64,000 nt of DNA from Desulfamplus sp. (GCA_015232455.1 JADFZQ010000012.1:31223-95222); one strand, 5' to 3'; shown: positions 1-64,000, numbered from the stretch's first letter. Program-made: numbers and translations. Notes: a model not told the origin generated them from the letters alone.

Positions 1-82
1 ACTTGATAGTTAGACTCAATTTGGGGAAGTTTTTTTTGTGTTATTTGAATTCATTAATTAGTAAAGGAGAAAACTAAAGAAA

Positions 83-1399
83 ATGAAGAATTATTTTAGG
101 AGTATTTTTATCAAAAAAAGTTTTACTGGCATTATCTGCCTAATTTTGCTTTATCTCACAGTGGGAGTTGCCGACGCAACAAGTATATTGAATAAATATG
201 GATTTACACTTGATTTTGATTTTGAAGCAGGAGCAATTTATACTAAAAGTACAGATACCTATTTTGGTGCAGGACAAAACGGAACAGGTGAAAAAGATAT
301 TTACTGGACCGAATACTATATGAAGCCATCTTTAAACTCAACCTACATACTTGATAATAAAAGCAGTTTATATGCAAAATTCGCCGCAGTTGGCGAAGCC
401 ACTCGTGGTGATGGCAACATCAACTCTTCTGATAACGGAGACGATATTGCCATTGACAAGGCATACGTAGGTTGGAAATCAGATAAGATGTTTGCTCAAG
501 AAAATATGTTAGATTTCTCAGTTGGACGGCAGGAATTTTTAGTTGGTCGTGGGTTTGTAATGAAAAGGCAGGGGGGCGATGATCCAAGTTCGTATTGGTT
601 AGCTCCTAACGTTCATTTTGATAACACGGCAATTGCTAAAATAAACTGGCAGCCCCTTCGAGCTGATTTTGCATGGGTTCGGACAAACGACAATTCATAT
701 GATACTCAATCTTATGGTGTGAATATCGAATATTTCAATGAAATGTTTAAGGCAATTGATCAGGCTACTTTGGCTGTAGCATACTTTAACACAGCAGAAT
801 CTGATAAATCTGGATGGGACGGACTTGATGTCTATAATGTTCGAGCAAATTTTGCACCTCTTGCAACTATGAACATCAAAGATTTATATATATCAGCAGA
901 GTATGTAAAGCAAAGGAACAATGGGATTCATAATGTTGATGCAAATGCCTACTTTGGAGAAATAGGCTATAATTTTTTAACAGTTTTTTGGACACCTAAA
1001 ATATTTTATCGTTATGAACATTTTAGTGGTGATGATCCTCTTACTAATACTGATGAAAGTTACCAGTACTATTTTGAGGGCGGTACAGGGTGGGGCACAT
1101 GGTATACTGAGATTCTTGGCGATTATTATGGATTCAATAATAATAACCAGAATCAAATTCAACTTGAAGTTCACCCAACAGATTCTATTTCTGCTGGTTT
1201 GATATACTATTCAATGGAAAGTGATGAAGGCAATAATAAAATCGGAGATGAAATCAATTTTTATGTTGATTATGTTATAAACAAATGGGTGTCAGTGGGT
1301 GGTTGCTATGCATGGGCATCTCCAGATACCGTTGTTGAATCAGATTTTGGTACTGATAATGCCCAAAAAATTGAACTCTACACCTATCTTTATTTTTGA
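83..1399 (+). CDS. Outer-membrane beta-barrel porin (alginate-export-like)
   Basis: Predicted exported outer-membrane beta-barrel of 438 aa. Residues 1-32 form a signal peptide (basic N-terminus, hydrophobic core, cleavage near GVADA). The rest is rich in alternating aromatic/polar strands with short acidic turns, and the chain ends in aromatic residues (YLYF), as barrels recognised by the BAM machinery do. The segment 'DFSVGRQEFLVGRGF' resembles alginate-export-type porins, where a paired-strand 'GRQ' motif is common. The substrate is unknown. AAAGGAG lies upstream of the ATG. The gene stands alone and converges on the activase gene, with a strong hairpin between them. The barrel call is firm; the family name is inference. 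Confidence 0.7.
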   Translation: MKNYFRSIFIKKSFTGIICLILLYLTVGVADATSILNKYGFTLDFDFEAGAIYTKSTDTYFGAGQNGTGEKDIYWTEYYMKPSLNSTYILDNKSSLYAKFAAVGEATRGDGNINSSDNGDDIAIDKAYVGWKSDKMFAQENMLDFSVGRQEFLVGRGFVMKRQGGDDPSSYWLAPNVHFDNTAIAKINWQPLRADFAWVRTNDNSYDTQSYGVNIEYFNEMFKAIDQATLAVAYFNTAESDKSGWDGLDVYNVRANFAPLATMNIKDLYISAEYVKQRNNGIHNVDANAYFGEIGYNFLTVFWTPKIFYRYEHFSGDDPLTNTDESYQYYFEGGTGWGTWYTEILGDYYGFNNNNQNQIQLEVHPTDSISAGLIYYSMESDEGNNKIGDEINFYVDYVINKWVSVGGCYAWASPDTVVESDFGTDNAQKIELYTYLYF

Positions 1400-1452
1400 T
1401 TATATAAATCCTCTCTATTAACTCAAAATACCATAGACTTGACAACTTTTTG

Positions 1453-1493
1453 AAAGATAGTAGAGACGAACGGCGTGCGTCTCTACTATCTTT
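1453..1493. terminator. Perfect 16-bp hairpin between convergent genes
   Basis: AAAGATAGTAGAGACG (1453-1468) and its exact reverse complement (1478-1493) flank a 9-nt loop. The position between two convergent stop codons suggests a bidirectional terminator. The T tract is only TTT, and the TAGAGACG..CGTCTCTA core resembles a palindrome found dispersed in many bacterial genomes, so it may instead be a small mobile palindrome. Confidence 0.6.
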
Positions 1494-1548
1494 GTAGAAA
1501 GTTATGGTGTTACTTTATCCCCATTCCTTATCATGTTTTGGCACAATA

Positions 1549-4500
1549 TTAAGCAATACGTTCCTGTCTATACTGTAGAAATGGGATCACGACTCTGTTC
1601 TTGTTTCCTCCTAAAGCATCGTAGGTAATACTAACTACGGGGACTCCTGTTATTCTCTCAATTTTAGCACTCATAGCCTCTGTAACCAAGCCAGGACAGC
1701 AAAAAGACGGGCTTGTCTGAATAAACAGGGCAAGATCAGGATTCTCTTTAATGGTGTAGTGAATCTTTAAGATATTATCCATTGATTCGCCAGTATGTTC
1801 GGGCAATAATCCATAGGTTGCAAGAACGCTTTTAAAATCATCTGTGTAAGTGTGGTCAGGTTCATTAAAAAAAGGTTCAAAGTAACGGTAATAGCGTTTC
1901 TCAAATTGAGTCATTGTTGCAAGAATCGCTTTATTAGATATAAGACTTAAATATCTTCCCTCTTTAAACCACTTCTTAAAGTATGACTCTGCTATCATTT
2001 TTGCAAAACGATAATATGGAGTTGTTATAACTTCTCCGCCATGCTCTTCAATAAAATGAATCAAATTTTGATTCATAACATCATTATCTCTGACGTAAAA
2101 ATCACCAAAAATACCAACTTTGGGTCGGTTTTCTCTTGGATAGGTCTCTATAGTTTCAAATTGAGATAGTGCAATTTTAAGAGAATCTTCTCTTGTGGTT
2201 CTTCCTTCAAATGCCATATTTAAAATACGAACAGCCTGCTTTATAGCCTCGTCAGTTTGACCTTTTACCTTTTCGTAAGGTCGGATTTTGCAGCCTAATG
2301 ATCTTAAAAGCCCGCCAAACATATATGAAAAATAGGCATTTAATGAGGCACGAACAGAAATTTCACTAAATGAAAGCTCTCCTTTATAAACTCCTGCTTT
2401 TGCAAGATTAGCCTCAATCTCTCTTTTATCTAATGAAGTTTTATTTGATTTAAAGTTAATGCTGCCTAATTCACTGTTAGGGTTTGTTATCTCTTTGTTA
2501 GAAGAGATAATAGATTTTATATGGTGTGGGTAAAGTTTTATGTTGCACGATATTTCAGATTTGCTCATCCAAAGAAGACAATTTTCAGGATTTAGTTTTC
2601 TATTAACTATCGTTTGAATATAACCCGCTGCAATCGCATTTAACGGAATACATTGACCAGTATTTGTTTTAAGGCTTTGTTTAATTGTCTCATCACTCTC
2701 TTCCATTAAAATTGCATCATAACCTTCACCACGCAGGGTTGCTGCCAAAAATGAGCAGGTTATAGAGTCCCAATTTGGCATGATTATTGTTTTGCCTGAA
2801 AGATTATTCTCATCTTGAATGAGTGTTGATATTGACCAACCTCTTTTTTGAGACAAAGCTCTTTTCTGGGGCAGAGTGTTTTCAAGTTGAGGATTAAGAT
2901 GGGAAAGAGTTATAGTTTTATATTTAGAATAAGTTTTTGATTGGCTAAAATTTCTAAATGCCCTTACAGCAGCTTCAATACGTGTTTCATATCCAACACT
3001 TGAGTCATGCTCATCAAGTTCAAGCACAAGATATGGTTTATCGTGTGATTCCATTATTTTCTTAAAATAATCAACTCCAAATGAGTCTGGCGAACATTTA
3101 AAAGAGGTTATATAGACTGGAAATAGATTGTCTGTCCTTGCTGCAATTAAAGCTGCTTTAAGAATGGTTGCAGCGTGTTCCCAATGAATCTCTTTTAAGA
3201 GAGGTTCAATTTCAGTAAAATCGTGGTTCTCAAAATTAAGCATATCTTGAAAAAATGTGTTTATGCGTAAAGATGAGAAAATATCTGGAATTTTGCTGTT
3301 TAAAGATTCTGATAAAATTGTGTATGGTCTTCCTACAAGCAGCACATTAATGTCATTAGATATGTTTATCTGCTCTGCATAAAGTTCTTTAAGCTGATCT
3401 TCTGCACCTTTTTTCCACTCTAAAGCCTTATCATAAGCAGAACTTATATCAAAAAAGCTGATAAGAGAATCATCAAAAAATTTTACAAAATAGTCATCAG
3501 ATATTTTATCCTCAAAATCGCTGGCTGAATTTGTAATATTTTTAAAAGAACGATAAATCTCTATTTTAGTATAAAAATTTGTGTAAAGGTCTTTTACCAC
3601 AGGAGTCAGCAATCGCTTTTTTCTTATATTTGGCAAAGCTGCAATAACTGACGGAACATATTGTGTGTAGTAACAATATTGCCTTCTACCGCTCTTTTCT
3701 CTATTTTTATTTTCAAAATAGTATGGAAGAAAGACATAATCAGCTTTTTCCATAAGATAGTCAACATGACCATGAAGAGATGTGATTGGTGTGCAAAATT
3801 CAGCATTTGCAAGAGATCGACCACGCGTTACAGGCGATTTCATACGTTCACTGGTAATGGTTTTAATCCCAAGGTAGTTGAAAAAAATCTTCCAAAAATC
3901 TAAATCTTCAACAAGATGAAGTGCCGCTGGAATGCCGATTGTAAATGGATATTGAGTCTTGCATGGGTGAGGCAAAGTTACTGCCTTTTTTCTTGCTTTA
4001 AGAAGGTGGAAATTATTCTCTTTTGCTACATAATGATCTGTTTCATAATCTCTTCCGCACAAAAAGCCAAAAGCAACAGTCTCACTATCCATTTCAACTA
4101 TGGTAAGTTTACAGCTGTTTGTGCAAAGCTGGCAGGTCTCTTGACGAACAGGAATCTCTTTTTTCCAAAGATCAAAGCCTCTAAATTTACTCTTTGGATA
4201 CTGCTCTTCGCCAGTTAAACTTATCTTATTATAGTTATTAATCTTGTCATCAATATTAATCTGCTTTTCATCAACTTTTTTTCCTCCTCTATCTCCACAA
4301 ATAGAGCTTAAGGCAGGCATAGAGTCGTATATCTGCTCATTATTGCTTATAAATGCAACATGAGTGTGCATATCTTTTATTGTTAACGCAACACCAAGTG
4401 CACCAGTAAGGTGGCAAAACTTAGATACATGAATAGGTTTTTTAAGTCGTTGTTCAAAAGCCGCAACCAATGCTCTATTTTTTGCAGTTGCCCCTTGAAA

Positions 4501-6357
4501 TAAGATAGTCTCACCAATCTTTGCTTCGGTTGCAACTTTAGTCATATAGTTATCTCTGACTGAATGAAGAGCAGAAGCAAGAACTTCATTTACACTGTAT
4601 CCTTCAGATAGAAAATGGTTCATATCTCTTTCCATGAACACCGTGCATCTATCGCTTGATATTGGTGATTTTACAGATTCTGTCCGTGCTGAATATTCAG
4701 ATAAAGGGCAGCCAAGTTTCAAAGCCTGCTCTTCTATAAAACTGCCAGTTCCAGCAGCACATACAGTGTTCATAAACGATGATGTTACAACACCATTTTT
4801 CATGGTGGTAAATTTTGCGTCCTGACCACCAATTTCAATTATGGTGTCAACACTGTTATTTAGTTCATAAGCAGCTCTTGAGTGTGCTGTTATCTCATCA
4901 AGCACCAAATCAGCACCAATAACTCCAGCAGATAGCTTTCTTCCAGAGCCAGTAGTTCCACACCCAATTATGGTTATGTTGAAATTATAATCAGAGATAA
5001 ATTTATCAGCGGCTTTGAAAATTGACTGAACAGCCTGAACAGGTCTTGATGCAGTTCTTGTGTAAAAACCAGATAGAACAGTCCCTTTTTCTGTGATTAT
5101 AACAGCTTTTGTGCTTGTTGAACCAACATCAAGTCCAAGGTAGCAAGGAATTTGAGTAGTTAAAGAATCAGATTTCACACTTGATAAAGAGGTAGTATTT
5201 GAATGGGAAGAAGTAGTATTGGAAGCAGAATTATAAATAGATAAAAGAGTTGATGGCTCTTCATAAATGTCAACCTCAACCCCTTCAAATATCTCACTCT
5301 TAAACCCTTTAAAATCAGGGTAATCAGACAGCGTGAGAGTCAATTCAGGATAAAAAAATTTCTGCTGTTTCTCTTTTTCTATCAAAAGGTCATTTAGATT
5401 CTTGATATTTATTTTGCTGTATGGAGCAGCGGAATTTATTTGGTTATTTGGGCTGTAAAGCTCATTGTTATTTATATTATTATCTATGCTTTTTAGTTCG
5501 TCAGCCATGCAAAGAGCCGCACCAATTGCTCCATAAAGGTGAGAGTTCTCATCACAGATAAGAGATTCTGTGTTATCAAAATTATCATCTTTAAAGGTTT
5601 CTGTTAGAGATTTATTTTTTATATTTCCACCTGCCTGAGATTTATTAATCAAATCTTCAAGATGCTTTTTAACTGACCTATTTTTAGAAACACCACCACA
5701 AAAAATAATGGGCTTGTTGATGGTTTCATTAGTAAATAAAGTGTTGTAGATATTTCTTGCAAGCCCTTTACACAACCCATCGCATATTTGAGGGACAGAA
5801 AATCCCTCTTGCTGGGCATGTATAAGGTCAGTTTTTGCAAAAACTGCACAACGGGTTGCAATATCAGGAATCCTAAGAGTGTTCTCAAAAGCAGCATTGC
5901 TTAACTCTTCTGGGTGCGACAATCCAAGACGTTTGGATTGCTGGTCAAGAAAACTTCCAGTTCCAGCAGCACATGAGGTGTTGTTTTTAGAGCCGCAATA
6001 TTTTCCACATTCATCAAACAGACTTAAACTAAATTTTTCGCCGCCAACATTTAGAATTGCACCTATATTTTTATGAAAATGGCGAGCAGCCCTTATGATT
6101 GCAACTTGATCATCATAGGTTTGAACTCTTTTAATAGTGTAAGGAGTTGAAGAGGTTGCAGCAATATAATCAAATTTACTTAAATCAACTCCAGATAGTG
6201 CCGCTTCAAGAGCTTTTGATATATCGCCATGGTGAAAAGCACTTCCTTTGCATAAGATAGCTCCCAATTCAGAGTTTTTTATACCAGCATTTATACCAGC
6301 AATAGAAACAGATACAGAACCAACATCAACACCTAAAATATTTATCATTGTGCTCAT
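1549..6357 (-). CDS. Acyl-CoA dehydratase activase, double BadF/HgdC plus DUF2229 giant
   Basis: This 1602-aa protein joins two ASKHA ATPase domains of the BadF/BadG/BcrA/D (HgdC) family to a DUF2229/HgdB-like C-terminal half. Domain 1 (about 5-300) shows 'GVDVGSVSVSI', 'CAAGTGSF' and 'FCGGVSKNRSV'. Domain 2 (about 403-665) shows 'GLDVGSTSTKAV', 'EIGGQDAKF' and 'CAAGTGSF'. In 2-hydroxyacyl-CoA dehydratase activators the CAAGTGSF cysteine ligates the [4Fe-4S] cluster shared by the dimer; here a single chain carries both copies. A CxxCxxxC stretch (CQLCTNSC) and a 'CCPGLVTEA' motif follow. Related giants are common in anaerobes and usually orphan, with unknown substrate. No dehydratase alpha/beta genes are nearby. 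Met4 is an alternative start; the ribosome-binding site is weak. Confidence 0.85.
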   Translation of the reverse strand: MSTMINILGVDVGSVSVSIAGINAGIKNSELGAILCKGSAFHHGDISKALEAALSGVDLSKFDYIAATSSTPYTIKRVQTYDDQVAIIRAARHFHKNIGAILNVGGEKFSLSLFDECGKYCGSKNNTSCAAGTGSFLDQQSKRLGLSHPEELSNAAFENTLRIPDIATRCAVFAKTDLIHAQQEGFSVPQICDGLCKGLARNIYNTLFTNETINKPIIFCGGVSKNRSVKKHLEDLINKSQAGGNIKNKSLTETFKDDNFDNTESLICDENSHLYGAIGAALCMADELKSIDNNINNNELYSPNNQINSAAPYSKINIKNLNDLLIEKEKQQKFFYPELTLTLSDYPDFKGFKSEIFEGVEVDIYEEPSTLLSIYNSASNTTSSHSNTTSLSSVKSDSLTTQIPCYLGLDVGSTSTKAVIITEKGTVLSGFYTRTASRPVQAVQSIFKAADKFISDYNFNITIIGCGTTGSGRKLSAGVIGADLVLDEITAHSRAAYELNNSVDTIIEIGGQDAKFTTMKNGVVTSSFMNTVCAAGTGSFIEEQALKLGCPLSEYSARTESVKSPISSDRCTVFMERDMNHFLSEGYSVNEVLASALHSVRDNYMTKVATEAKIGETILFQGATAKNRALVAAFEQRLKKPIHVSKFCHLTGALGVALTIKDMHTHVAFISNNEQIYDSMPALSSICGDRGGKKVDEKQINIDDKINNYNKISLTGEEQYPKSKFRGFDLWKKEIPVRQETCQLCTNSCKLTIVEMDSETVAFGFLCGRDYETDHYVAKENNFHLLKARKKAVTLPHPCKTQYPFTIGIPAALHLVEDLDFWKIFFNYLGIKTITSERMKSPVTRGRSLANAEFCTPITSLHGHVDYLMEKADYVFLPYYFENKNREKSGRRQYCYYTQYVPSVIAALPNIRKKRLLTPVVKDLYTNFYTKIEIYRSFKNITNSASDFEDKISDDYFVKFFDDSLISFFDISSAYDKALEWKKGAEDQLKELYAEQINISNDINVLLVGRPYTILSESLNSKIPDIFSSLRINTFFQDMLNFENHDFTEIEPLLKEIHWEHAATILKAALIAARTDNLFPVYITSFKCSPDSFGVDYFKKIMESHDKPYLVLELDEHDSSVGYETRIEAAVRAFRNFSQSKTYSKYKTITLSHLNPQLENTLPQKRALSQKRGWSISTLIQDENNLSGKTIIMPNWDSITCSFLAATLRGEGYDAILMEESDETIKQSLKTNTGQCIPLNAIAAGYIQTIVNRKLNPENCLLWMSKSEISCNIKLYPHHIKSIISSNKEITNPNSELGSINFKSNKTSLDKREIEANLAKAGVYKGELSFSEISVRASLNAYFSYMFGGLLRSLGCKIRPYEKVKGQTDEAIKQAVRILNMAFEGRTTREDSLKIALSQFETIETYPRENRPKVGIFGDFYVRDNDVMNQNLIHFIEEHGGEVITTPYYRFAKMIAESYFKKWFKEGRYLSLISNKAILATMTQFEKRYYRYFEPFFNEPDHTYTDDFKSVLATYGLLPEHTGESMDNILKIHYTIKENPDLALFIQTSPSFCCPGLVTEAMSAKIERITGVPVVSITYDALGGNKNRVVIPFLQYRQERIA

Positions 6358-6443
6358 TTTATTATTCTTTATTTTTCAATTTACGTTTATGTTCAAATTC
6401 AGATTTATATTTATTAGATTTCCTGCATAACTAAAACTATATT

Positions 6444-6483
6444 CAGTAAAATCAAGGGTCAAACCCAAGTTTTGCAGAAAGTC
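6444..6483. repeat. Dispersed repeat copy 1 (CAGTAAAATCAAGG..AAGTTTT.CAG)
   Basis: The intergenic stretch CAGTAAAATCAAGG...CAAGTTTTGCAG recurs, diverged, at 32738-32775. Both copies are intergenic, on the same strand and about 40 bp long. They probably belong to a small non-coding repeat family. Confidence 0.4.
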
Positions 6484-6494
6484 AATTTCTGGAT

Positions 6495-6968
6495 TTATAT
6501 CTTTTCTTTTATCTCATTCCAAAAATCACGAACACCTCTACGCCAGCCATCTAAAAATAGCCTGCCGTATTTACCAATACCATCTGTCTTTTTTTCAACA
6601 AGCTCTTCAGAAGATAAAAGATTATTAAAATAACTGCCAAGAGTATCATCTTTAGCCATCTCTAAAGCTGAAGAGAGTCCAAGTGCATAGATAAGATCAT
6701 TGTAGTGGGCGTTCTTTGCCCATTGAAGCCCTTTTGCATGTCCATTTTCAGAGTAATTTACTTCAGCCTGTTTTTTTTCATTTTTTAGTCTATCTATAAT
6801 CGCTGCCATATCATGGTCTTCTTGCAATCTTCTTTGGAACTCCTCTTTTTTATGTATTGCCTCTGCTAAAGCATCTTGAAACATTTTGGAGAAATTAAAA
6901 GATTGCCGCCACTCTTCCATCTTTTCATAAAGCATGTCTGGAATGCTTAAAGTTATTTTACGTGTCAT
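6495..6968 (-). CDS. Ribbon-helix-helix-like protein of unknown function
   Basis: 157 aa. The N-terminus 'MTRKITLSIPDMLYEKMEEWRQ...FSKMFQDALAEAI' has the strand-helix-helix pattern of CopG/Arc-type DNA-binding proteins: a short beta strand with alternating K/T/S, then 'P..L...' and two helices. Residues 40-75 are charged and helical (probable coiled coil); the C-terminal half is not recognised. ATGGAG precedes the ATG. It lies in the same direction as, and 105 bp downstream of, the sigma-54 regulator, so it may be co-transcribed with it or be autonomous. No toxin-like partner gene is adjacent, which argues against a simple antitoxin. Confidence 0.65.
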   Translation of the reverse strand: MTRKITLSIPDMLYEKMEEWRQSFNFSKMFQDALAEAIHKKEEFQRRLQEDHDMAAIIDRLKNEKKQAEVNYSENGHAKGLQWAKNAHYNDLIYALGLSSALEMAKDDTLGSYFNNLLSSEELVEKKTDGIGKYGRLFLDGWRRGVRDFWNEIKEKI

Positions 6969-7073
6969 GTTTTTATCTCCATAACTGTTTTTTTAAGAGT
7001 ATGTTATATGTCGTGTTTCTATGCTTAATCAGTAGCAATACTATTTGAGTGGTGTTAATTTAGTTAATACGTA

Positions 7074-8498
7074 TTATTTTTTTGTGGTAGTGTCAAGAGA
7101 GTTTGTAAAATCGTTAATGTCAATCCCATATTTTTTAATTCGTTTCCATACAGTTACCCTGCTTACTCCAATAGCTTCAGCAACTTTGGATTGATTACCT
7201 TTTTCTTTAATCAACGCTTGTAATAATTCGCTTTTTTCATCAATTTTTATAAACTTACCATAATTACTATTTTTGTTGCTCATATCTTTACAAACATGTT
7301 CAGATGCAGTTTTAATCTCAGTATGTAGAACCTTATCAGGCAGATGTTCAGGTGTTATAATATTGCCATGACACAGCACAAAGGCATATTCTACCGCATT
7401 TCTAAGCTCTCTTACATTTCCAGTCCATTTATACATCATCATTCGTTTCATGGCTTCTGGTGAGAATCCCAAAATATTTTTACCAGTTTTTTTAGTATTG
7501 ATATCAACAAAATGTTGAACAAGAATAGGTATATCTTCATTGCGGGCGGATAAAGGAGGGCAGTTTACAGGAAAAACATTTATCCTAAAAAAGAGGTCTT
7601 CTCTAAATTTTTGTGATTGCATTAAAGATTCAACATCTCTGTTAGTGGCAGTAATAATACGAACATCAACATCAATAGAGCAGTTATCCCCAACTTTTTC
7701 AATTTTTTTCTCCTCAAGAACTCTTAGAAGTTTTACCTGTGTTGACATGGGAATATCTCCGATTTCATCAAGAAATATTGAACCCCCGTGAGCTGCTTCA
7801 AATCTGCCGATACGGTTTCTGTCTGCCCCTGTGTATGCACCTTTAACATGCCCGAATAGCTCACTTTCTAATAGATTTTCGTTAAGTGCTGCACAGTTAA
7901 CCTTTATAAATGGCTTGGAACTTCTAAGACCTGTCTCATGCACAGCTCTTGCAACAAGCTCTTTACCTGTTCCACTCTCTCCAAGAATCATTACAGGAGT
8001 ATCTGAAGCTGCAACATTTTCAATAACCCCAAATAAAGATTGCATAACAGGACTTTTTCCAATAATTCCATGAAATCCATCATCAAGCATATATGTTTTT
8101 TTAAGAGCCATAAGTTCGTTATTATAACGGATACTATCTGACATATCCTTTAAAGTCTCAACAGCACCAACAATATTACCATCATCGTCATATAGGACTG
8201 TGGCACTTTTTAAAATTTGAACAGAACGGTTTTGCTTGTTTGAAATAATGCACTTTTTATCTCTCATCATACCGCGGGAAAAAAGACCGCACCATAGTTT
8301 CCCCTCCCCTTTGCCTATAATTACGCAGCCAGTGCAGTTAAGAGTTCTGCATGATTTTCCCTCAAGCTCTTTTTCAGTGTATCCAGTCATAAGTTGTGCT
8401 GTGCTGTTAGATGCGATAATTTCACCTTTGGCATTAACTATCATCACGCCGTCGTGAACAGCTTCAATTATAGTTCTCCAGTATTTTCCAATATCCAT
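7074..8498 (-). CDS. Sigma-54-dependent transcriptional activator with cysteine-rich PAS domain
   Basis: 474-aa NtrC-type enhancer-binding protein. The PAS domain (about 8-125) contains five cysteines (C50, C55, C58, C70, C83), with C-x4-C-x2-C at its core, so an Fe-S, metal, haem or thiol-sensing role is possible. The AAA+ domain follows (about 150-385), with Walker A GESGTGKE (173-180) and GAYTGA (220-225), a conservative version of the GAFTGA sigma-54 contact loop. A Fis-type helix-turn-helix ([19 protein letters not shown]) lies near the C-terminus. There is no receiver domain, so it likely senses its signal directly. AGAGGAT precedes the ATG. It is divergent from the porin-cytochrome cluster, whose promoter is a clear sigma-54 site, so that cluster is its probable target. 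Confidence 0.92.
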
Positions 8499-8536
8499 TG
8501 TATATCCTCTGCATGTTGCGTTTTAAGTTGTAAACC

Positions 8537-8589
8537 ATTAACGTCTGTTATTAACACTTAACATTAACATAAGATAATACAGATTAACA
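8537..8589. promoter_or_regulatory. Candidate enhancer: ladder of ATTAACA half-sites
   Basis: ATTAAC[A/G] occurs at 8537, 8550 and 8563, exactly 13 bp apart, and again at 8583. This is 45-95 bp upstream of the sigma-54 -24 element, a usual place for activator binding. A fifth and sixth half-site form an inverted repeat at 8672-8690. The likely ligand is the Fis-type HTH of the divergent regulator (inference). Confidence 0.55.
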
Positions 8590-8631
8590 ATATTATATTG
8601 ATAATATAATATTTACTGATGGTTATCATCA

Positions 8632-8648
8632 TGGCACATTCATTGCTA
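8632..8648 (+). promoter_or_regulatory. Sigma-54 (-24/-12) promoter
   Basis: TGGCACATTCATTGCTA matches the TGGCAC-N5-TTGCW consensus, with the invariant GG (8633-8634) and GC (8645-8646) separated by exactly 10 bp. Transcription would start near 8658, about 60 bp before the DUF3373 porin ATG. Confidence 0.9.
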
Positions 8649-8671
8649 TATAATTAAAAATATAGGAAAAA

Positions 8672-8690
8672 TGTTAATCAGGTATTAACA
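8672..8690. promoter_or_regulatory. Inverted repeat TGTTAAT-N5-ATTAACA
   Basis: A perfect 7-bp inverted repeat with a 5-bp spacer lies just downstream of the predicted transcription start. It uses the same half-site as the upstream ladder. It could be an operator or a second activator site; its place in the leader would suit repression. Confidence 0.5.
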
Positions 8691-8718
8691 CAAACTTAAA
8701 ATCAATAAGGAGAAAAAG

Positions 8719-10599
8719 ATGGGTCTAAAACAGTGCCAAAAAACAGTGGAAAGGGGGAAAAAGGTTAAACTAAATACAATTTTATTTATACTGCTATTTC
8801 TTTGCCAAGTTTTTGCTGGTCAGAGCGTTTATGCCTCAGATAAAGCAAATAACAAAAAACAGGAGATTACTCAGAAGAAACATATTGAAAAAGAAGATGT
8901 GCAGATGCTCAAAAAACAGCTTGAAGAGATGAGCAAAAGCATGGAGCTGCTTAAGGAGAAACTTAACACTCTTGAGCAAAATAGAGAATCAGATAAACAG
9001 GAGATAGAAAAAGAGAGGCAGGCAGAAAAACAAGATCAAGAGCAAAATAAGCAGGATAGACAAAAGGATAAAGAAGATATTCAATACTTAAGTAAACGTG
9101 TTGACAAAGCAGAGCTGCATACTGCAACTGACAAGCTCTCTCTTGGGTTTGAACTTCGCTCTAAAGCTGATTCTATCCATTATGATGGAATGTTATCTGC
9201 TCCTTCTACGATGATTGGTTCTTTTTTTACACCTGTCTCACAAGGAGGATTTAATGGTGCAACTCTCAGCCAAGTTCAGCAAGGTATGCAAAACATGGCT
9301 ATGGCTGGAATGATTCCAGCTTTAGAGGAGAACGATATTGACAATGATGTCATATTTACAAATAAATTTCATCTTAATATGGAGTCAAAACTAAACTCTA
9401 ATTTAAGTTTTGCAGGAAGAATGGCTGCCTATAAAGTTTGGGGAGACTCTACAGGGGTAAAATTCAATCAAGGAAGTCTAGGAGACATTACCCTTGATGG
9501 TAACACATCATCTCTTCCACATGGAGATACGCTTCATCTTGAGAGAGCCTATTTTCTATACAGCAAATATCTAAATAGTGTCCCAATAAGTTTCTCTCTT
9601 GGCAGACGCCCGTCAACTAACGGTCCTCCTTTGGAATATGGAGAGTATGGCATGGAGGGAGGGTCTCCTTTAGCAACAATAATTAACTGGCAGTTTGATG
9701 GTGCTTCACTCAACTTTGGACTTGAAGATGCAACTGGTATTCCGGGAGCTGCTTTTAAACTCTGTTATGGAGTAGGATTTGAAGGAGATTGGGGAAATTC
9801 TTACTCATTGCAAGAGAGCCAATCTGAAGTTGAAGATGTAAATTTGTTTGGATTTATTGCCACCTTATTTGACAATGACTCTTTTAGTGCAGTTCTAAAT
9901 TATGCTCATGCGTGGGATATTACAGACGGCTTTACAGGGCTGACTGTTATGCCATTTATAGCATCAAAATCAGATCAGAACAAAGATGGCTCTTCTGAAT
10001 ATTATTTTACGCAAAACAGCGGCGGTTATATAACACGTATGGAGCCATCAACTGAAATTGGAGATTGGGACGCTGCAACACTTCTTATGAGAAAAAATCT
10101 TTATGAAGAGACAGAAAAAGATATTGATCTATTTCTTGCTGGCTCATGGAGTAAAACTGATCCTTCAAAAATATCTGCAAATCCATTCTATGAAATGATG
10201 GGAATTGGTCTATTGAGTTCAAATGGTCAACTTGAAGGGCAAGACGGTTATAGTATCTATGCTGGTGCTATATTCCCAATGCCTTTTGATGCAAAACTTG
10301 GACTTGAATACAACTGGGGTTCTAAGTATTGGTTTAACTTCACAGGTGCAGAAGATTCGCTTGTAGGCAGTAAACTTGCCACAAGAGGAAGTGTATATGA
10401 GGGATATTATATTCAACCAATATTTGGACAAAATTTCTTTGTAAGGTTAGGGACAAGGTTCTACGATTATAAATATACAGGCAGTGGTAACCCACTTGGT
10501 GAACCTGTAGAAATATCAGAGGCAAATTCACTAAATGGACTATTCCCAATTGCTGATAAAGTTTGGGATAGCTATTTAGCAGCAACAATGAGGTTCTAA
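8719..10599 (+). CDS. DUF3373-type outer-membrane porin with periplasmic coiled coil
   Basis: 626-aa exported protein. A signal peptide (about 15-40, ending near VYASD) is followed by a strongly charged coiled coil (about 45-140, E/K/Q/D-rich heptads such as KKQLEEMSKSMELLKEKL). The remainder is a beta-barrel ending in 'AATMRF'. The barrel carries features I associate with the DUF3373 family of Geobacter/Desulfobacterota outer-membrane proteins ('LHLERAYFLYSK', 'LGRRPSTNGPP', 'EYGMEGG'). These often sit beside multihaem cytochromes. It is the first gene behind the sigma-54 promoter, with AAGGAG before the ATG. It may anchor or wire a cytochrome across the outer membrane, or pass a solute. The family call is from memory of its motifs. 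Confidence 0.8.
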   Translation: MGLKQCQKTVERGKKVKLNTILFILLFLCQVFAGQSVYASDKANNKKQEITQKKHIEKEDVQMLKKQLEEMSKSMELLKEKLNTLEQNRESDKQEIEKERQAEKQDQEQNKQDRQKDKEDIQYLSKRVDKAELHTATDKLSLGFELRSKADSIHYDGMLSAPSTMIGSFFTPVSQGGFNGATLSQVQQGMQNMAMAGMIPALEENDIDNDVIFTNKFHLNMESKLNSNLSFAGRMAAYKVWGDSTGVKFNQGSLGDITLDGNTSSLPHGDTLHLERAYFLYSKYLNSVPISFSLGRRPSTNGPPLEYGEYGMEGGSPLATIINWQFDGASLNFGLEDATGIPGAAFKLCYGVGFEGDWGNSYSLQESQSEVEDVNLFGFIATLFDNDSFSAVLNYAHAWDITDGFTGLTVMPFIASKSDQNKDGSSEYYFTQNSGGYITRMEPSTEIGDWDAATLLMRKNLYEETEKDIDLFLAGSWSKTDPSKISANPFYEMMGIGLLSSNGQLEGQDGYSIYAGAIFPMPFDAKLGLEYNWGSKYWFNFTGAEDSLVGSKLATRGSVYEGYYIQPIFGQNFFVRLGTRFYDYKYTGSGNPLGEPVEISEANSLNGLFPIADKVWDSYLAATMRF

Positions 10600-10641
10600 A
10601 TATTAAACTATATAACAAAATAATAAGAGGAGATTTCTAAA

Positions 10642-11004
10642 ATGGGGAAAAAAGTATTTAGTTCAAAAGTGTGGGTTTCATTTGTAGTGATGGTTGTTCT
10701 TGCATCATTTACAGCAATAACTTTTGCAGGAGAACCAACTGGAGATAAAAGAAAGGGCAAATATTCATATCGTAAGGTTTATAAAGCGTGTATGGAGCGT
10801 GGAGAAGTAGCATCAGAAAGACCATTTATAAACCCTTCAGACAAGACAATGGCACAGTGGCAGAGAGTTTTTGAGACAAAAGATTTTGCAGAGTTTAAAT
10901 GCAGTGCAGAGTGGGGAAAATTAAGTGCAGAGGAGATTGAAGATATTTATTCATACCTTTATGGTGGTGCTGCTGACTCTCCATCTCCAGCAAAATGTAA
11001 ATAA
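10642..11004 (+). CDS. Cytochrome-c-like small periplasmic protein lacking the haem-binding CxxCH
   Basis: 120 aa with a signal peptide cleaved near ITFAG. The body 'NPSDKTMAQWQRVFE..........LSAEEIEDIYSYLYGGAADSPSPAKC' resembles small monohaem cytochromes encoded beside DUF3373 porins, as I recall them. Where those have CxxCH, this protein reads Y-K-A-C-M: the first Cys and the axial His are replaced. Three Cys remain (YKAC, FKC, AKC). It therefore probably binds no covalent haem and may be a structural or chaperone-like subunit. AGAGGAG precedes the ATG. It lies 42 bp after the porin gene in the same direction. That it is a degenerate cytochrome is inference. Confidence 0.7.
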   Translation: MGKKVFSSKVWVSFVVMVVLASFTAITFAGEPTGDKRKGKYSYRKVYKACMERGEVASERPFINPSDKTMAQWQRVFETKDFAEFKCSAEWGKLSAEEIEDIYSYLYGGAADSPSPAKCK

Positions 11005-11053
11005 AAATTTCATTTTTAATACAGCCTCCTTTTAAGTAGAGTATTCAACTTGT

Positions 11054-11086
11054 AGATTTGACAACCTTTAAAAGGTTGTCAAATCT
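11054..11086. promoter_or_regulatory. 33-bp near-perfect palindrome within the operon
   Basis: AGATTTGACAACCTTT (11054-11069) pairs exactly with 11071-11086 around one central base. No T run follows, so it is unlikely to be a full terminator. As RNA it would be a very stable hairpin between the small protein and octahaem cytochrome genes, suggesting mRNA processing or differential expression. As DNA it could be a large operator. Confidence 0.55.
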
Positions 11087-11143
11087 GTGGCTTTGGTAAA
11101 AGCTAAACCATAAAACTTAACTAATAGATATGGAGCGTTGAGC

Positions 11144-12871
11144 ATGGAAAACCGTAAAATCTCAAATAAGCTATCCATTTTAAATCAATTGATAATAGTA
11201 ATGCTCTTTTCTTTATTTTATTTAGGTGTTGCTGATGCTATTTATGCTTCCACAGAGACACAAGGTAAAAACATAGCTGCTCAAGATACTAATAGAGAAG
11301 ATGCACCGGGTAGAAAATTTGCAAAGCAGGCAGTAAAAAGAGAACATAGGTGGATTACAACAGATCACTCAAAACATGAAGCACTTAAAAAAGATTTCAT
11401 GTCAGGTTATGAGATAACAAAGGCTTGTCTATCATGCCACTCTGAAGCATCATCGCAGTTTCATAAAACAATCCACTGGACATGGCTTGCCTCTGAAAAT
11501 GGAGGAAATTTAGACAATAAAAATATCAGCACTCAAGATAACAAAAAAGATCGCAGATATGGAAAAGCAGGTTATTCAGTAAATAATTTTTGTATATCAA
11601 GCAACAACATGCAAGATAAGGCGTGCCTAAGCTGCCACACGGGCTGGAATGGAAAAAATGGAGAGGTAAACTGCTTAAAATGTCATGGTATGTCAACATT
11701 CAACTATAAAGAGGCTTTTGAAGATATAAAAGCATTTGCAGCAGAAACTGATGACCCAGAAAGTAAAGAGATTATGAAAGAGATTCAGGCAGAAGTTAAA
11801 GAGGCTGTAGGAAAAATAGGGCTGCCTCAGCGAAACAATTGCGGCGAATGCCATTTCAAAGGTGGTGGAGGTGATGGTGTAAAACATGGAGATTTAGATA
11901 CATCTCTTATAAAACCAAATAGAAACCTTGATGTCCACATGGGAGTTGACGGCAAAAATTTTACCTGCACCCGTTGCCACACAACCACTAATCATAATAT
12001 TGCTGGCAGAATTTATACAAACCCCGCTGTTGAGATTAACAAAAGCCTTCTTGAAGATGATCTTGCACCAAAAATCACCTGTGTATCATGCCACAGCGAA
12101 ACACCGCATAAAACAGCTTCTAAAATGAATGATCACACTAATAAAGTTGCATGTCAATCATGCCATATACCTGAATTTGCAAGAGTCAATCCAACTAAAA
12201 TGAGTTGGGATTGGTCAAAAGCTGGAAAAGTTAAAGATGGCAAACCTTATAGTATTGTTGGTGATTTAGGTAAAGATACTTATTTGTCTATCAAAGGAGA
12301 GATGATCTGGGAGAAAAATGTAAAACCTAAATATTTCTGGTCAAATGGTTCGCAAACCAGCACAACTGCTGTAGATGTTATTGATCCGTCAACTGTTGTA
12401 AAGGTGAGCCAGCCGGTTGGAGATATGAATGATCCCAATTCCCGCATATTTCCGTTTAAGCTGCATAAAGGTAAACAGCCTTATGACAAGGTACACAAAA
12501 CACTTCTTGCTCCACTTCTTTCAGGAGAAAAAGGTTATTGGACTACACTTAATTGGGACGAATCAATTAAGATTGGAAATGAAATGGTTGGATTGCCATT
12601 TTCAGGTGAATATGATTTTGTTGAGACAACTTATGTATTTCCAATTACCCACATGGTTGCACCAAAAGAGAAAGCCCTTAAGTGTGTAGAGTGTCATATT
12701 AATAATAGCGGACGACTTGAGGAACTTACAGGATTTTATATGCCGGGAAGAGATAAAGCATCAATTATTGACTCTTTTGGCTGGCTTGCTGTTTTGGCTT
12801 CTTTGGCAGGTGTAACTCTCCATGGATTAGGAAGATTTTTCACTCGAAACGGAAATGGTAAAGATAAATAG
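11144..12871 (+). CDS. Octahaem c-type cytochrome, tetrathionate reductase (OTR) family
   Basis: Exported protein of about 575 aa with exactly eight CxxCH haem sites (CLSCH, CLSCH, CLKCH, CGECH, CTRCH, CVSCH, CQSCH, CVECH), near residues 97, 162, 178, 235, 276, 314, 338 and 515 (TTG numbering). The spacing, including the long gap before the last haem, fits the octahaem tetrathionate reductase family. That family reduces tetrathionate, nitrite or hydroxylamine in vitro, so the substrate here is open. A signal anchor lies at 15-38. A C-terminal transmembrane helix (FGWLAVLASLAGVTLHGLG) would tether it to the membrane next to the cytochrome b. The ORF track begins at a TTG (11138); the ATG at 11144, 8 nt after TGGAG, is the better start. 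Confidence 0.92.
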   Translation: MENRKISNKLSILNQLIIVMLFSLFYLGVADAIYASTETQGKNIAAQDTNREDAPGRKFAKQAVKREHRWITTDHSKHEALKKDFMSGYEITKACLSCHSEASSQFHKTIHWTWLASENGGNLDNKNISTQDNKKDRRYGKAGYSVNNFCISSNNMQDKACLSCHTGWNGKNGEVNCLKCHGMSTFNYKEAFEDIKAFAAETDDPESKEIMKEIQAEVKEAVGKIGLPQRNNCGECHFKGGGGDGVKHGDLDTSLIKPNRNLDVHMGVDGKNFTCTRCHTTTNHNIAGRIYTNPAVEINKSLLEDDLAPKITCVSCHSETPHKTASKMNDHTNKVACQSCHIPEFARVNPTKMSWDWSKAGKVKDGKPYSIVGDLGKDTYLSIKGEMIWEKNVKPKYFWSNGSQTSTTAVDVIDPSTVVKVSQPVGDMNDPNSRIFPFKLHKGKQPYDKVHKTLLAPLLSGEKGYWTTLNWDESIKIGNEMVGLPFSGEYDFVETTYVFPITHMVAPKEKALKCVECHINNSGRLEELTGFYMPGRDKASIIDSFGWLAVLASLAGVTLHGLGRFFTRNGNGKDK

Positions 12872-12916
12872 AATCTTGCTAAAAACCAACCAATCAAAAA
12901 GGAGCTTTAAGATACT

Positions 12917-13579
12917 ATGAGCGATAATAAAATAATCAAAATATATCTTTATACAAAGTTTGAGCGATTCTGGCACTGGCTTCAAGCAGCAATGATCATC
13001 ATTTTGCTTATCACAGGTATTGAGATTCACGGAGCATTTACGCTTCTTGGATATGAAACGGCTGTAGAGGTTCACAATTTCATAGGTCTTTCTTGGCTTA
13101 TACTATTTGCGTTTTTTGTCTTCTGGTTATTTACTACTGGAGAGTGGCGTCAATATATTCCAACAACAAAAAAGCTGTTTTCTGTGATTGTATATTACTC
13201 TGTTGGAATTTTTCAAGGTAAGCCGCATCCTGTGCAAAAATCACCAGGAGCTAAACATAACCCGCTACAGAGGCTTACATACCTTGCACTTTCAGCAATG
13301 CTGCTTCCGATTCAGATGACAACAGGGGTTCTTTATTACACATGGAATCTATGGGGAGGTGCGGCTATCCCGCTTTTATCTGCAATGCCTCTGCTCTTTG
13401 TTGCTATTTTACATACTTTAGTTGCATTTATGCTTTTATCATTTTTGATAGTTCATGTTTATATGACTACAACAGGACATTCACTTTTCAGCCATATATC
13501 TGGCATGATTACTGGTTGGGAAGAGATTTACGAAACTACTAAAGTGCAAGAGTGGGAATTGCCAGCTCGACATAAGTAA
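12917..13579 (+). CDS. Membrane di-haem cytochrome b (b561/Ni-Fe hydrogenase cytb type), quinol-oxidising partner
   Basis: 220 aa with four predicted transmembrane helices. Candidate b-haem histidines are H20 in FWHW, then EVHNF, LHTLV and IVHVY/TTGH, the pattern of the cytochrome_b561/formate dehydrogenase gamma superfamily. AAGGAG precedes the ATG, 45 bp after the octahaem gene. The expected role is to oxidise menaquinol at the inner membrane and pass electrons to the octahaem cytochrome (inference from family and context). A strong terminator follows, making this the last gene of the sigma-54 cluster. Confidence 0.9.
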   Translation: MSDNKIIKIYLYTKFERFWHWLQAAMIIILLITGIEIHGAFTLLGYETAVEVHNFIGLSWLILFAFFVFWLFTTGEWRQYIPTTKKLFSVIVYYSVGIFQGKPHPVQKSPGAKHNPLQRLTYLALSAMLLPIQMTTGVLYYTWNLWGGAAIPLLSAMPLLFVAILHTLVAFMLLSFLIVHVYMTTTGHSLFSHISGMITGWEEIYETTKVQEWELPARHK

Positions 13580-13617
13580 AACATTGGTGGCAATTATAAT
13601 TTTTATAGCTAATCGAT

Positions 13618-13662
13618 AAAAATGGGAATTATTGCAATAAAAAGCAATAGTTCCCATTTTTT
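13618..13662 (+). terminator. Intrinsic terminator of the cytochrome cluster
   Basis: AAAAATGGGAATTATTGC and GCAATAGTTCCCATTTTTT form an 18-bp stem with one G-U pair and an 8-nt loop, followed by T residues. Confidence 0.85.
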
Positions 13663-13823
13663 GTCTCAAAACAGCTAAATTTTCGGATGAATCATGTTTC
13701 ATTTAATCTTGAGTTATAGTATATAACGACCTTAAATTTTTCATAGATGTTATAGAAAATTAGATTGTTTGGAAATTTCTATGAGAAAAATTTTAAGAAT
13801 CTAAAATAGCTACGGTGGTATTG

Positions 13824-14615
13824 ATGATAATAAAAAGTGTTGAAAATTTTGGCTTTTGGACAATCCAACAAATTGAAAGCGTTGGCAGAATCTTTATTTT
13901 TCTGTTTATCGGGCTTTTTCATATTTTTACTTTTCCTTTTCAGATATTCAAAATTATTGAACACACATGGTTTATTGGCACTAAATCAATGGTTGTCATT
14001 ATGTTGACGGGTATCTTTACAGGAATGGTGTTGGGTCTTCAGGGATACTACACCCTTATAAAATTTGGTTCTGAAGGAATGCTTGGTTCGGCTGTTGCTT
14101 TGACTCTGATTCGTGAGCTTGGTCCTGTTCTCACAGCAATAATGATTACAGCAAGAGCGGGTTCCGCAATGGCTGCTGAGATTGGAGTTATGCGGATTTC
14201 AGAACAAATAGATGCGCTTGAGACTATGAACATCAATCCAGTTAGATTTATATTCAGCCCAAGAATTGTGGCATCTATAATAAGTTTCCCTCTTCTGACA
14301 GCATTGTTTGATGTGATAGGTATTTTAGGAGGTTATGTTACTGGCTCTCTTATGCTTGGGATTAATGGTGGAATTTATATTTATAGAGTAAATGACAGTG
14401 TTATTATGGCTGACGTTATTGGAGGATTTGTAAAATCTCTTGTATTTGCAGTTGTGGTTACAACAATATGCTGTTCTCAAGGATATTTTACCCATCTTCA
14501 GACAAAAGGCGGGTTTGGTGCAAAAGGAGTAAGTTTTTCAACTACTACTGCTGTTGTAAACTCCTGTGTTATGATTTTAGTATTTGATTATGTAATAACT
14601 TATCTTCTTTTATAG
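13824..14615 (+). CDS. mlaE: MlaE-type phospholipid ABC transporter permease
   Basis: About 263 aa, integral membrane. The MlaE/YrbE signature region is clear: 'GLQGYYTLIKFGSEGMLGSAVALTLIRELGPVLTAIMITARAGSAMAAEIGVMRISEQIDALETM'. With MlaF and MlaD it forms the inner-membrane complex that moves phospholipids between inner and outer membranes. The longest ORF starts at GTG 13815. The ATG at 13824, about 6 nt after GGTGG, is preferred. First gene of a rightward mlaEFDCA cluster; MlaB is absent. Confidence 0.93.
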   Translation: MIIKSVENFGFWTIQQIESVGRIFIFLFIGLFHIFTFPFQIFKIIEHTWFIGTKSMVVIMLTGIFTGMVLGLQGYYTLIKFGSEGMLGSAVALTLIRELGPVLTAIMITARAGSAMAAEIGVMRISEQIDALETMNINPVRFIFSPRIVASIISFPLLTALFDVIGILGGYVTGSLMLGINGGIYIYRVNDSVIMADVIGGFVKSLVFAVVVTTICCSQGYFTHLQTKGGFGAKGVSFSTTTAVVNSCVMILVFDYVITYLLL

Positions 14616-14739
14616 AATCTCCTCTCTCAATTCATAAAAGATTTTGATGCTATTTTTTGATATGACAGTATATAGTGTAAATTTTAAAAAAGATAAGTTT
14701 AAATTAGAAAAAGCTAATAAAAAAGATAAATAGATACTT

Positions 14740-15492
14740 ATGAAAGCACCTTTAATTGAATTTATAGATGTTAGAAAAAGTTTTGGAAGCAACCACGTTA
14801 TGCAGGGAGTAAATCTCTCCATATATGAAGATGAAATAACAGTTATCATTGGTAAGAGTGGTTCAGGAAAAAGCGTGCTTTTAAAGCATATTATAGGGCT
14901 TATGCACCATGATTCAGGAAAAGTAATATTTAAAGGAGAAGAGATCTCTTCTATGTCTGGAAAGAGGAAAGAAGAGTTTAAACGCAATTTTAGCTACATG
15001 TTTCAAGAGAATGCACTCTTTGACTCTATGAACATTTATGAAAATATTGCTTTGCCTTTGGCTGAAACTTCCCGTTTTTCCAAGCAAGAGATAAAAAAGA
15101 AAGTTGAGATGAGAATGGAGCAGCTTGAGATTCAAGGTACATCAAACAAATATCCAGCCCAACTTTCAGGAGGTATGAAAAAAAGGGTCGCCCTTGCAAG
15201 AGCTTTAGTAACTGAACCATCAATTGTTCTTTTTGACGAACCAACAACTGGGCTTGATCCTGTAAGAAAAAATGGTGTTCACGCAATGATTAAGTCATAT
15301 CAGCAGATGTTTGGATTTACAGCGGTAATTGTAAGCCATGAGATACCAGATATATTTCAGATAGCTCAAAGAGTTGGTATGATTGAAAAAGGAAAAATAA
15401 TATTTCAAGGCTCTGCTGAGGAAATAATGAAATCTGATTTAAGTGAAGTAAGCAAATTTATTAATGGCAGCGGAGATTTTATGGAGTATTAA
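14740..15492 (+). CDS. mlaF: MlaF-type phospholipid ABC transporter ATPase
   Basis: 250-aa ABC ATPase with Walker A GKSGSGKS (about 40-47), Q-loop region 'YMFQENALFDSM', signature LSGGM, Walker B 'IVLFDEPTTGLDP' and H-loop 'IVSHE'. 'QENALFDSMNIYENIALPL' and 'LSGGMKKRVALARAL' are typical of MlaF rather than of other importers. It drives lipid transport through MlaE. The 124-bp gap after mlaE carries no convincing gene, and the ribosome-binding site is weak, so a separate promoter is possible. Confidence 0.93.
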   Translation: MKAPLIEFIDVRKSFGSNHVMQGVNLSIYEDEITVIIGKSGSGKSVLLKHIIGLMHHDSGKVIFKGEEISSMSGKRKEEFKRNFSYMFQENALFDSMNIYENIALPLAETSRFSKQEIKKKVEMRMEQLEIQGTSNKYPAQLSGGMKKRVALARALVTEPSIVLFDEPTTGLDPVRKNGVHAMIKSYQQMFGFTAVIVSHEIPDIFQIAQRVGMIEKGKIIFQGSAEEIMKSDLSEVSKFINGSGDFMEY

Positions 15493-15546
15493 TACAGTTT
15501 AGGTTGCTAATCAAAATAGAACTTAAAATATTTAGGAAAAAATAAT

Positions 15547-16005
15547 ATGAAAAGAGGAATGGTTGAGTTTTATGTTGGAATTTTTATGATTATTGGTATT
15601 GCATGTTCTTCCTACCTTATTATTGAGCTTGGTGGTGCAAGAGTTATAACTACTAATGATTACAGACTTTATGCCTATTTTAGCTCTGTTGCTGGTTTAA
15701 AAAAAGGGGCTGGCGTTGAGATGGCAGGAGTCGAAATTGGTAATGTTGTTTCAATAACATTGGATACTGAAAGATTACTTGCAAAAGTTGAACTTGGAAT
15801 CCATGAAAATATCAAATTAGCTGAAGATGTAATGGCATCAGTTAAAACTTCAGGAGTTATCGGAGATAAATATATTAATCTTTCCCCTGGAGGTTCTGAA
15901 ACTATGCTTGAATCAGGTGAGACTATTTTTAATACAGAATCAGCTATTGATATTGAAGCGTTAGTAAGTAAATATATTTTTGAGAAAGAGGAGAAAAAAG
16001 AATGA
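15547..16005 (+). CDS. mlaD: MlaD-type MCE-domain lipid-binding protein
   Basis: 152 aa. One N-terminal transmembrane helix (about 7-28) anchors a single MCE domain (about 38-118) with 'YFSSVAGLKKGAGVEMAGVEIG' and 'SGVIGDKYINLSPGG'. MCE domains hexamerise into the periplasmic lipid channel above MlaE. AGGA lies before the ATG. The stop overlaps the mlaC start by 4 bp (ATGA), implying translational coupling. It is a little shorter than E. coli MlaD. Confidence 0.93.
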   Translation: MKRGMVEFYVGIFMIIGIACSSYLIIELGGARVITTNDYRLYAYFSSVAGLKKGAGVEMAGVEIGNVVSITLDTERLLAKVELGIHENIKLAEDVMASVKTSGVIGDKYINLSPGGSETMLESGETIFNTESAIDIEALVSKYIFEKEEKKE

Positions 16006-16646
16006 ATAAAGTATCAAAAAACAACAGTCTATTAGCTGCTTTTAGCATTATCTCAATAACCATAATTCTATTATGCCCGTCAATTATAATATCAGCAGAT
16101 TTAGCACCAGAGATTGAGCTGAGAAACGGGGTAAATGCAATTGTAGATACGCTAAACGATCCAGCGTTTGCAGGAGTAGAACAAAAAGAGGCAAAAAAAG
16201 AGGCTTTGTTTAGTAAAGCTGAATCAATTTTTGATTTTAATGAATTTTCTAAAGGGGCACTTGGAAGTAATTGGCAACGTTTTTCAAAGAGTCAGCAAAG
16301 TGAATTTTCTAAATATTTTGCACGTCTAATTGCAAACACATATCTTGAGAAAATTGATGATGAAAATTTTCAGGATTTAAAAATTACTTACCTAAAAACC
16401 GAAATGCTTGACTCTACAAAGTCTGGTATTGAGCGAGCTGATATTCAATCAGAGGTATTTCACGATAAAATTACTACTCCTGTCCATTATAGAATGATGA
16501 AGAAAAAAGGAGGACGTTGGAAAATTTACGATGTAAAAATAGAGGGTGTAAGCTTAGTTGGCAACTATAGAGAACAATACAGAACAAGATTTAACGATTC
16601 ACCAGACAAAATAATCAATGAAATAAAGGAGAAAATTGAGAAATGA
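16002..16646 (+). CDS. mlaC: MlaC-type periplasmic phospholipid shuttle
   Basis: 214 aa with a signal peptide (about 8-31, 'SIISITIILLCPSIIISADLA') and the MlaC/Ttg2D fold: 'FDFNEFSKGALGSNWQRFSKSQQSEFSKYFARLIANTYLEKI' and 'RADIQSEV...PVHYRMMKKKGGRWKIYDVKIEGVSLVGNYREQY'. It carries phospholipid between MlaA at the outer membrane and MlaD at the inner membrane. ATGA overlaps join it to both neighbours. Confidence 0.93.
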   Translation: MNKVSKNNSLLAAFSIISITIILLCPSIIISADLAPEIELRNGVNAIVDTLNDPAFAGVEQKEAKKEALFSKAESIFDFNEFSKGALGSNWQRFSKSQQSEFSKYFARLIANTYLEKIDDENFQDLKITYLKTEMLDSTKSGIERADIQSEVFHDKITTPVHYRMMKKKGGRWKIYDVKIEGVSLVGNYREQYRTRFNDSPDKIINEIKEKIEK

Positions 16647-17419
16647 TCTCACAAGGTAAAAATGATCTAATAAGATATTTAAAGCAGAGATTATATATAA
16701 ATTGGCTTTTTATTTCGTTTGTTCTGTTTACAATATTTTGCACAAACTCTTTTGCTGGTAGTGAACCTTTAGATAATGAACTTTATGGAGATGAATATGT
16801 AAAATCAGATGCACAATCTGTATCTGATCCTCTGTATTGGTTTAATTATGCAATGTTCTCATTTAACGATAGACTATATTTTTGGGTATTAAAACCCGTT
16901 GCTCAAGGGTATAAATTTATAGCACCTACCAAACTTAGAAATGGTTTGCAAAATTTTTTTCAAAACGCTCTTTTTCCAGTTAGGTTTGTTAATAATATTT
17001 TACAAGGTAAAGGAGAACAAGCTCTTTTGGAAGCTCAAAGTTTTGTAATTAATACAGTTGGAGGAGGATTAGGATTTGCAACACCTTCAGATTATGTATT
17101 TGGAATTAAAAATTACGAAGAAGATATGGGACAGACATTAGGACGATATTCTTTAAAAGAGGGTTTTTATCTGGTTCTCCCTTTAATAGGTCCATCAACA
17201 TTGAGAGATACAGTTGGATTTGCTGGAGATTTTTTTCTCTCACCTACAAGCTATATTGAATCTGCTGAACTTGCTGCGGGAATCGGAGCTTTAGAGCAGG
17301 TTAATGCAATCTCTTTTAGAATTGGAGATTACGAAGCTCTTAAAAAGGCTGCTTTAGACCCTTATATTGCACTAAAAGATGCTTATATCCAAATGAGAAG
17401 AAAACAGGTTAGTGAGTAG
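16643..17419 (+). CDS. mlaA: MlaA (VacJ)-type outer-membrane lipid-asymmetry protein
   Basis: 258 aa. The VacJ core is clear: 'DPLYWFNYAMFSFNDRLYFWVLKPVAQGYKFIAP', 'VRFVNNILQGKG', 'RFVINT'-like 'SFVINTVGGGLGFATPSDY' and 'EDMGQTLGRY..KEGFYLVLPLIGPSTLRDTVG'. MlaA forms the outer-membrane ring that removes misplaced phospholipid. Most MlaA proteins are lipoproteins. The only nearby Cys here is in 'TIFCTNSFAG', which is not a good lipobox, and cleavage after SFA by signal peptidase I looks likelier. The start overlaps mlaC by 4 bp. Last gene of the operon. Confidence 0.92.
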   Translation: MISQGKNDLIRYLKQRLYINWLFISFVLFTIFCTNSFAGSEPLDNELYGDEYVKSDAQSVSDPLYWFNYAMFSFNDRLYFWVLKPVAQGYKFIAPTKLRNGLQNFFQNALFPVRFVNNILQGKGEQALLEAQSFVINTVGGGLGFATPSDYVFGIKNYEEDMGQTLGRYSLKEGFYLVLPLIGPSTLRDTVGFAGDFFLSPTSYIESAELAAGIGALEQVNAISFRIGDYEALKKAALDPYIALKDAYIQMRRKQVSE

Positions 17420-17459
17420 TCTTACTTACTATTTTATAAAAGAGAAGCAAATAGATATT

Positions 17460-17918
17460 CTATTTTACTTTAAAATTTGCACTTATTTTAAAGACATCTG
17501 TAGCTGGAAGGTTTAAAATATCATCAACTCCTGTTTTTTTTGATATTTCTTTAAGGTTCTTTTCGATAATATTCATAGATTCAGCTATAAACGTAAACCA
17601 TATATTATATCTATGGCTTCTCATATAATTATGTGTAACTCCAGAATATTTATTAACTACGGTTATAAATATTTCCAACTTGTCGTCAGGCACTGATGCT
17701 GCACAGAGTGTGCTGAAAAAACCAAGTTTGTATGGTCCAAAATTTCCTCCAATACGTCTTATAATCCCATCGTTTTTCATTTTTATAAGTCTTTCGAGCA
17801 ACTCATCTTCAGAAATACCAAGCTCTTGAGATATTAATTTGTATGGATTAGGAGCAATAGGGAAAGAGGTCTGCATCCTGTTAAGGATGTTCTTATCTGT
17901 ATCATCAATTTGAATCAT
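17460..17918 (-). CDS. ahbA: Siroheme decarboxylase subunit, AhbA-like (Lrp/AsnC fold)
   Basis: 152 aa. An AsnC/Lrp-like helix-turn-helix (about 5-60) and a RAM-like second half match the AhbA/NirD-L family: 'MQTSFPIAPNPYKLISQELGISEDELLERLIKMKNDGIIRRIGGNFGPYKLGFFSTLCAASVP', then 'GVTHNYMRSHRYNIWFTFIA'. In sulfate reducers AhbA with AhbB decarboxylates siroheme to didecarboxysiroheme on the alternative haem pathway, whose haem would feed cytochromes such as the one nearby. The 'HNY.R...YN.WFT' motif separates it from ordinary Lrp regulators. AhbB is not adjacent, which is unusual. A true transcriptional regulator is the alternative. Confidence 0.8.
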   Translation of the reverse strand: MIQIDDTDKNILNRMQTSFPIAPNPYKLISQELGISEDELLERLIKMKNDGIIRRIGGNFGPYKLGFFSTLCAASVPDDKLEIFITVVNKYSGVTHNYMRSHRYNIWFTFIAESMNIIEKNLKEISKKTGVDDILNLPATDVFKISANFKVK

Positions 17919-18175
17919 AATGTTATCTCCTAAAAGGATAAATCTTCTTTCATAAAAGGCGAATCGGTTGATCCTTACAAATATTTAGAGTCTAAAAAAG
18001 CCATAGGTGAAAAAAATTTTATTCATACCGTTTATTTTTATAGTTAAAGAATAAATTCAATAATATATTTTATTGCATAGTGGTTAAGTCTGATGTGAGT
18101 GAAAGAATAAATTTTTTATGCACAATAAAAGGGTAAAAGAGGATGGGGTGGGTTAATTTTTCATTGATTTTATTA

Positions 18176-18250
18176 TGGAGGCGGCTTCCAGATTTGAACT
18201 GGAGAATAACGGCTTTGCAGGCCGTCGCCTTACCGCTTGGCCAAGCCGCC
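18176..18250 (-). tRNA. tRNA-Cys (GCA)
   Basis: The reverse strand gives GGCGGCTTGGCCAAGCGGTA... with a 7-bp acceptor stem (GGCGGCT/AGCCGCC), anticodon loop CTGCAAA (GCA), T arm TTCAAAT, the tRNA-Cys discriminator U and an encoded CCA. It lies 11 bp downstream of tRNA-Gly and is probably co-transcribed with it. Confidence 0.97.
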
Positions 18251-18261
18251 TTTTTAGTATC

Positions 18262-18336
18262 TGGAGCGGGAAACGGGATTTGAACCCGCGACTTCGACCT
18301 TGGCAAGGTCGCACTCTACCACTGAGTTATTCCCGC
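18262..18336 (-). tRNA. tRNA-Gly (GCC)
   Basis: The reverse strand gives GCGGGAATAACTCAGTGGTA... with acceptor GCGGGAA/TTCCCGC, anticodon loop TTGCCAA (GCC), T arm GGGTTCAAATCCC and an encoded CCA. First gene of the Gly-Cys pair. Confidence 0.97.
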
Positions 18337-18352
18337 TCAGAAAAGTATCTAA

Positions 18353-18381
18353 TAAATATACCTACCTCACTATTTTGTCAA
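18353..18381 (-). promoter_or_regulatory. Sigma-70-type promoter of the tRNA-Gly/Cys unit
   Basis: On the minus strand TTGACA (18381-18376), a 17-bp spacer and TATTTA (18358-18353) lie about 16 bp upstream of the mature tRNA-Gly 5' end, as expected for a short tRNA leader. Confidence 0.75.
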
Positions 18382-18461
18382 CAATTAATATCAGGATCAA
18401 GTCAATTAAACCACTTGAATAATACTGCCACCACCCTAATAGCTTGGCTACGTTGTGCCAC

Positions 18462-18974
18462 CTATTGCTTATTTCGTTCAAGTAGATTTATCTCTTCTGA
18501 TGTAAGAACCTTATCAATATCAAGAAGTATTTTAACTCCTCCTTCTAATTTTGCCATCCCAAGAATATATTCAGAATCGAGACTTGTGCCAAATGAGGGA
18601 GAATCTTCAATATTTTCTCCTTTTATATTTAAAACTTCAGAAACAGAATCTACAACTATCCCAATAACCATCTCACCATAACTTGCTGTTATTTCAACAA
18701 CAATAATGCAAGTTCTCTCTGTGTATTCACTCTCTGGTATTGAAAAACGAAGTCTTAAATCAATTACAGGAATAACCTTGCCTCTAAGATTGATAACGCC
18801 TTTAACAAAATTTGGAGTTCTTGGCACAGATGTTATCGGCATCATTCCAATAATCTCTTTTACCTGCAATATCCCTATTCCATATTCCTCACGAGCTAAA
18901 GAAAAAGTAAGATATTTTCCTTCTCTATCATTAGAATTAATGTTTAATTTCTCTTTTTCTAATCTTTTTTCCAT
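18462..18974 (-). CDS. cheW: CheW-type chemotaxis coupling protein
   Basis: 170 aa, one CheW domain (about 20-160). Typical motifs are 'YLTFSLAREEYGIGILQVKEIIG', 'PITSVPRTPNFVKGVINLRGKVIPVIDLRLRF' and 'GIVVDSVSEVLNI'. CheW bridges receptors and the CheA kinase. No cheA, receptor or flagellar gene lies in the window. It is downstream of, and in the same direction as, the DDLSxLI-repeat protein gene (82-bp gap), so the two may be co-expressed. Confidence 0.93.
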   Translation of the reverse strand: MEKRLEKEKLNINSNDREGKYLTFSLAREEYGIGILQVKEIIGMMPITSVPRTPNFVKGVINLRGKVIPVIDLRLRFSIPESEYTERTCIIVVEITASYGEMVIGIVVDSVSEVLNIKGENIEDSPSFGTSLDSEYILGMAKLEGGVKILLDIDKVLTSEEINLLERNKQ

Positions 18975-19056
18975 TTATTTTTTCCCCTAAATTTGTATTT
19001 TGGTTGCTATCTTTCAATTTATTAAAACTTCGCATCTTACGGAACCAAAGTTGATG

Positions 19057-20826
19057 TTACTTCTCGGCAGCCTCTATAAATGTATATATTTTAGCAATCA
19101 TCTTGGTTGTCCATCTGTTCTTACCTGATAGAGGTTTTATCTCTTCGTTGTTCAAAATTTCAGTAGTCTGCTCTACAGTATGCCCATCTTTTCTTAGCTT
19201 TATAATAATATTGATAACTTCAGTTTTATATTGTTCAAAATTCTTCTCAAGTGATGCTTTAGGTTTATCAATCTTAAGTGGATGAAATGGTTCATTTTCT
19301 CTTTCAATAAGAGCTGACAGATCGCTCATAATATCGTCTTGATTTATAGTATCATTTCGTTTATCATCTGAAATAAGCGACATGAGATCATCAACATCGC
19401 TGTCTAAAACAGCGGGCTTAAGGCTGCTCACATCTTCATCAATAAGAGCTGATAGATCGTCCATAATGTCTTTTTCTTTAAAATTATTATCCAAAAACAG
19501 ATTATTAGATGAACTATGTGGGTCATTATCAATAAGTGACATAAGATCATCAACATCACTATCCAGTATCTCTGGCTTTATATCATTATGACGCTCATCT
19601 TGATCTTCAATGAGTAAGGATAGATTATCTAATGTTTCGTCTTGATCTTCAATGAGTGCAGATAAGTCGTCTATCTCATTATCTTTATAATCTCCTTCAT
19701 CCTCAATAAGTTCGGATAGGTCGTCTATCTCATTATCTTTATAATCTCCTTCATCCTCAATGAGTGCAGATAAGTCGTCTATCTCATTATCTTTATAATC
19801 TCCTTCATCCTCAATAAGTTCGGACAGGTCGTCTATCTCATTATCTTTATAATCTCCTTCATCCTCAATGAGTGCAGATAAGTCGTCTATCTCATTATCT
19901 TTATAATCTCCTTCATCCTCAATGAGTGCAGATAAGTCGTCTATCTCATTATCTTTATAATCCCCTTCATCCTCAATGAGTTCGGATAGGTCGTCTATTT
20001 CATTATTTAGGGTATCTTCGAGATCGTTAGTAATATAAGGTGAGTTGGGAATCTCTTCGTCTTGAACTTGAAGCGTATCAGACATTTGTTCGGAAGCAGG
20101 TTTAGTAGCAGATTGTGATTCAGAGAAGATATTGCCAAGAGGTAATGCTTTAAGGAAATCTGCTGATATGTTTTTAATTGCATCTGCAATGTTATTCATT
20201 GCATTGGCTTTATGTTGCTCTGCATCAGCACGCTTTCCAAGGGCGTAAGCTTTCTGCTGTTCGGCTTCTGCTTTTATCTTTTCAGCTTCGGCTTTCTGCA
20301 TCTCAGCCTGAGCTTTTTTCTCTTCAGCTTCGGCTTTACGTTCTTCTGCGGCTGCTTTTCGCTCCTGTGCAGCTATAATCCTCTCTTGTTGGTTATAAAA
20401 TTTTTCAAAAAGAGCAGAAATTAACTGTATGCTATCATTTACCTGTAACGATTGATTTATTGATCTTGAAGGGTCTGGAACATCTTGCATAACAGATTGA
20501 AGTGAGGGGATAAAAGAGTTTAAAGAGGGTGAGATAATCTGGCTTTGTTCGTTTTTTGTCTTGTCATCAAGAGCATTATCAATCTCTGTTGGAAGCATAC
20601 CTGAGTTAATCTTTTCTGAGATAAATTTCAAAGTATGCAAGGACTCTGGCTGGTATAATTTCTCTCCATCTTTATCAATATATGACAACCATTTATTAAA
20701 TCTGCTTAACCAGAACCTTACAGTTGCATTGCCAATATTTAGTTCTTTTGCCAACATTGATGGAGTCATTAAATTATTTGAAAACATTTTTATCCCTTGA
20801 TGTTTATTTGTTGACGAATTATTCAT
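19057..20826 (-). CDS. MerR-like HTH / coiled-coil / acidic tandem-repeat protein
   Basis: About 589 aa, family not recognised. Four regions are visible. A MerR-like winged helix lies near the N-terminus ('TPSMLAKELNIGNATVRFWLSRFNKWL'). A long Ala/Glu/Lys coiled coil follows (about 150-215, 'EERKAEAEEKKAQAEMQKAEAEK'). An acidic region (about 265-520) holds twelve [DN]DL[SM]xLI-type motifs, seven of them in 18-residue tandem repeats (NEIDDLSALIEDEGDYKD). A basic C-terminal domain (about 530-585) resembles the helical region of serine recombinases ('IIKLRKDGHTVEQTTEILNNEEIKPLSGKNRWTTKMIAKI') without a catalytic domain. ORF starts are TTG 20829, ATG 20826 and ATG 20787; the last has AAGGGAT in place and keeps the whole HTH, so it may be the true start. 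Divergent from prkA. Confidence 0.7.
   Translation of the reverse strand: MNNSSTNKHQGIKMFSNNLMTPSMLAKELNIGNATVRFWLSRFNKWLSYIDKDGEKLYQPESLHTLKFISEKINSGMLPTEIDNALDDKTKNEQSQIISPSLNSFIPSLQSVMQDVPDPSRSINQSLQVNDSIQLISALFEKFYNQQERIIAAQERKAAAEERKAEAEEKKAQAEMQKAEAEKIKAEAEQQKAYALGKRADAEQHKANAMNNIADAIKNISADFLKALPLGNIFSESQSATKPASEQMSDTLQVQDEEIPNSPYITNDLEDTLNNEIDDLSELIEDEGDYKDNEIDDLSALIEDEGDYKDNEIDDLSALIEDEGDYKDNEIDDLSELIEDEGDYKDNEIDDLSALIEDEGDYKDNEIDDLSELIEDEGDYKDNEIDDLSALIEDQDETLDNLSLLIEDQDERHNDIKPEILDSDVDDLMSLIDNDPHSSSNNLFLDNNFKEKDIMDDLSALIDEDVSSLKPAVLDSDVDDLMSLISDDKRNDTINQDDIMSDLSALIERENEPFHPLKIDKPKASLEKNFEQYKTEVINIIIKLRKDGHTVEQTTEILNNEEIKPLSGKNRWTTKMIAKIYTFIEAAEK
19651..20004. repeat. 54-bp tandem repeat, six full copies plus a partial seventh
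   Basis: Units begin at 19651, 19705, 19759, 19813, 19867, 19921 and 19975. They are nearly identical; an Ala/Glu variant alternates irregularly (GTGCAGATAAG versus TTCGGATAGG). Each encodes 18 residues in frame, so copy-number change would lengthen or shorten the protein without breaking it. Confidence 0.95.
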
Positions 20827-20885
20827 CAACTCATATCAAAAACCATAAATACAGTCAAAACTTCTGGAAAATAATTTTTATCCGT

Positions 20886-20914
20886 TTGACACTGTAATAT
20901 GTGGTTGATATAGA
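20886..20914 (+). promoter_or_regulatory. Candidate sigma-70 promoter of prkA
   Basis: TTGACA (20886-20891), a 17-bp spacer and TATAGA (20909-20914) lie about 118 bp before the prkA ATG in the divergent intergenic region. Confidence 0.5.
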
Positions 20915-21031
20915 TAACTACATTATAAAAATATAGTTAAAAAAACAGTAATAATATTAAAATCATACTTTATCTTAAAAAAATAGATATAACGCTAACT
21001 AATAGTAGCATCTTTGATGCAAGGAGGACAA

Positions 21032-23095
21032 ATGGGTGAAAATAATGATCCAAAATCTCTTTTAAATCATATTGATTCTGTAAAAAAAGGCAAAAGAACA
21101 TTTGAAGATGCTTTTCAAGGTGTTGCAAGAATGATCCTTGAATCAGGCGTTGAGAAGATCAATGTCAAAGGCAGAACTACATACCAATTTGGTCTATTCA
21201 GTAAAGGAAAAAAACACCTTGTTGGAATGTATGATGAGATAAACAGTTTTGTCTCTTTTGTTAAAGATGCTTCAGAAGGCGGCTCATCAAGGGAGATGGC
21301 TTTTGTTCTTGTTGGTGAACCTGGAAACGGAAAAACTTTTTTTGTTGATTATCTTTGCGATGCGTACAGAAATTTTCTCTCAAGACAGGAGAATAAAAAA
21401 TATAGCTTTAGGTTCAAAAAATTAGATGAAATTGAAGGATACGGCAAGATAAAGGTTATTGAATCTCAAACTTATGAAGATCCAATGATTCTTGCAATGA
21501 ATATCATGGAGACTAAAGCTCAATCAAAAGAGTATTTGGCTAAACAGTTTAAATTTTCTGAAAAAGAGATTGACAGCCTTTTTGCCCTTTATCGTCCACT
21601 TGGAGCTTGTTCTGCCTATATTTGGAATCAGATAAGAGAGTATTGCGAAAATGATATTGAAAAGATGCTGTCATTTACTGAAATTACTCAAGTGCCGCTT
21701 ACAGAAAGTCTTGGAACAATTACAGGCAAATATCCTGCGAAAGATAAAATTACATCATCTGCTGTTGATCTTCTTGGTGAGGAATCGATTCAGAGGCTCT
21801 TGCATATTACAGATACCAATAACCCCTACCGTTTTGATTTGCGGCGTGGTGCTTTGGCAAGAGTTGCTGGCGGTGGTATCCATTTTAGCGATGAGATTTA
21901 CAAAAACAAAAAAGACCTTGTGCAGGTCTATTTAGGAGTAATTCAAAATAGAACCATTGAGATTGACGGATATAAATGGCCCATTGACACATTGATTATT
22001 GCGACAAGTAATAACTCTGAGTTTAATACATTTTTGGCTGAAAAAGAGGAAGCACCAATTGTTGACCGCTGCCGTATATGTTATGTGGCACACAACACTG
22101 ACTACAAACTCCAAAAAGAGTTGACAGGTTATGCCATTGGAAATGATGCCAAAAGCACGATTAACCGCGAAAAACTCCATCAAGACCCAAATCTAAATTA
22201 TGCTGCTTCTGTCGGTGTTGTTCTAACACGCCTCCCAAGATCAGAAAAATTAACCCCGGTTGAGACAATGAAGCTATCTGCTGGTGAAGTTGCTGGTGAA
22301 AAGAGCCTTAAAACACTTGGGGAGTTGATTGATACCCTTAATCAAGATACTGACATTACCAGAAGATTTGGACAAAAAGGTCTTGGTCAGAGAAATCTTG
22401 GAAGAGCGATTCAGTTATTGCTTGAAAGTTCTGAAACCAATGAAGGCAACTGTATGTTTGCACTTGATATTTTCAAAACTCTTGAAACAGTGGTTCTTGA
22501 TTATGTTACTGATTCAGGTGATCGGGCAAAATTTATGGAAGATTTAAAAACAGCACGCGGACTTTATCGCGAAAGAATTATGACTGAAATCTTTAACGCT
22601 TATATGGACGAACCTCTTGCAATCAAAAAAGATGTTATGAACTATGTTAATATGATTATTGGAATTGATGCAGAACATCTTGGAGCTGATATGATGTGGA
22701 AATATAAAGACCCGCAATCAGGTGAACTAAAAGCTATGAAGATCGATGAACGGTATATTAAAAATGTTGAAGATCGGCTTGGGCTTAAGACTGAAGAGCA
22801 AAGATCGTCATTTAGAAATACCATCAGAAAGATATATGGGCAAAAACTCTCTCTTGATCCAAATTATGACTTTATGGATAATTTAGAACTGGTAAAGGCA
22901 ATCACTGATGTGAGGCTCAAATCTGACATTGCTGGTGCTGGAAGTCTTGTAGGTGCCCTTGCAAATCGTACAAACGAAGAGAACCAAAAACTCCACGATA
23001 GAATGATAAACACCATGATTAACAAACTTGGTTACTGCAACACCTGTTCTCAAAAGACCATTGAATATTTCTGTAGTCAGGAAGATGATAAATAG
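21032..23095 (+). CDS. prkA: PrkA-family AAA+ protein (YeaG-like serine protein kinase)
   Basis: 687 aa. The AAA+ domain has Walker A GEPGNGKT (about 95-102) and a Walker B-like 'GGGIHFSDEIYKNK'. The kinase-like C-terminal half of PrkA follows. Homologues (E. coli YeaG, Bacillus PrkA) act in nitrogen/carbon-starvation or sporulation responses; an ATP-dependent protease role has also been proposed. Full length for the family. The longest ORF starts at TTG 21014, but AAGGAGG precedes the ATG at 21032. It is followed by a DUF444 gene, the conserved partner; the usual third member, SpoVR, is not next in line. Confidence 0.95.
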   Translation: MGENNDPKSLLNHIDSVKKGKRTFEDAFQGVARMILESGVEKINVKGRTTYQFGLFSKGKKHLVGMYDEINSFVSFVKDASEGGSSREMAFVLVGEPGNGKTFFVDYLCDAYRNFLSRQENKKYSFRFKKLDEIEGYGKIKVIESQTYEDPMILAMNIMETKAQSKEYLAKQFKFSEKEIDSLFALYRPLGACSAYIWNQIREYCENDIEKMLSFTEITQVPLTESLGTITGKYPAKDKITSSAVDLLGEESIQRLLHITDTNNPYRFDLRRGALARVAGGGIHFSDEIYKNKKDLVQVYLGVIQNRTIEIDGYKWPIDTLIIATSNNSEFNTFLAEKEEAPIVDRCRICYVAHNTDYKLQKELTGYAIGNDAKSTINREKLHQDPNLNYAASVGVVLTRLPRSEKLTPVETMKLSAGEVAGEKSLKTLGELIDTLNQDTDITRRFGQKGLGQRNLGRAIQLLLESSETNEGNCMFALDIFKTLETVVLDYVTDSGDRAKFMEDLKTARGLYRERIMTEIFNAYMDEPLAIKKDVMNYVNMIIGIDAEHLGADMMWKYKDPQSGELKAMKIDERYIKNVEDRLGLKTEEQRSSFRNTIRKIYGQKLSLDPNYDFMDNLELVKAITDVRLKSDIAGAGSLVGALANRTNEENQKLHDRMINTMINKLGYCNTCSQKTIEYFCSQEDDK

Positions 23096-23125
23096 TAGTC
23101 ATCAGAGTCAGATGGAGGATAAATA

Positions 23126-23170
23126 ATGGTTAGCCAAGTTAGGAGGTCTATAAATCATGATAACTCTTGA
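23126..23170 (+). CDS. Candidate 14-aa leader peptide overlapping yeaH
   Basis: ATG at 23126 follows GGAGGATAAATA and encodes 14 codons (MVSQVRRSINHDNS), stopping 14 nt inside the DUF444 gene. The second Shine-Dalgarno (AGGAGG) lies inside this mini-ORF. That arrangement suits translational coupling or attenuation, but chance cannot be excluded. Confidence 0.35.
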   Translation: MVSQVRRSINHDNS

Positions 23171-24338
23171 TGAACTTTTAGAAAAGGACAAGAAGCGTGA
23201 AGAGGACGGATTTAAACGCAAGATTCGTATTGGTCGCATTGTCAAGCCTGTCAGAGGTGGTGGAAAGGAAAAAATTGTAGTTGTTCCAACAACTGTTGAG
23301 GAAAAATTTGTCCACGATGAAATTCAGCTTGGCACAGAAGATGGAGAAGGTGAACCAAACGGTGGCACAGGTGATGGCGAAGAGGGTGATATAATAGGAG
23401 AAGAGAAAATTCGTCCATCTGAAGGAGAGGGCGAAGGACAGGGTCAGGGTGATGGAGAGGGACCTGGTCAAGGTTCAGGTGGTGAGCATGAATTTGAATC
23501 AAATGCCTATGAACTTGGTAAAGTTCTTTCTCAAGACTTTGAGCTTCCAAACCTTGTTGACAAAGGTGGAAAGCGAACTCTTGTAAAATTTACCTATGAG
23601 ATGACAGATAAGCACAGAGGTTTTGGTCAGATTCTTGATAAAAAAGCCACGTTACGCCGTATTGTTGAGACCAATATAAGTCTTGGCAATATTCCTGATG
23701 TATCTGAAATTGACAGTGCCTCATTTATTGTCTCTCCTTCTGATATGATATACAGGATACTTTCAAGAGAAAAACTATATGAATCTCAAGCACTTATCTT
23801 TTTCCTTAGAGATTATTCAGGCTCAATGAGCGGTAAACCTACTCAAACAGTAGTATCTCAGCATGTTATGCTTTATTCATGGCTTTTGTATCAATATCAT
23901 AAGCAAGTGGTTACCCGCTTTATTCTGCATGACACTGATGCTCGTGAAGTTGATGATTTTTATAAATATTACTCATATAAAGTTGCAGGAGGGACAAAGG
24001 TTGCCGCAGCTTACAAAATGGTAAATACTCTTGTGGAAAAAGAAGGGCTTGCAAGAGATTATAATATCTATGTTTTTCATGGCACTGATGGTGATGATTG
24101 GGATACACAAGGCAAGGAGGCTGTTGAAGAATTAAAAAAGATGATCACGTATTCATCACGCATTGGTATTACAGTTGCAAAACATAGTTACTCTAAATCA
24201 AAACCAACAGAGGTAGAAAATTATATAAAGGCATCGGGGCTACTTGAAAAACACCCAAATCATATACGAATGGATGTTATGGACGAAGATGCAGAAGATG
24301 CAAGAATTATTCAAGGTATTAAAAATCTTATCTCTTAA
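23157..24338 (+). CDS. yeaH: DUF444 (YeaH) von Willebrand A-like protein
   Basis: 393 aa. A charged N-terminus and a Gly/Glu-rich linker (about 60-125, 'GEGEGQGQGDGEGPGQG') precede a VWA-like domain with the MIDAS motif DYSGSMSG (about 222-229) and 'HGTDGDDWDTQG'. The DUF444/UPF0229 family is nearly always encoded beside prkA and is thought to act with it in stress adaptation; its biochemistry is unknown. AGGAGGT precedes the ATG. The gene lies 61 bp after prkA with a possible leader ORF between. Confidence 0.92.
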   Translation: MITLDELLEKDKKREEDGFKRKIRIGRIVKPVRGGGKEKIVVVPTTVEEKFVHDEIQLGTEDGEGEPNGGTGDGEEGDIIGEEKIRPSEGEGEGQGQGDGEGPGQGSGGEHEFESNAYELGKVLSQDFELPNLVDKGGKRTLVKFTYEMTDKHRGFGQILDKKATLRRIVETNISLGNIPDVSEIDSASFIVSPSDMIYRILSREKLYESQALIFFLRDYSGSMSGKPTQTVVSQHVMLYSWLLYQYHKQVVTRFILHDTDAREVDDFYKYYSYKVAGGTKVAAAYKMVNTLVEKEGLARDYNIYVFHGTDGDDWDTQGKEAVEELKKMITYSSRIGITVAKHSYSKSKPTEVENYIKASGLLEKHPNHIRMDVMDEDAEDARIIQGIKNLIS

Positions 24339-24653
24339 ATATGCTTTATTACGCCAGATAAATAAAATTTAATTCTAATACGCTTTGTAACTGCTTTTGT
24401 TATGTTTTCCACGAAATCTGTTATGATCAGTTTCATTTATCTGGAGACATAGACACGGCTTGAGAAATATATTGATAGAACTAAGTAGTAAGACCAAAAA
24501 GATTTTTTTCAACCAACAAATCTACATATTGACAAGAGTATCTGACTAAGATAATGTGAAAAATTATTAATTCTAAAAGATAAGACGGCAAGCTTACTTA
24601 ATAGAGATACCTTAAAAAGGTAATTATTTTTTTAAACAGGAGGTAGTTTTATA
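24339..24653. other. Gene-free 315-bp stretch upstream of dsrC
   Basis: No coding sequence is seen. It holds a 10-bp inverted repeat (CCAGATAAAT 24354-24363 and ATTTATCTGG 24435-24444, 71 nt apart). A weak promoter candidate lies at TTGACA 24529 with TAATGT 17 bp on. A short leader hairpin (TACCTT-AAA-AAGGTA, 24608-24622) is followed by a T-rich run, just before the dsrC ribosome-binding site. Confidence 0.5.
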
Positions 24654-24971
24654 ATGGCAACCATAGAGATAAATGGGACCACTTTTGAAGTTGATGAAGA
24701 CGGATTTTTGCTTGATTACAAAACTTTTACAAATGATTGGGTTGAGTATGTAAGGCAGCAGGAAGGTATTGAAGAACTTACTGACGAGCATTGGTCAGTA
24801 GTTAATGTTCTACAAGATTATTATGAAAAAAATGGTATTGCTCCAATGGTTCGTGTTCTTTCTAAATTGACTAAATTCAAGCTAAAACACATATATGAGC
24901 TTTTTCCTTCAGGACCTGGTAAAGGAGCCTGTAAAATGGCTGGTCTCCCAAAACCAACCGGATGTGTATGA
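24654..24971 (+). CDS. dsrC: DsrC/TusE-family sulfur-carrier protein
   Basis: 105 aa, full length. The C-terminal arm 'GPGKGACKMAGLPKPTGCV' carries both conserved cysteines: the penultimate-residue Cys and the one ten residues before it. In sulfate reducers this pair forms the DsrC trisulfide that takes sulfur from DsrAB and delivers it to the membrane complex DsrMKJOP. TusE-only homologues lack the upstream Cys, so this is true DsrC. AGGAGGT precedes the ATG and a strong terminator follows, so it is probably monocistronic, as dsrC often is. Confidence 0.96.
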   Translation: MATIEINGTTFEVDEDGFLLDYKTFTNDWVEYVRQQEGIEELTDEHWSVVNVLQDYYEKNGIAPMVRVLSKLTKFKLKHIYELFPSGPGKGACKMAGLPKPTGCV

Positions 24972-25003
24972 TCCACTCACTTATCTGATATAGTTCTTTT
25001 TAT

Positions 25004-25050
25004 TTATAAAAAAAGCCCCGCATATATACTATGCAGGGCTTTTTTTATAA
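25004..25050. terminator. Bidirectional intrinsic terminator after dsrC
   Basis: TTATAAAAAAAGCCC (25004-25018) pairs with GGGCTTTTTTTATAA (25036-25050), with inner pairing GCATA/TATGC. T runs flank both sides, serving dsrC and the convergent cyclic-nucleotide-binding gene. Confidence 0.93.
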
Positions 25051-25083
25051 AAAGAGTTGGTATCGTTATAGTTGTATATCTTA

Positions 25084-25575
25084 TTACATTACATCAAGTG
25101 CACTAATATCAGGGTGGCTTTTCAATGCTCTCAAAAATTGCTCAGTTCTTTTAATCCATCTTCGATGAAGAACTTTTGCTGCATATTTCATAATGAGATA
25201 GCCCATAGTATGGTCTTGTTCCATAAGATTTAAAAGATCGTTCCTATGAATCATAATAAGAGTTGCTGCTTCATTACAAATAGCTGCCATTGCACGTTGA
25301 TCTCTATGTAGTAAAACAGAAAGCCCAAAGGCTTCACCAGCATTGATAGCACTTATATTCACAAGAATATCTTTTGATATTTTTTGTTCAAGAAGTACCT
25401 GACCCGATTTTACCAAATAAAAATGTTCTGCCAAATCACCCTCATTGAATATAATTTCACGACTCTCAACTTCCATAACTTTTGTGATGGGGATAATCTT
25501 TTCCAACATCTCGTCAGTAAGAAATTGCATAAAATCATTTTTTTTCAGATCTGATTTTTTTATCATATCAATCAA
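25084..25575 (-). CDS. Cyclic-nucleotide-binding domain protein without HTH
   Basis: 163 aa, essentially one cNMP-binding beta-roll (about 12-125): 'IIFNEGDLAEHFYLVKSGQVLLEQ' and 'INAGEAFGLSVLLHRDQRAMAAICNEAATLIMIHRNDLLNLME'. The canonical phosphate-binding cassette 'GE.A/L..R.ra' is present only in modified form (GEAFGLSVLLHRDQRA). The C-terminus is helical and basic and has no recognisable DNA-binding domain, so it is unlikely to be a Crp/Fnr regulator. It lies 3 bp after the last antiporter gene and may modulate it. Confidence 0.8.
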   Translation of the reverse strand: MIDMIKKSDLKKNDFMQFLTDEMLEKIIPITKVMEVESREIIFNEGDLAEHFYLVKSGQVLLEQKISKDILVNISAINAGEAFGLSVLLHRDQRAMAAICNEAATLIMIHRNDLLNLMEQDHTMGYLIMKYAAKVLHRRWIKRTEQFLRALKSHPDISALDVM

Positions 25576-25578
25576 TCC

Positions 25579-27369
25579 TTATATAAAAATATATAAAAAA
25601 ACAATAAACAGAACTGCACAGGCAGCATAAATACCTGAAGGGGATGTTCCACTCCTAAAAGCAGATGCAATAATTTGCTGATTAGTTTGTTCATTTGTTT
25701 TATCTGCCTGATTATCTTTTAGGTTCATGTTTTCTAGAACAGGATATAGGACAAAATAGGTCAAATTGGCAACTGGTTCAACTGCAAATTTATTAACTGA
25801 GCCTGTAAATTTTTTTACAATAATTTTATCAATAAACTCATTCAATCCATTTAAAATTTTTGCAACTATAAGCTCAAATGAGTTTAATGGCTTTCTGTAG
25901 AACCAGTCAAAGTCAATATTAATAGCCCTCATTTCAGCAGGATAGATGCCTGACAAAAGAAGCAGTGTAAATGCAAGTGCTGAGTAAAAAAGCAGCTCTG
26001 TTTGAGTCATAACGTGAGATAATGTATAAGGCTCATAAATTGCTGGATATGGAAGAATGCTGTAAAGTGGCTTATAAAATGTGCCGTTAAAGATACATAA
26101 AAATGCAGCTAAACCCATTGCAATAAGCATATGTGGTGGTGCTTCCTTTACTCTGTGTCCAGCGTCATGCCCAAAAAATGCAAAAAACGGAATTTTGATA
26201 CCAGCATGGTGGAATACACCAGCAGATGCAAATAGAAGAACTAACCAGACAAAAACCATATTTTTATCCCCAGCAGCAGACATAACCATTGATTTACTTA
26301 CAAAACCGCTAAAAAGTGGAAATGCTGATATAGATGCTGCCCCAACAATGCAAAATATTGCTGTAAAAGGCATAGATTTATAAAGTCCACCAAGGTCTGT
26401 AGCATTTATTTTACCTGTGCGATACATCACAGCACCCATCGACATGAAAAGAAGCCCTTTGAACAAAATATCATTAAAAGCATGGGCGACTGCCCCGTTA
26501 ATGGCCAGTTCAGAGCCAATTCCAATTCCAACAACCATAAATCCAACTTGGTTTACAAGGCTGTAAGCAAGAACTCTTCTTAAATCATTTTCAATAACAG
26601 CATAAAAGATTGGGAACGCAGCCATTGCAACTCCAATCCAGATAAGAAGCTCAGTTCCTGGGAATGCCCTTGCTAAAGCATAAATAGCAGTTTTTGTGGT
26701 AAAAGCACTCAAGAAAACTGTTCCGCCAATTGTAGCTTCTGGATATGCGTCAGTAAGCCATGTGTGTAAGAAAGGCCAAGCACAGTTGATACCCATACCT
26801 ATAAATATGAACCATGATGCAGTATCAGTAAGCCCAATAAAACCAAAATTTATTGAACCGCTTTTAGTTACCATCATCACAATTCCAGCCAAAAGGAGCA
26901 GCCCACCAGTTGCATGAATCATCAAGTATCTAAATCCTGCTGATGTTGATTCTTTAGTTCCTCTTGCCCAAATTAACATAACTGAACCAATGGTCAGAGT
27001 TTCCCAAAATACGAAGAATGTAAATAAATCCCCAGCAAAGATAACCCCAAGTGCAGCACCTGCATAAATAAATCCTGCTACATATTCAAGATTCTTTTTC
27101 ACGTGAAGTATATAGATTACTGTAATAAAAGAAATAATATGAAAAATATAACCAAATGCAAGGCTAAGTCTATCAACTCTCACAAGGGTTAAGTTGTAAT
27201 TCATAAAATGGACGGACATCATTGTTCCAACATCAATTGAAATAAGGTTGCAAAAACCTACAACAGGCAAAAATATTACATAAATTGAACGGATACGCCC
27301 ACTCAAAAACGGAATCAGAAATGCTCCAAGAATAAATATAAATGCGGGCGGAAAGCAACTGTTAGTCAT
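25579..27369 (-). CDS. MrpD/NuoL-like proton-conducting antiporter subunit (third copy)
   Basis: 596 aa with about 14 transmembrane helices. The conserved Glu of TM5 ('FVFWETLT'), Lys residues on broken helices ('FTTKTAIYALAR', 'FNDILFKGLLFMS') and 'PLFSGFVSKSMVMSA' place it in the NuoL/M/N-MrpA/D family. A C-terminal extension after residue 470 includes an amphipathic stretch and a final helix, recalling NuoL/MrpA-type tails. Within this cluster it probably takes the MrpA N-terminal role. It overlaps the upstream 106-aa gene by 8 bp. Confidence 0.88.
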   Translation of the reverse strand: MTNSCFPPAFIFILGAFLIPFLSGRIRSIYVIFLPVVGFCNLISIDVGTMMSVHFMNYNLTLVRVDRLSLAFGYIFHIISFITVIYILHVKKNLEYVAGFIYAGAALGVIFAGDLFTFFVFWETLTIGSVMLIWARGTKESTSAGFRYLMIHATGGLLLLAGIVMMVTKSGSINFGFIGLTDTASWFIFIGMGINCAWPFLHTWLTDAYPEATIGGTVFLSAFTTKTAIYALARAFPGTELLIWIGVAMAAFPIFYAVIENDLRRVLAYSLVNQVGFMVVGIGIGSELAINGAVAHAFNDILFKGLLFMSMGAVMYRTGKINATDLGGLYKSMPFTAIFCIVGAASISAFPLFSGFVSKSMVMSAAGDKNMVFVWLVLLFASAGVFHHAGIKIPFFAFFGHDAGHRVKEAPPHMLIAMGLAAFLCIFNGTFYKPLYSILPYPAIYEPYTLSHVMTQTELLFYSALAFTLLLLSGIYPAEMRAINIDFDWFYRKPLNSFELIVAKILNGLNEFIDKIIVKKFTGSVNKFAVEPVANLTYFVLYPVLENMNLKDNQADKTNEQTNQQIIASAFRSGTSPSGIYAACAVLFIVFLYIFI

Positions 27370-27682
27370 AGTAATTCTCCTTCCTTTTCACCAGAGGGCG
27401 TAAAATAAACCTTGAGACAAGAACAAGTAATACACAGGCAACAAATCCAAATACAGCATAAAATCCAGTCCAATTTTCCCATGGAAAATGCCCATGTTTA
27501 TTGACAAAAAAATCAAGAATAAATAACAGAACAACAGAGCTAAAGAAAATTATAAGCAATCGTTTCACATTTTGAGGATCGTCAAATATATGCTTTTCAG
27601 ATTTATCCAATATATCTCTTTCATGGTTATCTGTTAAAGATTCACCTGATGATGTATATTGTTTTTTTTCTTTTATTTCCAT
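27362..27682 (-). CDS. Small two-helix membrane protein of the antiporter cluster
   Basis: 106 aa. A polar, charged N-terminus (1-40) is followed by two transmembrane helices (about 43-60 and 72-93) and a basic tail. No family is recognised. It is embedded between antiporter subunits and overlaps the next gene by 8 bp, which implies a subunit or assembly factor of that complex. Confidence 0.7.
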   Translation of the reverse strand: MEIKEKKQYTSSGESLTDNHERDILDKSEKHIFDDPQNVKRLLIIFFSSVVLLFILDFFVNKHGHFPWENWTGFYAVFGFVACVLLVLVSRFILRPLVKRKENYYD

Positions 27683-27718
27683 GTTTAAAATTCCATAATT
27701 TAAGAATAGAGTTTGTAT

Positions 27719-27838
27719 TCATAAAGAGCTTGCAAAAATTACGGCAAGATAAATAACACTTAAAGCAAATACTACAAGAAAAACGGGCTTATAACCCGGA
27801 ACTTCATCATGCGAAAGTTCATATCTTTCTTCTTTCAT
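27719..27838 (-). CDS. 39-aa single-helix membrane protein (not in ORF track)
   Basis: ATG at 27838 to TGA at 27719 encodes 39 aa: a polar N-terminus (MKEERYELSHDEVPGYKP) and one hydrophobic helix (VFLVVFALSVIYLAVIFASSL). GGAGG, 10 nt upstream, lies in the last codons of the preceding antiporter gene, so translation is coupled. Position, ribosome-binding site and composition support a real small subunit. Family unknown. Confidence 0.75.
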   Translation of the reverse strand: MKEERYELSHDEVPGYKPVFLVVFALSVIYLAVIFASSL

Positions 27839-27844
27839 AATTTT

Positions 27845-29329
27845 TTATCCTCCCATAATTATTGAAACTGCAAGTGAGGCAAGTTTTAAAAAAGGCTGCG
27901 GATAGAAAAATAGCAAAACAGAAATTGAGGCTGTTATAACCAATGGAACAACACACCACAGTGGTGCCTCTTCGACTTTATCTTCAAATAACATTTGATC
28001 TTTACTACAGAAAAAAGCGTTGTAAAAAACTGGAAAAAAGTATGCAGCATTTAAAAATGAGCTTCCTAAAAGGACAAAAAGGAGTGCCAAACTTCCTGAT
28101 TCAATAGTGCCAAGAACAAGATACCATTTGCTAATAAATCCACCGCATGGTGGAAACCCCACAACACTTAATGAGCCAACAAAAAAGGCTGTCATTGTAA
28201 TTGGCATTCTTCTGCCAATTCCCTTCATTTGGCTTATATACTTAACTCCTGTTGCACAAAATATTGCTCCCGCACAGAAAAAAAGCGTTATTTTACCAAA
28301 TGCGTGCATCGCAATATGAAGCATTCCACCTGTCATACCAGATTTTGACAATAGAGCAACTCCAAGCACAATATAAGAGAGTTGTCCAATTGTTGAAAAA
28401 GCAAGCCTTCTTTTTAATTCGTCTTGGGAAAGAGCAATTAAAGAGGCAACAATAATTGTAAATGATGCAATAACACATACTATTGCACTGATGTTAAAAT
28501 CAGCAAGGACAGAAGTTCCTACAATACCAGTAAATACTCTGACCACGCTAAACGCTCCTACTTTTACAACTGCCACAGCATGTAACAAGGCACTTACTGG
28601 AGTTGGAGCAACCATTGCTGCTGGAAGCCAAGAGTGCATTGGCATGATACCAACTTTAGCAAAACCAAACAAAAACATCATAGATAGCATTAACGCAAGA
28701 CCTGAATTTATATGACCTGCCATCACTCCGTGAGGTGCGAAATCAAGGGTGCCAGTAAAGTGATATGTTATAAGCATTGCTGGTAGTGCAAAACCTATTG
28801 AGCCGCCAAGTATATAGGTTAGATATTTTCTACCAGAGCTTCTTGCCTCTTTATCTTGATGATGGGTAACTAACGGAAATGTTGCAAGAGAGAGAATCTC
28901 ATAGAAAATATAGAGCGTTAAAAGGTTTGCTGAAAAAGCAACTCCAATAGTTGCTGAAATAGCTGCTGCAAAAAATGAGAAATAACGTGTTTGGCTATGT
29001 TCATCTAATGATCTCATATAACCTATGGAATAGACAGAGGTAACAAGCCACAAAGATGATGCAACTAAAGCAAAGAGCATTCCAAAGGCATCTACCCTAA
29101 AACTTATTCCAATATCAGGAAACACCTGAAAAAGAGTAAAACTTACCACTTTTCCATCTAAGATAACGGGCAACATTGAGATAATAATCAACAGCTTTAT
29201 TCCTGCTGCAACTAATGTCCATGTTTCCCGAATATTTTGAGTTCTGCTTGAAATAATACCGGGAATTACTGCAAGAGAGACGAGAACAGCAACAACAGGT
29301 TTAAGAGAGACTACGGTTTCCATTGACAT
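27845..29329 (-). CDS. MrpD/NuoN-like proton-conducting antiporter subunit (second copy)
   Basis: 494 aa, about 14 transmembrane helices. Family marks: 'LTLYIFYEILSLATFPLV' with the TM5 Glu, 'KVGIMPMHSWLPAAMVAPTPVSALLHAVAVVKVGAF' (the NuoL/M/N core) and 'GFPPCGGFISKWYL'. The 'TPVSALLHAVAVVKVG' motif is the H+/Na+ channel half typical of MrpD/NuoM. It is one of three such subunits in the cluster. The stop region supplies the ribosome-binding site of the 39-aa gene. Confidence 0.9.
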   Translation of the reverse strand: MSMETVVSLKPVVAVLVSLAVIPGIISSRTQNIRETWTLVAAGIKLLIIISMLPVILDGKVVSFTLFQVFPDIGISFRVDAFGMLFALVASSLWLVTSVYSIGYMRSLDEHSQTRYFSFFAAAISATIGVAFSANLLTLYIFYEILSLATFPLVTHHQDKEARSSGRKYLTYILGGSIGFALPAMLITYHFTGTLDFAPHGVMAGHINSGLALMLSMMFLFGFAKVGIMPMHSWLPAAMVAPTPVSALLHAVAVVKVGAFSVVRVFTGIVGTSVLADFNISAIVCVIASFTIIVASLIALSQDELKRRLAFSTIGQLSYIVLGVALLSKSGMTGGMLHIAMHAFGKITLFFCAGAIFCATGVKYISQMKGIGRRMPITMTAFFVGSLSVVGFPPCGGFISKWYLVLGTIESGSLALLFVLLGSSFLNAAYFFPVFYNAFFCSKDQMLFEDKVEEAPLWCVVPLVITASISVLLFFYPQPFLKLASLAVSIIMGG

Positions 29330-29431
29330 GCTAATAACCCCTTGAAAATTCTAAAAATCCCTTGAGAGTTTTTAAATAATTACAAAAATACTAAATAATT
29401 TGTTTAGCTTGCTAATCGTAGGTAGGATTAG

Positions 29432-30982
29432 CTAAATGATTCCTTTAGGTATCACAAAATGGATAATATTATTTACAATAGCCCCTGAGTATAAACCCAA
29501 CAACACTAATAATAAAGATACAGCAATGAATGGTATTAACATATCAAGAGGGGCTTCTTTAATAATTTCGTTATGGCTTTTAGCTTGATGTTGTTCATCA
29601 CAATGATCGTTATGGGGGTGTTGTTCTTTGAAAGGTTCAAAGTGGGCAATCTCAAATATTCTGAAAAAAAGCACGGCATTAACAAGTGAACTAAAAATTA
29701 ACGCGGCAACAAAGCCATATTGTCCAGCAGAAATACCACCTAAAATTAGATACCATTTGCTAAAAAAACCGCAAGTTGGTGGCACTCCAACCACAGAGAG
29801 CCCAGCCAGAGTGAAGCCCGCCATTGTAAAGGGCATTTTTCCAAACATTCCTTTTAAACTTTCTCTTGAATCTTCACCAGTTTTCCAAAGAAATATTCCA
29901 GCAACCATAAATAGTGCAAGAGTCATCGCAGCGTCATTTACTATATGAAGGATTGCTCCAGATATACCCATTTTGTTTCCAAGAAAAAAACCTCCAACCA
30001 TATACCCAACCTCAGCAATAATTATATAAGAGAGCATCTTTTTATAATCTTTCTGGGAAAGGGCTGAAATAGCACCAAAAACAATGGTTATTACTGACAA
30101 CCAAACCATTACATCAGTAGTTTCTAAGTGTTGGAATGTGTATTGAGGGGTAAAAACGCTAAGACAAAGTCTTATCATAATATAAATAGTTACTTTAGTG
30201 GTAAGAGGGGCAACTAAACTTGCAGCAACAGTTGCTGACTCTGAATATGCTCCGGGAAGCCATCCATGAACAGGGAATATTGCCAATTTAACTAAAAGAC
30301 CTGTTAAGCAGATGATAAATGCAAATAAAATCATTGATGAGTTCATCATCTTAGGAATTATTGATGCAATATCTGCCATATTAAGTGAGCCTGTAGCAAT
30401 ATAGAGATAGCCAACTCCAAGGAGATAAAAAGTTGCACCGATTGTTCCAAGAAATAGATAATTTAATGTAGCAAGTGGAGCTCTGTTGCTACCAAGACCA
30501 ATAAGAGCATAACCTGACAATGATGCAATTTCTAAAAGAACGTATAGGTTAAAAGCGTCTCCAGTTGTTGTCATGCCAATTAGACCCGCTGTAAATAAAA
30601 CATAAAGAGAGTAAAAAGCCCCTTCTTTGTTTCTAAACTGATCGTCAATACGTCTTTTACTTGCAATTAGATTGATAAGAGATACTGAGGAGATAAGCAC
30701 TAAAACTAAAGCCGTTAAATGGTCAATAATATAGACAATACCAATAGGTGCTGCCCAACCAGCCATTCTATACTCAATAACAACTCCTGTTGATGTAACT
30801 TGTAAAAGAAGTAAAATAGATGATATAAAAGAGACAAAAAGAGATGCAATAGCAATTATAAATGGTGCTTTTCTGTTTATCCAGCCAGCTCCAGATGCAA
30901 TAAGGGCGGCAAGAAGCGGCACAGTAACTACTATTGCGGGAAGGTCAGAGAGCAAATTAGAAGCCCTATCAAAGAAAATCAT
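29432..30982 (-). CDS. mrpD: MrpD-type antiporter subunit
   Basis: 516 aa, about 14 transmembrane helices. 'LYVLLEIASLSGYALIGLGSNRAPLATLNYLFLGTIGATFYLLG' and 'KLAIFPVHGWLPGAYSESATVAASLVAPLTTKVTIYIMIR' are typical of MrpD, and 'GVPPTCGFFSKWYLI' closes the core. It follows mrpC in Mrp order (E-F-G-B-C-D here), so it is the best candidate for the true MrpD. Role: H+ translocation in exchange for Na+. Confidence 0.92.
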   Translation of the reverse strand: MIFFDRASNLLSDLPAIVVTVPLLAALIASGAGWINRKAPFIIAIASLFVSFISSILLLLQVTSTGVVIEYRMAGWAAPIGIVYIIDHLTALVLVLISSVSLINLIASKRRIDDQFRNKEGAFYSLYVLFTAGLIGMTTTGDAFNLYVLLEIASLSGYALIGLGSNRAPLATLNYLFLGTIGATFYLLGVGYLYIATGSLNMADIASIIPKMMNSSMILFAFIICLTGLLVKLAIFPVHGWLPGAYSESATVAASLVAPLTTKVTIYIMIRLCLSVFTPQYTFQHLETTDVMVWLSVITIVFGAISALSQKDYKKMLSYIIIAEVGYMVGGFFLGNKMGISGAILHIVNDAAMTLALFMVAGIFLWKTGEDSRESLKGMFGKMPFTMAGFTLAGLSVVGVPPTCGFFSKWYLILGGISAGQYGFVAALIFSSLVNAVLFFRIFEIAHFEPFKEQHPHNDHCDEQHQAKSHNEIIKEAPLDMLIPFIAVSLLLVLLGLYSGAIVNNIIHFVIPKGII

Positions 30983-31073
30983 AATATTATCAACTCCTTA
31001 AAGTTCTATTGATTCACTATACCATTCTTCAATTTTATCAACATATTATTGTTTTAATGGATAAGTTTTAGTA

Positions 31074-31478
31074 TCAAATATTCCTTAGTTTTTCATTAAT
31101 CTCATCTTCTTCAAGACTACCATATTCTTGATATATCTTCATTGCAAGAGAGAGTGCAACGCCAAGAGTTGCAACCCCAACAACAATTGCTGTGAGCATT
31201 AAAACATGAGGAAGAGGGTTAATGTAGTCAATAGCTTTAATAGCAGCAGACGTAGCACCATGATGAGCTTCATCGTGCATTACTATAGGAATTGTTCCAC
31301 CTTGTTTATAACCCATGGATACATAAAAAAGAATTATGGCGGTTTGGAAGATAACCATGCCAACAATCTTTTTAACAAGATTATTCTTTACAATCATGGC
31401 ATAAAGCCCGACCATTAGAAGAATTACATAAGTCCAATAATTTGCTTTTGCAGCAATAAAAGAGAGCATTTGTTCCAT
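31074..31478 (-). CDS. mrpC: MrpC/NuoK-like antiporter subunit
   Basis: 134 aa, three transmembrane helices with NuoK/MrpC features: 'GLYAMIVKNNLVKKIVGMVIFQTAIILFYVSMGY' with buried charged residues, and 'PLPHVLMLTAIVVGVATLGVALSLAMKI'. It lies between mrpB and mrpD. A His-rich loop (HDEAHHGATS) sits on the periplasmic side and may be a metal or proton antenna. Confidence 0.92.
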   Translation of the reverse strand: MEQMLSFIAAKANYWTYVILLMVGLYAMIVKNNLVKKIVGMVIFQTAIILFYVSMGYKQGGTIPIVMHDEAHHGATSAAIKAIDYINPLPHVLMLTAIVVGVATLGVALSLAMKIYQEYGSLEEDEINEKLRNI

Positions 31479-31536
31479 AGCTTCTTACGTATCCTTAAAA
31501 TTTTGTAAGCCATAGTCTTAAGTTTAATATTATACT

Positions 31537-32361
31537 TTACAATCCTTCGTCTTGTTTTCCAGCAGAAGAAAGGTTGTAATAAATCCATATCATTACAGCC
31601 ATAACAGCAACAGCAACTCCAATTTCAACAATAAATATTCCGTGCGATCTTGCCATTATTCGGTCACTTCCAAGAATAGGTGCTAATGCAGCGTAATCTA
31701 TGAAATTCTCTCCAAGAACCATACAAAGAGCTGCTGTGCCTGCATAAATAAAAACACCAGTAGCACTGAACAAAGCCGCAGTTTTTTCTCCAAATCTCTT
31801 AATTGCAGCTCTTAAATTTCCAGATATTGCAAACAAAATGACAGATGCTCCTAATACTACACCGCCTTGAAACCCACCTCCAGGGCTATGGTGTCCGTGT
31901 GCCACAACATAGAGTGCAAATATCTGAATAAAATGTATTAAGAGACGGCATGTGAAGTTAATGATAATATCATAAGGAACCCAACTCGAGTCAATTCGTT
32001 TAAAAACATCTGACTCTTGAGGATATTTATCTCCCTCAAATCTTAGTGTAACTCCTGTGGGTTCGTGTAGGTAATAGCGATTTTTTACGGCTCTTTTTGG
32101 AATCCTTAAAAGTAAAAAGCAGGCAAGTCCAGCGGTGAGAATAACCGTTGTCTCAAACATTGTGTCGTACCCTCTATAGTCAGCAAGTACAGATGTAACT
32201 ACATTGGGAACAGCAGTATCTTCTAAGGTATGCTCAATAAAATATGGCGAAAGATGGAGCGAAGCAGGAGAGTTGGCATCTCCAAAATCAGGAAAATCTG
32301 AGGTGAAAAAGAGAAGTAATGAGCCGCAAAGTAAAATCGTTATCTTTCCGAGTATCTTCAT
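31537..32361 (-). CDS. mrpB: MbhE-like plus MrpB fusion subunit
   Basis: 274 aa. The N-terminal part (about 1-95: one signal-like helix, then 'TAVPNVVTSVLADYRGYDTMFETTVILTAGLACFLLL') matches the MbhE/MrpA C-terminal segment. The C-terminal part (about 130-265) is MrpB: 'HGHHSPGGGFQGGVVLGASVILFAI' with the GGGFQGG motif. In canonical Mrp operons the MbhE-like region is the tail of MrpA. Here it is fused to MrpB instead. Ordered after the DUF4040 subunit. Confidence 0.9.
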   Translation of the reverse strand: MKILGKITILLCGSLLLFFTSDFPDFGDANSPASLHLSPYFIEHTLEDTAVPNVVTSVLADYRGYDTMFETTVILTAGLACFLLLRIPKRAVKNRYYLHEPTGVTLRFEGDKYPQESDVFKRIDSSWVPYDIIINFTCRLLIHFIQIFALYVVAHGHHSPGGGFQGGVVLGASVILFAISGNLRAAIKRFGEKTAALFSATGVFIYAGTAALCMVLGENFIDYAALAPILGSDRIMARSHGIFIVEIGVAVAVMAVMIWIYYNLSSAGKQDEGL

Positions 32362-32381
32362 AATTATCTCAGTCCTATTTT

Positions 32382-32627
32382 TTAATCTTTTGTTCTTCTT
32401 GATGTGTGAAAAATCGCAGCAACGCAGAAAACAGTGCTAACTCCAGCTCCAACTGTTGCCTCAGTAAAAGCTACATCAACTGCACCCATAACAGTCCACA
32501 AAAGGCAGAGAAGAAAACTGTATGCCCCTAAAATTACTGCCGAGCTTAATAAATCTGGAACAGTTATGGCAGCAATAGCACTTACAATAATTAATACTAA
32601 AATAATCAAATCAATTGGTATTATCAT
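32382..32627 (-). CDS. DUF4040/MbhD-type subunit (MrpA segment)
   Basis: 81 aa, three short transmembrane helices. 'AIAAITVPDLLSSAVILGAYSFLLCLLWTVMGAVDVAFTEATVGAGVSTVF' is the MbhD/DUF4040 signature, a module homologous to NuoJ and normally part of the MrpA C-terminus. The gene ends 20 bp before the MbhE-MrpB fusion. Confidence 0.9.
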   Translation of the reverse strand: MIIPIDLIILVLIIVSAIAAITVPDLLSSAVILGAYSFLLCLLWTVMGAVDVAFTEATVGAGVSTVFCVAAIFHTSRRTKD

Positions 32628-32737
32628 CGCGTTTTTTACCTTTTAGATTATCTTAAAAAATAGCTTAAAACTTAAAATAACTTATAGCTTTATGTAGAAG
32701 TTAGAATATTGACCTCTTGCAAAATCCATTTTTTATC

Positions 32738-32775
32738 CAGTAAAATCAAGGTAACAATTCAAGTTTTACAGGGAC
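32738..32775. repeat. Dispersed repeat copy 2
   Basis: CAGTAAAATCAAGG...CAAGTTTTACAG, related to 6444-6483, in the 154-bp gap between the DUF4040 and mrpG genes. Its ends GTAAAA/TTTTAC are inverted. Confidence 0.4.
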
Positions 32776-32781
32776 TCTATT

Positions 32782-33102
32782 TTAAATATTATTTTTTTGC
32801 CAAGGTTTTAGACCAGCTCTTATACCAGCATCAACAATTGCATGAGTTGCAGTAGGGCTTGTAAGAAACACAAATACAACTATAAATATTATTTTTAGTG
32901 CAGAGAGGAAATTCCCAAGTGTTATTTCGTTTAGAACTAAAATGGCAAGACCAGACATTGAAAGCAAAAGCCCCATAGTGTCAATAATGCCAGCAGCATG
33001 GAGTCTTGAGTAAAAATCTGGAAGACGAATCATTCCTATAGAGCCAACGAGAAAGAAAAACAATCCACAAGCAATCAATATTCCTGAAATATAAACTGTC
33101 AT
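32782..33102 (-). CDS. mrpG: MrpG-type antiporter subunit
   Basis: 106 aa, three transmembrane helices. 'FFLVGSIGMIRLPDFYSRLHAAGIIDTMGLLLSMSGLAIL' and 'FVFLTSPTATHAIVDAGIRAGLKPW' are the MnhG/PhaG signatures. Required for Mrp complex integrity in other bacteria. Between mrpF and the MrpA-segment gene. Confidence 0.95.
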   Translation of the reverse strand: MTVYISGILIACGLFFFLVGSIGMIRLPDFYSRLHAAGIIDTMGLLLSMSGLAILVLNEITLGNFLSALKIIFIVVFVFLTSPTATHAIVDAGIRAGLKPWQKNNI

Positions 33103-33199
33103 AAACCCTCTTTATATAATATTTGCCAATTCTAAAATATGTTTAGAATCAAATTGTTAAATTCTATTAAATCTGATCTATCACATTATTCAAAATGAT

Positions 33200-33493
33200 T
33201 TAACTATCTTGGGATTCCATCTCTTCTGTTAAACCTTTACGTTTATGGAAATATCTTGATGCAGCAAGCACGGCTATAAAATTTAGAAGTGCATATGCAA
33301 GTGCAATATCAATGAACATATCGACACGTTTGTATAAAAATCCAATCATAATAAGAAGCACTGTAGTCTGTGTTCCAATAGAATTTACACCCATAAAGCG
33401 GTCAAGAACTGTAGGTCCCATGACCGCCCTATAAAGGGGAATAGCCATTAACAAAGAGAGAACAATTGAAGAATATAAAATTAAATTATCCAT
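33200..33493 (-). CDS. mrpF: MrpF-type antiporter subunit
   Basis: 97 aa, three transmembrane helices. 'LYRAVMGPTVLDRFMGVNSIGTQTTVLLIMIGFLY' and 'FIDIALAYALLNFIAVLAASRYF' are MrpF/MnhF motifs. Second gene of the cluster. Confidence 0.95.
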   Translation of the reverse strand: MDNLILYSSIVLSLLMAIPLYRAVMGPTVLDRFMGVNSIGTQTTVLLIMIGFLYKRVDMFIDIALAYALLNFIAVLAASRYFHKRKGLTEEMESQDS

Positions 33494-33603
33494 AATATTA
33501 TACCTGTTAACCGCTTTTTGCCAAAATATTAAAAACCAACAATAATTATACTTAAATTATTTGTAGTTATAGCGTGCATTTAAAGAACGAATGCACAATT
33601 TAC

Positions 33604-34104
33604 TCACTCTCTAAACAATGTTTCAACTTTTTTACCCATATCTCCTGGAAGTGAATCTGCACATTCATCATCAATAGCATGAACTGCCATATCACCATAC
33701 ATATTAAGAGCAACTGTTATGGTTCCGGGTGTAAGGGTTATTGAGTTAGCAAATGTTACCAATCCAACGTTGTCTCTCATTTTGCTTCTTATCTTTATAA
33801 TTTTAGGATTAATTTTATTGTTAATATCAGGACTAAAAATAATAGGAAGCATGTGAATAGTGGATAGGACAATCTGCCAAATAAGCCACGGGATATATAA
33901 AATAAAACCGATAAAAAGCCTTATAAATCTCGGAATATCTGATGTTACTATAAGAAGATCAGATGTAACCCATGAGACCAGCAAACATGAAAATACTCCA
34001 AGTGAAATGTGGAATATATCTAATTTACCGGAAAATATAACCCAAAAAAGAAAAAGAATGGAAAAAGTGAGGCAGAAAGTGATGATTCGTTGTTGCGTTT
34101 TCAA
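33604..34104 (-). CDS. mrpE: MrpE-type antiporter subunit
   Basis: 166 aa. N-terminal helices, then 'YIPWLIWQIVLSTIHMLPIIFSP' and the hallmark 'VTFANSITLTPGTITVALN...VHAIDDE' of MnhE/MrpE. First gene of the leftward Mrp cluster, so the promoter should lie in 34105-34340. Confidence 0.95.
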   Translation of the reverse strand: MKTQQRIITFCLTFSILFLFWVIFSGKLDIFHISLGVFSCLLVSWVTSDLLIVTSDIPRFIRLFIGFILYIPWLIWQIVLSTIHMLPIIFSPDINNKINPKIIKIRSKMRDNVGLVTFANSITLTPGTITVALNMYGDMAVHAIDDECADSLPGDMGKKVETLFRE

Positions 34105-34247
34105 TATAAACTCTCCAAATAAGGTTTAAGTTTTTTTCCTGAAGACAACTAAATACAACAGCACTTTATAAATAAATATATTACGAATGTTTTATGTTAC
34201 AAATCCTTGAAGAAAGCATAGCTGAGGGATAGGAAATTAATGTGTCT

Positions 34248-34266
34248 GGTTCATAAAATATGAACC
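34248..34266. promoter_or_regulatory. 19-bp palindrome upstream of the Mrp cluster
   Basis: GGTTCATA-AAA-TATGAACC is a perfect inverted repeat about 145 bp before mrpE. A second palindrome, TTTTATTACATGTAATAAAA (34315-34334), lies nearer the U32 stop. Either may be an operator or part of the U32 transcript end. Confidence 0.35.
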
Positions 34267-34340
34267 AAATAATTGGTTAATTGACATATAAAAAAAAAAA
34301 GAAAAGGTCAAGTATTTTATTACATGTAATAAAAAATATT

Positions 34341-36737
34341 TTATAATAGACCAATTTCCCAATTCCACAAACCGGGACGTTGTTTCATACCAATGTCATT
34401 AGGAATAGGTTCATCAATATTTAAGAATAGCCTATATCCTGCCTGTTTAAGTATCTCTCTGTTATTTGAAAGATCAATTTGCCAATTTGGGAAAACCCAA
34501 AAATCTCCTTTCCTCTTCATAACCCATGAATTCTCACCTCTTGGACTTACAAAAAGTTGATTTGGAATGATTTCATCAGATACTATTCTGGATATAGCAA
34601 GTGGGAAATTGCCTTTTACAATAATGCCAAGCGGAAGAGGCGATTTTGCAGGAAGAGATATAAAATCGTCCTTTCCAAGTTCAGGAGTTACGAATATTCC
34701 TGAAAATCCAGATTTTTTTAAAAACTCTATATAGGCAACATTCCCAACATTACAAAATGGACCTGCCCATAGATTAAGGTTATTTAAGTTATTTTTAATT
34801 TGATGTTTATTGAAAGTACTGCCTTGTTTAGAATCAGATGATTCCTGATTGAGTTTAGTAGATTTTTGAGAAAGAAAGAATCTATTGAAACAAGATATTT
34901 GCCAAGGCATATTCAAAACAAAATTCTTAGCACCTGCCAATAGAATAGTCCGAACTGTCTCATAAAAGCTCTTCTCGTTAGATGGCCAGATAACTGGTGG
35001 AAGAAACCACCAAATCTCTTTAAGCCTTTTAGGGAAACACCGTTTAATTGAATTTTCAGATAGCCACAATCCGTTTTTCATAAATGAGCTACCAACTTTT
35101 TTTATCTTAGATTCATCTCCTTGGCCATAAAGAAATAATTCAGGAAATTTTGAGCTATTTTTAGAAATGGTAGTTCCAAAATTTATCTCATCTAATCCAT
35201 TTTTTTCTAAATAGTGGCTTAAGGGATAATTTTTATTAAAGCTGCCGTTAATCTCCTGTGGTCTGACATCAGGTGAACTATATTTATCAAATTCCGCCTC
35301 AAGCTCATTAATAAGCTGCCAAACCTCTTTTTCACGTCTATCCACAATAAATACAGGAGTGCCTTTTTTGAACCCAATTTTTATATCATGGTTATATCTA
35401 TTTTTTTTATCAACTATTGGTATATCATTAACAGATAATGCTAAATCACTGTTATTAGATTTTAGTTTGGTTTGTTTGTTATGTGTAAATTTATTGGTTT
35501 TACTTTGCTGAAGGATAAATCGTCCTTTTTTGGGAACAGATATTGTAACCTTTTGGATAGTGTGAAAATTGTCATCTTCATATCCTATCCTTATAAGGTC
35601 ATCTTTTAACAACTCTTCTCTTGTTATAAAATTAGGAACATTAGGCTTTAAATTTTCTCCTCCATATCTTATTCTTCCCGCAAAAAGCCCAGAACCAGTC
35701 TCAACATCTTTATCTTTTTTAAGAGGATTAATTGGATTTTGTGTCAAAAGATTATAATGAGTTGCGGGTCTTCCAAGTGCATACTCAAGAAATGAAATAA
35801 CAATCTTTTTTTGTGCGGGATCATCACCATGATCTCTTAGCATCTTGTATGCTTTTACTGTGTAAAAAACATAATGGGGACTCTTTTTTCTCCCTTCTAT
35901 TTTCCATGTTGTTACACCGTTAATAGTCTTTAAAACTTTGACAAGAACATCAGCTGAAAAATCAAGACATGAGAAGAATCGTTCTTCTGTTAGCAGAGAT
36001 TTTAGTTTCTCTTGTTCTTGAGGATTTTGGATTTTTTTAGGCTCTTGGAATTTTTTTAGTTTTGAAGATGATTGAATATCTTGTTTAGGTTCTTGTGATT
36101 GTCTATAGAGTCTTCTGCATGGCTGAACACATCTCCCTCTAAGCCCGCTTCTTCCGCCAAACCAACTGCTCCAGTAGCATCTTCCTGATACAGCGTAGCA
36201 AAGAGCACCGTGAATAAATACCTCAAGGTCAAGTCCATCTGGCTTTTTCTCTGCCATGAGCTTTATTTCGTCAATAGATAGTTCACGAGGTAAGACAACT
36301 CTGCTAAATCCTGCATTTAAAGCAGATTCAAGCCCCATTGAAAATGAGCAGTTGCCAAGGGTGGAGAGATGGAACTCTCCTTTAAATCCAACATTGCGTG
36401 CAATCTCAATAAGCCCCGGGTCTTGTATAATTAAAGCGTGCGGACGGACATATTTAGAGATTTTGGCAATTATTCGTGATGCCTGTTCAAGCTCGTTATT
36501 TTTAACAAATGAGTTAAAAGCCAAATAAACTTGGACATTTTTGCTTCTTGCCAAAGCATTAAGCCTTGAAAGCTCCTCAATACTAAAATTGTCAGCCTCC
36601 ATTCTGGCTGAAAAGTTTTTTAACCCGCAGTAAATAGCATCTGCCCCAGCAGCAATAGCAGCAAAAAATGAATATTTATCACCTGCTGGAGCAAGAATTT
36701 TAGGTTTAACAGTTTTTATATTATTCATTAATTTCAA
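34341..36737 (-). CDS. U32-family peptidase / RlhA-like protein
   Basis: 798 aa. The N-terminal TIM-barrel region ('KILAPAGDKYSFFAAIAAGADAIYCGLKNFSARM', 'HLSTLGNCS', 'RVVLPRELSIDEI') leads to the U32 cysteine signature 'EVFIHGALCYAVSGRCYWSSWFGGRSGLRGRCVQPCR' near 175-210, probably an Fe-S site. U32 members include collagenase-like peptidases and RNA/tRNA/ubiquinone hydroxylases (RlhA, TrhP, UbiU/V); assignment within the family is not possible by eye. The C-terminal half (after about 350) is long and poorly conserved. Upstream in the same direction is the DEAD-box helicase gene (80-bp gap), which would suit an RNA-modification role. Confidence 0.85.
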   Translation of the reverse strand: MKLMNNIKTVKPKILAPAGDKYSFFAAIAAGADAIYCGLKNFSARMEADNFSIEELSRLNALARSKNVQVYLAFNSFVKNNELEQASRIIAKISKYVRPHALIIQDPGLIEIARNVGFKGEFHLSTLGNCSFSMGLESALNAGFSRVVLPRELSIDEIKLMAEKKPDGLDLEVFIHGALCYAVSGRCYWSSWFGGRSGLRGRCVQPCRRLYRQSQEPKQDIQSSSKLKKFQEPKKIQNPQEQEKLKSLLTEERFFSCLDFSADVLVKVLKTINGVTTWKIEGRKKSPHYVFYTVKAYKMLRDHGDDPAQKKIVISFLEYALGRPATHYNLLTQNPINPLKKDKDVETGSGLFAGRIRYGGENLKPNVPNFITREELLKDDLIRIGYEDDNFHTIQKVTISVPKKGRFILQQSKTNKFTHNKQTKLKSNNSDLALSVNDIPIVDKKNRYNHDIKIGFKKGTPVFIVDRREKEVWQLINELEAEFDKYSSPDVRPQEINGSFNKNYPLSHYLEKNGLDEINFGTTISKNSSKFPELFLYGQGDESKIKKVGSSFMKNGLWLSENSIKRCFPKRLKEIWWFLPPVIWPSNEKSFYETVRTILLAGAKNFVLNMPWQISCFNRFFLSQKSTKLNQESSDSKQGSTFNKHQIKNNLNNLNLWAGPFCNVGNVAYIEFLKKSGFSGIFVTPELGKDDFISLPAKSPLPLGIIVKGNFPLAISRIVSDEIIPNQLFVSPRGENSWVMKRKGDFWVFPNWQIDLSNNREILKQAGYRLFLNIDEPIPNDIGMKQRPGLWNWEIGLL

Positions 36738-36817
36738 CTTTATTTATCTATATTCGTAATTAAACCTTAAATATCTCTTATTTTATTTTCTAAGGACTAC
36801 TTAACAGTATGCAGATT

Positions 36818-38764
36818 CTACTTAACTTTTGCGATATTTAGCTTCTGTCCTAAAACTCGCACTTTTTTTAATATCTTGAAGACAGTCTCAGGCATACCCT
36901 CTGGAAGATCAACTGTAGTATAATTTTCGTGAATCACAACATTATTAATGAATTTACCATCTAAACCAGCTTCATTAGCAATTGCTCCAACAATATCTCC
37001 AGCTTTTACATTGTGAATATTACCAACATCTAATTTAAATCGTTCCATTCCTTTAGCAACTTGGGGCATCATTTTATCACTTGCTGAATTAGCTTTACCT
37101 CTCTTTACCTCTTTTTTTATCTTATCTTTTACCTCTTCTTTTATTTTATATTCTATCTCTTGCTTTATCTTGTCTGCTTTTATCTTATCCGCTTTTATCT
37201 TATCTGTTGTCTCATCTTTCACTTCTTCTAATTTTCTTTTTTTAACCTTAACTACTTGAACAGACTCTTTTTTGTCATAAGATTTTTCTTGTAATCTATG
37301 CTTTTTCTTCTTTGGTTCTGATTTCTCTATTGATGTGTGAGCTGTTGTTGCTAAATCAATAGCATTACCAAGACTTTTTTTCTCAGATTCAGTAAGAAAT
37401 AAGGGTTTTCCTCCATTAACCAAAATGGCAAGTGCCGCAGCAATATCCAACAATGGAATATCTTGCTCTTGTTGATACTCTTCAATAAGTTCTCGGAATT
37501 GTAATATTTCTTCAGATGCCACTTTATCTGTAATACGCTGCTTAAAGTCAGAAATACGTTTATTGGTGATTGCTCTTTTACTTGGCAGACTCATCATCTC
37601 AATTTTCTGACGTGTTGTTTTTTCAATAACCTTTAGCATCCACATCTCTCTTTGAGAGACAAATAAAATAGCATCACCACTTCTTCCTGCTCTTCCAGTC
37701 CTTCCAATTCGATGGATATAAGATTCAGCCTCTGTTGGAATATCGTAATTTATAACGTGGCTGATACGATCAACATCTAATCCTCTTGCTGCTACATCAG
37801 TTGCTACTACAATATCGATTTTTCCATTTTTGAACCGCTCGATTGTCCGCTCTCTTGATTTTTGGGCAATATCGCCATTTAACGCCTCTGTTGCATATCC
37901 GCGAGCCTCTAACTTTTCAGCAAGTTCAACAGTTGCAGTTTTTGTGCGGACAAATACAAGAATAGCATCAAAATCCTCAGCCTCAAGAATTCGTGTAAGT
38001 GCATCAAGTTTGTCAGTTCCTTTAACCATCCAGAAACGTTGACGTATTGTGTCAGCAGTCATGGTTTTAACTTGAATCGTAATCTCTTCAGGATTTTTTA
38101 GATATTGACGTGCAATAGAGCGAATTGCTGGTGGCATTGTAGCTGAAAATAGTGCCATCTGACGATTTGGAGGTGTCTGTTCAAGTATCCATTTAACGTC
38201 ATCAATAAAGCCCATTCTGAGCATCTCGTCAGCTTCATCAAGAACCAAACAGGTTAGTTCGCTTAAGTCTAATGTGCCGCGTTTCATGTGATCCATCAAT
38301 CTTCCGGGAGTTCCCACCACAACATGGAGTCCACGCTTTAGCTGCTTAAGCTGGACATCATAAGATTGTCCACCATAAATCGGGAGAACATGAAAATCTT
38401 TCATACGGGCAGCATAACCTTTAAACGATTCTGCTACCTGAATTGCAAGCTCTCTTGTTGGAGTAATTACAAGCACTTGCGGATTTTTCTTTTTAAGATC
38501 AATACGAGATAAAAGAGGAAGGGCAAATGCAGCGGTTTTACCAGTTCCTGTTTGAGCTTGACCCACAACATCTTTTCCAGACATAACATGAGGAATAATT
38601 AAAGATTGAATAGAAGTTGGTGTTTCGTATCCAATGTCATCTAATGCTTTTAATACCGTCTTAGACAAATTCATTGAATTAAAACCAGATTCATCTATGT
38701 TTGATATACTAAGTTCTTTTACACCTGATAAATCAGATTCATTGTTGTTTTCTTCTTTGGGCAT
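36818..38764 (-). CDS. DEAD-box RNA helicase, CsdA/DbpA type
   Basis: 648 aa. Helicase core (about 28-395): Q motif 'GYETPTSIQ', AQTGTGKT, PTRELA, DEAD (as DEADEMLRMGF), SAT, 'ATDVAARGLDVDRISHVINYD' and HRIGRTGRAGR. A Lys/Glu-rich linker (about 480-565, with repeated 'DKIKA') precedes a DbpA-type RNA-binding domain ('DGKFINNVVIHENYTTVDLPEGMP'), the fold that targets these helicases to rRNA or structured mRNA. Likely role in ribosome assembly or RNA decay at low temperature. Confidence 0.94.
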   Translation of the reverse strand: MPKEENNNESDLSGVKELSISNIDESGFNSMNLSKTVLKALDDIGYETPTSIQSLIIPHVMSGKDVVGQAQTGTGKTAAFALPLLSRIDLKKKNPQVLVITPTRELAIQVAESFKGYAARMKDFHVLPIYGGQSYDVQLKQLKRGLHVVVGTPGRLMDHMKRGTLDLSELTCLVLDEADEMLRMGFIDDVKWILEQTPPNRQMALFSATMPPAIRSIARQYLKNPEEITIQVKTMTADTIRQRFWMVKGTDKLDALTRILEAEDFDAILVFVRTKTATVELAEKLEARGYATEALNGDIAQKSRERTIERFKNGKIDIVVATDVAARGLDVDRISHVINYDIPTEAESYIHRIGRTGRAGRSGDAILFVSQREMWMLKVIEKTTRQKIEMMSLPSKRAITNKRISDFKQRITDKVASEEILQFRELIEEYQQEQDIPLLDIAAALAILVNGGKPLFLTESEKKSLGNAIDLATTAHTSIEKSEPKKKKHRLQEKSYDKKESVQVVKVKKRKLEEVKDETTDKIKADKIKADKIKQEIEYKIKEEVKDKIKKEVKRGKANSASDKMMPQVAKGMERFKLDVGNIHNVKAGDIVGAIANEAGLDGKFINNVVIHENYTTVDLPEGMPETVFKILKKVRVLGQKLNIAKVK

Positions 38765-38910
38765 TATATAATAACCTTATAAAATGTAAAAATATCATTA
38801 AGTAGATTAAAACTTCTTGAAAATTTGCTAATAATATTGTTTTTTTAGTAAATTCACAATGTTTTTTTAATCATACAATCTTTGGATACATTAGGGATTA
38901 GGAGGCTGTT

Positions 38911-41900
38911 ATGAAAAAACGATTATCAAATTTGCTTATACTTTTTTATGTTTTTTTCGCTGTTTTTATTCTCCAAGAGTCGCCTTGTATTGCAGAAGAG
39001 CCTGCTGGAAAATTGATTTTTTCAGAAGGCTCTGTTCTCTTTTCTCTTGATAAGGGTAACTCTTGGAGTGCTGTAAATCCAGCAATGGAGTTTCCTGAAG
39101 GTGCATATATAAAAGTTGGTTCTGACGGACAAGCAGCTTTGATGTTAAATGATAGATCTCAAATACGTCTCTCTGCTGGTTCTGTGCTATATCTAAAAAA
39201 ACGAGGTTCTGCTCCTGATGAAAAGATTAGTAAATCGGGAGTTCTTGAGATGTTTTCTGGTAAATTATGGTTTAGAAATAAACGAAAAGGTTCAAAGCCT
39301 GTGTTTGAAACACCTGTGATTTCAGCAAGTATAAGAGGAACTGAGATGGCTTTAGATGTTGCTGATGACGGTTCTTCCAATATTACAGTGCTTGAAGGTC
39401 AGGTAAGATGCACAAACTCACAAGGCGAGGCTATAATTGCAAGAGGTGAAGGTGTTACATCAAAAAAAGGAGAATCCCCCAAAATAATAAAATTATTAAA
39501 ACCAGAAAAGAGCGTCCAGTGGCTTCTCTTGACACCAGATATAAGAGGACCTGCTGATGAAGATAATAAAGTAGAAAATAAAATTGAAAAAAGTGGTATC
39601 TCTGCTGCTGAAAGAGCTATGGAGCTTTTTATTCAAGGAGAAGAAGGCTCACTTGAAACAGCACAGAATGCAGTAAAACTTGCTCCAAACAGAGCTTCAA
39701 CCCATGTCGCACTAGCAACTATTTTGCAATCAACAGGAAAATTTGAAGAGGCATTAGAGAATGCACAGAAAGCACGAACTTTTGATCCTATTTCTGTACC
39801 AGCTTTAGTAAGAACTGTTGAGCTACTTTTGGGACTTGATAAAGTTAATAATGCGGAAAATTTAGTGTTATCTTATAACAATTCAAATAAAGATGGAGCA
39901 GATAAAGATGTTAGAATATCTATGTTACAAGGCTATATCTCACTTATAAAACTTGATTCAAAAAGGGCTGAAAAGCTATTTAGAGAGGCGATTGAGCAAA
40001 AAAGAGATTTGTCTTCTGCTTACTTAGGGCTTGGACTTGCATTATATCATCAGAAAAGAACTGCTGAAGGTCTTGAAAACATGGAAAAAGCGTGTCTTTT
40101 AGACCCTCTTGCAGCATATCCTCACAACTATCTTGCTAAAGCTCAATACGAGCTTGGAGAAAGATATGAAGCTGAAATTGAGTTAAAGCGTGCGTCAACT
40201 CTTGATCCAAATGATCCAACTCCTCATATCTATCTTGCAACCATTCTTGCAGATACCTACAGAGCTGGCGAAGGTATAAAAGAGTTAGAAAAATCTATTG
40301 CACTTAATGATAACAAGTTGATGAGTCGTTCTGGTTACCTTCTTGATCAAGATAGAGCCTCAAAAAATATCTCTCTTGCGTGGTCTCTTGTAACTATGGG
40401 GCTTTATGAATGGGCAGACGCAAAGGGCGATCAAGCTGTTTGGGACGATGAGTCAAACAGCAGTGCATATCTATTTAGGGCATCAAAATCAGCAATTATG
40501 GGTCAAGTTGACGCTGATACAATTGGAGATATGAAAAGAGCTGACCTCTTAAAGCCAGTTAATGCTAATACTTACGTAAGCTACACTGATTATCAGAATC
40601 TTCTTGAAACTCCTGAAATTAAAGGAAATTTTAACTTAAATATTGGCACAGATAATACAGGAGTTGGTATAGTAAATCTAAACGGTGGCAATTCAACGGT
40701 TGCGTTTAATGGCTCTGGAGGCTATAGAACTACAGACGGACCTTTTGAAGGAACGGGTAAATCATCTTCTCAAGGTATGGTAAGTGTAAAAAAAGAGGTT
40801 GCTTATGGTCATCAGGTGCTTGCAGAAGCTCGTGCTATCAAAGGAAATATTGAAGATATTTCATCATGGCAGGACGCTCTTGTCGAGCCCACAAATATTG
40901 ATAATGACTACGATATGCTTTCAGGCTCAATTGGTTACCACTGGCATCAAGGGGCTGGGCGTGATTTAATGGCTCTTGTGCAGTCTCAAAAAAACGATAC
41001 TGATATAGATGAGTTTACATATAAATATTTGAACCCTGTATACGGGACTATTTTTAACCATAAAAATTCTATTAAAGATGGGGAGATATTTAGAAGTGAA
41101 ATTGTAGAGTTGTTTCAACTCACTAATCAAAAACTTGGAAAACATGCATTTACTGTTGGGATATCTCAGTCAATGAATAGCTCTTCATTGACTGAAAACG
41201 ATGAATCATTTTTTGATGAAAATGATTTGAAACCTTATTATTCAGATAAATCTAATAAAGATAATCCTGACAAAAAAGAGGATAAAATTTTTATAAGGGA
41301 TATATGGGGATTATCTGAAGATTTTAAATTTGATGTAGGTATAGCATGGTGCAATCTTGAGAATATATTTTCATTAAATGGTGAAAATGACGGAAATCAA
41401 CTTGAGGATAGAGATGAGTGGCTTCCGCATCTTGGTTTTATGTGGCAAGTCTCCTCTTCAGATACAATAAGAGCTGGATATTTCAAAGAGTCAGAGCCTG
41501 ATTATTTAAGTGGAACTTTGCAGCCAGTTGAAATGGCAGGATTTTCAAGAATTTTTGGTTCTCCTCAAGGAACTTTGACAGATTTTTATGGTGTAGGTTG
41601 GGATAGACAATGGGCTTCTCAAATTTTTACACGAGCAGAACTCTATCATAAAAATAGAGAATTTCCAGATATGTTCACATCTCACGCTGGTAACTTAGGC
41701 ACTACAGAACAAAGACTTAATCGTTTATGGAATGAAGATACACAAGATATTGCCCGCTTGACATTGGAATATCTTATAACTGACCGTTTGGCAATGGCTC
41801 TGACATATCAATTCACAGACCACAATACAGAGAGTGGTGTTGATAGAAATCGCATAGACAATGATTTTGGCACAACTTTTACTTGGGTTCACCCTTCTGG

Positions 41901-42156
41901 TATCAGGATACAAAATAGCTGGTGGTATATGAATCAGAAAGAAAAGAGTGGTTATCTAAATCCAGTTAATGAAGATTTTATAATTGCGAGCATATCTGCT
42001 GAAAAATCTCTATTGGATAAAAAATTGCTTCTTGTTGCTAAATGGGAAAATATTTTTGATGAAGAATATACTTATCTTATCTCTGACACTACGGAAAGCT
42101 CTCAGCTTCCGTGGCAGGGCTCTTTTGCAAGTATTGGGTTGCAGTGGAATTTTTAG
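38911..42156 (+). CDS. FecR-domain / TPR / outer-membrane beta-barrel protein
   Basis: 1081 aa. Signal peptide 1-29 ('CIAEEP'). The FecR-like domain (about 33-190) includes 'GAYIKVGSDGQAALMLNDRSQIRLSAGSVLYLKK' and 'SASIRGTEMALDV..DGSSNITVLEGQV'. TPR repeats follow (about 225-480, e.g. 'AYLGLGLALYHQKRTAEGLENMEKACLLDP'). The C-terminal region (about 560-1081) is a TonB-receptor-like barrel ending in 'SIGLQWNF'. No TonB box or plug was recognised. Combinations of this kind suggest a surface scaffold or export pore. AGGAGG precedes the ATG. The next two genes in the same direction encode giant exported proteins, so they may form one surface system (inference). Confidence 0.82.
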   Translation: MKKRLSNLLILFYVFFAVFILQESPCIAEEPAGKLIFSEGSVLFSLDKGNSWSAVNPAMEFPEGAYIKVGSDGQAALMLNDRSQIRLSAGSVLYLKKRGSAPDEKISKSGVLEMFSGKLWFRNKRKGSKPVFETPVISASIRGTEMALDVADDGSSNITVLEGQVRCTNSQGEAIIARGEGVTSKKGESPKIIKLLKPEKSVQWLLLTPDIRGPADEDNKVENKIEKSGISAAERAMELFIQGEEGSLETAQNAVKLAPNRASTHVALATILQSTGKFEEALENAQKARTFDPISVPALVRTVELLLGLDKVNNAENLVLSYNNSNKDGADKDVRISMLQGYISLIKLDSKRAEKLFREAIEQKRDLSSAYLGLGLALYHQKRTAEGLENMEKACLLDPLAAYPHNYLAKAQYELGERYEAEIELKRASTLDPNDPTPHIYLATILADTYRAGEGIKELEKSIALNDNKLMSRSGYLLDQDRASKNISLAWSLVTMGLYEWADAKGDQAVWDDESNSSAYLFRASKSAIMGQVDADTIGDMKRADLLKPVNANTYVSYTDYQNLLETPEIKGNFNLNIGTDNTGVGIVNLNGGNSTVAFNGSGGYRTTDGPFEGTGKSSSQGMVSVKKEVAYGHQVLAEARAIKGNIEDISSWQDALVEPTNIDNDYDMLSGSIGYHWHQGAGRDLMALVQSQKNDTDIDEFTYKYLNPVYGTIFNHKNSIKDGEIFRSEIVELFQLTNQKLGKHAFTVGISQSMNSSSLTENDESFFDENDLKPYYSDKSNKDNPDKKEDKIFIRDIWGLSEDFKFDVGIAWCNLENIFSLNGENDGNQLEDRDEWLPHLGFMWQVSSSDTIRAGYFKESEPDYLSGTLQPVEMAGFSRIFGSPQGTLTDFYGVGWDRQWASQIFTRAELYHKNREFPDMFTSHAGNLGTTEQRLNRLWNEDTQDIARLTLEYLITDRLAMALTYQFTDHNTESGVDRNRIDNDFGTTFTWVHPSGIRIQNSWWYMNQKEKSGYLNPVNEDFIIASISAEKSLLDKKLLLVAKWENIFDEEYTYLISDTTESSQLPWQGSFASIGLQWNF

Positions 42157-42229
42157 ATAAGTCTATTAGTTGCATTTTAATATTACAGAGAATTAAGAAC
42201 CAATAATTTATTAATATATAGGAGACACT

Positions 42230-45200
42230 ATGGCTAACATTAATCAACGTTCTAAATGTTTTATCGTTTTTATTTTTCTTGCCTGTTTTGCCACTTCGGC
42301 ATTTGCTAACTCTACAGGTAGTATTTCAGGTACTATTTATGAAAGCGATGGAGTTATTCCAATTACAGGTAATATTATCAATGTTTCACTATATAAAAAA
42401 AATATATGTGATAACTCGATGACATGGCTGCAAACGGTTAGCACTAACACATCATACGGCACATACACGTTTACAGGAGTTAATCAGGGTAGTTACTATC
42501 TAATTGCAGAACCTTACAGTTCTAATCATATAAAAGAGTGGTGGGCAGTAACTCTAAGCCAGCCTATTCAAAGCAATGCTCAACCATTGCAGCTCAATTC
42601 CGGAGATGCACTTACCGGAATTAATTTCCAATTGAATAAAGCAGCGACTCTTTCCGGCATACTCTACAGACCTGATGGGACAACAGCCGTTACAGGAGAA
42701 AACTATATTATAAATATATTTTTAGGAACAAGCTGTAGCAATAACCCCTTTGCAACTACTGTGGCCAGTTCATACGATGGAAGTTTTTTCTTTGATAAAT
42801 TACCAGGAGGGACCTATTATATCAGTGCTAAACCAGCACTTCCTAATACTTACCCTTATGACCAATATCTTGGTCAATGGTGGACATCTTCTATAGGTGC
42901 TTATAGTTGCAGCGATGCCCAGAGCATAGCTGTAGCTTCAGAAGCAAACATTACTGGTAAAAATTTTATTCTTAATCAGAGTACTATAATTTCAGGAACT
43001 TTTTATGAATCTGACGGTACAACGCCTATTACAGGAAAAAATCTATTTGTTGAAATTATAACTGGCAGCCCGTGTTCTGGATATGCTGTGTTTGCTCAAG
43101 TTCCCATAAATACAAATGATGGCCACTACAAGTTCCCTGATATTCCAGCGGGACAATATTATTTAAGAACATCAACTAATGGCAATTCAAATCATATGAA
43201 TGGCTGGTGGGCGTCATCTGGTAACAGTTTGCCTTGCAACAGTGCCGAACCTATTACGGTATCTCAGGGACAAATATATTCAGGCAAGGATTTCAGACTT
43301 AATCAGGGTTCTACCATTTCAGGGACTCTTTATGAGTCCGACGGAATAACTCCAATCACAAACACAGGAAACTACTTAGAAGTTGAACTTATAACAGGTA
43401 GTCCCTGTGGAACAAATAATACGTTTTACTCTGCACCTGTCAATCAAACTACTGGTACATATTCATTTACGGGTCTTCCATCAGGACAATATTATTTGAA
43501 AACAAATATATATACCTATTATGGAAAACATTTAAATGGCTGGTGGGCATCATCTGGTACCAGTGTGCCTTGCAGCAGTGCTGAAATGGTTGATGTTTTG
43601 CAGGTGCAGACATACTCTGGTAAAGATATAAAACTGAGTAGAGGAGGTACAATATCAGGTAGAGTATATGCAAGTGATGGTACAACTCCTATAACCACGG
43701 GGTGCGATATCCAAGTATTTAGTGGCTCTTCGTGTACCCCTACTTTTGTAAAAGGAACGAGTAGCAACATTTCTGATGGCACTTATTCAGTAAGCGGACT
43801 TCTTCCAGGAACCTACTATATTAAAGCAAATGGATATAATAATTCTGTTTCAGAATGGTGGAATCTTTCTGCAAGCAGTTTTGATTGCGGCGGTGCAGGT
43901 TCCATTACCATTACGGGTCAAGAGACTTTGACAAACAAGAATTTTCAGCTTGATTCAGGTGGTGCAATATCTGGCACACTCTTTGGAGCTGATGGAGTAA
44001 CGCCGCTAACATGTGACTCATCTTCGATAGAGGTATGGTCAGGAGATCCCTGCGGAAGTTCTCAATATATAGCGAGTGTGAGTGTAAATGATCAAACAGG
44101 TGCTTATTATCTTACTGGTATTCCTGAAAATACTTCGGTCTATCTGAAAGCATATAGCAACCACTACCAGCAATATGTTTGGTGGACATCTTCGGGCAGC
44201 TCCTCTCTTTGCAGTGGAGCAGAATATCTCACCCTTACAAATGGGCAAAATCTTACTGGCAAAAACTTACAAATGGGAGTTGGAGGGTCATCTATATCTG
44301 GAACACTATATCAGAGTGATGGCATTACACCTATTACAGGAATAACTGTCCCAATAATACTCTATTCAGGCTCTGCATGTAATTCAATGACACAGATTAG
44401 GTCTATCTCTTCTACCTCTTCAGGAACTTATAATATTTCAGGACTTTCTGCAGGTACATATTTTTTAAAAACTGAAAGTAATACCTACATAAACGAATGG
44501 TGGGGTTCTCCAGCGAGCAGTGTTGATTGCAGCGGAGGGCAATTCATAACGGTCGGGACAAACGAGCAGGTTACAGGAAAGAATTTTCAGTTGGATCTTG
44601 GTGCCTCAATATCAGGTACACTCTATCAAAGTGACGGTACTACACCCCTTATCGGTACTGCTGTAACAATAAACGTCTATTCAGGTTCACCCTGTGGAAC
44701 AATTCAGTTAGTAAAGTCTGGCTACAGTAGTTCATATTACGGAACTTATAACATAACAGGGCTTCAACCTGGCACCTATTATATTCAGACGAATAATAGT
44801 AATTACACCAGCGAATGGTGGGCATCTCCAAGCAGTAGCTTAAGTTGTGCTTTAGGCCAATCAATAACTGTGGGAGCTGGACAACAGATAATAGGAAAGA
44901 ATTTTCAGTTGGAGAGCGTTAGCGATGGCTCAATAGCCGGAACACTTTATCAGACCGACGGCATTACACCTATTACTTACGCTAACGTAGAAATTCACGT
45001 TTATTCAGGTAGCCCATGTGGAACAACCCAACTTGTTAAATATGGGTATTCAGACTCTTCTGGTAACTATCTTATATCAGGACTTGTATCTGGCACATAT
45101 TTTCTCCAAACTTCAAGTAGTAATTATATCAGTGAATGGTGGGCATCTCCAAGTAGCAGCGTAAGTTGCGCTTCAGGTCAATCAATAGCTGTGGGAGCTG

Positions 45201-47446
45201 GACAACAGATAACCGGAAAGAATTTTCAGTTAGAATCTTATACTCCTCCACCCGTAACACCAGACAACGGTGGAACTACAAATCCGCCTGTAACTCCACC
45301 AGACAACGGAGGCACAACAAATCCGCCGGATAATAAACCAGCTGATATTACAGACATAAAAGATGTTAGTGATGTTATTAGTGATGTTAACAACACAACT
45401 GATGCAAACAATGCTGTAGAATCTTTGACTGACGATATTAATGTAATTAAGAATGAGATACCAACCTCAACAACAACTCCCCCTTCTGATGATCTTGTAG
45501 AAGCAATTAATACGACTACACAAAATATTGGAACTTTAGTAGATGTTTCTTTGAATCTTTTACAGGAGGGAACTATTAGTGTAGAGCAAGCATTAAAACC
45601 TGTAGAACTTCTTACTGGTATAATTGAGCTTGGTGCACAAGTAGCTGCTGCAGGCGGTGCAATAAGTATTGAACAAGTTGCTGGAAGTATTGAATCTGTA
45701 GAAGGAATTGTTACTGAAATTGCCTCTCAAAATGCAACATCAGAACAAATGAGCAATATTGCTGGCAATATAAACAATATTTTGGGTAATATGCCAGACA
45801 TTATGGAAGCTGTTTTGATAACAGATGATGTTATGAATATTCTTGGTTCTATAAAAGGGCTTGCAGGTGCTGGTATAGCATCCTCAATTGCAGGTAATAA
45901 TGAACCATCACAAACTGTTGACACTCTGGGGTCCATTGTTGTCAAAGGGTTACAAACAGCTTCAGATGCAGGTATCATTCACGATACAGGAAGAATAATA
46001 AGTGGTGCTGGAGATATTGTGGATCATGCAATAAATGTGTTGCAGACAGGCACTAATCAACAGACAGTTCTACAGGACACATTAGCTCAACTTCAAGTTG
46101 AGATAAGTGAGATGTTTGGTCAAACAGCTTCAAATATAAAAGATAAACCTGTATTGAACTCTTTTGCAGTCTCATCAGACGGAAGTGTCAGCCTGAAGGA
46201 TTTTAGCTATGTTATGGATAATGCTTCTGGTCTTACAACATCCATGATTAAAGCAAAATCTGTTTTAGGCTCCAAACTTTCAGGTTCAATGCAATCATTA
46301 AGCCGTGAAACTTTGAAGAATGTTCTGCCAGCATTTATTCCAGCTAACAAGTTCGCATCAACAGAACAAGATAGCGATATACAGAAACTTTTGACCAACT
46401 ACCCGCAGCTACTTAATGAGGTAATAAAGTTTGCATCTATAAATCTGACATCTGGAATGCTTATAACAAAAGATAATATTTCAGAGATTATTAACAATAA
46501 CACATCCCTTACCCAATCAGAGAAGACAAGATTAATCAAAGGGTTGCCTGAACTTCCATCGTTTGATCAAGATATTATACAATCAGACTCTACTGCACTA
46601 TCCCTTGTTGACCTTTTAAGTAAAGAGGTTGAAACATTGCTTCCTGGCACAACCGTTGAAGTTATCTCTTCAAAAGGTCTATCCCTTGTGGTTATGTTGA
46701 AAAATGAAGCAAAAGGGATAAAGATACCACTTTATATTCAAGATGCTCGTGTAGTATCTAATATTATTCCTTCAGGTCTTCATGCTTTACCAGAAGGCAC
46801 TTTTATTCTGGTTCGCAATGGAATTGCAGGTATTATAACACCAGCACCATTGGATGCTGTAGATACTCTTTTGTCTGCTGATGGTTTGCTAAACATTGAG
46901 AACCTTTTTGGTTCTAACAAAAAAGAAATTTCAGATGTAAAGATTAATAACTCTGGCAATCTTACCATCAAATTTAAAGATGGAACGAAATTTTCAGGCT
47001 CTTTTGGATATGGAGTATCAAAAAATGGAGATGGAGAATTTGATGCTGGAACGTCAAGTTTTGAAATGCAAATGACTGATCCTGCAAGCGAAGCATATTC
47101 AGTTTTGGTTACATATAACGATGGCACAACACAGACCCTCTCACCTTCGATTGCAGCTATTGAGCAGTTGGTAAAAGTGTTAGATACCCTTGCTGCTGGA
47201 AGTTATACCCTTGATAAAGCAACAGGTATTTTCACTGTCTTGGGTATGCGTTTTAAGCCGAGCTATTTTATAGAACCTATTACTGCAAGTGAAGAAAGTT
47301 GGTTTGTAGCCAATAAAGATGGATATGGAATCGCGTGGGAAACCAATGACTACAATAATGATGGTGCTGTAGATTTAAAGATGTGGACATCTGAGATACT
47401 TGGGATAGTTAAAGGAAAACAAATAATTTATACTGTTATACAGTAG
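42230..47446 (+). CDS. Giant exported protein: nine Cna/CarboxypepD-like repeats plus shared C-terminal domain
   Basis: 1738 aa. Signal peptide 1-26 ('FATSAFANS'). Nine tandem repeats of about 105 residues span roughly 28-1005. Each has 'ISGTLYxSDGxTPIT', 'GxYxITGLxxGTYYL', 'EWW' and 'TGKNFQL', a carboxypeptidase-regulatory/SdrD-B-like fold (prealbumin-type), with two conserved Cys per typical repeat. A Pro/Gly/Thr linker ('PDNGGTTNPP') leads to a C-terminal region of about 690 residues that is strongly similar to that of the next gene. It ends with an EF-hand-like loop 'DYNNDGAVD' and 'IIYTVIQ'. No LPXTG, PEP-CTERM or type-9 signal is seen. Role unknown; adhesion or a sheath is plausible. 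Confidence 0.85.
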   Translation: MANINQRSKCFIVFIFLACFATSAFANSTGSISGTIYESDGVIPITGNIINVSLYKKNICDNSMTWLQTVSTNTSYGTYTFTGVNQGSYYLIAEPYSSNHIKEWWAVTLSQPIQSNAQPLQLNSGDALTGINFQLNKAATLSGILYRPDGTTAVTGENYIINIFLGTSCSNNPFATTVASSYDGSFFFDKLPGGTYYISAKPALPNTYPYDQYLGQWWTSSIGAYSCSDAQSIAVASEANITGKNFILNQSTIISGTFYESDGTTPITGKNLFVEIITGSPCSGYAVFAQVPINTNDGHYKFPDIPAGQYYLRTSTNGNSNHMNGWWASSGNSLPCNSAEPITVSQGQIYSGKDFRLNQGSTISGTLYESDGITPITNTGNYLEVELITGSPCGTNNTFYSAPVNQTTGTYSFTGLPSGQYYLKTNIYTYYGKHLNGWWASSGTSVPCSSAEMVDVLQVQTYSGKDIKLSRGGTISGRVYASDGTTPITTGCDIQVFSGSSCTPTFVKGTSSNISDGTYSVSGLLPGTYYIKANGYNNSVSEWWNLSASSFDCGGAGSITITGQETLTNKNFQLDSGGAISGTLFGADGVTPLTCDSSSIEVWSGDPCGSSQYIASVSVNDQTGAYYLTGIPENTSVYLKAYSNHYQQYVWWTSSGSSSLCSGAEYLTLTNGQNLTGKNLQMGVGGSSISGTLYQSDGITPITGITVPIILYSGSACNSMTQIRSISSTSSGTYNISGLSAGTYFLKTESNTYINEWWGSPASSVDCSGGQFITVGTNEQVTGKNFQLDLGASISGTLYQSDGTTPLIGTAVTINVYSGSPCGTIQLVKSGYSSSYYGTYNITGLQPGTYYIQTNNSNYTSEWWASPSSSLSCALGQSITVGAGQQIIGKNFQLESVSDGSIAGTLYQTDGITPITYANVEIHVYSGSPCGTTQLVKYGYSDSSGNYLISGLVSGTYFLQTSSSNYISEWWASPSSSVSCASGQSIAVGAGQQITGKNFQLESYTPPPVTPDNGGTTNPPVTPPDNGGTTNPPDNKPADITDIKDVSDVISDVNNTTDANNAVESLTDDINVIKNEIPTSTTTPPSDDLVEAINTTTQNIGTLVDVSLNLLQEGTISVEQALKPVELLTGIIELGAQVAAAGGAISIEQVAGSIESVEGIVTEIASQNATSEQMSNIAGNINNILGNMPDIMEAVLITDDVMNILGSIKGLAGAGIASSIAGNNEPSQTVDTLGSIVVKGLQTASDAGIIHDTGRIISGAGDIVDHAINVLQTGTNQQTVLQDTLAQLQVEISEMFGQTASNIKDKPVLNSFAVSSDGSVSLKDFSYVMDNASGLTTSMIKAKSVLGSKLSGSMQSLSRETLKNVLPAFIPANKFASTEQDSDIQKLLTNYPQLLNEVIKFASINLTSGMLITKDNISEIINNNTSLTQSEKTRLIKGLPELPSFDQDIIQSDSTALSLVDLLSKEVETLLPGTTVEVISSKGLSLVVMLKNEAKGIKIPLYIQDARVVSNIIPSGLHALPEGTFILVRNGIAGIITPAPLDAVDTLLSADGLLNIENLFGSNKKEISDVKINNSGNLTIKFKDGTKFSGSFGYGVSKNGDGEFDAGTSSFEMQMTDPASEAYSVLVTYNDGTTQTLSPSIAAIEQLVKVLDTLAAGSYTLDKATGIFTVLGMRFKPSYFIEPITASEESWFVANKDGYGIAWETNDYNNDGAVDLKMWTSEILGIVKGKQIIYTVIQ

Positions 47447-47483
47447 TTAATTATAGCAATTCTAATTTAGAATCATTAGATAG

Positions 47484-47530
47484 AACGTCAATAATTAGGC
47501 TAATTTTCCTAATTATTGACGTTGTTTTTG
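47484..47530 (+). terminator. Intrinsic terminator between the two giant genes
   Basis: AACGTCAATAATTAGG (47484-47499) pairs perfectly with 47508-47523 over an 8-nt loop, followed by GTTTTT. It indicates that the second giant has its own promoter or is only partly read through. Confidence 0.85.
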
Positions 47531-47560
47531 GTAATAATTAGAGAGTGAGAGGAGTATTTT

Positions 47561-50500
47561 ATGATTAATTTTTTTGATAATTTGGTTTGGTTAATAAGGA
47601 TTGCAGTAATTTTATCCACTTTAACTATTATACCATCTTTAGAGGCTTTTGAACCTATTTCAGCTGGGAATGACTATATACTTATCAAAAAAAATGATAG
47701 CACTGTTTGGGGTTTGGGTTGCAATCAGTTTGGAAATTTAGGCAATGGTGTTGTATTACCAGGTGGTAGTAGCAGCACATTAGTGCAAGCTGTAGGCTTA
47801 GGCGGCCTGTCAGGGATAAATATTAGTGCAGTAGAAACGGGATTTAAAAGCTCAATTGCATTAGATGATACAGGACAAGTTTGGACTTGGGGATACAATT
47901 CTTCTAAGCAGCTTGGTGATAATACAACAACTGATAGAAGTACTCCAGTTATTGTGTCTGGATTACCAACTATTTCAGATGTAAGCATGGGTTTAAATTA
48001 TACTGTTGTGCTTAAAAGTGATGGTAGCTTATTATCATGGGGAGACAACACTTCTGGTCAGCTTGGTGATGAAACTAATAATAATAGCGGTATTCCTGTA
48101 TCAGTTAGAGGATTATCAAGCATAATAAGCATCTCTTGCGGTGCTTCTCATACAGCAGCATTAAAAGAAGATGGAACTGTTTGGACTTGGGGAGATAATA
48201 CTTCTGGACAGCTTGGTGATGGAACTATTACAAATAGCAATATCCCTATTCAAGTAACAAATTTGTCAAATATCAAAAAGATTGCTGCTGGTGATGGTTT
48301 CACAATGGCATTGAAAGAAGATGGAACTGTTTGGACTTGGGGAGATAATACTTCTGGACAGCTTGGTGATGGTACAACTTCAGGCAGTAATATACCTATT
48401 CAGGCAATGAATTTATCAAATATTCTTAAAATTGCTGCTGGAGATGCTTTTGCAGCCGCATTGAGAGATAATGGTACAATCTGGACATGGGGAAACAATT
48501 CTTATGGGCAACTTGGAGATAATACAACAATTGATAAGAGTATTCCTTCACCAATAACGGGGATATCAAGTGCTACTTCAATTGCAGCAGGAAATGGTCA
48601 TTTAGTTTTTTTGAAAAATGATAATACCTGCTGGGCTGTTGGAAACAACAATTTTGGACAGTTAGGTGATGGAACTACTACCAATAGTAGCATACCTGTT
48701 CAGGTAGTAGGTTTATCAATATCTTCTCCTCCCACGGTTTTAACAGGCATTACTAACCCATCACCACCAAATTCTACTACATTTAATGGCAGTATTAATC
48801 CAAATGGTTTGGATACAATATATTACTTTGAATATGGAACTACATCTGCTTATGGCTATATAACATCAACTCAAAATACTGGCGTAAGTACATCTTTTAT
48901 TTCAGTTGCTATAAATCATTCAGGTTTAGACCCTAATAAGATATATCACTATAGATTAGTTGCAAATAACAGTGCAGGAAATCAAATAGGAGATGATAAA
49001 AAGTTTATTATCTTTGATTTTTCTAAATTAGATTCATTTGGAAATTTACTTCCCAACAATGCATTGAATTGGACAATGGTTAGAGATAATATCAATGGGA
49101 TTATATGGGAAGTAAAAAATGATCTAGATTATAGTTCGATTTATACGAATCCTCATGACTCAGATAATACATATACTTGGTATGATAGCAACCCGGTTAC
49201 AAATGGCGGGGATCAAGGTGTTTCAGGAACTGAAACAGATACTGAAGATTTTATAACAGCAGTTAATAATGAAAATTATGGTGGTTTTAACAATTGGCGT
49301 ATGCCAACAATAGACGAAATGCGTTTAATTGCTAATGTTTTTATTTATGATCCTGCCGTTTATAATCAATTTTTTCCAAATACTTCATCTGGATATTATT
49401 GGACATCTACAACTTACAGTATTTTTGCAGCTTATAAGGTTAATATTTTGGATGGCTATGATGGAACAAATGGTAAAGGCAATAGCTATCACGCTATTGC
49501 AGTCCGGTCAGGACCAGTTGTATTTACAAATAGTGCAACTGAAGTTACATCAAGCACAGCAACATTAAATGGTTCGGTGAATCCCCATGGTCTTTCAACT
49601 AACTATTATTTTGAATATGGCATAAATGTAAATTATGGAAGTGTGACGCCAACAATATCAGCAGGTTCTAATACGACAAATGAAGTTGTTTCAACAGATT
49701 TAATTTCGCTAATGCCAAATACAATTTATCATTTTAGAGTGGTTGCTATAAACAGTGCGGGTACAACCAATGGTAACGATCAGATATTTACGACAACATC
49801 TACCCCTATCACTCATACAGCAACAACAACATCAGCAAATGGAATAACCTCAAATTCAGCTACATTGAATGGTTCAATAAATCCCAATGGTGATGATACA
49901 AACTGGTATTTTGAGTATGGTTTAAGTATTTCTTATGGTTTTACATCTCCAATACCAAGTCAAAATGCAGGTTCTGGAATAACTTTAATTCCAGTAGCAG
50001 CAAATTTGATTGGTCTGATTCCCAATACCACATATTTTTTTCGATTAGTTGCGACTAACAGCACTGGTAACATCTATGGTGATGATATGACATTTACCAC
50101 TCTTGGTACTACAGGAGATAATGGAGGAATAGTAACGCCACCAGATAATGGAGGAATAGTAACGCCACCAGATAATGGAGGAATAGTAACGCCACCAGAT
50201 AATGGAGGAATAGTAACGCCACCAGATAATGGAGGAATAGTAACGCCACCTATTACTTCACCCGATGATACCAAACCTCCTGTGATAGATGATCCTACAG
50301 ATATAATTGATATTAGTGATGATATTGACAATATTGAAAATGAAGAAGATGTTATTAAAATAACCGACAATATTGGAAATGAAATTGATTTTATTCAAGA
50401 AAATATACCTGACAATTCAACCCCTCCTTCTGACGCATTTGTAGAGGCAATTAACACGACCACTCAAAATATCGGAATTATTCTTGAAGAGTCTATTAAT

Positions 50501-52399
50501 CTTTTTAAGGAAGGAACCATAAGTTTAGAACAGGCCTTAAAGCCATTGGAGCTTCTTGATAGCATAATTGGTATTGGGGCAAATGTAGCAAAATCAGGAG
50601 GGGCTGTAAGTCTTGACAGTGTTGCTGGAAGTATTGGAAAGATTGAAGGAATTATAAATGAAGCTATTTCTCAGAACGCAACATCAGAGCAGATGAACAA
50701 AAGCTCTAACAATATAAATAATATCTTAGGTAATATGCCTGATATTATGACTACTGTTTTAATAACAACTGATGTTATTAAAATTCTTGAACCTATTAAA
50801 GGACTGGTTGCTGCTGGTATAACTTCTGCAGTTGCGGGCAGCAACGATCCTGTAAAAACAGTTGAGAATATAGGAGATATTGTTGTCAAGGGTTTGAGTG
50901 AAGCATCAGATGCTGGAATGATTTTAAATACTGCTAAAATTATCAATAGTGCTGGAGAAATTGTCAACTATGCAGTCAACGTATTAGGAACAGAAACTAC
51001 AAATAATATAGTTATTGGCAATACATTTGAACAACTTCAGATTGAACTAAGTGAAATGATAGATCAGACAGCATCAAATATAAAAGACAAACCCGTATCT
51101 AACTCTTTTGCAGCATCATCAAGCGGAAGTTTTACCACTAACGATTTTAACTATGTTATGGATAAAGTTGCTGCTCTTACAACTTCAATGGTTAAGGCAA
51201 AATCAGTTCTAAATACTACACTGACAGGCTCTATGCAGAATTTAAGCCGTGAGACGCTAAATAACATTTTGCCCTCTTTTATTCCAAAAAATAGATTTGC
51301 ATCGATTACAGAGGAATCAGATATACAGAAACTTTTTACCAATTACCCGCAGTTACTTAATGAGGTAATTAAAATTGCCTCTGTAAATTTGACATCTGGA
51401 ATGCTCATAACAAGAGATGACATTTCAGAGATTATTAAAAATAACACTTCTCTTACCTCAGCAGAGAAGACAAGATTAATAAAAGGGTTACCCGAGCTTC
51501 CAGCGTTTGACCAAGACATTATACAATCAGGTTCTACTGCACTATCCCTTGTTGAGCTTTTAAGTAAAGAGCTTGAAAATCCAAAATATCAACTACCTAA
51601 TACAACTATTGAAGTTATATCTTCAAAAGGTCTGTCTCTTATGGTTATGTTGAAAAATGAAGCAAAAGGGATAGAGATACCACTTTATATTCAAGATGCT
51701 CGTGTAGTATCTTCAATTATTCCATCTGATTTGTATCGTTTGCCAGAAGGACCTTTTATTCTTGTTCGCAATGGAATTGCAGGTATTATCACACCTGCAC
51801 CATTGGATGCTGTAGATACTCTTTTGTCTGCCGATGCTTTGATAAACATTGAGAACTTGTTTGGTTCTGACAAAAAAGAGATTTCAGATTTAAAGATTAA
51901 TAATTCTGGCAATCTTAATATCAAGTTTAAAGATGGCAGCAAGTTTTCAGGCTCTTTTGGATATGGAACATCAAAAAATGGAGAGGGAGATTTTGACGCT
52001 GGCACATCAAGTTTTGAACTGCAAATGACTGATCCTGCAAGCGAAGCATATTCAGTTTTGGTTACATACAGCAATGGCACAACACAGACCCTCTCACCTT
52101 CAATTGCAGCTATTGAGCAGTTGGTAAAAGTGTTAGATACCCTTGCTGCTGGCAGTTATACCCTTGATAAAACAACAGGTATTTTTACTGTCCTAGGTGC
52201 ACGTTTTAAGCCAAGTTATTTAATAGAACCAATTGCGACAAGTGAGCAGACTTGGTTTAAAAACAATAAAGATGACAATGGAATTGCATGGGAAACTAAA
52301 GACTATAATGGTGATGGTGCTGTAGATTTAAAGATGTGGACAGCCGGAATACTTGGAATAGCTGAAGGGAAGCAGATAATTTATACTGTTGTGCAATAA
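47561..52399 (+). CDS. Giant exported protein: RCC1 propeller, Fn3-like and DUF1566 modules plus shared C-terminal domain
   Basis: 1612 aa. Signal peptide about 1-30 ('PSLEAFEP'). Seven RCC1 repeats (about 30-390, 'DGTVWTWGDNTSGQLGDGTT') would close one seven-bladed propeller. Three Fn3-like modules ('SATLNGSINPNG..TxxYFEYG', 'LxPNTxYxFRLVAxNSxG') surround a DUF1566/Lcl-like module (about 500-650, 'NNWRMPTIDEMRLIANV', 'YYWTSTTY', 'AIAVRSG'). Then come five 'DNGGIVTPP' repeats and a C-terminal region (about 925-1612) paralogous to the preceding protein, with the EF-hand-like loop 'DYNGDGAVD'. Exported, probably surface-exposed; function unknown. GAGAGGAG precedes the ATG. Confidence 0.85.
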   Translation: MINFFDNLVWLIRIAVILSTLTIIPSLEAFEPISAGNDYILIKKNDSTVWGLGCNQFGNLGNGVVLPGGSSSTLVQAVGLGGLSGINISAVETGFKSSIALDDTGQVWTWGYNSSKQLGDNTTTDRSTPVIVSGLPTISDVSMGLNYTVVLKSDGSLLSWGDNTSGQLGDETNNNSGIPVSVRGLSSIISISCGASHTAALKEDGTVWTWGDNTSGQLGDGTITNSNIPIQVTNLSNIKKIAAGDGFTMALKEDGTVWTWGDNTSGQLGDGTTSGSNIPIQAMNLSNILKIAAGDAFAAALRDNGTIWTWGNNSYGQLGDNTTIDKSIPSPITGISSATSIAAGNGHLVFLKNDNTCWAVGNNNFGQLGDGTTTNSSIPVQVVGLSISSPPTVLTGITNPSPPNSTTFNGSINPNGLDTIYYFEYGTTSAYGYITSTQNTGVSTSFISVAINHSGLDPNKIYHYRLVANNSAGNQIGDDKKFIIFDFSKLDSFGNLLPNNALNWTMVRDNINGIIWEVKNDLDYSSIYTNPHDSDNTYTWYDSNPVTNGGDQGVSGTETDTEDFITAVNNENYGGFNNWRMPTIDEMRLIANVFIYDPAVYNQFFPNTSSGYYWTSTTYSIFAAYKVNILDGYDGTNGKGNSYHAIAVRSGPVVFTNSATEVTSSTATLNGSVNPHGLSTNYYFEYGINVNYGSVTPTISAGSNTTNEVVSTDLISLMPNTIYHFRVVAINSAGTTNGNDQIFTTTSTPITHTATTTSANGITSNSATLNGSINPNGDDTNWYFEYGLSISYGFTSPIPSQNAGSGITLIPVAANLIGLIPNTTYFFRLVATNSTGNIYGDDMTFTTLGTTGDNGGIVTPPDNGGIVTPPDNGGIVTPPDNGGIVTPPDNGGIVTPPITSPDDTKPPVIDDPTDIIDISDDIDNIENEEDVIKITDNIGNEIDFIQENIPDNSTPPSDAFVEAINTTTQNIGIILEESINLFKEGTISLEQALKPLELLDSIIGIGANVAKSGGAVSLDSVAGSIGKIEGIINEAISQNATSEQMNKSSNNINNILGNMPDIMTTVLITTDVIKILEPIKGLVAAGITSAVAGSNDPVKTVENIGDIVVKGLSEASDAGMILNTAKIINSAGEIVNYAVNVLGTETTNNIVIGNTFEQLQIELSEMIDQTASNIKDKPVSNSFAASSSGSFTTNDFNYVMDKVAALTTSMVKAKSVLNTTLTGSMQNLSRETLNNILPSFIPKNRFASITEESDIQKLFTNYPQLLNEVIKIASVNLTSGMLITRDDISEIIKNNTSLTSAEKTRLIKGLPELPAFDQDIIQSGSTALSLVELLSKELENPKYQLPNTTIEVISSKGLSLMVMLKNEAKGIEIPLYIQDARVVSSIIPSDLYRLPEGPFILVRNGIAGIITPAPLDAVDTLLSADALINIENLFGSDKKEISDLKINNSGNLNIKFKDGSKFSGSFGYGTSKNGEGDFDAGTSSFELQMTDPASEAYSVLVTYSNGTTQTLSPSIAAIEQLVKVLDTLAAGSYTLDKTTGIFTVLGARFKPSYLIEPIATSEQTWFKNNKDDNGIAWETKDYNGDGAVDLKMWTAGILGIAEGKQIIYTVVQ
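50117..50251. repeat. 27-bp tandem repeat, five copies
   Basis: GATAATGGAGGAATAGTAACGCCACCA recurs at 50117, 50144, 50171, 50198 and 50225, essentially without change. It encodes the linker DNGGIVTPP. Array expansion would change only linker length. Confidence 0.97.
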
Positions 52400-52409
52400 A
52401 ATGTTAGAT

Positions 52410-52434
52410 GGTTGAGTGGCAAAACAGCTCAACC
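52410..52434 (+). terminator. Short terminator hairpin after the second giant gene
   Basis: GGTTGAG (52410-52416) and CTCAACC (52428-52434) with an 11-nt loop, followed by TGCTTTTGATTT. Confidence 0.6.
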
Positions 52435-52443
52435 TGCTTTTGA

Positions 52444-52479
52444 TTTCAAAACCCCGACTCAAGTGGCGGGGTTTTGAAA
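52444..52479. terminator. Bidirectional terminator between convergent genes
   Basis: TTTCAAAACCCCG (52444-52456) pairs exactly with CGGGGTTTTGAAA (52467-52479) over a 10-nt loop, between the giant gene and the convergent M48 peptidase gene. Confidence 0.8.
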
Positions 52480-52545
52480 ATATTACAACGTCCAAATGTA
52501 CGGAAGAAACCCGAGCTTCACAATCAAAATGATCCTCATATTGTA

Positions 52546-54444
52546 TCAGTTCTTTTTTCCTTCGCTTAGCTTCATCTTCTCAAATCGATTTACTTGTTCT
52601 TGATAATAATCTTTATTATCAGTGGCATTTTTTAGAGCCTCTTTTGCTGCCTCAAGAGCCTCTGCATAAAGCCCATTAAGAAAACATGCTTCTGCATAAG
52701 TATCTAAAATATGGGACGGTATAGCCAAAGGAGATGAGAACTTCTCGGACTCTAATTTTGCGGATTCTAAAGCTCTTGTAGCAAGTTCTAATCCTTTTTG
52801 AGGATTTTTAAATTCAATATTAGGGCAGGTTGTGTAAAGCCACGCAAGATTATTGAGAGCATGGCTGTTATTAGGGGCAATTAATATAACTTTACTGTAA
52901 TAATAGACTGCTTTATTAAATCTCTCTTTACTGTAGTAATAATCTGCTGCTATAAGCATATTATCAATATTTTTAGGTTCACCTTCAACCTGTTCGCTTA
53001 TAATCTTCTCTGCAAGATATTCGTTTATCTTATCTTTTCCTTGCCCAATATTAAAATAATACCCAACTAAGCATATAGAAATCATAACAACAATATAGGT
53101 TTGCATCATCAACCTAACTCTTTTGTGATGTCTCTGAATATATTCTGGATTTAATTCGCACAAATTGAGAAAATCAACCCTCTCTTTTATGCTGTAATGA
53201 TGCCAATTTGGCTTATCCCAAGAGTGGCGATTTATCCCCGCAATCTTGTAAAAAGTTCTTATAAGAGCAGAAGCATCGGGCAGATAACGATAAACGTGAA
53301 TATCTGCTTGACGTTCAAAGTTTCTCATAAAAAATCCAAATATATAACGAAAATAGATCAAAAACATGACAATCATAATAATGCTCAATATAAGCATTAT
53401 GCCAGTATCATGGTTTATACCAACAAATGAGATAGCTTTGATAATTGGCTCAAAGTAGTAGATAAGAAGAATTGGGTCGAATAGTGAATAGATAGATGCA
53501 ATATATCCAGCAAAAAAAAGAAGATAAAAATGGATATGTCTATTTTGGATATGACCAATTTCATGGACAATAACAGCATCTATCTCTTCAGGTAAAAGGC
53601 TCTTTAACATTGCAGGCGTTACAAGAATATATCTAAATCTTCCCCAAAGACCCATAACTCCAGCAGTGATCATTGAGCCGCCAAAAAGCTCCCATTTAAG
53701 AATATCTGCGTATTTAAGTTTTGCCCTTTTACAAAGTTCTTCTATTCTTGTTCTTATAAAACTATCCTCAAGAGATGTGCAGCCCCATATCTTCTGAATT
53801 AAAAGTGGTCCAAAACACGCAACTGCAACCATAAACGCCAGCACGTATAATATTTCACCTTGAGGCGTTGCAAGAAAGCCTTTAGGCTGTTCAAATGGGA
53901 TAAGTTCAATAATATCCGCTGTAAAAGAGAGTATAAACCAAGGTAACAAGGCGGGTAAAGAAAAGGATATATTAGATATAACAAAGCTCTTTTTTGAGAC
54001 ATAACCAGCAAAATATCTCTTTTGAATATTCCACGCAGAGTTCCAGACAATAACGAGATATAACAAAAAAATAGATAATAAAATTATTGCTTCTATGGTG
54101 GGGAATATTTTGAAAAGCCAGATATTATCAAGTAAAAGGTTAAGCCTTAAAAAATATAGATCACAGGCAAATATTAGAAGTGCTAAAATTGAGAGTCTTG
54201 ACAAGCTCTTTTCTAAATGGTGATCTAAATTTGATACATCACCTGAATTAGCAGCATGACGCTCTAACCTCTTGAAGGTAGTATAACAAATTAACCAAAA
54301 GAGAAGAAAAAGAATTGTAGCTATTGATATAGAAAAAGTATTTAAAGCTAAAGAGCTATCAGCAGTATGCTCTGCTGTAATTTGAAATTCGCTTGTAGAA
54401 TATAGGATAAGGGCGACAAGAAGATATATAAAATTAGAAAACAT
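52546..54444 (-). CDS. Membrane M48-family metallopeptidase with TPR tail
   Basis: 632 aa. Several transmembrane helices lie in the first 230 residues. The M48 zinc site is 'VIVHEIGHIQNRH' (HExxH, about 285-297) with the downstream Glu in 'FERQADIHVYRYLPD'. More helices follow, then a periplasmic or cytosolic TPR segment (about 490-625, 'YYYSKVILIAPNNSHALNNLAWLYTTCP'). M48 proteins such as HtpX and BepA act in envelope quality control. The TPR tail resembles BepA, but the many helices resemble HtpX. Last gene of the leftward nad operon (37-bp gap after the Nudix gene). Confidence 0.88.
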   Translation of the reverse strand: MFSNFIYLLVALILYSTSEFQITAEHTADSSLALNTFSISIATILFLLFWLICYTTFKRLERHAANSGDVSNLDHHLEKSLSRLSILALLIFACDLYFLRLNLLLDNIWLFKIFPTIEAIILLSIFLLYLVIVWNSAWNIQKRYFAGYVSKKSFVISNISFSLPALLPWFILSFTADIIELIPFEQPKGFLATPQGEILYVLAFMVAVACFGPLLIQKIWGCTSLEDSFIRTRIEELCKRAKLKYADILKWELFGGSMITAGVMGLWGRFRYILVTPAMLKSLLPEEIDAVIVHEIGHIQNRHIHFYLLFFAGYIASIYSLFDPILLIYYFEPIIKAISFVGINHDTGIMLILSIIMIVMFLIYFRYIFGFFMRNFERQADIHVYRYLPDASALIRTFYKIAGINRHSWDKPNWHHYSIKERVDFLNLCELNPEYIQRHHKRVRLMMQTYIVVMISICLVGYYFNIGQGKDKINEYLAEKIISEQVEGEPKNIDNMLIAADYYYSKERFNKAVYYYSKVILIAPNNSHALNNLAWLYTTCPNIEFKNPQKGLELATRALESAKLESEKFSSPLAIPSHILDTYAEACFLNGLYAEALEAAKEALKNATDNKDYYQEQVNRFEKMKLSEGKKN

Positions 54445-54481
54445 ATTGAGAATATTTTCACCCGTTAAAATTTCAGATTAC

Positions 54482-55120
54482 TTAAATCTTACCTGTTTGG
54501 GCAAATATTGAAAGAACAATCCAAGACTTGACATCAAACTTTATTGCACGATTTTGAAGAAGAGATTGTGCCTCTTCATGCGATACCATTAAAACTGTAA
54601 TATCTTCAGATTCTTCATTCCATTTAATAGAAGGTTCTCCTTTGCAAGTTGCGTAAACCAACGAGATAGATTCATCTGTCATTCCAGAAGATGAGTATAT
54701 AGTTGGACTTTTTTTTATGATGCTGACAATCTCAAGACCTGTCTCCTCTTTAAGTTCTCTGGCTGCTGTCTCTTCAACCTCTTCTCCTCTATCCATAAGC
54801 CCAGCAGGAAAACCGTATTGATAGTTACCAAGAGGCACGCGGAACTCTTTTATGATTACTAATTTTTGATAATATACATGAAATGGGACAATAATAACCG
54901 CATTAGGTTTGTAAATGCCCGACATATCCGCAGAAACCAGATTATCAGCTATTGGAACGTTTTTTTCTGAAATATTGGTTATTTTTCTCATAACATCAGG
55001 GGAATCTGATCTTGATGCAAATATCCATGACTTTATATTGCCTATTTTATCCTTGTATTTGGTTGAAAATAGATTCAGATGTTTAAAGTCTGTTAATTTA
55101 TTTACTTCAAGAATTTTCAT
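54482..55120 (-). CDS. Nudix hydrolase (ADP-ribose/NAD-type pyrophosphatase-like)
   Basis: 212 aa. A complete Nudix box reads 'GLMDRGEEVEETAARELKEETGL' (Gx5Ex7REUxEExGU), and 'RVPLGNYQYGFPAGL' immediately before it is typical of the ADP-ribose pyrophosphatase branch. It lies 12 bp downstream of nadB in an NAD-synthesis operon, so recycling of ADP-ribose or control of NAD breakdown products is a reasonable inference. Confidence 0.88.
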   Translation of the reverse strand: MKILEVNKLTDFKHLNLFSTKYKDKIGNIKSWIFASRSDSPDVMRKITNISEKNVPIADNLVSADMSGIYKPNAVIIVPFHVYYQKLVIIKEFRVPLGNYQYGFPAGLMDRGEEVEETAARELKEETGLEIVSIIKKSPTIYSSSGMTDESISLVYATCKGEPSIKWNEESEDITVLMVSHEEAQSLLQNRAIKFDVKSWIVLSIFAQTGKI

Positions 55121-55132
55121 ATCAAGATACCT

Positions 55133-56698
55133 TTAAGATGTAACATAATGACAACCAATTGATCTTTTATGTCTCATTGCTGCATTTACTATAATTGAGG
55201 CATTTACAACACCATTTCTGAGTTCGATGATTTGGCGATTTAGTTTGGCTGTTCTATAAAATTGGAAAATTCTGTGTGCGTGATAGTTGAGATCAGCATT
55301 AGCACGCTCTAAACCTTTTAGGTTTCTCACAATTCCAGCATAATTCCACATAGTAAGTTTAATTAGCTTCCAATCTTGATGAAAAAGAAGTGGATCAAAC
55401 TCCTCTGAATAGTTAGGAGACTCCCAATCTGGAATGTTATCAAACCTTTTCTTAGATATTTCACTAAAATTTGAATTTATATGATCTGCTGCCTGTTTTG
55501 CCCACATAAGCCCCTCAAGCAATGAAGTTGAGGCTAAACGATTTGCACCATGAAGACCTGTGCAGCTACTCTCTCCAATTGCATAAAGGTTTGGCAAAGT
55601 AGATTTTCCAAAAAGATCAACTTTTATTCCACCGCAAAAGTAGTGGGCTGCTGGCACAACTGGAATTGGCTCTTTAGTTATATCAATTCCACCTTTAAGG
55701 CATGTGCTGTAAACTTTGGAAAATCTAACTGGAATAGGAGATTCTCCTTTATAATGGGAAGCAAGATTTAATTTCATAAATTCTGTGCCTGTCTTTCCCA
55801 TCTCTTCGTAGATACCGCGTGCTACAACATCACGAGGGGCAAGATCACCAAGCTCTGAATAAGATTCCATAAAATATTCACCTTTATGGTTCATCAATCT
55901 TGCACCTTCGCCTCTTAAAGATTCTGAAATAAGAAATCTTTTAATATCACGATGATAAAGAGATGTAGGATGAAACTGAACAAACTGAGCATTGATAATA
56001 TCTGCACCTGCTCTGTATGCCATACTCATTCCATCACCAGTTGCAGAGGCTGGATTTGTGGTGTGTTGATAAAGCTCTCCAAGTCCGCCAGTTGCCAATA
56101 TCACTCTATTAGCAAAAAATGTTTCTACCCTTTTCTCTTCATTATTGAGAGCATAAAGCCCCATAACTTCGCATGGTTTATAAAGTTCTTGAGTATCTCT
56201 TGATTGATGGTTGTTTGTTATAAGGTCAATTGTGGTAAACCCACTTAAAATCGGAAGATTAATCTTATTTGCATAATCAATTAGAGCCTTTTGTATGGTG
56301 TCACCAGTGTGATCTGAATAGTGGAGAATGCGTCTTCTTGAGTGAGCAGCTTCTTCAGTGTAATCAAGCTCTCCTGCTAATGTTCTTGTAAACTCAATCC
56401 CAATTTTATTGATTAGAAAATCAAAAACCAATTCAGGACCTTTGTTTGCAAGAAGTTTTACAGCTTCAAGATTATTATAACCACAGCCAGCTCTTAAAAT
56501 GTCAGATTCAAGAAGCTCTGGGGTATCTGCCTCTTCCCACGCAATAATACCACCTTGTGCATAGTAAGTTGCTGTTTTATTCGCCGCATCTTCTTTAGTG
56601 ATTGCAACAGTATTAAGCCCATGTTCTTTTAACATAATTGCAGCCGAAAGCCCTGCAATACCTGTTCCAACAACCAAAACATCATAAAAATGTCTCAT
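55133..56698 (-). CDS. nadB: L-aspartate oxidase
   Basis: 521 aa. N-terminal FAD-binding GxGxxG ('VVGTGIAGLSAAI'), 'ATYYAQGGI', 'RRILHYSDHTGDTIQKAL', 'QFVQFHPTSLYH', 'FLISESLRGEGARLMN', 'AAHYFCGGI' and 'GESSCTGLHGANRLASTSLLEGLMWA' are the NadB/succinate dehydrogenase flavoprotein motifs; 'GLHGANRLAS' favours NadB. It oxidises aspartate to iminoaspartate, the substrate of the adjacent NadA. Under anaerobiosis fumarate would be the acceptor. Confidence 0.96.
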   Translation of the reverse strand: MRHFYDVLVVGTGIAGLSAAIMLKEHGLNTVAITKEDAANKTATYYAQGGIIAWEEADTPELLESDILRAGCGYNNLEAVKLLANKGPELVFDFLINKIGIEFTRTLAGELDYTEEAAHSRRRILHYSDHTGDTIQKALIDYANKINLPILSGFTTIDLITNNHQSRDTQELYKPCEVMGLYALNNEEKRVETFFANRVILATGGLGELYQHTTNPASATGDGMSMAYRAGADIINAQFVQFHPTSLYHRDIKRFLISESLRGEGARLMNHKGEYFMESYSELGDLAPRDVVARGIYEEMGKTGTEFMKLNLASHYKGESPIPVRFSKVYSTCLKGGIDITKEPIPVVPAAHYFCGGIKVDLFGKSTLPNLYAIGESSCTGLHGANRLASTSLLEGLMWAKQAADHINSNFSEISKKRFDNIPDWESPNYSEEFDPLLFHQDWKLIKLTMWNYAGIVRNLKGLERANADLNYHAHRIFQFYRTAKLNRQIIELRNGVVNASIIVNAAMRHKRSIGCHYVTS

Positions 56699-56727
56699 TT
56701 TTCTGCCTATATTTCCTTTTTTCTTAA

Positions 56728-57834
56728 CTATTTACCTGACTCCACAATTTCAATCATTAGTTTTAGAGCTTTTTTTGCATTTTCTTTATACTCTTCTGCA
56801 ACTGTAATAATATCTGATGGTGATTCTGCTGTTTTGTTGTTAAGGATAACGGTCAGGGTGTTTTTAAGTTTTTCAAGAGTTATTTTACTCATATTATGGC
56901 AAACAGATTTTTTAAGAGGCACAACTGTTTTATCTTTAAACTCATTCGCCATTCTCTCCACAAATCTTAATTCTGTGCCAACTGCCCACACACTTCCAGC
57001 TTTGCCAGCCTTAACAGTTTTCCATATCATAGATGTAGAACCTGAATAATCAGAGGCATTTACAACATCTTCGCTGCACTCAGGGTGAACTATTACATTA
57101 ATATTTTTTTCGCTTATTGCATTTGGATCGTCTTGACTTTGGCTGTAAGTTTGTCTGAATGAATTAATATCGTCTAAAGTAAAGACTTTATGCACATGAC
57201 AAAATCCGTCCCATACAAACATTTTAGCATTTTTGCAATCCGACAAACTAGAAAAACTATCATTATCAAAAGAGAGTTTTTTATCTACTGTAACTATTTC
57301 GTTTTTATTGATATTTAGCTGATTGGCGGTGTTTATTCCTAAATTATAATCAGGGGCAAAAAGTACTGATTTGCCCTGATCTAAGAAATGTTTAACAATT
57401 TTAGCTGCATTAGAACTTGTGCAGACAGTCCCACCTCTTTTTCCACAAAAAGCCTTCATATCAGCATAAGAGTTCATATAAACTATTGGGATTATTTCAC
57501 GGTCGCACAAATTAGATAGCTTTGAATAGATTTTTTCAGCTTGAATAGCATCAATCATCTCAGCCATTGGACAGCCAGCACTTTTGTCTGGAATTAGAAC
57601 TTTTTGATGTGGTTTTGCAAGAAGTGATGCTCCTTCTGCCATGAACATCACTCCGCAAAACACTATATATTCAGCTTCAGTGGCAGCACAATCAACAGCT
57701 AATTTATAAGAATCTCCAAGAAAATCTGCCAATTTGACAATCTCGTCCATTTCATAATGGTGAGCTGGTATTACAACTGATTTGCCAAGCTCTTGCTTTA
57801 TCTCCATTACCTCTTTAAATAATTGGTCTTCCAT
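56728..57834 (-). CDS. nadA: Quinolinate synthase
   Basis: 368 aa. NadA motifs include 'VIPAHHYEMDEIVKLADFLGDSYKLA', 'FCGVMFMAEGASLL', 'GCPMAEM' and 'HPECSEDVV'. The three [4Fe-4S] cysteines are visible in FCGV, GTVCTSSNA and HPECS. It condenses iminoaspartate with dihydroxyacetone phosphate. It belongs to the longer NadA subgroup. 29 bp upstream of nadB. Confidence 0.96.
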   Translation of the reverse strand: MEDQLFKEVMEIKQELGKSVVIPAHHYEMDEIVKLADFLGDSYKLAVDCAATEAEYIVFCGVMFMAEGASLLAKPHQKVLIPDKSAGCPMAEMIDAIQAEKIYSKLSNLCDREIIPIVYMNSYADMKAFCGKRGGTVCTSSNAAKIVKHFLDQGKSVLFAPDYNLGINTANQLNINKNEIVTVDKKLSFDNDSFSSLSDCKNAKMFVWDGFCHVHKVFTLDDINSFRQTYSQSQDDPNAISEKNINVIVHPECSEDVVNASDYSGSTSMIWKTVKAGKAGSVWAVGTELRFVERMANEFKDKTVVPLKKSVCHNMSKITLEKLKNTLTVILNNKTAESPSDIITVAEEYKENAKKALKLMIEIVESGK

Positions 57835-57864
57835 TTTAATTATTATCCCTAAATTTTTATAACT

Positions 57865-58713
57865 CTACTCTAAAATTTTACGTAAAGAGAAATCAAATGC
57901 AGTTACACTGTGCGTTAATGCACCAACAGAGATATAATCAACTCCAGTTTCAGCAACTGCTTTTAGCCTTTCAAGATTCATGTTGCCTGACGCTTCGGTT
58001 TTTATTTTGCCTTGTGTTCTGCTATTGATAAATTTCACAGCCTCTTTCATTGTATTAATATCCATATTATCAAGCATTATTATATCAACATTAGCATCTA
58101 ATGCCTCTTGGACCTCTCTTAATGATCTTGTCTCAACCTCAATTTTAAATTGTTTATCCCATTTAGAGCGTACTATTTCAACAGCTTTTGTTATGCTGCC
58201 AATGCCATCAATATGGTTATCTTTAATCATAACCATATCATAAAGCCCCATTCTATGGTTAGCCCCCCCCCCACATTTTACTGCGTATTTTTGGAGTTGC
58301 CGCCACCCAGGAAGTGTTTTACGGGTATCTAATATCTTTGTGTTATTGTTTGGAATCAATGAAATTATATCTATCCATCTTTTAACCTCTGTAGCAATAC
58401 CACTTAAATGAGAGATAAAGTTGAGTGCTACCCGTTCAGCCTTAAGGAGGCTATTGATTGAACCTTCAACCTTAGCAACTTTTTGACCAATTTTTAAATT
58501 ATCTCCATCTGAAACGTAAAAATTGACATTACACTCTTTGTCAATATAATGAAATGCACAAGCAAAAATATCCGCACCACAAAGAACACCGTCCTGTTTT
58601 GCCACAAGATAGTAATTATCAAGTTTGTTATCTGTGAATATGGCATCACTTGTAATATCTCCAATGTCGCCCAAATCTTCTAAAAATGCCATCTCCAATA
58701 GTTTCTGGATCAT
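57865..58713 (-). CDS. nadC: Nicotinate-nucleotide pyrophosphorylase (quinolinate phosphoribosyltransferase)
   Basis: 282 aa. 'EDLGDIGDITSDAIF', 'AERVALNFISHLSGIAT', 'ILDTRKTLPGWRQLQKYAVKCGGGANHRMGLYDMVMIKDNHI', 'KIEVETRSLREVQEAL', 'DIIMLDNM' and 'EASGNMNLE' are family hallmarks. It converts quinolinate and PRPP to nicotinate mononucleotide. The codons for CGGGAN contain an uninterrupted run of ten G (58263-58272), unusual for this genome, but the frame is intact. Confidence 0.96.
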   Translation of the reverse strand: MIQKLLEMAFLEDLGDIGDITSDAIFTDNKLDNYYLVAKQDGVLCGADIFACAFHYIDKECNVNFYVSDGDNLKIGQKVAKVEGSINSLLKAERVALNFISHLSGIATEVKRWIDIISLIPNNNTKILDTRKTLPGWRQLQKYAVKCGGGANHRMGLYDMVMIKDNHIDGIGSITKAVEIVRSKWDKQFKIEVETRSLREVQEALDANVDIIMLDNMDINTMKEAVKFINSRTQGKIKTEASGNMNLERLKAVAETGVDYISVGALTHSVTAFDFSLRKILE

Positions 58714-58759
58714 TTAATTAACTCTCTTTTTCTGTGTGTTAAAGCTATTTATACTCAAT

Positions 58760-59686
58760 TTATGACCTTGAACAGTATAGCATTTTTGGTCTCTGCCAAT
58801 TAGTATCAAAACCCGCACTTCTTAAAATATCTATACCTTTCTCAATATTAACACCAATATCTTTTACTCCATGAGAATCATCGCCAATAACTACACTAAT
58901 ACCCATCTTTTTTGCCTCTGCAAGAATTGGAGCAGATATATATGGCTCTTTAGCACCTTTCATCAATGCCCTTAAGTTAAAGTCCATAATAAGATTCTTC
59001 TTTTTAATCAATTCAAGATTTCTTGTAATACGCTGCCAAATAACAGGGTTCTTAATTCTTTCAGGATAATCTTGATCAAAAATCCTTATAAGATCAAAAT
59101 GACCAACAACAGAAGGCTCAATAGCCTCGATCATCTCATGTTGAATATCAAAATATCTACAGTATAGATTTTCAACTCCACCAAGTGCATCTGCTGCATT
59201 ATCGTAATACTCTTTTGAGTAATCAATACAGACATCTTCATATTTATTATATTCACTATGAATAGACTTGCTATTAACAGGCAGATGGTGAATAGAACCA
59301 ACTACATAATCAGGTCTAAATTGCTGTATCAGAGCTGGGATAAACTTCTTGTATCCGCTATAAGTTTCTGTTTCAAAGGCTGTCAGTACAGTGATACTAT
59401 CTTGATATTTTTCTTGAAGCATTCTACATGTTTGTATGTAGTCAGTAAATCTTTTGGCAAGAAGAGAGACATCAATACCAGCAGCAGCTTCGTCAGGGTA
59501 TCGTAATTCATTAGAAATAGGATATATATGCTCTGTAATACCAACCCACTCAAATCCAGATTCAATATACTTTATAACAATCTCTTCAAGGGTATTTTGA
59601 GCATGATTGCAAAATTGCCCACTATGTCCGCCATGAACTGATACAGGTTTGATTTTTTTGAGATTATCTCTTTGGTAATTTTTCAT
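58760..59686 (-). CDS. PHP-domain phosphatase, histidinol-phosphatase-like (HisK type)
   Basis: 308 aa. PHP metal motifs: 'VSVHGGHSGQFCNHA', 'GITEHIYP', 'FETETY', 'VVGSIHHLP', 'VVGHFDLIRIF' and 'GDDSHG'. These match PHP histidinol-phosphate phosphatases, although the first motif reads HGGHS rather than the usual HxH. No other his genes are near, so another small phosphoester is possible. First gene of the leftward nad operon (46 bp before nadC). Confidence 0.82.
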   Translation of the reverse strand: MKNYQRDNLKKIKPVSVHGGHSGQFCNHAQNTLEEIVIKYIESGFEWVGITEHIYPISNELRYPDEAAAGIDVSLLAKRFTDYIQTCRMLQEKYQDSITVLTAFETETYSGYKKFIPALIQQFRPDYVVGSIHHLPVNSKSIHSEYNKYEDVCIDYSKEYYDNAADALGGVENLYCRYFDIQHEMIEAIEPSVVGHFDLIRIFDQDYPERIKNPVIWQRITRNLELIKKKNLIMDFNLRALMKGAKEPYISAPILAEAKKMGISVVIGDDSHGVKDIGVNIEKGIDILRSAGFDTNWQRPKMLYCSRS

Positions 59687-59915
59687 CTTCTGATAGCTTT
59701 TTATCTAATGTTCTTCCACATTTTTATAGTAAATTCAGGTATCATGGTTGCATTATAAAATCAAGTTTTATGCCTGCCATAATAAATCATCAATATTACA
59801 GAATATCTATAGTGCGGCTAACTCAACATAACGATTTAAAATGGCTTGACACTTATTAAATAGAATGTTTAGAGTCCCACACTATTGAAAAAAGGAGGCT
59901 AACTGAAGAGTTACT

Positions 59916-61454
59916 ATGGAAGATAAACTTCTCATTGTTGATGATGACCCTGATGTCTTACTCTCTTTATCTGATTTATTAAAAGATGAAGGTTTTGATG
60001 TAAAAGCTGTTAGTTCTGGAGAAGAGGCTCTTAAAGTATTTTCAGATTTTCATCCATCTGTTGTTATCACAGATATGAAGATGTCGGGAATGAGTGGTCT
60101 TGAGCTTATTCATAAATTGAGAAAAATAAACTCTTATGTTCAAATTATAATTCTTACAGGGTATGCAAGCGTTAAAAATGTTACAGAAGCAATGGCAAAT
60201 AACGGTGCATTTGCCTATTTTCAAAAGCCACTATCTGACTTTGAGATGTTTTTTGGATCAATTCGTCAGGCTTTTGAAAAAGAGAGACTTATCAGAGAAA
60301 ATTATCATTGGGAAGAGCGGCTAAAGCTTGCAAATGCCCGATTTGAGACAATATTTGAAAATATGGACGCAGTTATATATGTTGCAGATATGGAGACATA
60401 CGAACTTATCTACGCCAACTCAACATTTAAAGAGCTTTTTGGAGATTACAGCAATGAAAACGAAAATAAAAACAATATTAGCAAGAGGAAAAAATGCTGG
60501 GAGTTACTGCAAAAAACTAATAACGGTCCGTGTTCTTTTTGTACCAATCCAAAACTTGTTGACGTAAATGGCAAACCTTTTAATCCATATACTTGGGAAT
60601 TTTATAATCCAGTAGTTAAAAGATGGTTTAGTATCAAGGATCAGGCAATTTATTGGCATGATGGTCGCGTTGTGAGGCTTGAGACGGCAATGGATATTAC
60701 ACCTTATTATAAGCTATCTCGCGAAGTTGAAAAATCCAAACGGTTTCAGGCAATCGGAGTTCTTGCTGGAGGAATAGCACATGATCTTAACAATACACTT
60801 GCAGCAATACTTGGAAATATAAATCTTGCTCAACTTATCTCTCCTGATCCAGATTCAGATGAGTATTTTGTTGCAGCAGAAAATGGAATCATGCAGGCAA
60901 AGACACTATCTGGTAAACTTTTAGCTCTTGCTAAAGGCGATACTCCTGTAAAAAAAATAGTGAATATGGAGGAACTTCTTAGGAATTTTATAAGTGAAAA
61001 TCAATTTGGCTCTAAAGTTGAGTTCACAGTTTTAAATGGTAACTCAAATTTTGAACAGATAGATAACGATAAAACCCCAAATTTCACTATTGATGTTGAT
61101 GCGGAACAGATTAAAACAGCTTTTTATAATATTTTCATAAATGCAAGCGAAGCTATGAACTCTCGTGGTACTATCAAGGTAAATCTAAAATATCACTACA
61201 GTTCAACAAAAAACTGCAATTATGTGATGACAAGCATTTACGATAATGGAAAAGGTATTGCATCATCAAATATTGATAAGATATTTGATCCATATTTTAC
61301 TACAAAATTCCCGGGCAAAGAGAGAGGAACTGGTTTGGGTCTTTCAATTGCATACTCTATAATTAAAAAACATGGTGGATATATTGATATTGATTCTGTT
61401 GAGGGAAAGGGAACTCAGGTTGATGTCTGTTTGCCAATAACTAAAACCTTTTAA
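59916..61454 (+). CDS. Hybrid receiver-PAS-histidine kinase
   Basis: 512 aa. The receiver domain (about 4-120) has phosphoacceptor D53 ([10 protein letters not shown]) and conserved K104. The PAS domain (about 140-265) has a Cys cluster (C194, C206, C209; 'GPCSFC'). The HisKA box carries H289 ('[18 protein letters not shown]'). The HATPase domain (about 370-510) has '[11 protein letters not shown]', 'YDNGKGI' and '[18 protein letters not shown]'. No transmembrane segment, so cytosolic. The N-terminal receiver suggests it is itself driven by another kinase. Separated by 11 bp from the TPR-OGT gene; shared expression is likely. Confidence 0.93.
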
Positions 61455-61465
61455 GGAGATTAGAG

Positions 61466-63793
61466 ATGTTGACTGACACGTTATTGCTAAAAGCAAGACA
61501 AGGAGAACTTAATATTACTGGGCTTATTTCAGAAGCTGAAAAACTTGCCTCTGAAGGACTGATAAAGCAAATGATCACTCTTTATCGTGAATGGATAGAA
61601 AATACAAAGTCTCCATTGGTCTATGCAGCATATTTCAACTTAGGAGTTGCATTAAGCAACTCTGGAGATATGATCGGGGCTGAAGATGCTTATCGTAGAG
61701 CTATATTATTCAGGCACGATTTTATTCAGGCACGCTTTAATTTAGGTCTAATTTTTGAACTTCAAGATAGAGTTAATGAGGCTTTAGAGCAGTGGAAACT
61801 TATTCTAAATGCTGGGGATTCAATTTTATCAACAGAAAAAAATATCCACTTAATGGCTTTAAGTAAAATAGCACAATATCAACCTGATTTTAAAATACCA
61901 TCTATTAAAGATAAACCTTTAGAGTTATCACAATCAAAATTAGAAGAGATCAACCAAAAAACCTTGCTTGCCTTAGAACTACAAGAACAGGATAATATTG
62001 TTGAGGCAACAAAGCTATTTAAAGAGATTTTGCTTGTAAATCCTGCCCACTTTCCTTCATTATATTCGTTAGGTGTTATTGCATCTAAAAATGAAGAGAA
62101 TACAGAGGCTTTGTCTTTAATAGAAAAAGCAATTCAAGTTATACCAACTTATGCACCAGCTCATTTTGCAAAAGCTGTAATATTACAAGCTCTGAAAAGA
62201 TACAATGATGCGTTGGTTAGCTACCAACAGGCATTAACGATTAATCCTGATTATCTTGATGCCATGAATAATCGTGGTAATCTCTTACATGAGATGAAGC
62301 AATATGATTTAGCTTTTGCAAGTTTTGCCGAAATTATCAAAAGGAACCCAAATGCTGACAAAGCTCTATCTAACTCTGGTATTATTCTCACGTTAAAGAA
62401 TCAGTATGAAGAGTCTATTGACTTTTTTGATCGACTCCTTAAAGCAAACCCTGATTTTGATTATGCACGTGGTCTGCTTTTCTATTCGCAACTGCATTGC
62501 TGCGATTGGTCAGAGTATGACAAACACAGTGAGCTGATTAATAGAGGTATTCAAGATGGTAAAAGAGAGTGTAAGTCATTGGCATTTATGGCATTTTCAA
62601 ACTCTGCAAGCGACTCCTTAGAGTGTGCTAAGATATTTGCTTCCCATTTCTTTCCAAAAAAATCCAAAACTTTGTGGAATGGAGAACGCTACAACCACAA
62701 AAAAATCCGTATTGCATACGTCTCTCCCGATTTTAGACAGCACCCAGTAGGTCATCTTATGGCTGGAGTTATTGAAAACCATGATAAATCAAAGGTTGAG
62801 ACAATAGCTATCTCGATTGGTATTGATGATAAAAGTATTTTACGAAACCGTTTTATAGCTGCATTTAGTCAATTTTACGATGTTCAGATGAAAACATCGT
62901 TTGAAATTGCACAGTTAATCAGAAATCTTGAGGTAGATATTTTGGTTGATTTAGCTGGTTATACCGCAGACTCAAGAACAGATATTTTTGCCTATCGTCC
63001 AGCTCCTGTACAGGTAAACTATTTAGGCTATCCTGGTACAATGGGGCTTGATTATATAGATTATATATTAGCTGACCGTTATGTGATTCCAGAAGAGCAT
63101 AAGAGATTTTACACTGAAAAAGTTGCCTATATGCCCCATACCTATCTTCCAACTGATGGAAATTTAAAAGTTTCTGAACGAACTCCAACAAGAGAGGAGA
63201 TGAATCTTCCGCCTCAAGGTGTGATCTTTTGCTCCTTTAACCACGATTATAAGATCAATCCACAGATGTTTTCAGTTTGGATGCGTATTTTAGAAAAAGT
63301 TGAAGGAAGTGTTTTATGGCTTATGAAGTTAAATGAGGCAGCAGAGCGAAACCTTAAAAAAGAGGCTAAAAACAGGGGAATTAATCCAGATCGTCTTATC
63401 TTTGCAACACGAATTCCACTTATTGAAGACCATTTAGCTCGCTATCGTTTGGCTGATATATTCTTGGATACTTCACCATACAATGCCCATACTACGGCAA
63501 GCGATGCTCTATTTGCTGGATTACCAGTTTTAACTTATATGGGAGATACTTTTTCAGCAAGAGTTGCTGGAAGCCTTTTAAATGCAATAGGAGTGCCTGA
63601 ATTAATTACACATTCACTTGAGGAGTATGAAGAGTTGGCTGTTAAACTTGCGTTAAATAGTCAAATGATTTCTGAACTTAAGGAAAAACTTATAGCAAAT
63701 AAAGAGAGTTATCCTCTATTTAAAACAAAGCTGTTTGCCGAGAATCTTGAGGAAGTGTTTATAGAAATAGTAAATTTAGAAACTGCATTGTGA
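61466..63793 (+). CDS. TPR / O-GlcNAc-transferase-like (SPINDLY-type, GT41) protein
   Basis: 775 aa. Several TPRs occupy about 50-345 ('YFNLGVALSNSGDMIGAEDAYRRAILF', 'ALVSYQQALTINPDYLDAMNNRGNLL'). The GT41 catalytic region (about 410-770) includes 'IRIAYVSPDFRQHPVGHLM', 'ILVDLAGYTADSRTDIFAYRPAPVQVNYLGYPGTMGLDYIDYILAD', 'FCSFNHDYKINPQMFSVWMRIL', 'FLDTSPYNAHTTASDALFAGLPVLT' and 'GDTFSARVAGSLL'. Bacterial homologues glycosylate proteins or take part in envelope glycan synthesis; the target is unknown. AAGGAG precedes the ATG, 11 bp after the kinase gene. Confidence 0.92.
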   Translation: MLTDTLLLKARQGELNITGLISEAEKLASEGLIKQMITLYREWIENTKSPLVYAAYFNLGVALSNSGDMIGAEDAYRRAILFRHDFIQARFNLGLIFELQDRVNEALEQWKLILNAGDSILSTEKNIHLMALSKIAQYQPDFKIPSIKDKPLELSQSKLEEINQKTLLALELQEQDNIVEATKLFKEILLVNPAHFPSLYSLGVIASKNEENTEALSLIEKAIQVIPTYAPAHFAKAVILQALKRYNDALVSYQQALTINPDYLDAMNNRGNLLHEMKQYDLAFASFAEIIKRNPNADKALSNSGIILTLKNQYEESIDFFDRLLKANPDFDYARGLLFYSQLHCCDWSEYDKHSELINRGIQDGKRECKSLAFMAFSNSASDSLECAKIFASHFFPKKSKTLWNGERYNHKKIRIAYVSPDFRQHPVGHLMAGVIENHDKSKVETIAISIGIDDKSILRNRFIAAFSQFYDVQMKTSFEIAQLIRNLEVDILVDLAGYTADSRTDIFAYRPAPVQVNYLGYPGTMGLDYIDYILADRYVIPEEHKRFYTEKVAYMPHTYLPTDGNLKVSERTPTREEMNLPPQGVIFCSFNHDYKINPQMFSVWMRILEKVEGSVLWLMKLNEAAERNLKKEAKNRGINPDRLIFATRIPLIEDHLARYRLADIFLDTSPYNAHTTASDALFAGLPVLTYMGDTFSARVAGSLLNAIGVPELITHSLEEYEELAVKLALNSQMISELKEKLIANKESYPLFKTKLFAENLEEVFIEIVNLETAL

Positions 63794-63890
63794 TAATTTA
63801 GCTCTGAGATTTATTTTCAGGAGATTAAAAGGTTAAAATATTATAATTCTAAAATTCAAATTCCTCTAAATAAGGCAGGGCTGTTAAGTT

Positions 63891-64000
63891 CTACACTAGT
63901 TTTTTTAAAAGCTCTTTGACATTACTTGCAAAATAAATTGACGCTGCTTTGATGGAATCAAAGCCAATTTCACGACAGATGTTAATGGCTATGTTTTTGA
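63891..64000 (-). CDS. C-terminal fragment of a gene running off the right edge
   Basis: On the minus strand an open frame enters from the window edge and stops at TAG (63893-63891). It gives 35 residues (KNIAINICREIGFDSIKAASIYFASNVKELLKKLV). The composition is like a real helical protein end. Transposase tails can look like this, but I cannot name the family from so little. Confidence 0.4.
   Translation of the reverse strand, partial: KNIAINICREIGFDSIKAASIYFASNVKELLKKLV

Follow-up and report, generated by a model that had tools for sequence, protein, structure and literature searches.

Octahaem cytochromes of the OTR family carry a catalytic haem 2 that is ligated by a highly conserved lysine (PMC11024163), and the purified enzyme reduces tetrathionate (PMC11024163; PMC4484225). 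In Candidatus Sulfomarinibacter, otr is upregulated 36-fold with tetrathionate (PMC8528874). The passages of a report on Thermosulfurimonas dismutans that deal with TDIS_1882-1883 describe an OTR anchored via an adjacent cytochrome b, and mention neither a regulator nor a porin, a rhodanese or a haem-less subunit (PMC4911364). The extHIJKL cluster of Geobacter sulfurreducens consists, by its published description, of a rhodanese, a porin, a small protein (104 aa) and a Sec multihaem cytochrome, together with a cytochrome b (PMC5877670). The molybdenum reductases PhsABC, PsrABC and TtrABC use quinol to reduce thiosulfate, polysulfide or tetrathionate in the periplasm.

The locus analyzed here, contained in a 64 kb window (the whole stretch of DNA studied) of a genome that its kinship to D. 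magnetovallimortis and Desulfamplus sp. nHLHbin7 places in Desulfamplus (Desulfobacteraceae), a genus of sulfate reducers, resembles each of these systems in part. Like the OTR of Shewanella oneidensis (1sp3), its octahaem protein scores above the TIGR04315 cut-off, contains eight CXXCH motifs, and keeps the lysine of haem 2 with the adjacent cysteine. Unlike Shewanella OTR, it has a C-terminal membrane helix and is accompanied by a haem-less subunit, a porin and a cytochrome b, all with a sigma-54 switch dedicated to them, and several paralogues in relatives have Sec at the cysteine position. The ext cluster is alike in its kinds of genes but differs in the number of haems, in the family of its porin and in its accessory genes, and is regulated by Fur (PMC5877670). 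In contrast to PhsABC, PsrABC and TtrABC, the module has no molybdoenzyme, and the catalysis that we propose would take place at haem. The sequence-only reading had presented the locus as an undescribed respiratory module. This is only partly so, as the association of OTR with cytochrome b is already on record in the passages cited above (PMC4911364), as are the listing of TIGR04315 among Sec proteins (PMC13188914) and the ext cluster with its similar parts (PMC5877670); on the other hand, we found no account in the open-access literature of a sigma-54-switched module with a haem-less cytochrome, a triple rhodanese and DUF3373. We propose, with a probability of roughly 0.55, that the product of the operon is an inducible quinol:sulfur-compound oxidoreductase acting on S-S bonds in the reductive direction.

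The five genes lie where they had been placed by the sequence-only reading, the activator being divergent from the other four, which are co-directional (Table 1). The octahaem gene starts at the ATG given there, with an in-frame TTG at 11138. Downstream of the cytochrome b gene is an operon for Mla lipid transport, which is unrelated and was not seen beside the module loci of relatives; we therefore place the end of the module at cytochrome b. The stem-loop upstream of the octahaem gene has no T tract, which led us to reject a terminator at this point and suggests processing or attenuation instead; a search of Rfam gave no match in 6000-15000.

Table 1. Coordinates of the genes and putative regulatory elements in the window.
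Feature	Position	Strand	Basis or remarks
PAS / AAA+ sigma-54 activator with Fis-type HTH	7074-8498	-	PF00158, PAS and HTH_8
Four TTAACA/TGTTAA half-sites, probable enhancer (UAS) of the activator	8551, 8558, 8564, 8584 (8551-8589)	.	half-site count
Sigma-54 -24/-12 promoter TGGCACATTCATTGCT	8632-8647	+	exact consensus match
Two more half-sites, downstream of the predicted transcription start	8672, 8685 (8672-8690)	.	half-site count
DUF3373 outer-membrane protein	8719-10599	+	PF11853; signal, coiled coil 56-132, porin-like barrel
Haem-less class-I cytochrome-c-like secreted protein, 120 aa	10642-11004	+	CXXCH replaced by YKACM; C50, C87 and C119 kept
Strong stem-loop between small protein and octahaem genes	11052-11088	+	perfect palindrome 11055-11085, without T tract
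Octahaem OTR-family c-type cytochrome	11144-12871	+	TIGR04315, 8 CXXCH, C-terminal membrane helix
Cytochrome b561 / PhsC-type quinol-oxidising subunit	12917-13579	+	PF01292

The regulatory region is unusually well marked. The promoter is the sole exact match to TGGCACN5TTGCW in the window, where 0.10 would be expected. Across the 4.35 Mb of the genome there are 12 exact sigma-54 sites including this one, and the reversed control has 0. Among 52 orthologous loci of named relatives, 42 have the same -24/-12 element in the gap that separates the activator from the first gene, against 0.04% in shuffles. The 220-bp intergenic region of the window holds six TTAACA/TGTTAA half-sites (0.39 expected), four of them 48-81 bp upstream of the -24/-12 element. 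Relatives have 3.38 of these half-sites per 200 bp upstream of the promoter versus 0.26 expected, with at least two in 41/45 loci and a peak 80-160 bp upstream. They probably represent the enhancer of the activator. The remaining 11 perfect sigma-54 sites of the genome all lack such a half-site, which makes it probable that the activator controls no operon but this one.

The activator itself combines an AAA+ sigma-54 interaction domain (PF00158, 235 bits), a Fis-type HTH (PF02954, 37 bits) and a PAS domain, and a domain search detected no receiver domain. Five cysteines of the PAS sensor domain (C50, C55, C58, C70 and C83) are invariant in 58 orthologues, and may allow sensing by a metal cluster or by thiol chemistry.

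To assess how far the module is conserved, we retrieved loci solely through the octahaem protein, by means of an alignment of module members, so that the counts lean towards this subfamily; many come from related genomes and are hence non-independent. Among the 61 OTR loci with at least 3.5 kb upstream, the divergent activator is present in 52 and the small protein in 53, and cytochrome b follows OTR in 63 of 74 loci. The anticipated association in other Desulfobacterota is thus supported, including the pairing of cytochrome b with a periplasmic OTR, and the outcome that the sequence-only reading had named as refuting it, neighbours without a conserved association in related genomes, did not occur. 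The expected gene order holds less well. A module with a divergent activator is conserved, but the commonest first gene in relatives is a triple rhodanese (present in 43/61 loci) and not DUF3373 (present in 18/61), which we reject as a universal first gene; DUF3373 replaces or accompanies the rhodanese, and at least one of the two is present in 55/61. Both occur in six loci, the rhodanese only in 37, DUF3373 only in 12 and neither in six, and the two tend to exclude each other (Fisher p 9e-5, kinship ignored). The window genome and D. magnetovallimortis have DUF3373 and no rhodanese at the locus, and Desulfamplus nHLHbin7 has a rhodanese after cytochrome b and no DUF3373. Taken with the promoter and the half-sites, the conserved divergent activator supports the earlier proposal that the four genes form a single sigma-54-dependent unit with its own switch, and we infer that they are co-transcribed. 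Synteny, promoter and enhancer statistics together led us to reject chance or an annotation artefact.

The second gene encodes a small protein with a signal-like N-terminus, for which a family profile search gave no match. It has no CXXCH, in line with its earlier description as a haem-lacking subunit, and its homologues suggest a more specific origin. The motif is absent in 68 of 84 homologues and present in the other 16, which fill the same gene slot in other lineages and match cytochrome PF13442. In a tree of the 84 sequences, the haem-bearing ones form one side of a single branch, a split that holds without the motif columns (98% of bootstrap trees). Of the 68 haem-less sequences, 67 retain C50 and C87 and one lacks both, and C119 is retained in 68/68. 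As the loss is common to 68 homologues, all but one of them with C50, we rejected a frameshift or a mis-called start as its cause. The predicted structure (pLDDT 87.7) matches almost exclusively cytochromes c, though weakly (best Z 5.4), its likeness to class I cytochromes being slight, and Foldseek gave no significant match. The protein would thus be a former mono-haem cytochrome c, secondarily haem-less, that kept its cysteines; loss rather than gain of haem is the natural reading, the root of the tree not being fixed. Homologues were found in 169/389 genomes in a class-wide search and in 43/395 in a phylum-wide one.

Cytochrome b matches PF01292 (85.9 bits), and its top NCBIfam hit, which stays under the cut-off at 94 bits, is to thiosulfate reductase cytochrome B; eight histidines are conserved in all 71 orthologues. 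The octahaem protein covers positions 1-440 of the 440 of TIGR04315 with 508.5 bits (curated cut-off 375 bits), and bears the marks of OTR, eight CXXCH and a lysine for histidine at haem 2. Its residues 79-526 align with 1sp3 (326.7 bits), placing C150 on chain residue 64 (Shewanella Cys64) and K247 on residue 153, which we take to be the lysine ligand of haem 2. A C-terminal helix with an invariant LHGLGRF is common to the OTRs of the module. Among 148 OTR-family sequences, the K247 column is lysine in all 148, and the C150 column is cysteine in 130, an in-frame TGA in 17 and a gap in one; dropping sequences at least 90% alike leaves 98 Cys, 12 TGA and one gap. TIGR04315 is among the GenBank-annotated selenoproteins of a 2026 review, where it is given without a motif (PMC13188914), and we read the in-frame TGA as Sec. 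Because the column would then be exclusively Cys/Sec, it argues for thiol/selenol catalysis at this position.

Concerning the substrate, the neighbours of OTR in relatives handle sulfur: a triple rhodanese, DsrE-like and YeeE/YedE proteins in Desulfosarcina-type loci, and PhsA-like and NrfD-type partners beside some related OTR paralogues. The rise of otr with tetrathionate in Ca. Sulfomarinibacter (PMC8528874), the tetrathionate activity of purified OTR (PMC11024163; PMC4484225) and the sub-threshold thiosulfate reductase hit of cytochrome b also count in favour of sulfur. We detected no sulfur-transfer gene at the window's own locus, so that the sulfur conclusion is drawn by kinship; elsewhere in the window genome (98.5% complete) there are weak single-domain matches only, and no triple rhodanese. 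The same neighbourhoods bear on the possibility that cytochrome b feeds an OTR that reduces nitrite or hydroxylamine, nitrogen oxides being detoxified (nitrosative stress) or respired. The OTR of Shewanella does reduce both compounds in vitro and interacts with STC in the nitrite pathway (PMC4484225), and the OTR fold falls in the HAO class (PMC7096707). However, in the neighbourhoods that we inspected we recognised neither a gene nor a regulator for nitrogen oxides, but rhodanese, DsrE-like and YeeE/YedE proteins instead, and a Cys/Sec-only position beside haem 2 is unneeded for nitrite chemistry. NrfA is not known to have such a position. We therefore consider this alternative improbable, and regard a quinol:sulfur-compound oxidoreductase, with tetrathionate, polythionate or sulfane sulfur as substrate, as likelier than a nitrogen-oxide reductase. 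From the list of acceptors put forward by the sequence-only reading, the gene neighbourhoods of relatives thus support the sulfur compounds, and not nitrite or hydroxylamine.

The direction of electron flow is a separate matter, since the enzyme might instead oxidise sulfide, polysulfide or thiosulfate (for example thiosulfate to tetrathionate) and reduce the quinone pool. The rhodanese, DsrE-like and YeeE/YedE partners are compatible with this, as such proteins also occur in sulfur oxidation and disproportionation. Moreover, the passages on the bifunctional TsdA describe a thiosulfate/tetrathionate couple that runs both ways (PMC5146829). Against oxidation, the haems of OTR have low potentials, much like those of MmcA, which range from -100 to -450 mV (PMC11024163), versus about +198 mV for tetrathionate/thiosulfate (PMC8528874), which favours reduction and leaves the oxidative direction with a low likelihood.

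The likeness to ext raises the further possibility that the substrate is selenite, tellurite or another metalloid oxyanion. The same kinds of parts come in the same order (rhodanese, porin, small protein, Sec cytochrome), and loss of ExtI lowers selenite and tellurite reduction (PMC5877670). However, as judged from the published description, ExtI is a phosphate-selective porin O/P and not a DUF3373 protein, the ext cytochromes differ (5, 10 and 12 haems), and for ext, too, the physiological substrate has yet to be settled, so that we regard this role as very unlikely.

The DUF3373 protein matches PF11853 with 397.6 bits (Pfam gathering score 26.1), which supports its earlier assignment to the outer membrane. 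Its model is of modest confidence (pLDDT 60.6), and we leave the number of strands unclaimed; besides the coiled coil it shows a beta barrel that is matched best by OmpF-type porins and OmpM1. Given this resemblance to diffusion porins, a solute channel is preferred to an electron conduit, and the barrel of the earlier reading seems to be a common porin that carries a coiled coil. DUF3373 also adjoins other octahaem cytochromes in more distant Desulfobacterota, so that the pairing is old; the open literature on DUF3373 with a cytochrome yielded porin-family work only. Extracellular electron transfer through a DUF3373 conduit is the least likely alternative, for although barrel-cytochrome pairs are the usual conduit design and DUF3373 sits beside this and other multihaem cytochromes, the low-confidence barrel model is diffusion-porin-like, the module contains a single multihaem cytochrome and no second one for the outer surface, and the OTR has a conserved C-terminal helix and adjoins cytochrome b.

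If the operon does encode a sulfur-compound reductase, a sulfur or redox signal would cause the PAS activator to bind the half-sites and open the sigma-54 polymerase. A small anionic solute would enter the periplasm through the DUF3373 porin, and cytochrome b would oxidise menaquinol and feed the membrane-tethered octahaem protein. At the Lys-ligated haem 2, the thiol of C150 may attack the S-S bond of tetrathionate or of another polythionate or sulfane sulfur, giving a thiosulfonate or persulfide that would then be reduced and released. The haem-less protein would no longer be an electron carrier, and our guess is that it probably docks on OTR or carries sulfane sulfur or a thiol. In most relatives, the periplasmic triple rhodanese would pass on or remove sulfane sulfur, and it may have been lost or replaced in the window organism. 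The complete scheme, a haem-dependent S-S reductase with a thiol/selenol by a Lys-ligated haem, a haem-less cysteine sulfur carrier and a cysteine-cluster sigma-54 sulfur sensor, is a speculative proposal that we hold tentatively.

The OTR family has no settled job, and a conserved, regulated gene set suggests how to find one. The separately switched set, the sulfur-transfer partners, the predicted operator and the Cys/Sec-only catalytic position make direct tests possible in carriers of the operon such as Desulfosarcina (D. widdelii), Desulfocicer (D. vacuolatum), Desulfospira (D. joergensenii) and D. magnetovallimortis, and several of these have been isolated. The haem change on a single branch would offer a case of a cytochrome c retained in its operon without its haem. 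If the proposed chemistry is true, the module would give sulfate reducers a way to respire sulfur intermediates that is separate from the molybdenum reductases.

Octahaem cytochromes have the DUF3373 barrel as a recurrent partner, since such a barrel also accompanies a distant cytochrome with 7-8 haems and the motif MNGND at five loci of other genomes (L217-L221), two of which, L219 and L221, additionally carry a small protein of a different kind (~110 aa).

Within the module, the activator has five cysteines in its PAS domain (residues 50-83; C-x4-C-x2-C-x11-C-x12-C) that are invariant in 58/58 orthologues, a region that is possibly a metal-cluster or thiol sensor. A strong stem-loop with a palindromic core of 31 nt and no T tract separates the small protein gene from that of OTR, the octahaem cytochrome; 19 of the 33 relatives tested have a significant stem of differing sequence in the equivalent position, and the element may determine how much product the upstream genes yield relative to the downstream ones.

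Features in and around the module
Feature	Window position	Strand	Remark
BcrAD/BadFG ATPase + DUF2229 fusion, CoA-enzyme activase type	1549-6357	-	1602 aa; adjoins module
Activator	7074-8498	-	
Stem-loop	11052-11088		
NirDL/AhbA-like sirohaem decarboxylase protein	17460-17918	-	

At seven other loci (L110, L111, L121, L122, L153, L183, L184) the small protein is preceded upstream by DsrE-like genes, an assignment for which a single gene was tested and scored slightly below the Pfam cut-off; L111 and L122 additionally have YeeE/YedE-type genes. At L170, a PhsA-like molybdoenzyme and FeS subunit are flanked by the triple rhodanese and a CXXCH-type small protein, and this set adjoins a 12-haem OTR fusion.

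Some OTR paralogues, certain of them partnered with cytochrome b or FeS/NrfD, have an in-frame TGA precisely at the Cys64 position (loci L002, L006, L007, L009, L010, L117, L159, L163, L165-L167, L175, L196, L198, L199). These are likely selenoprotein octahaem cytochromes.
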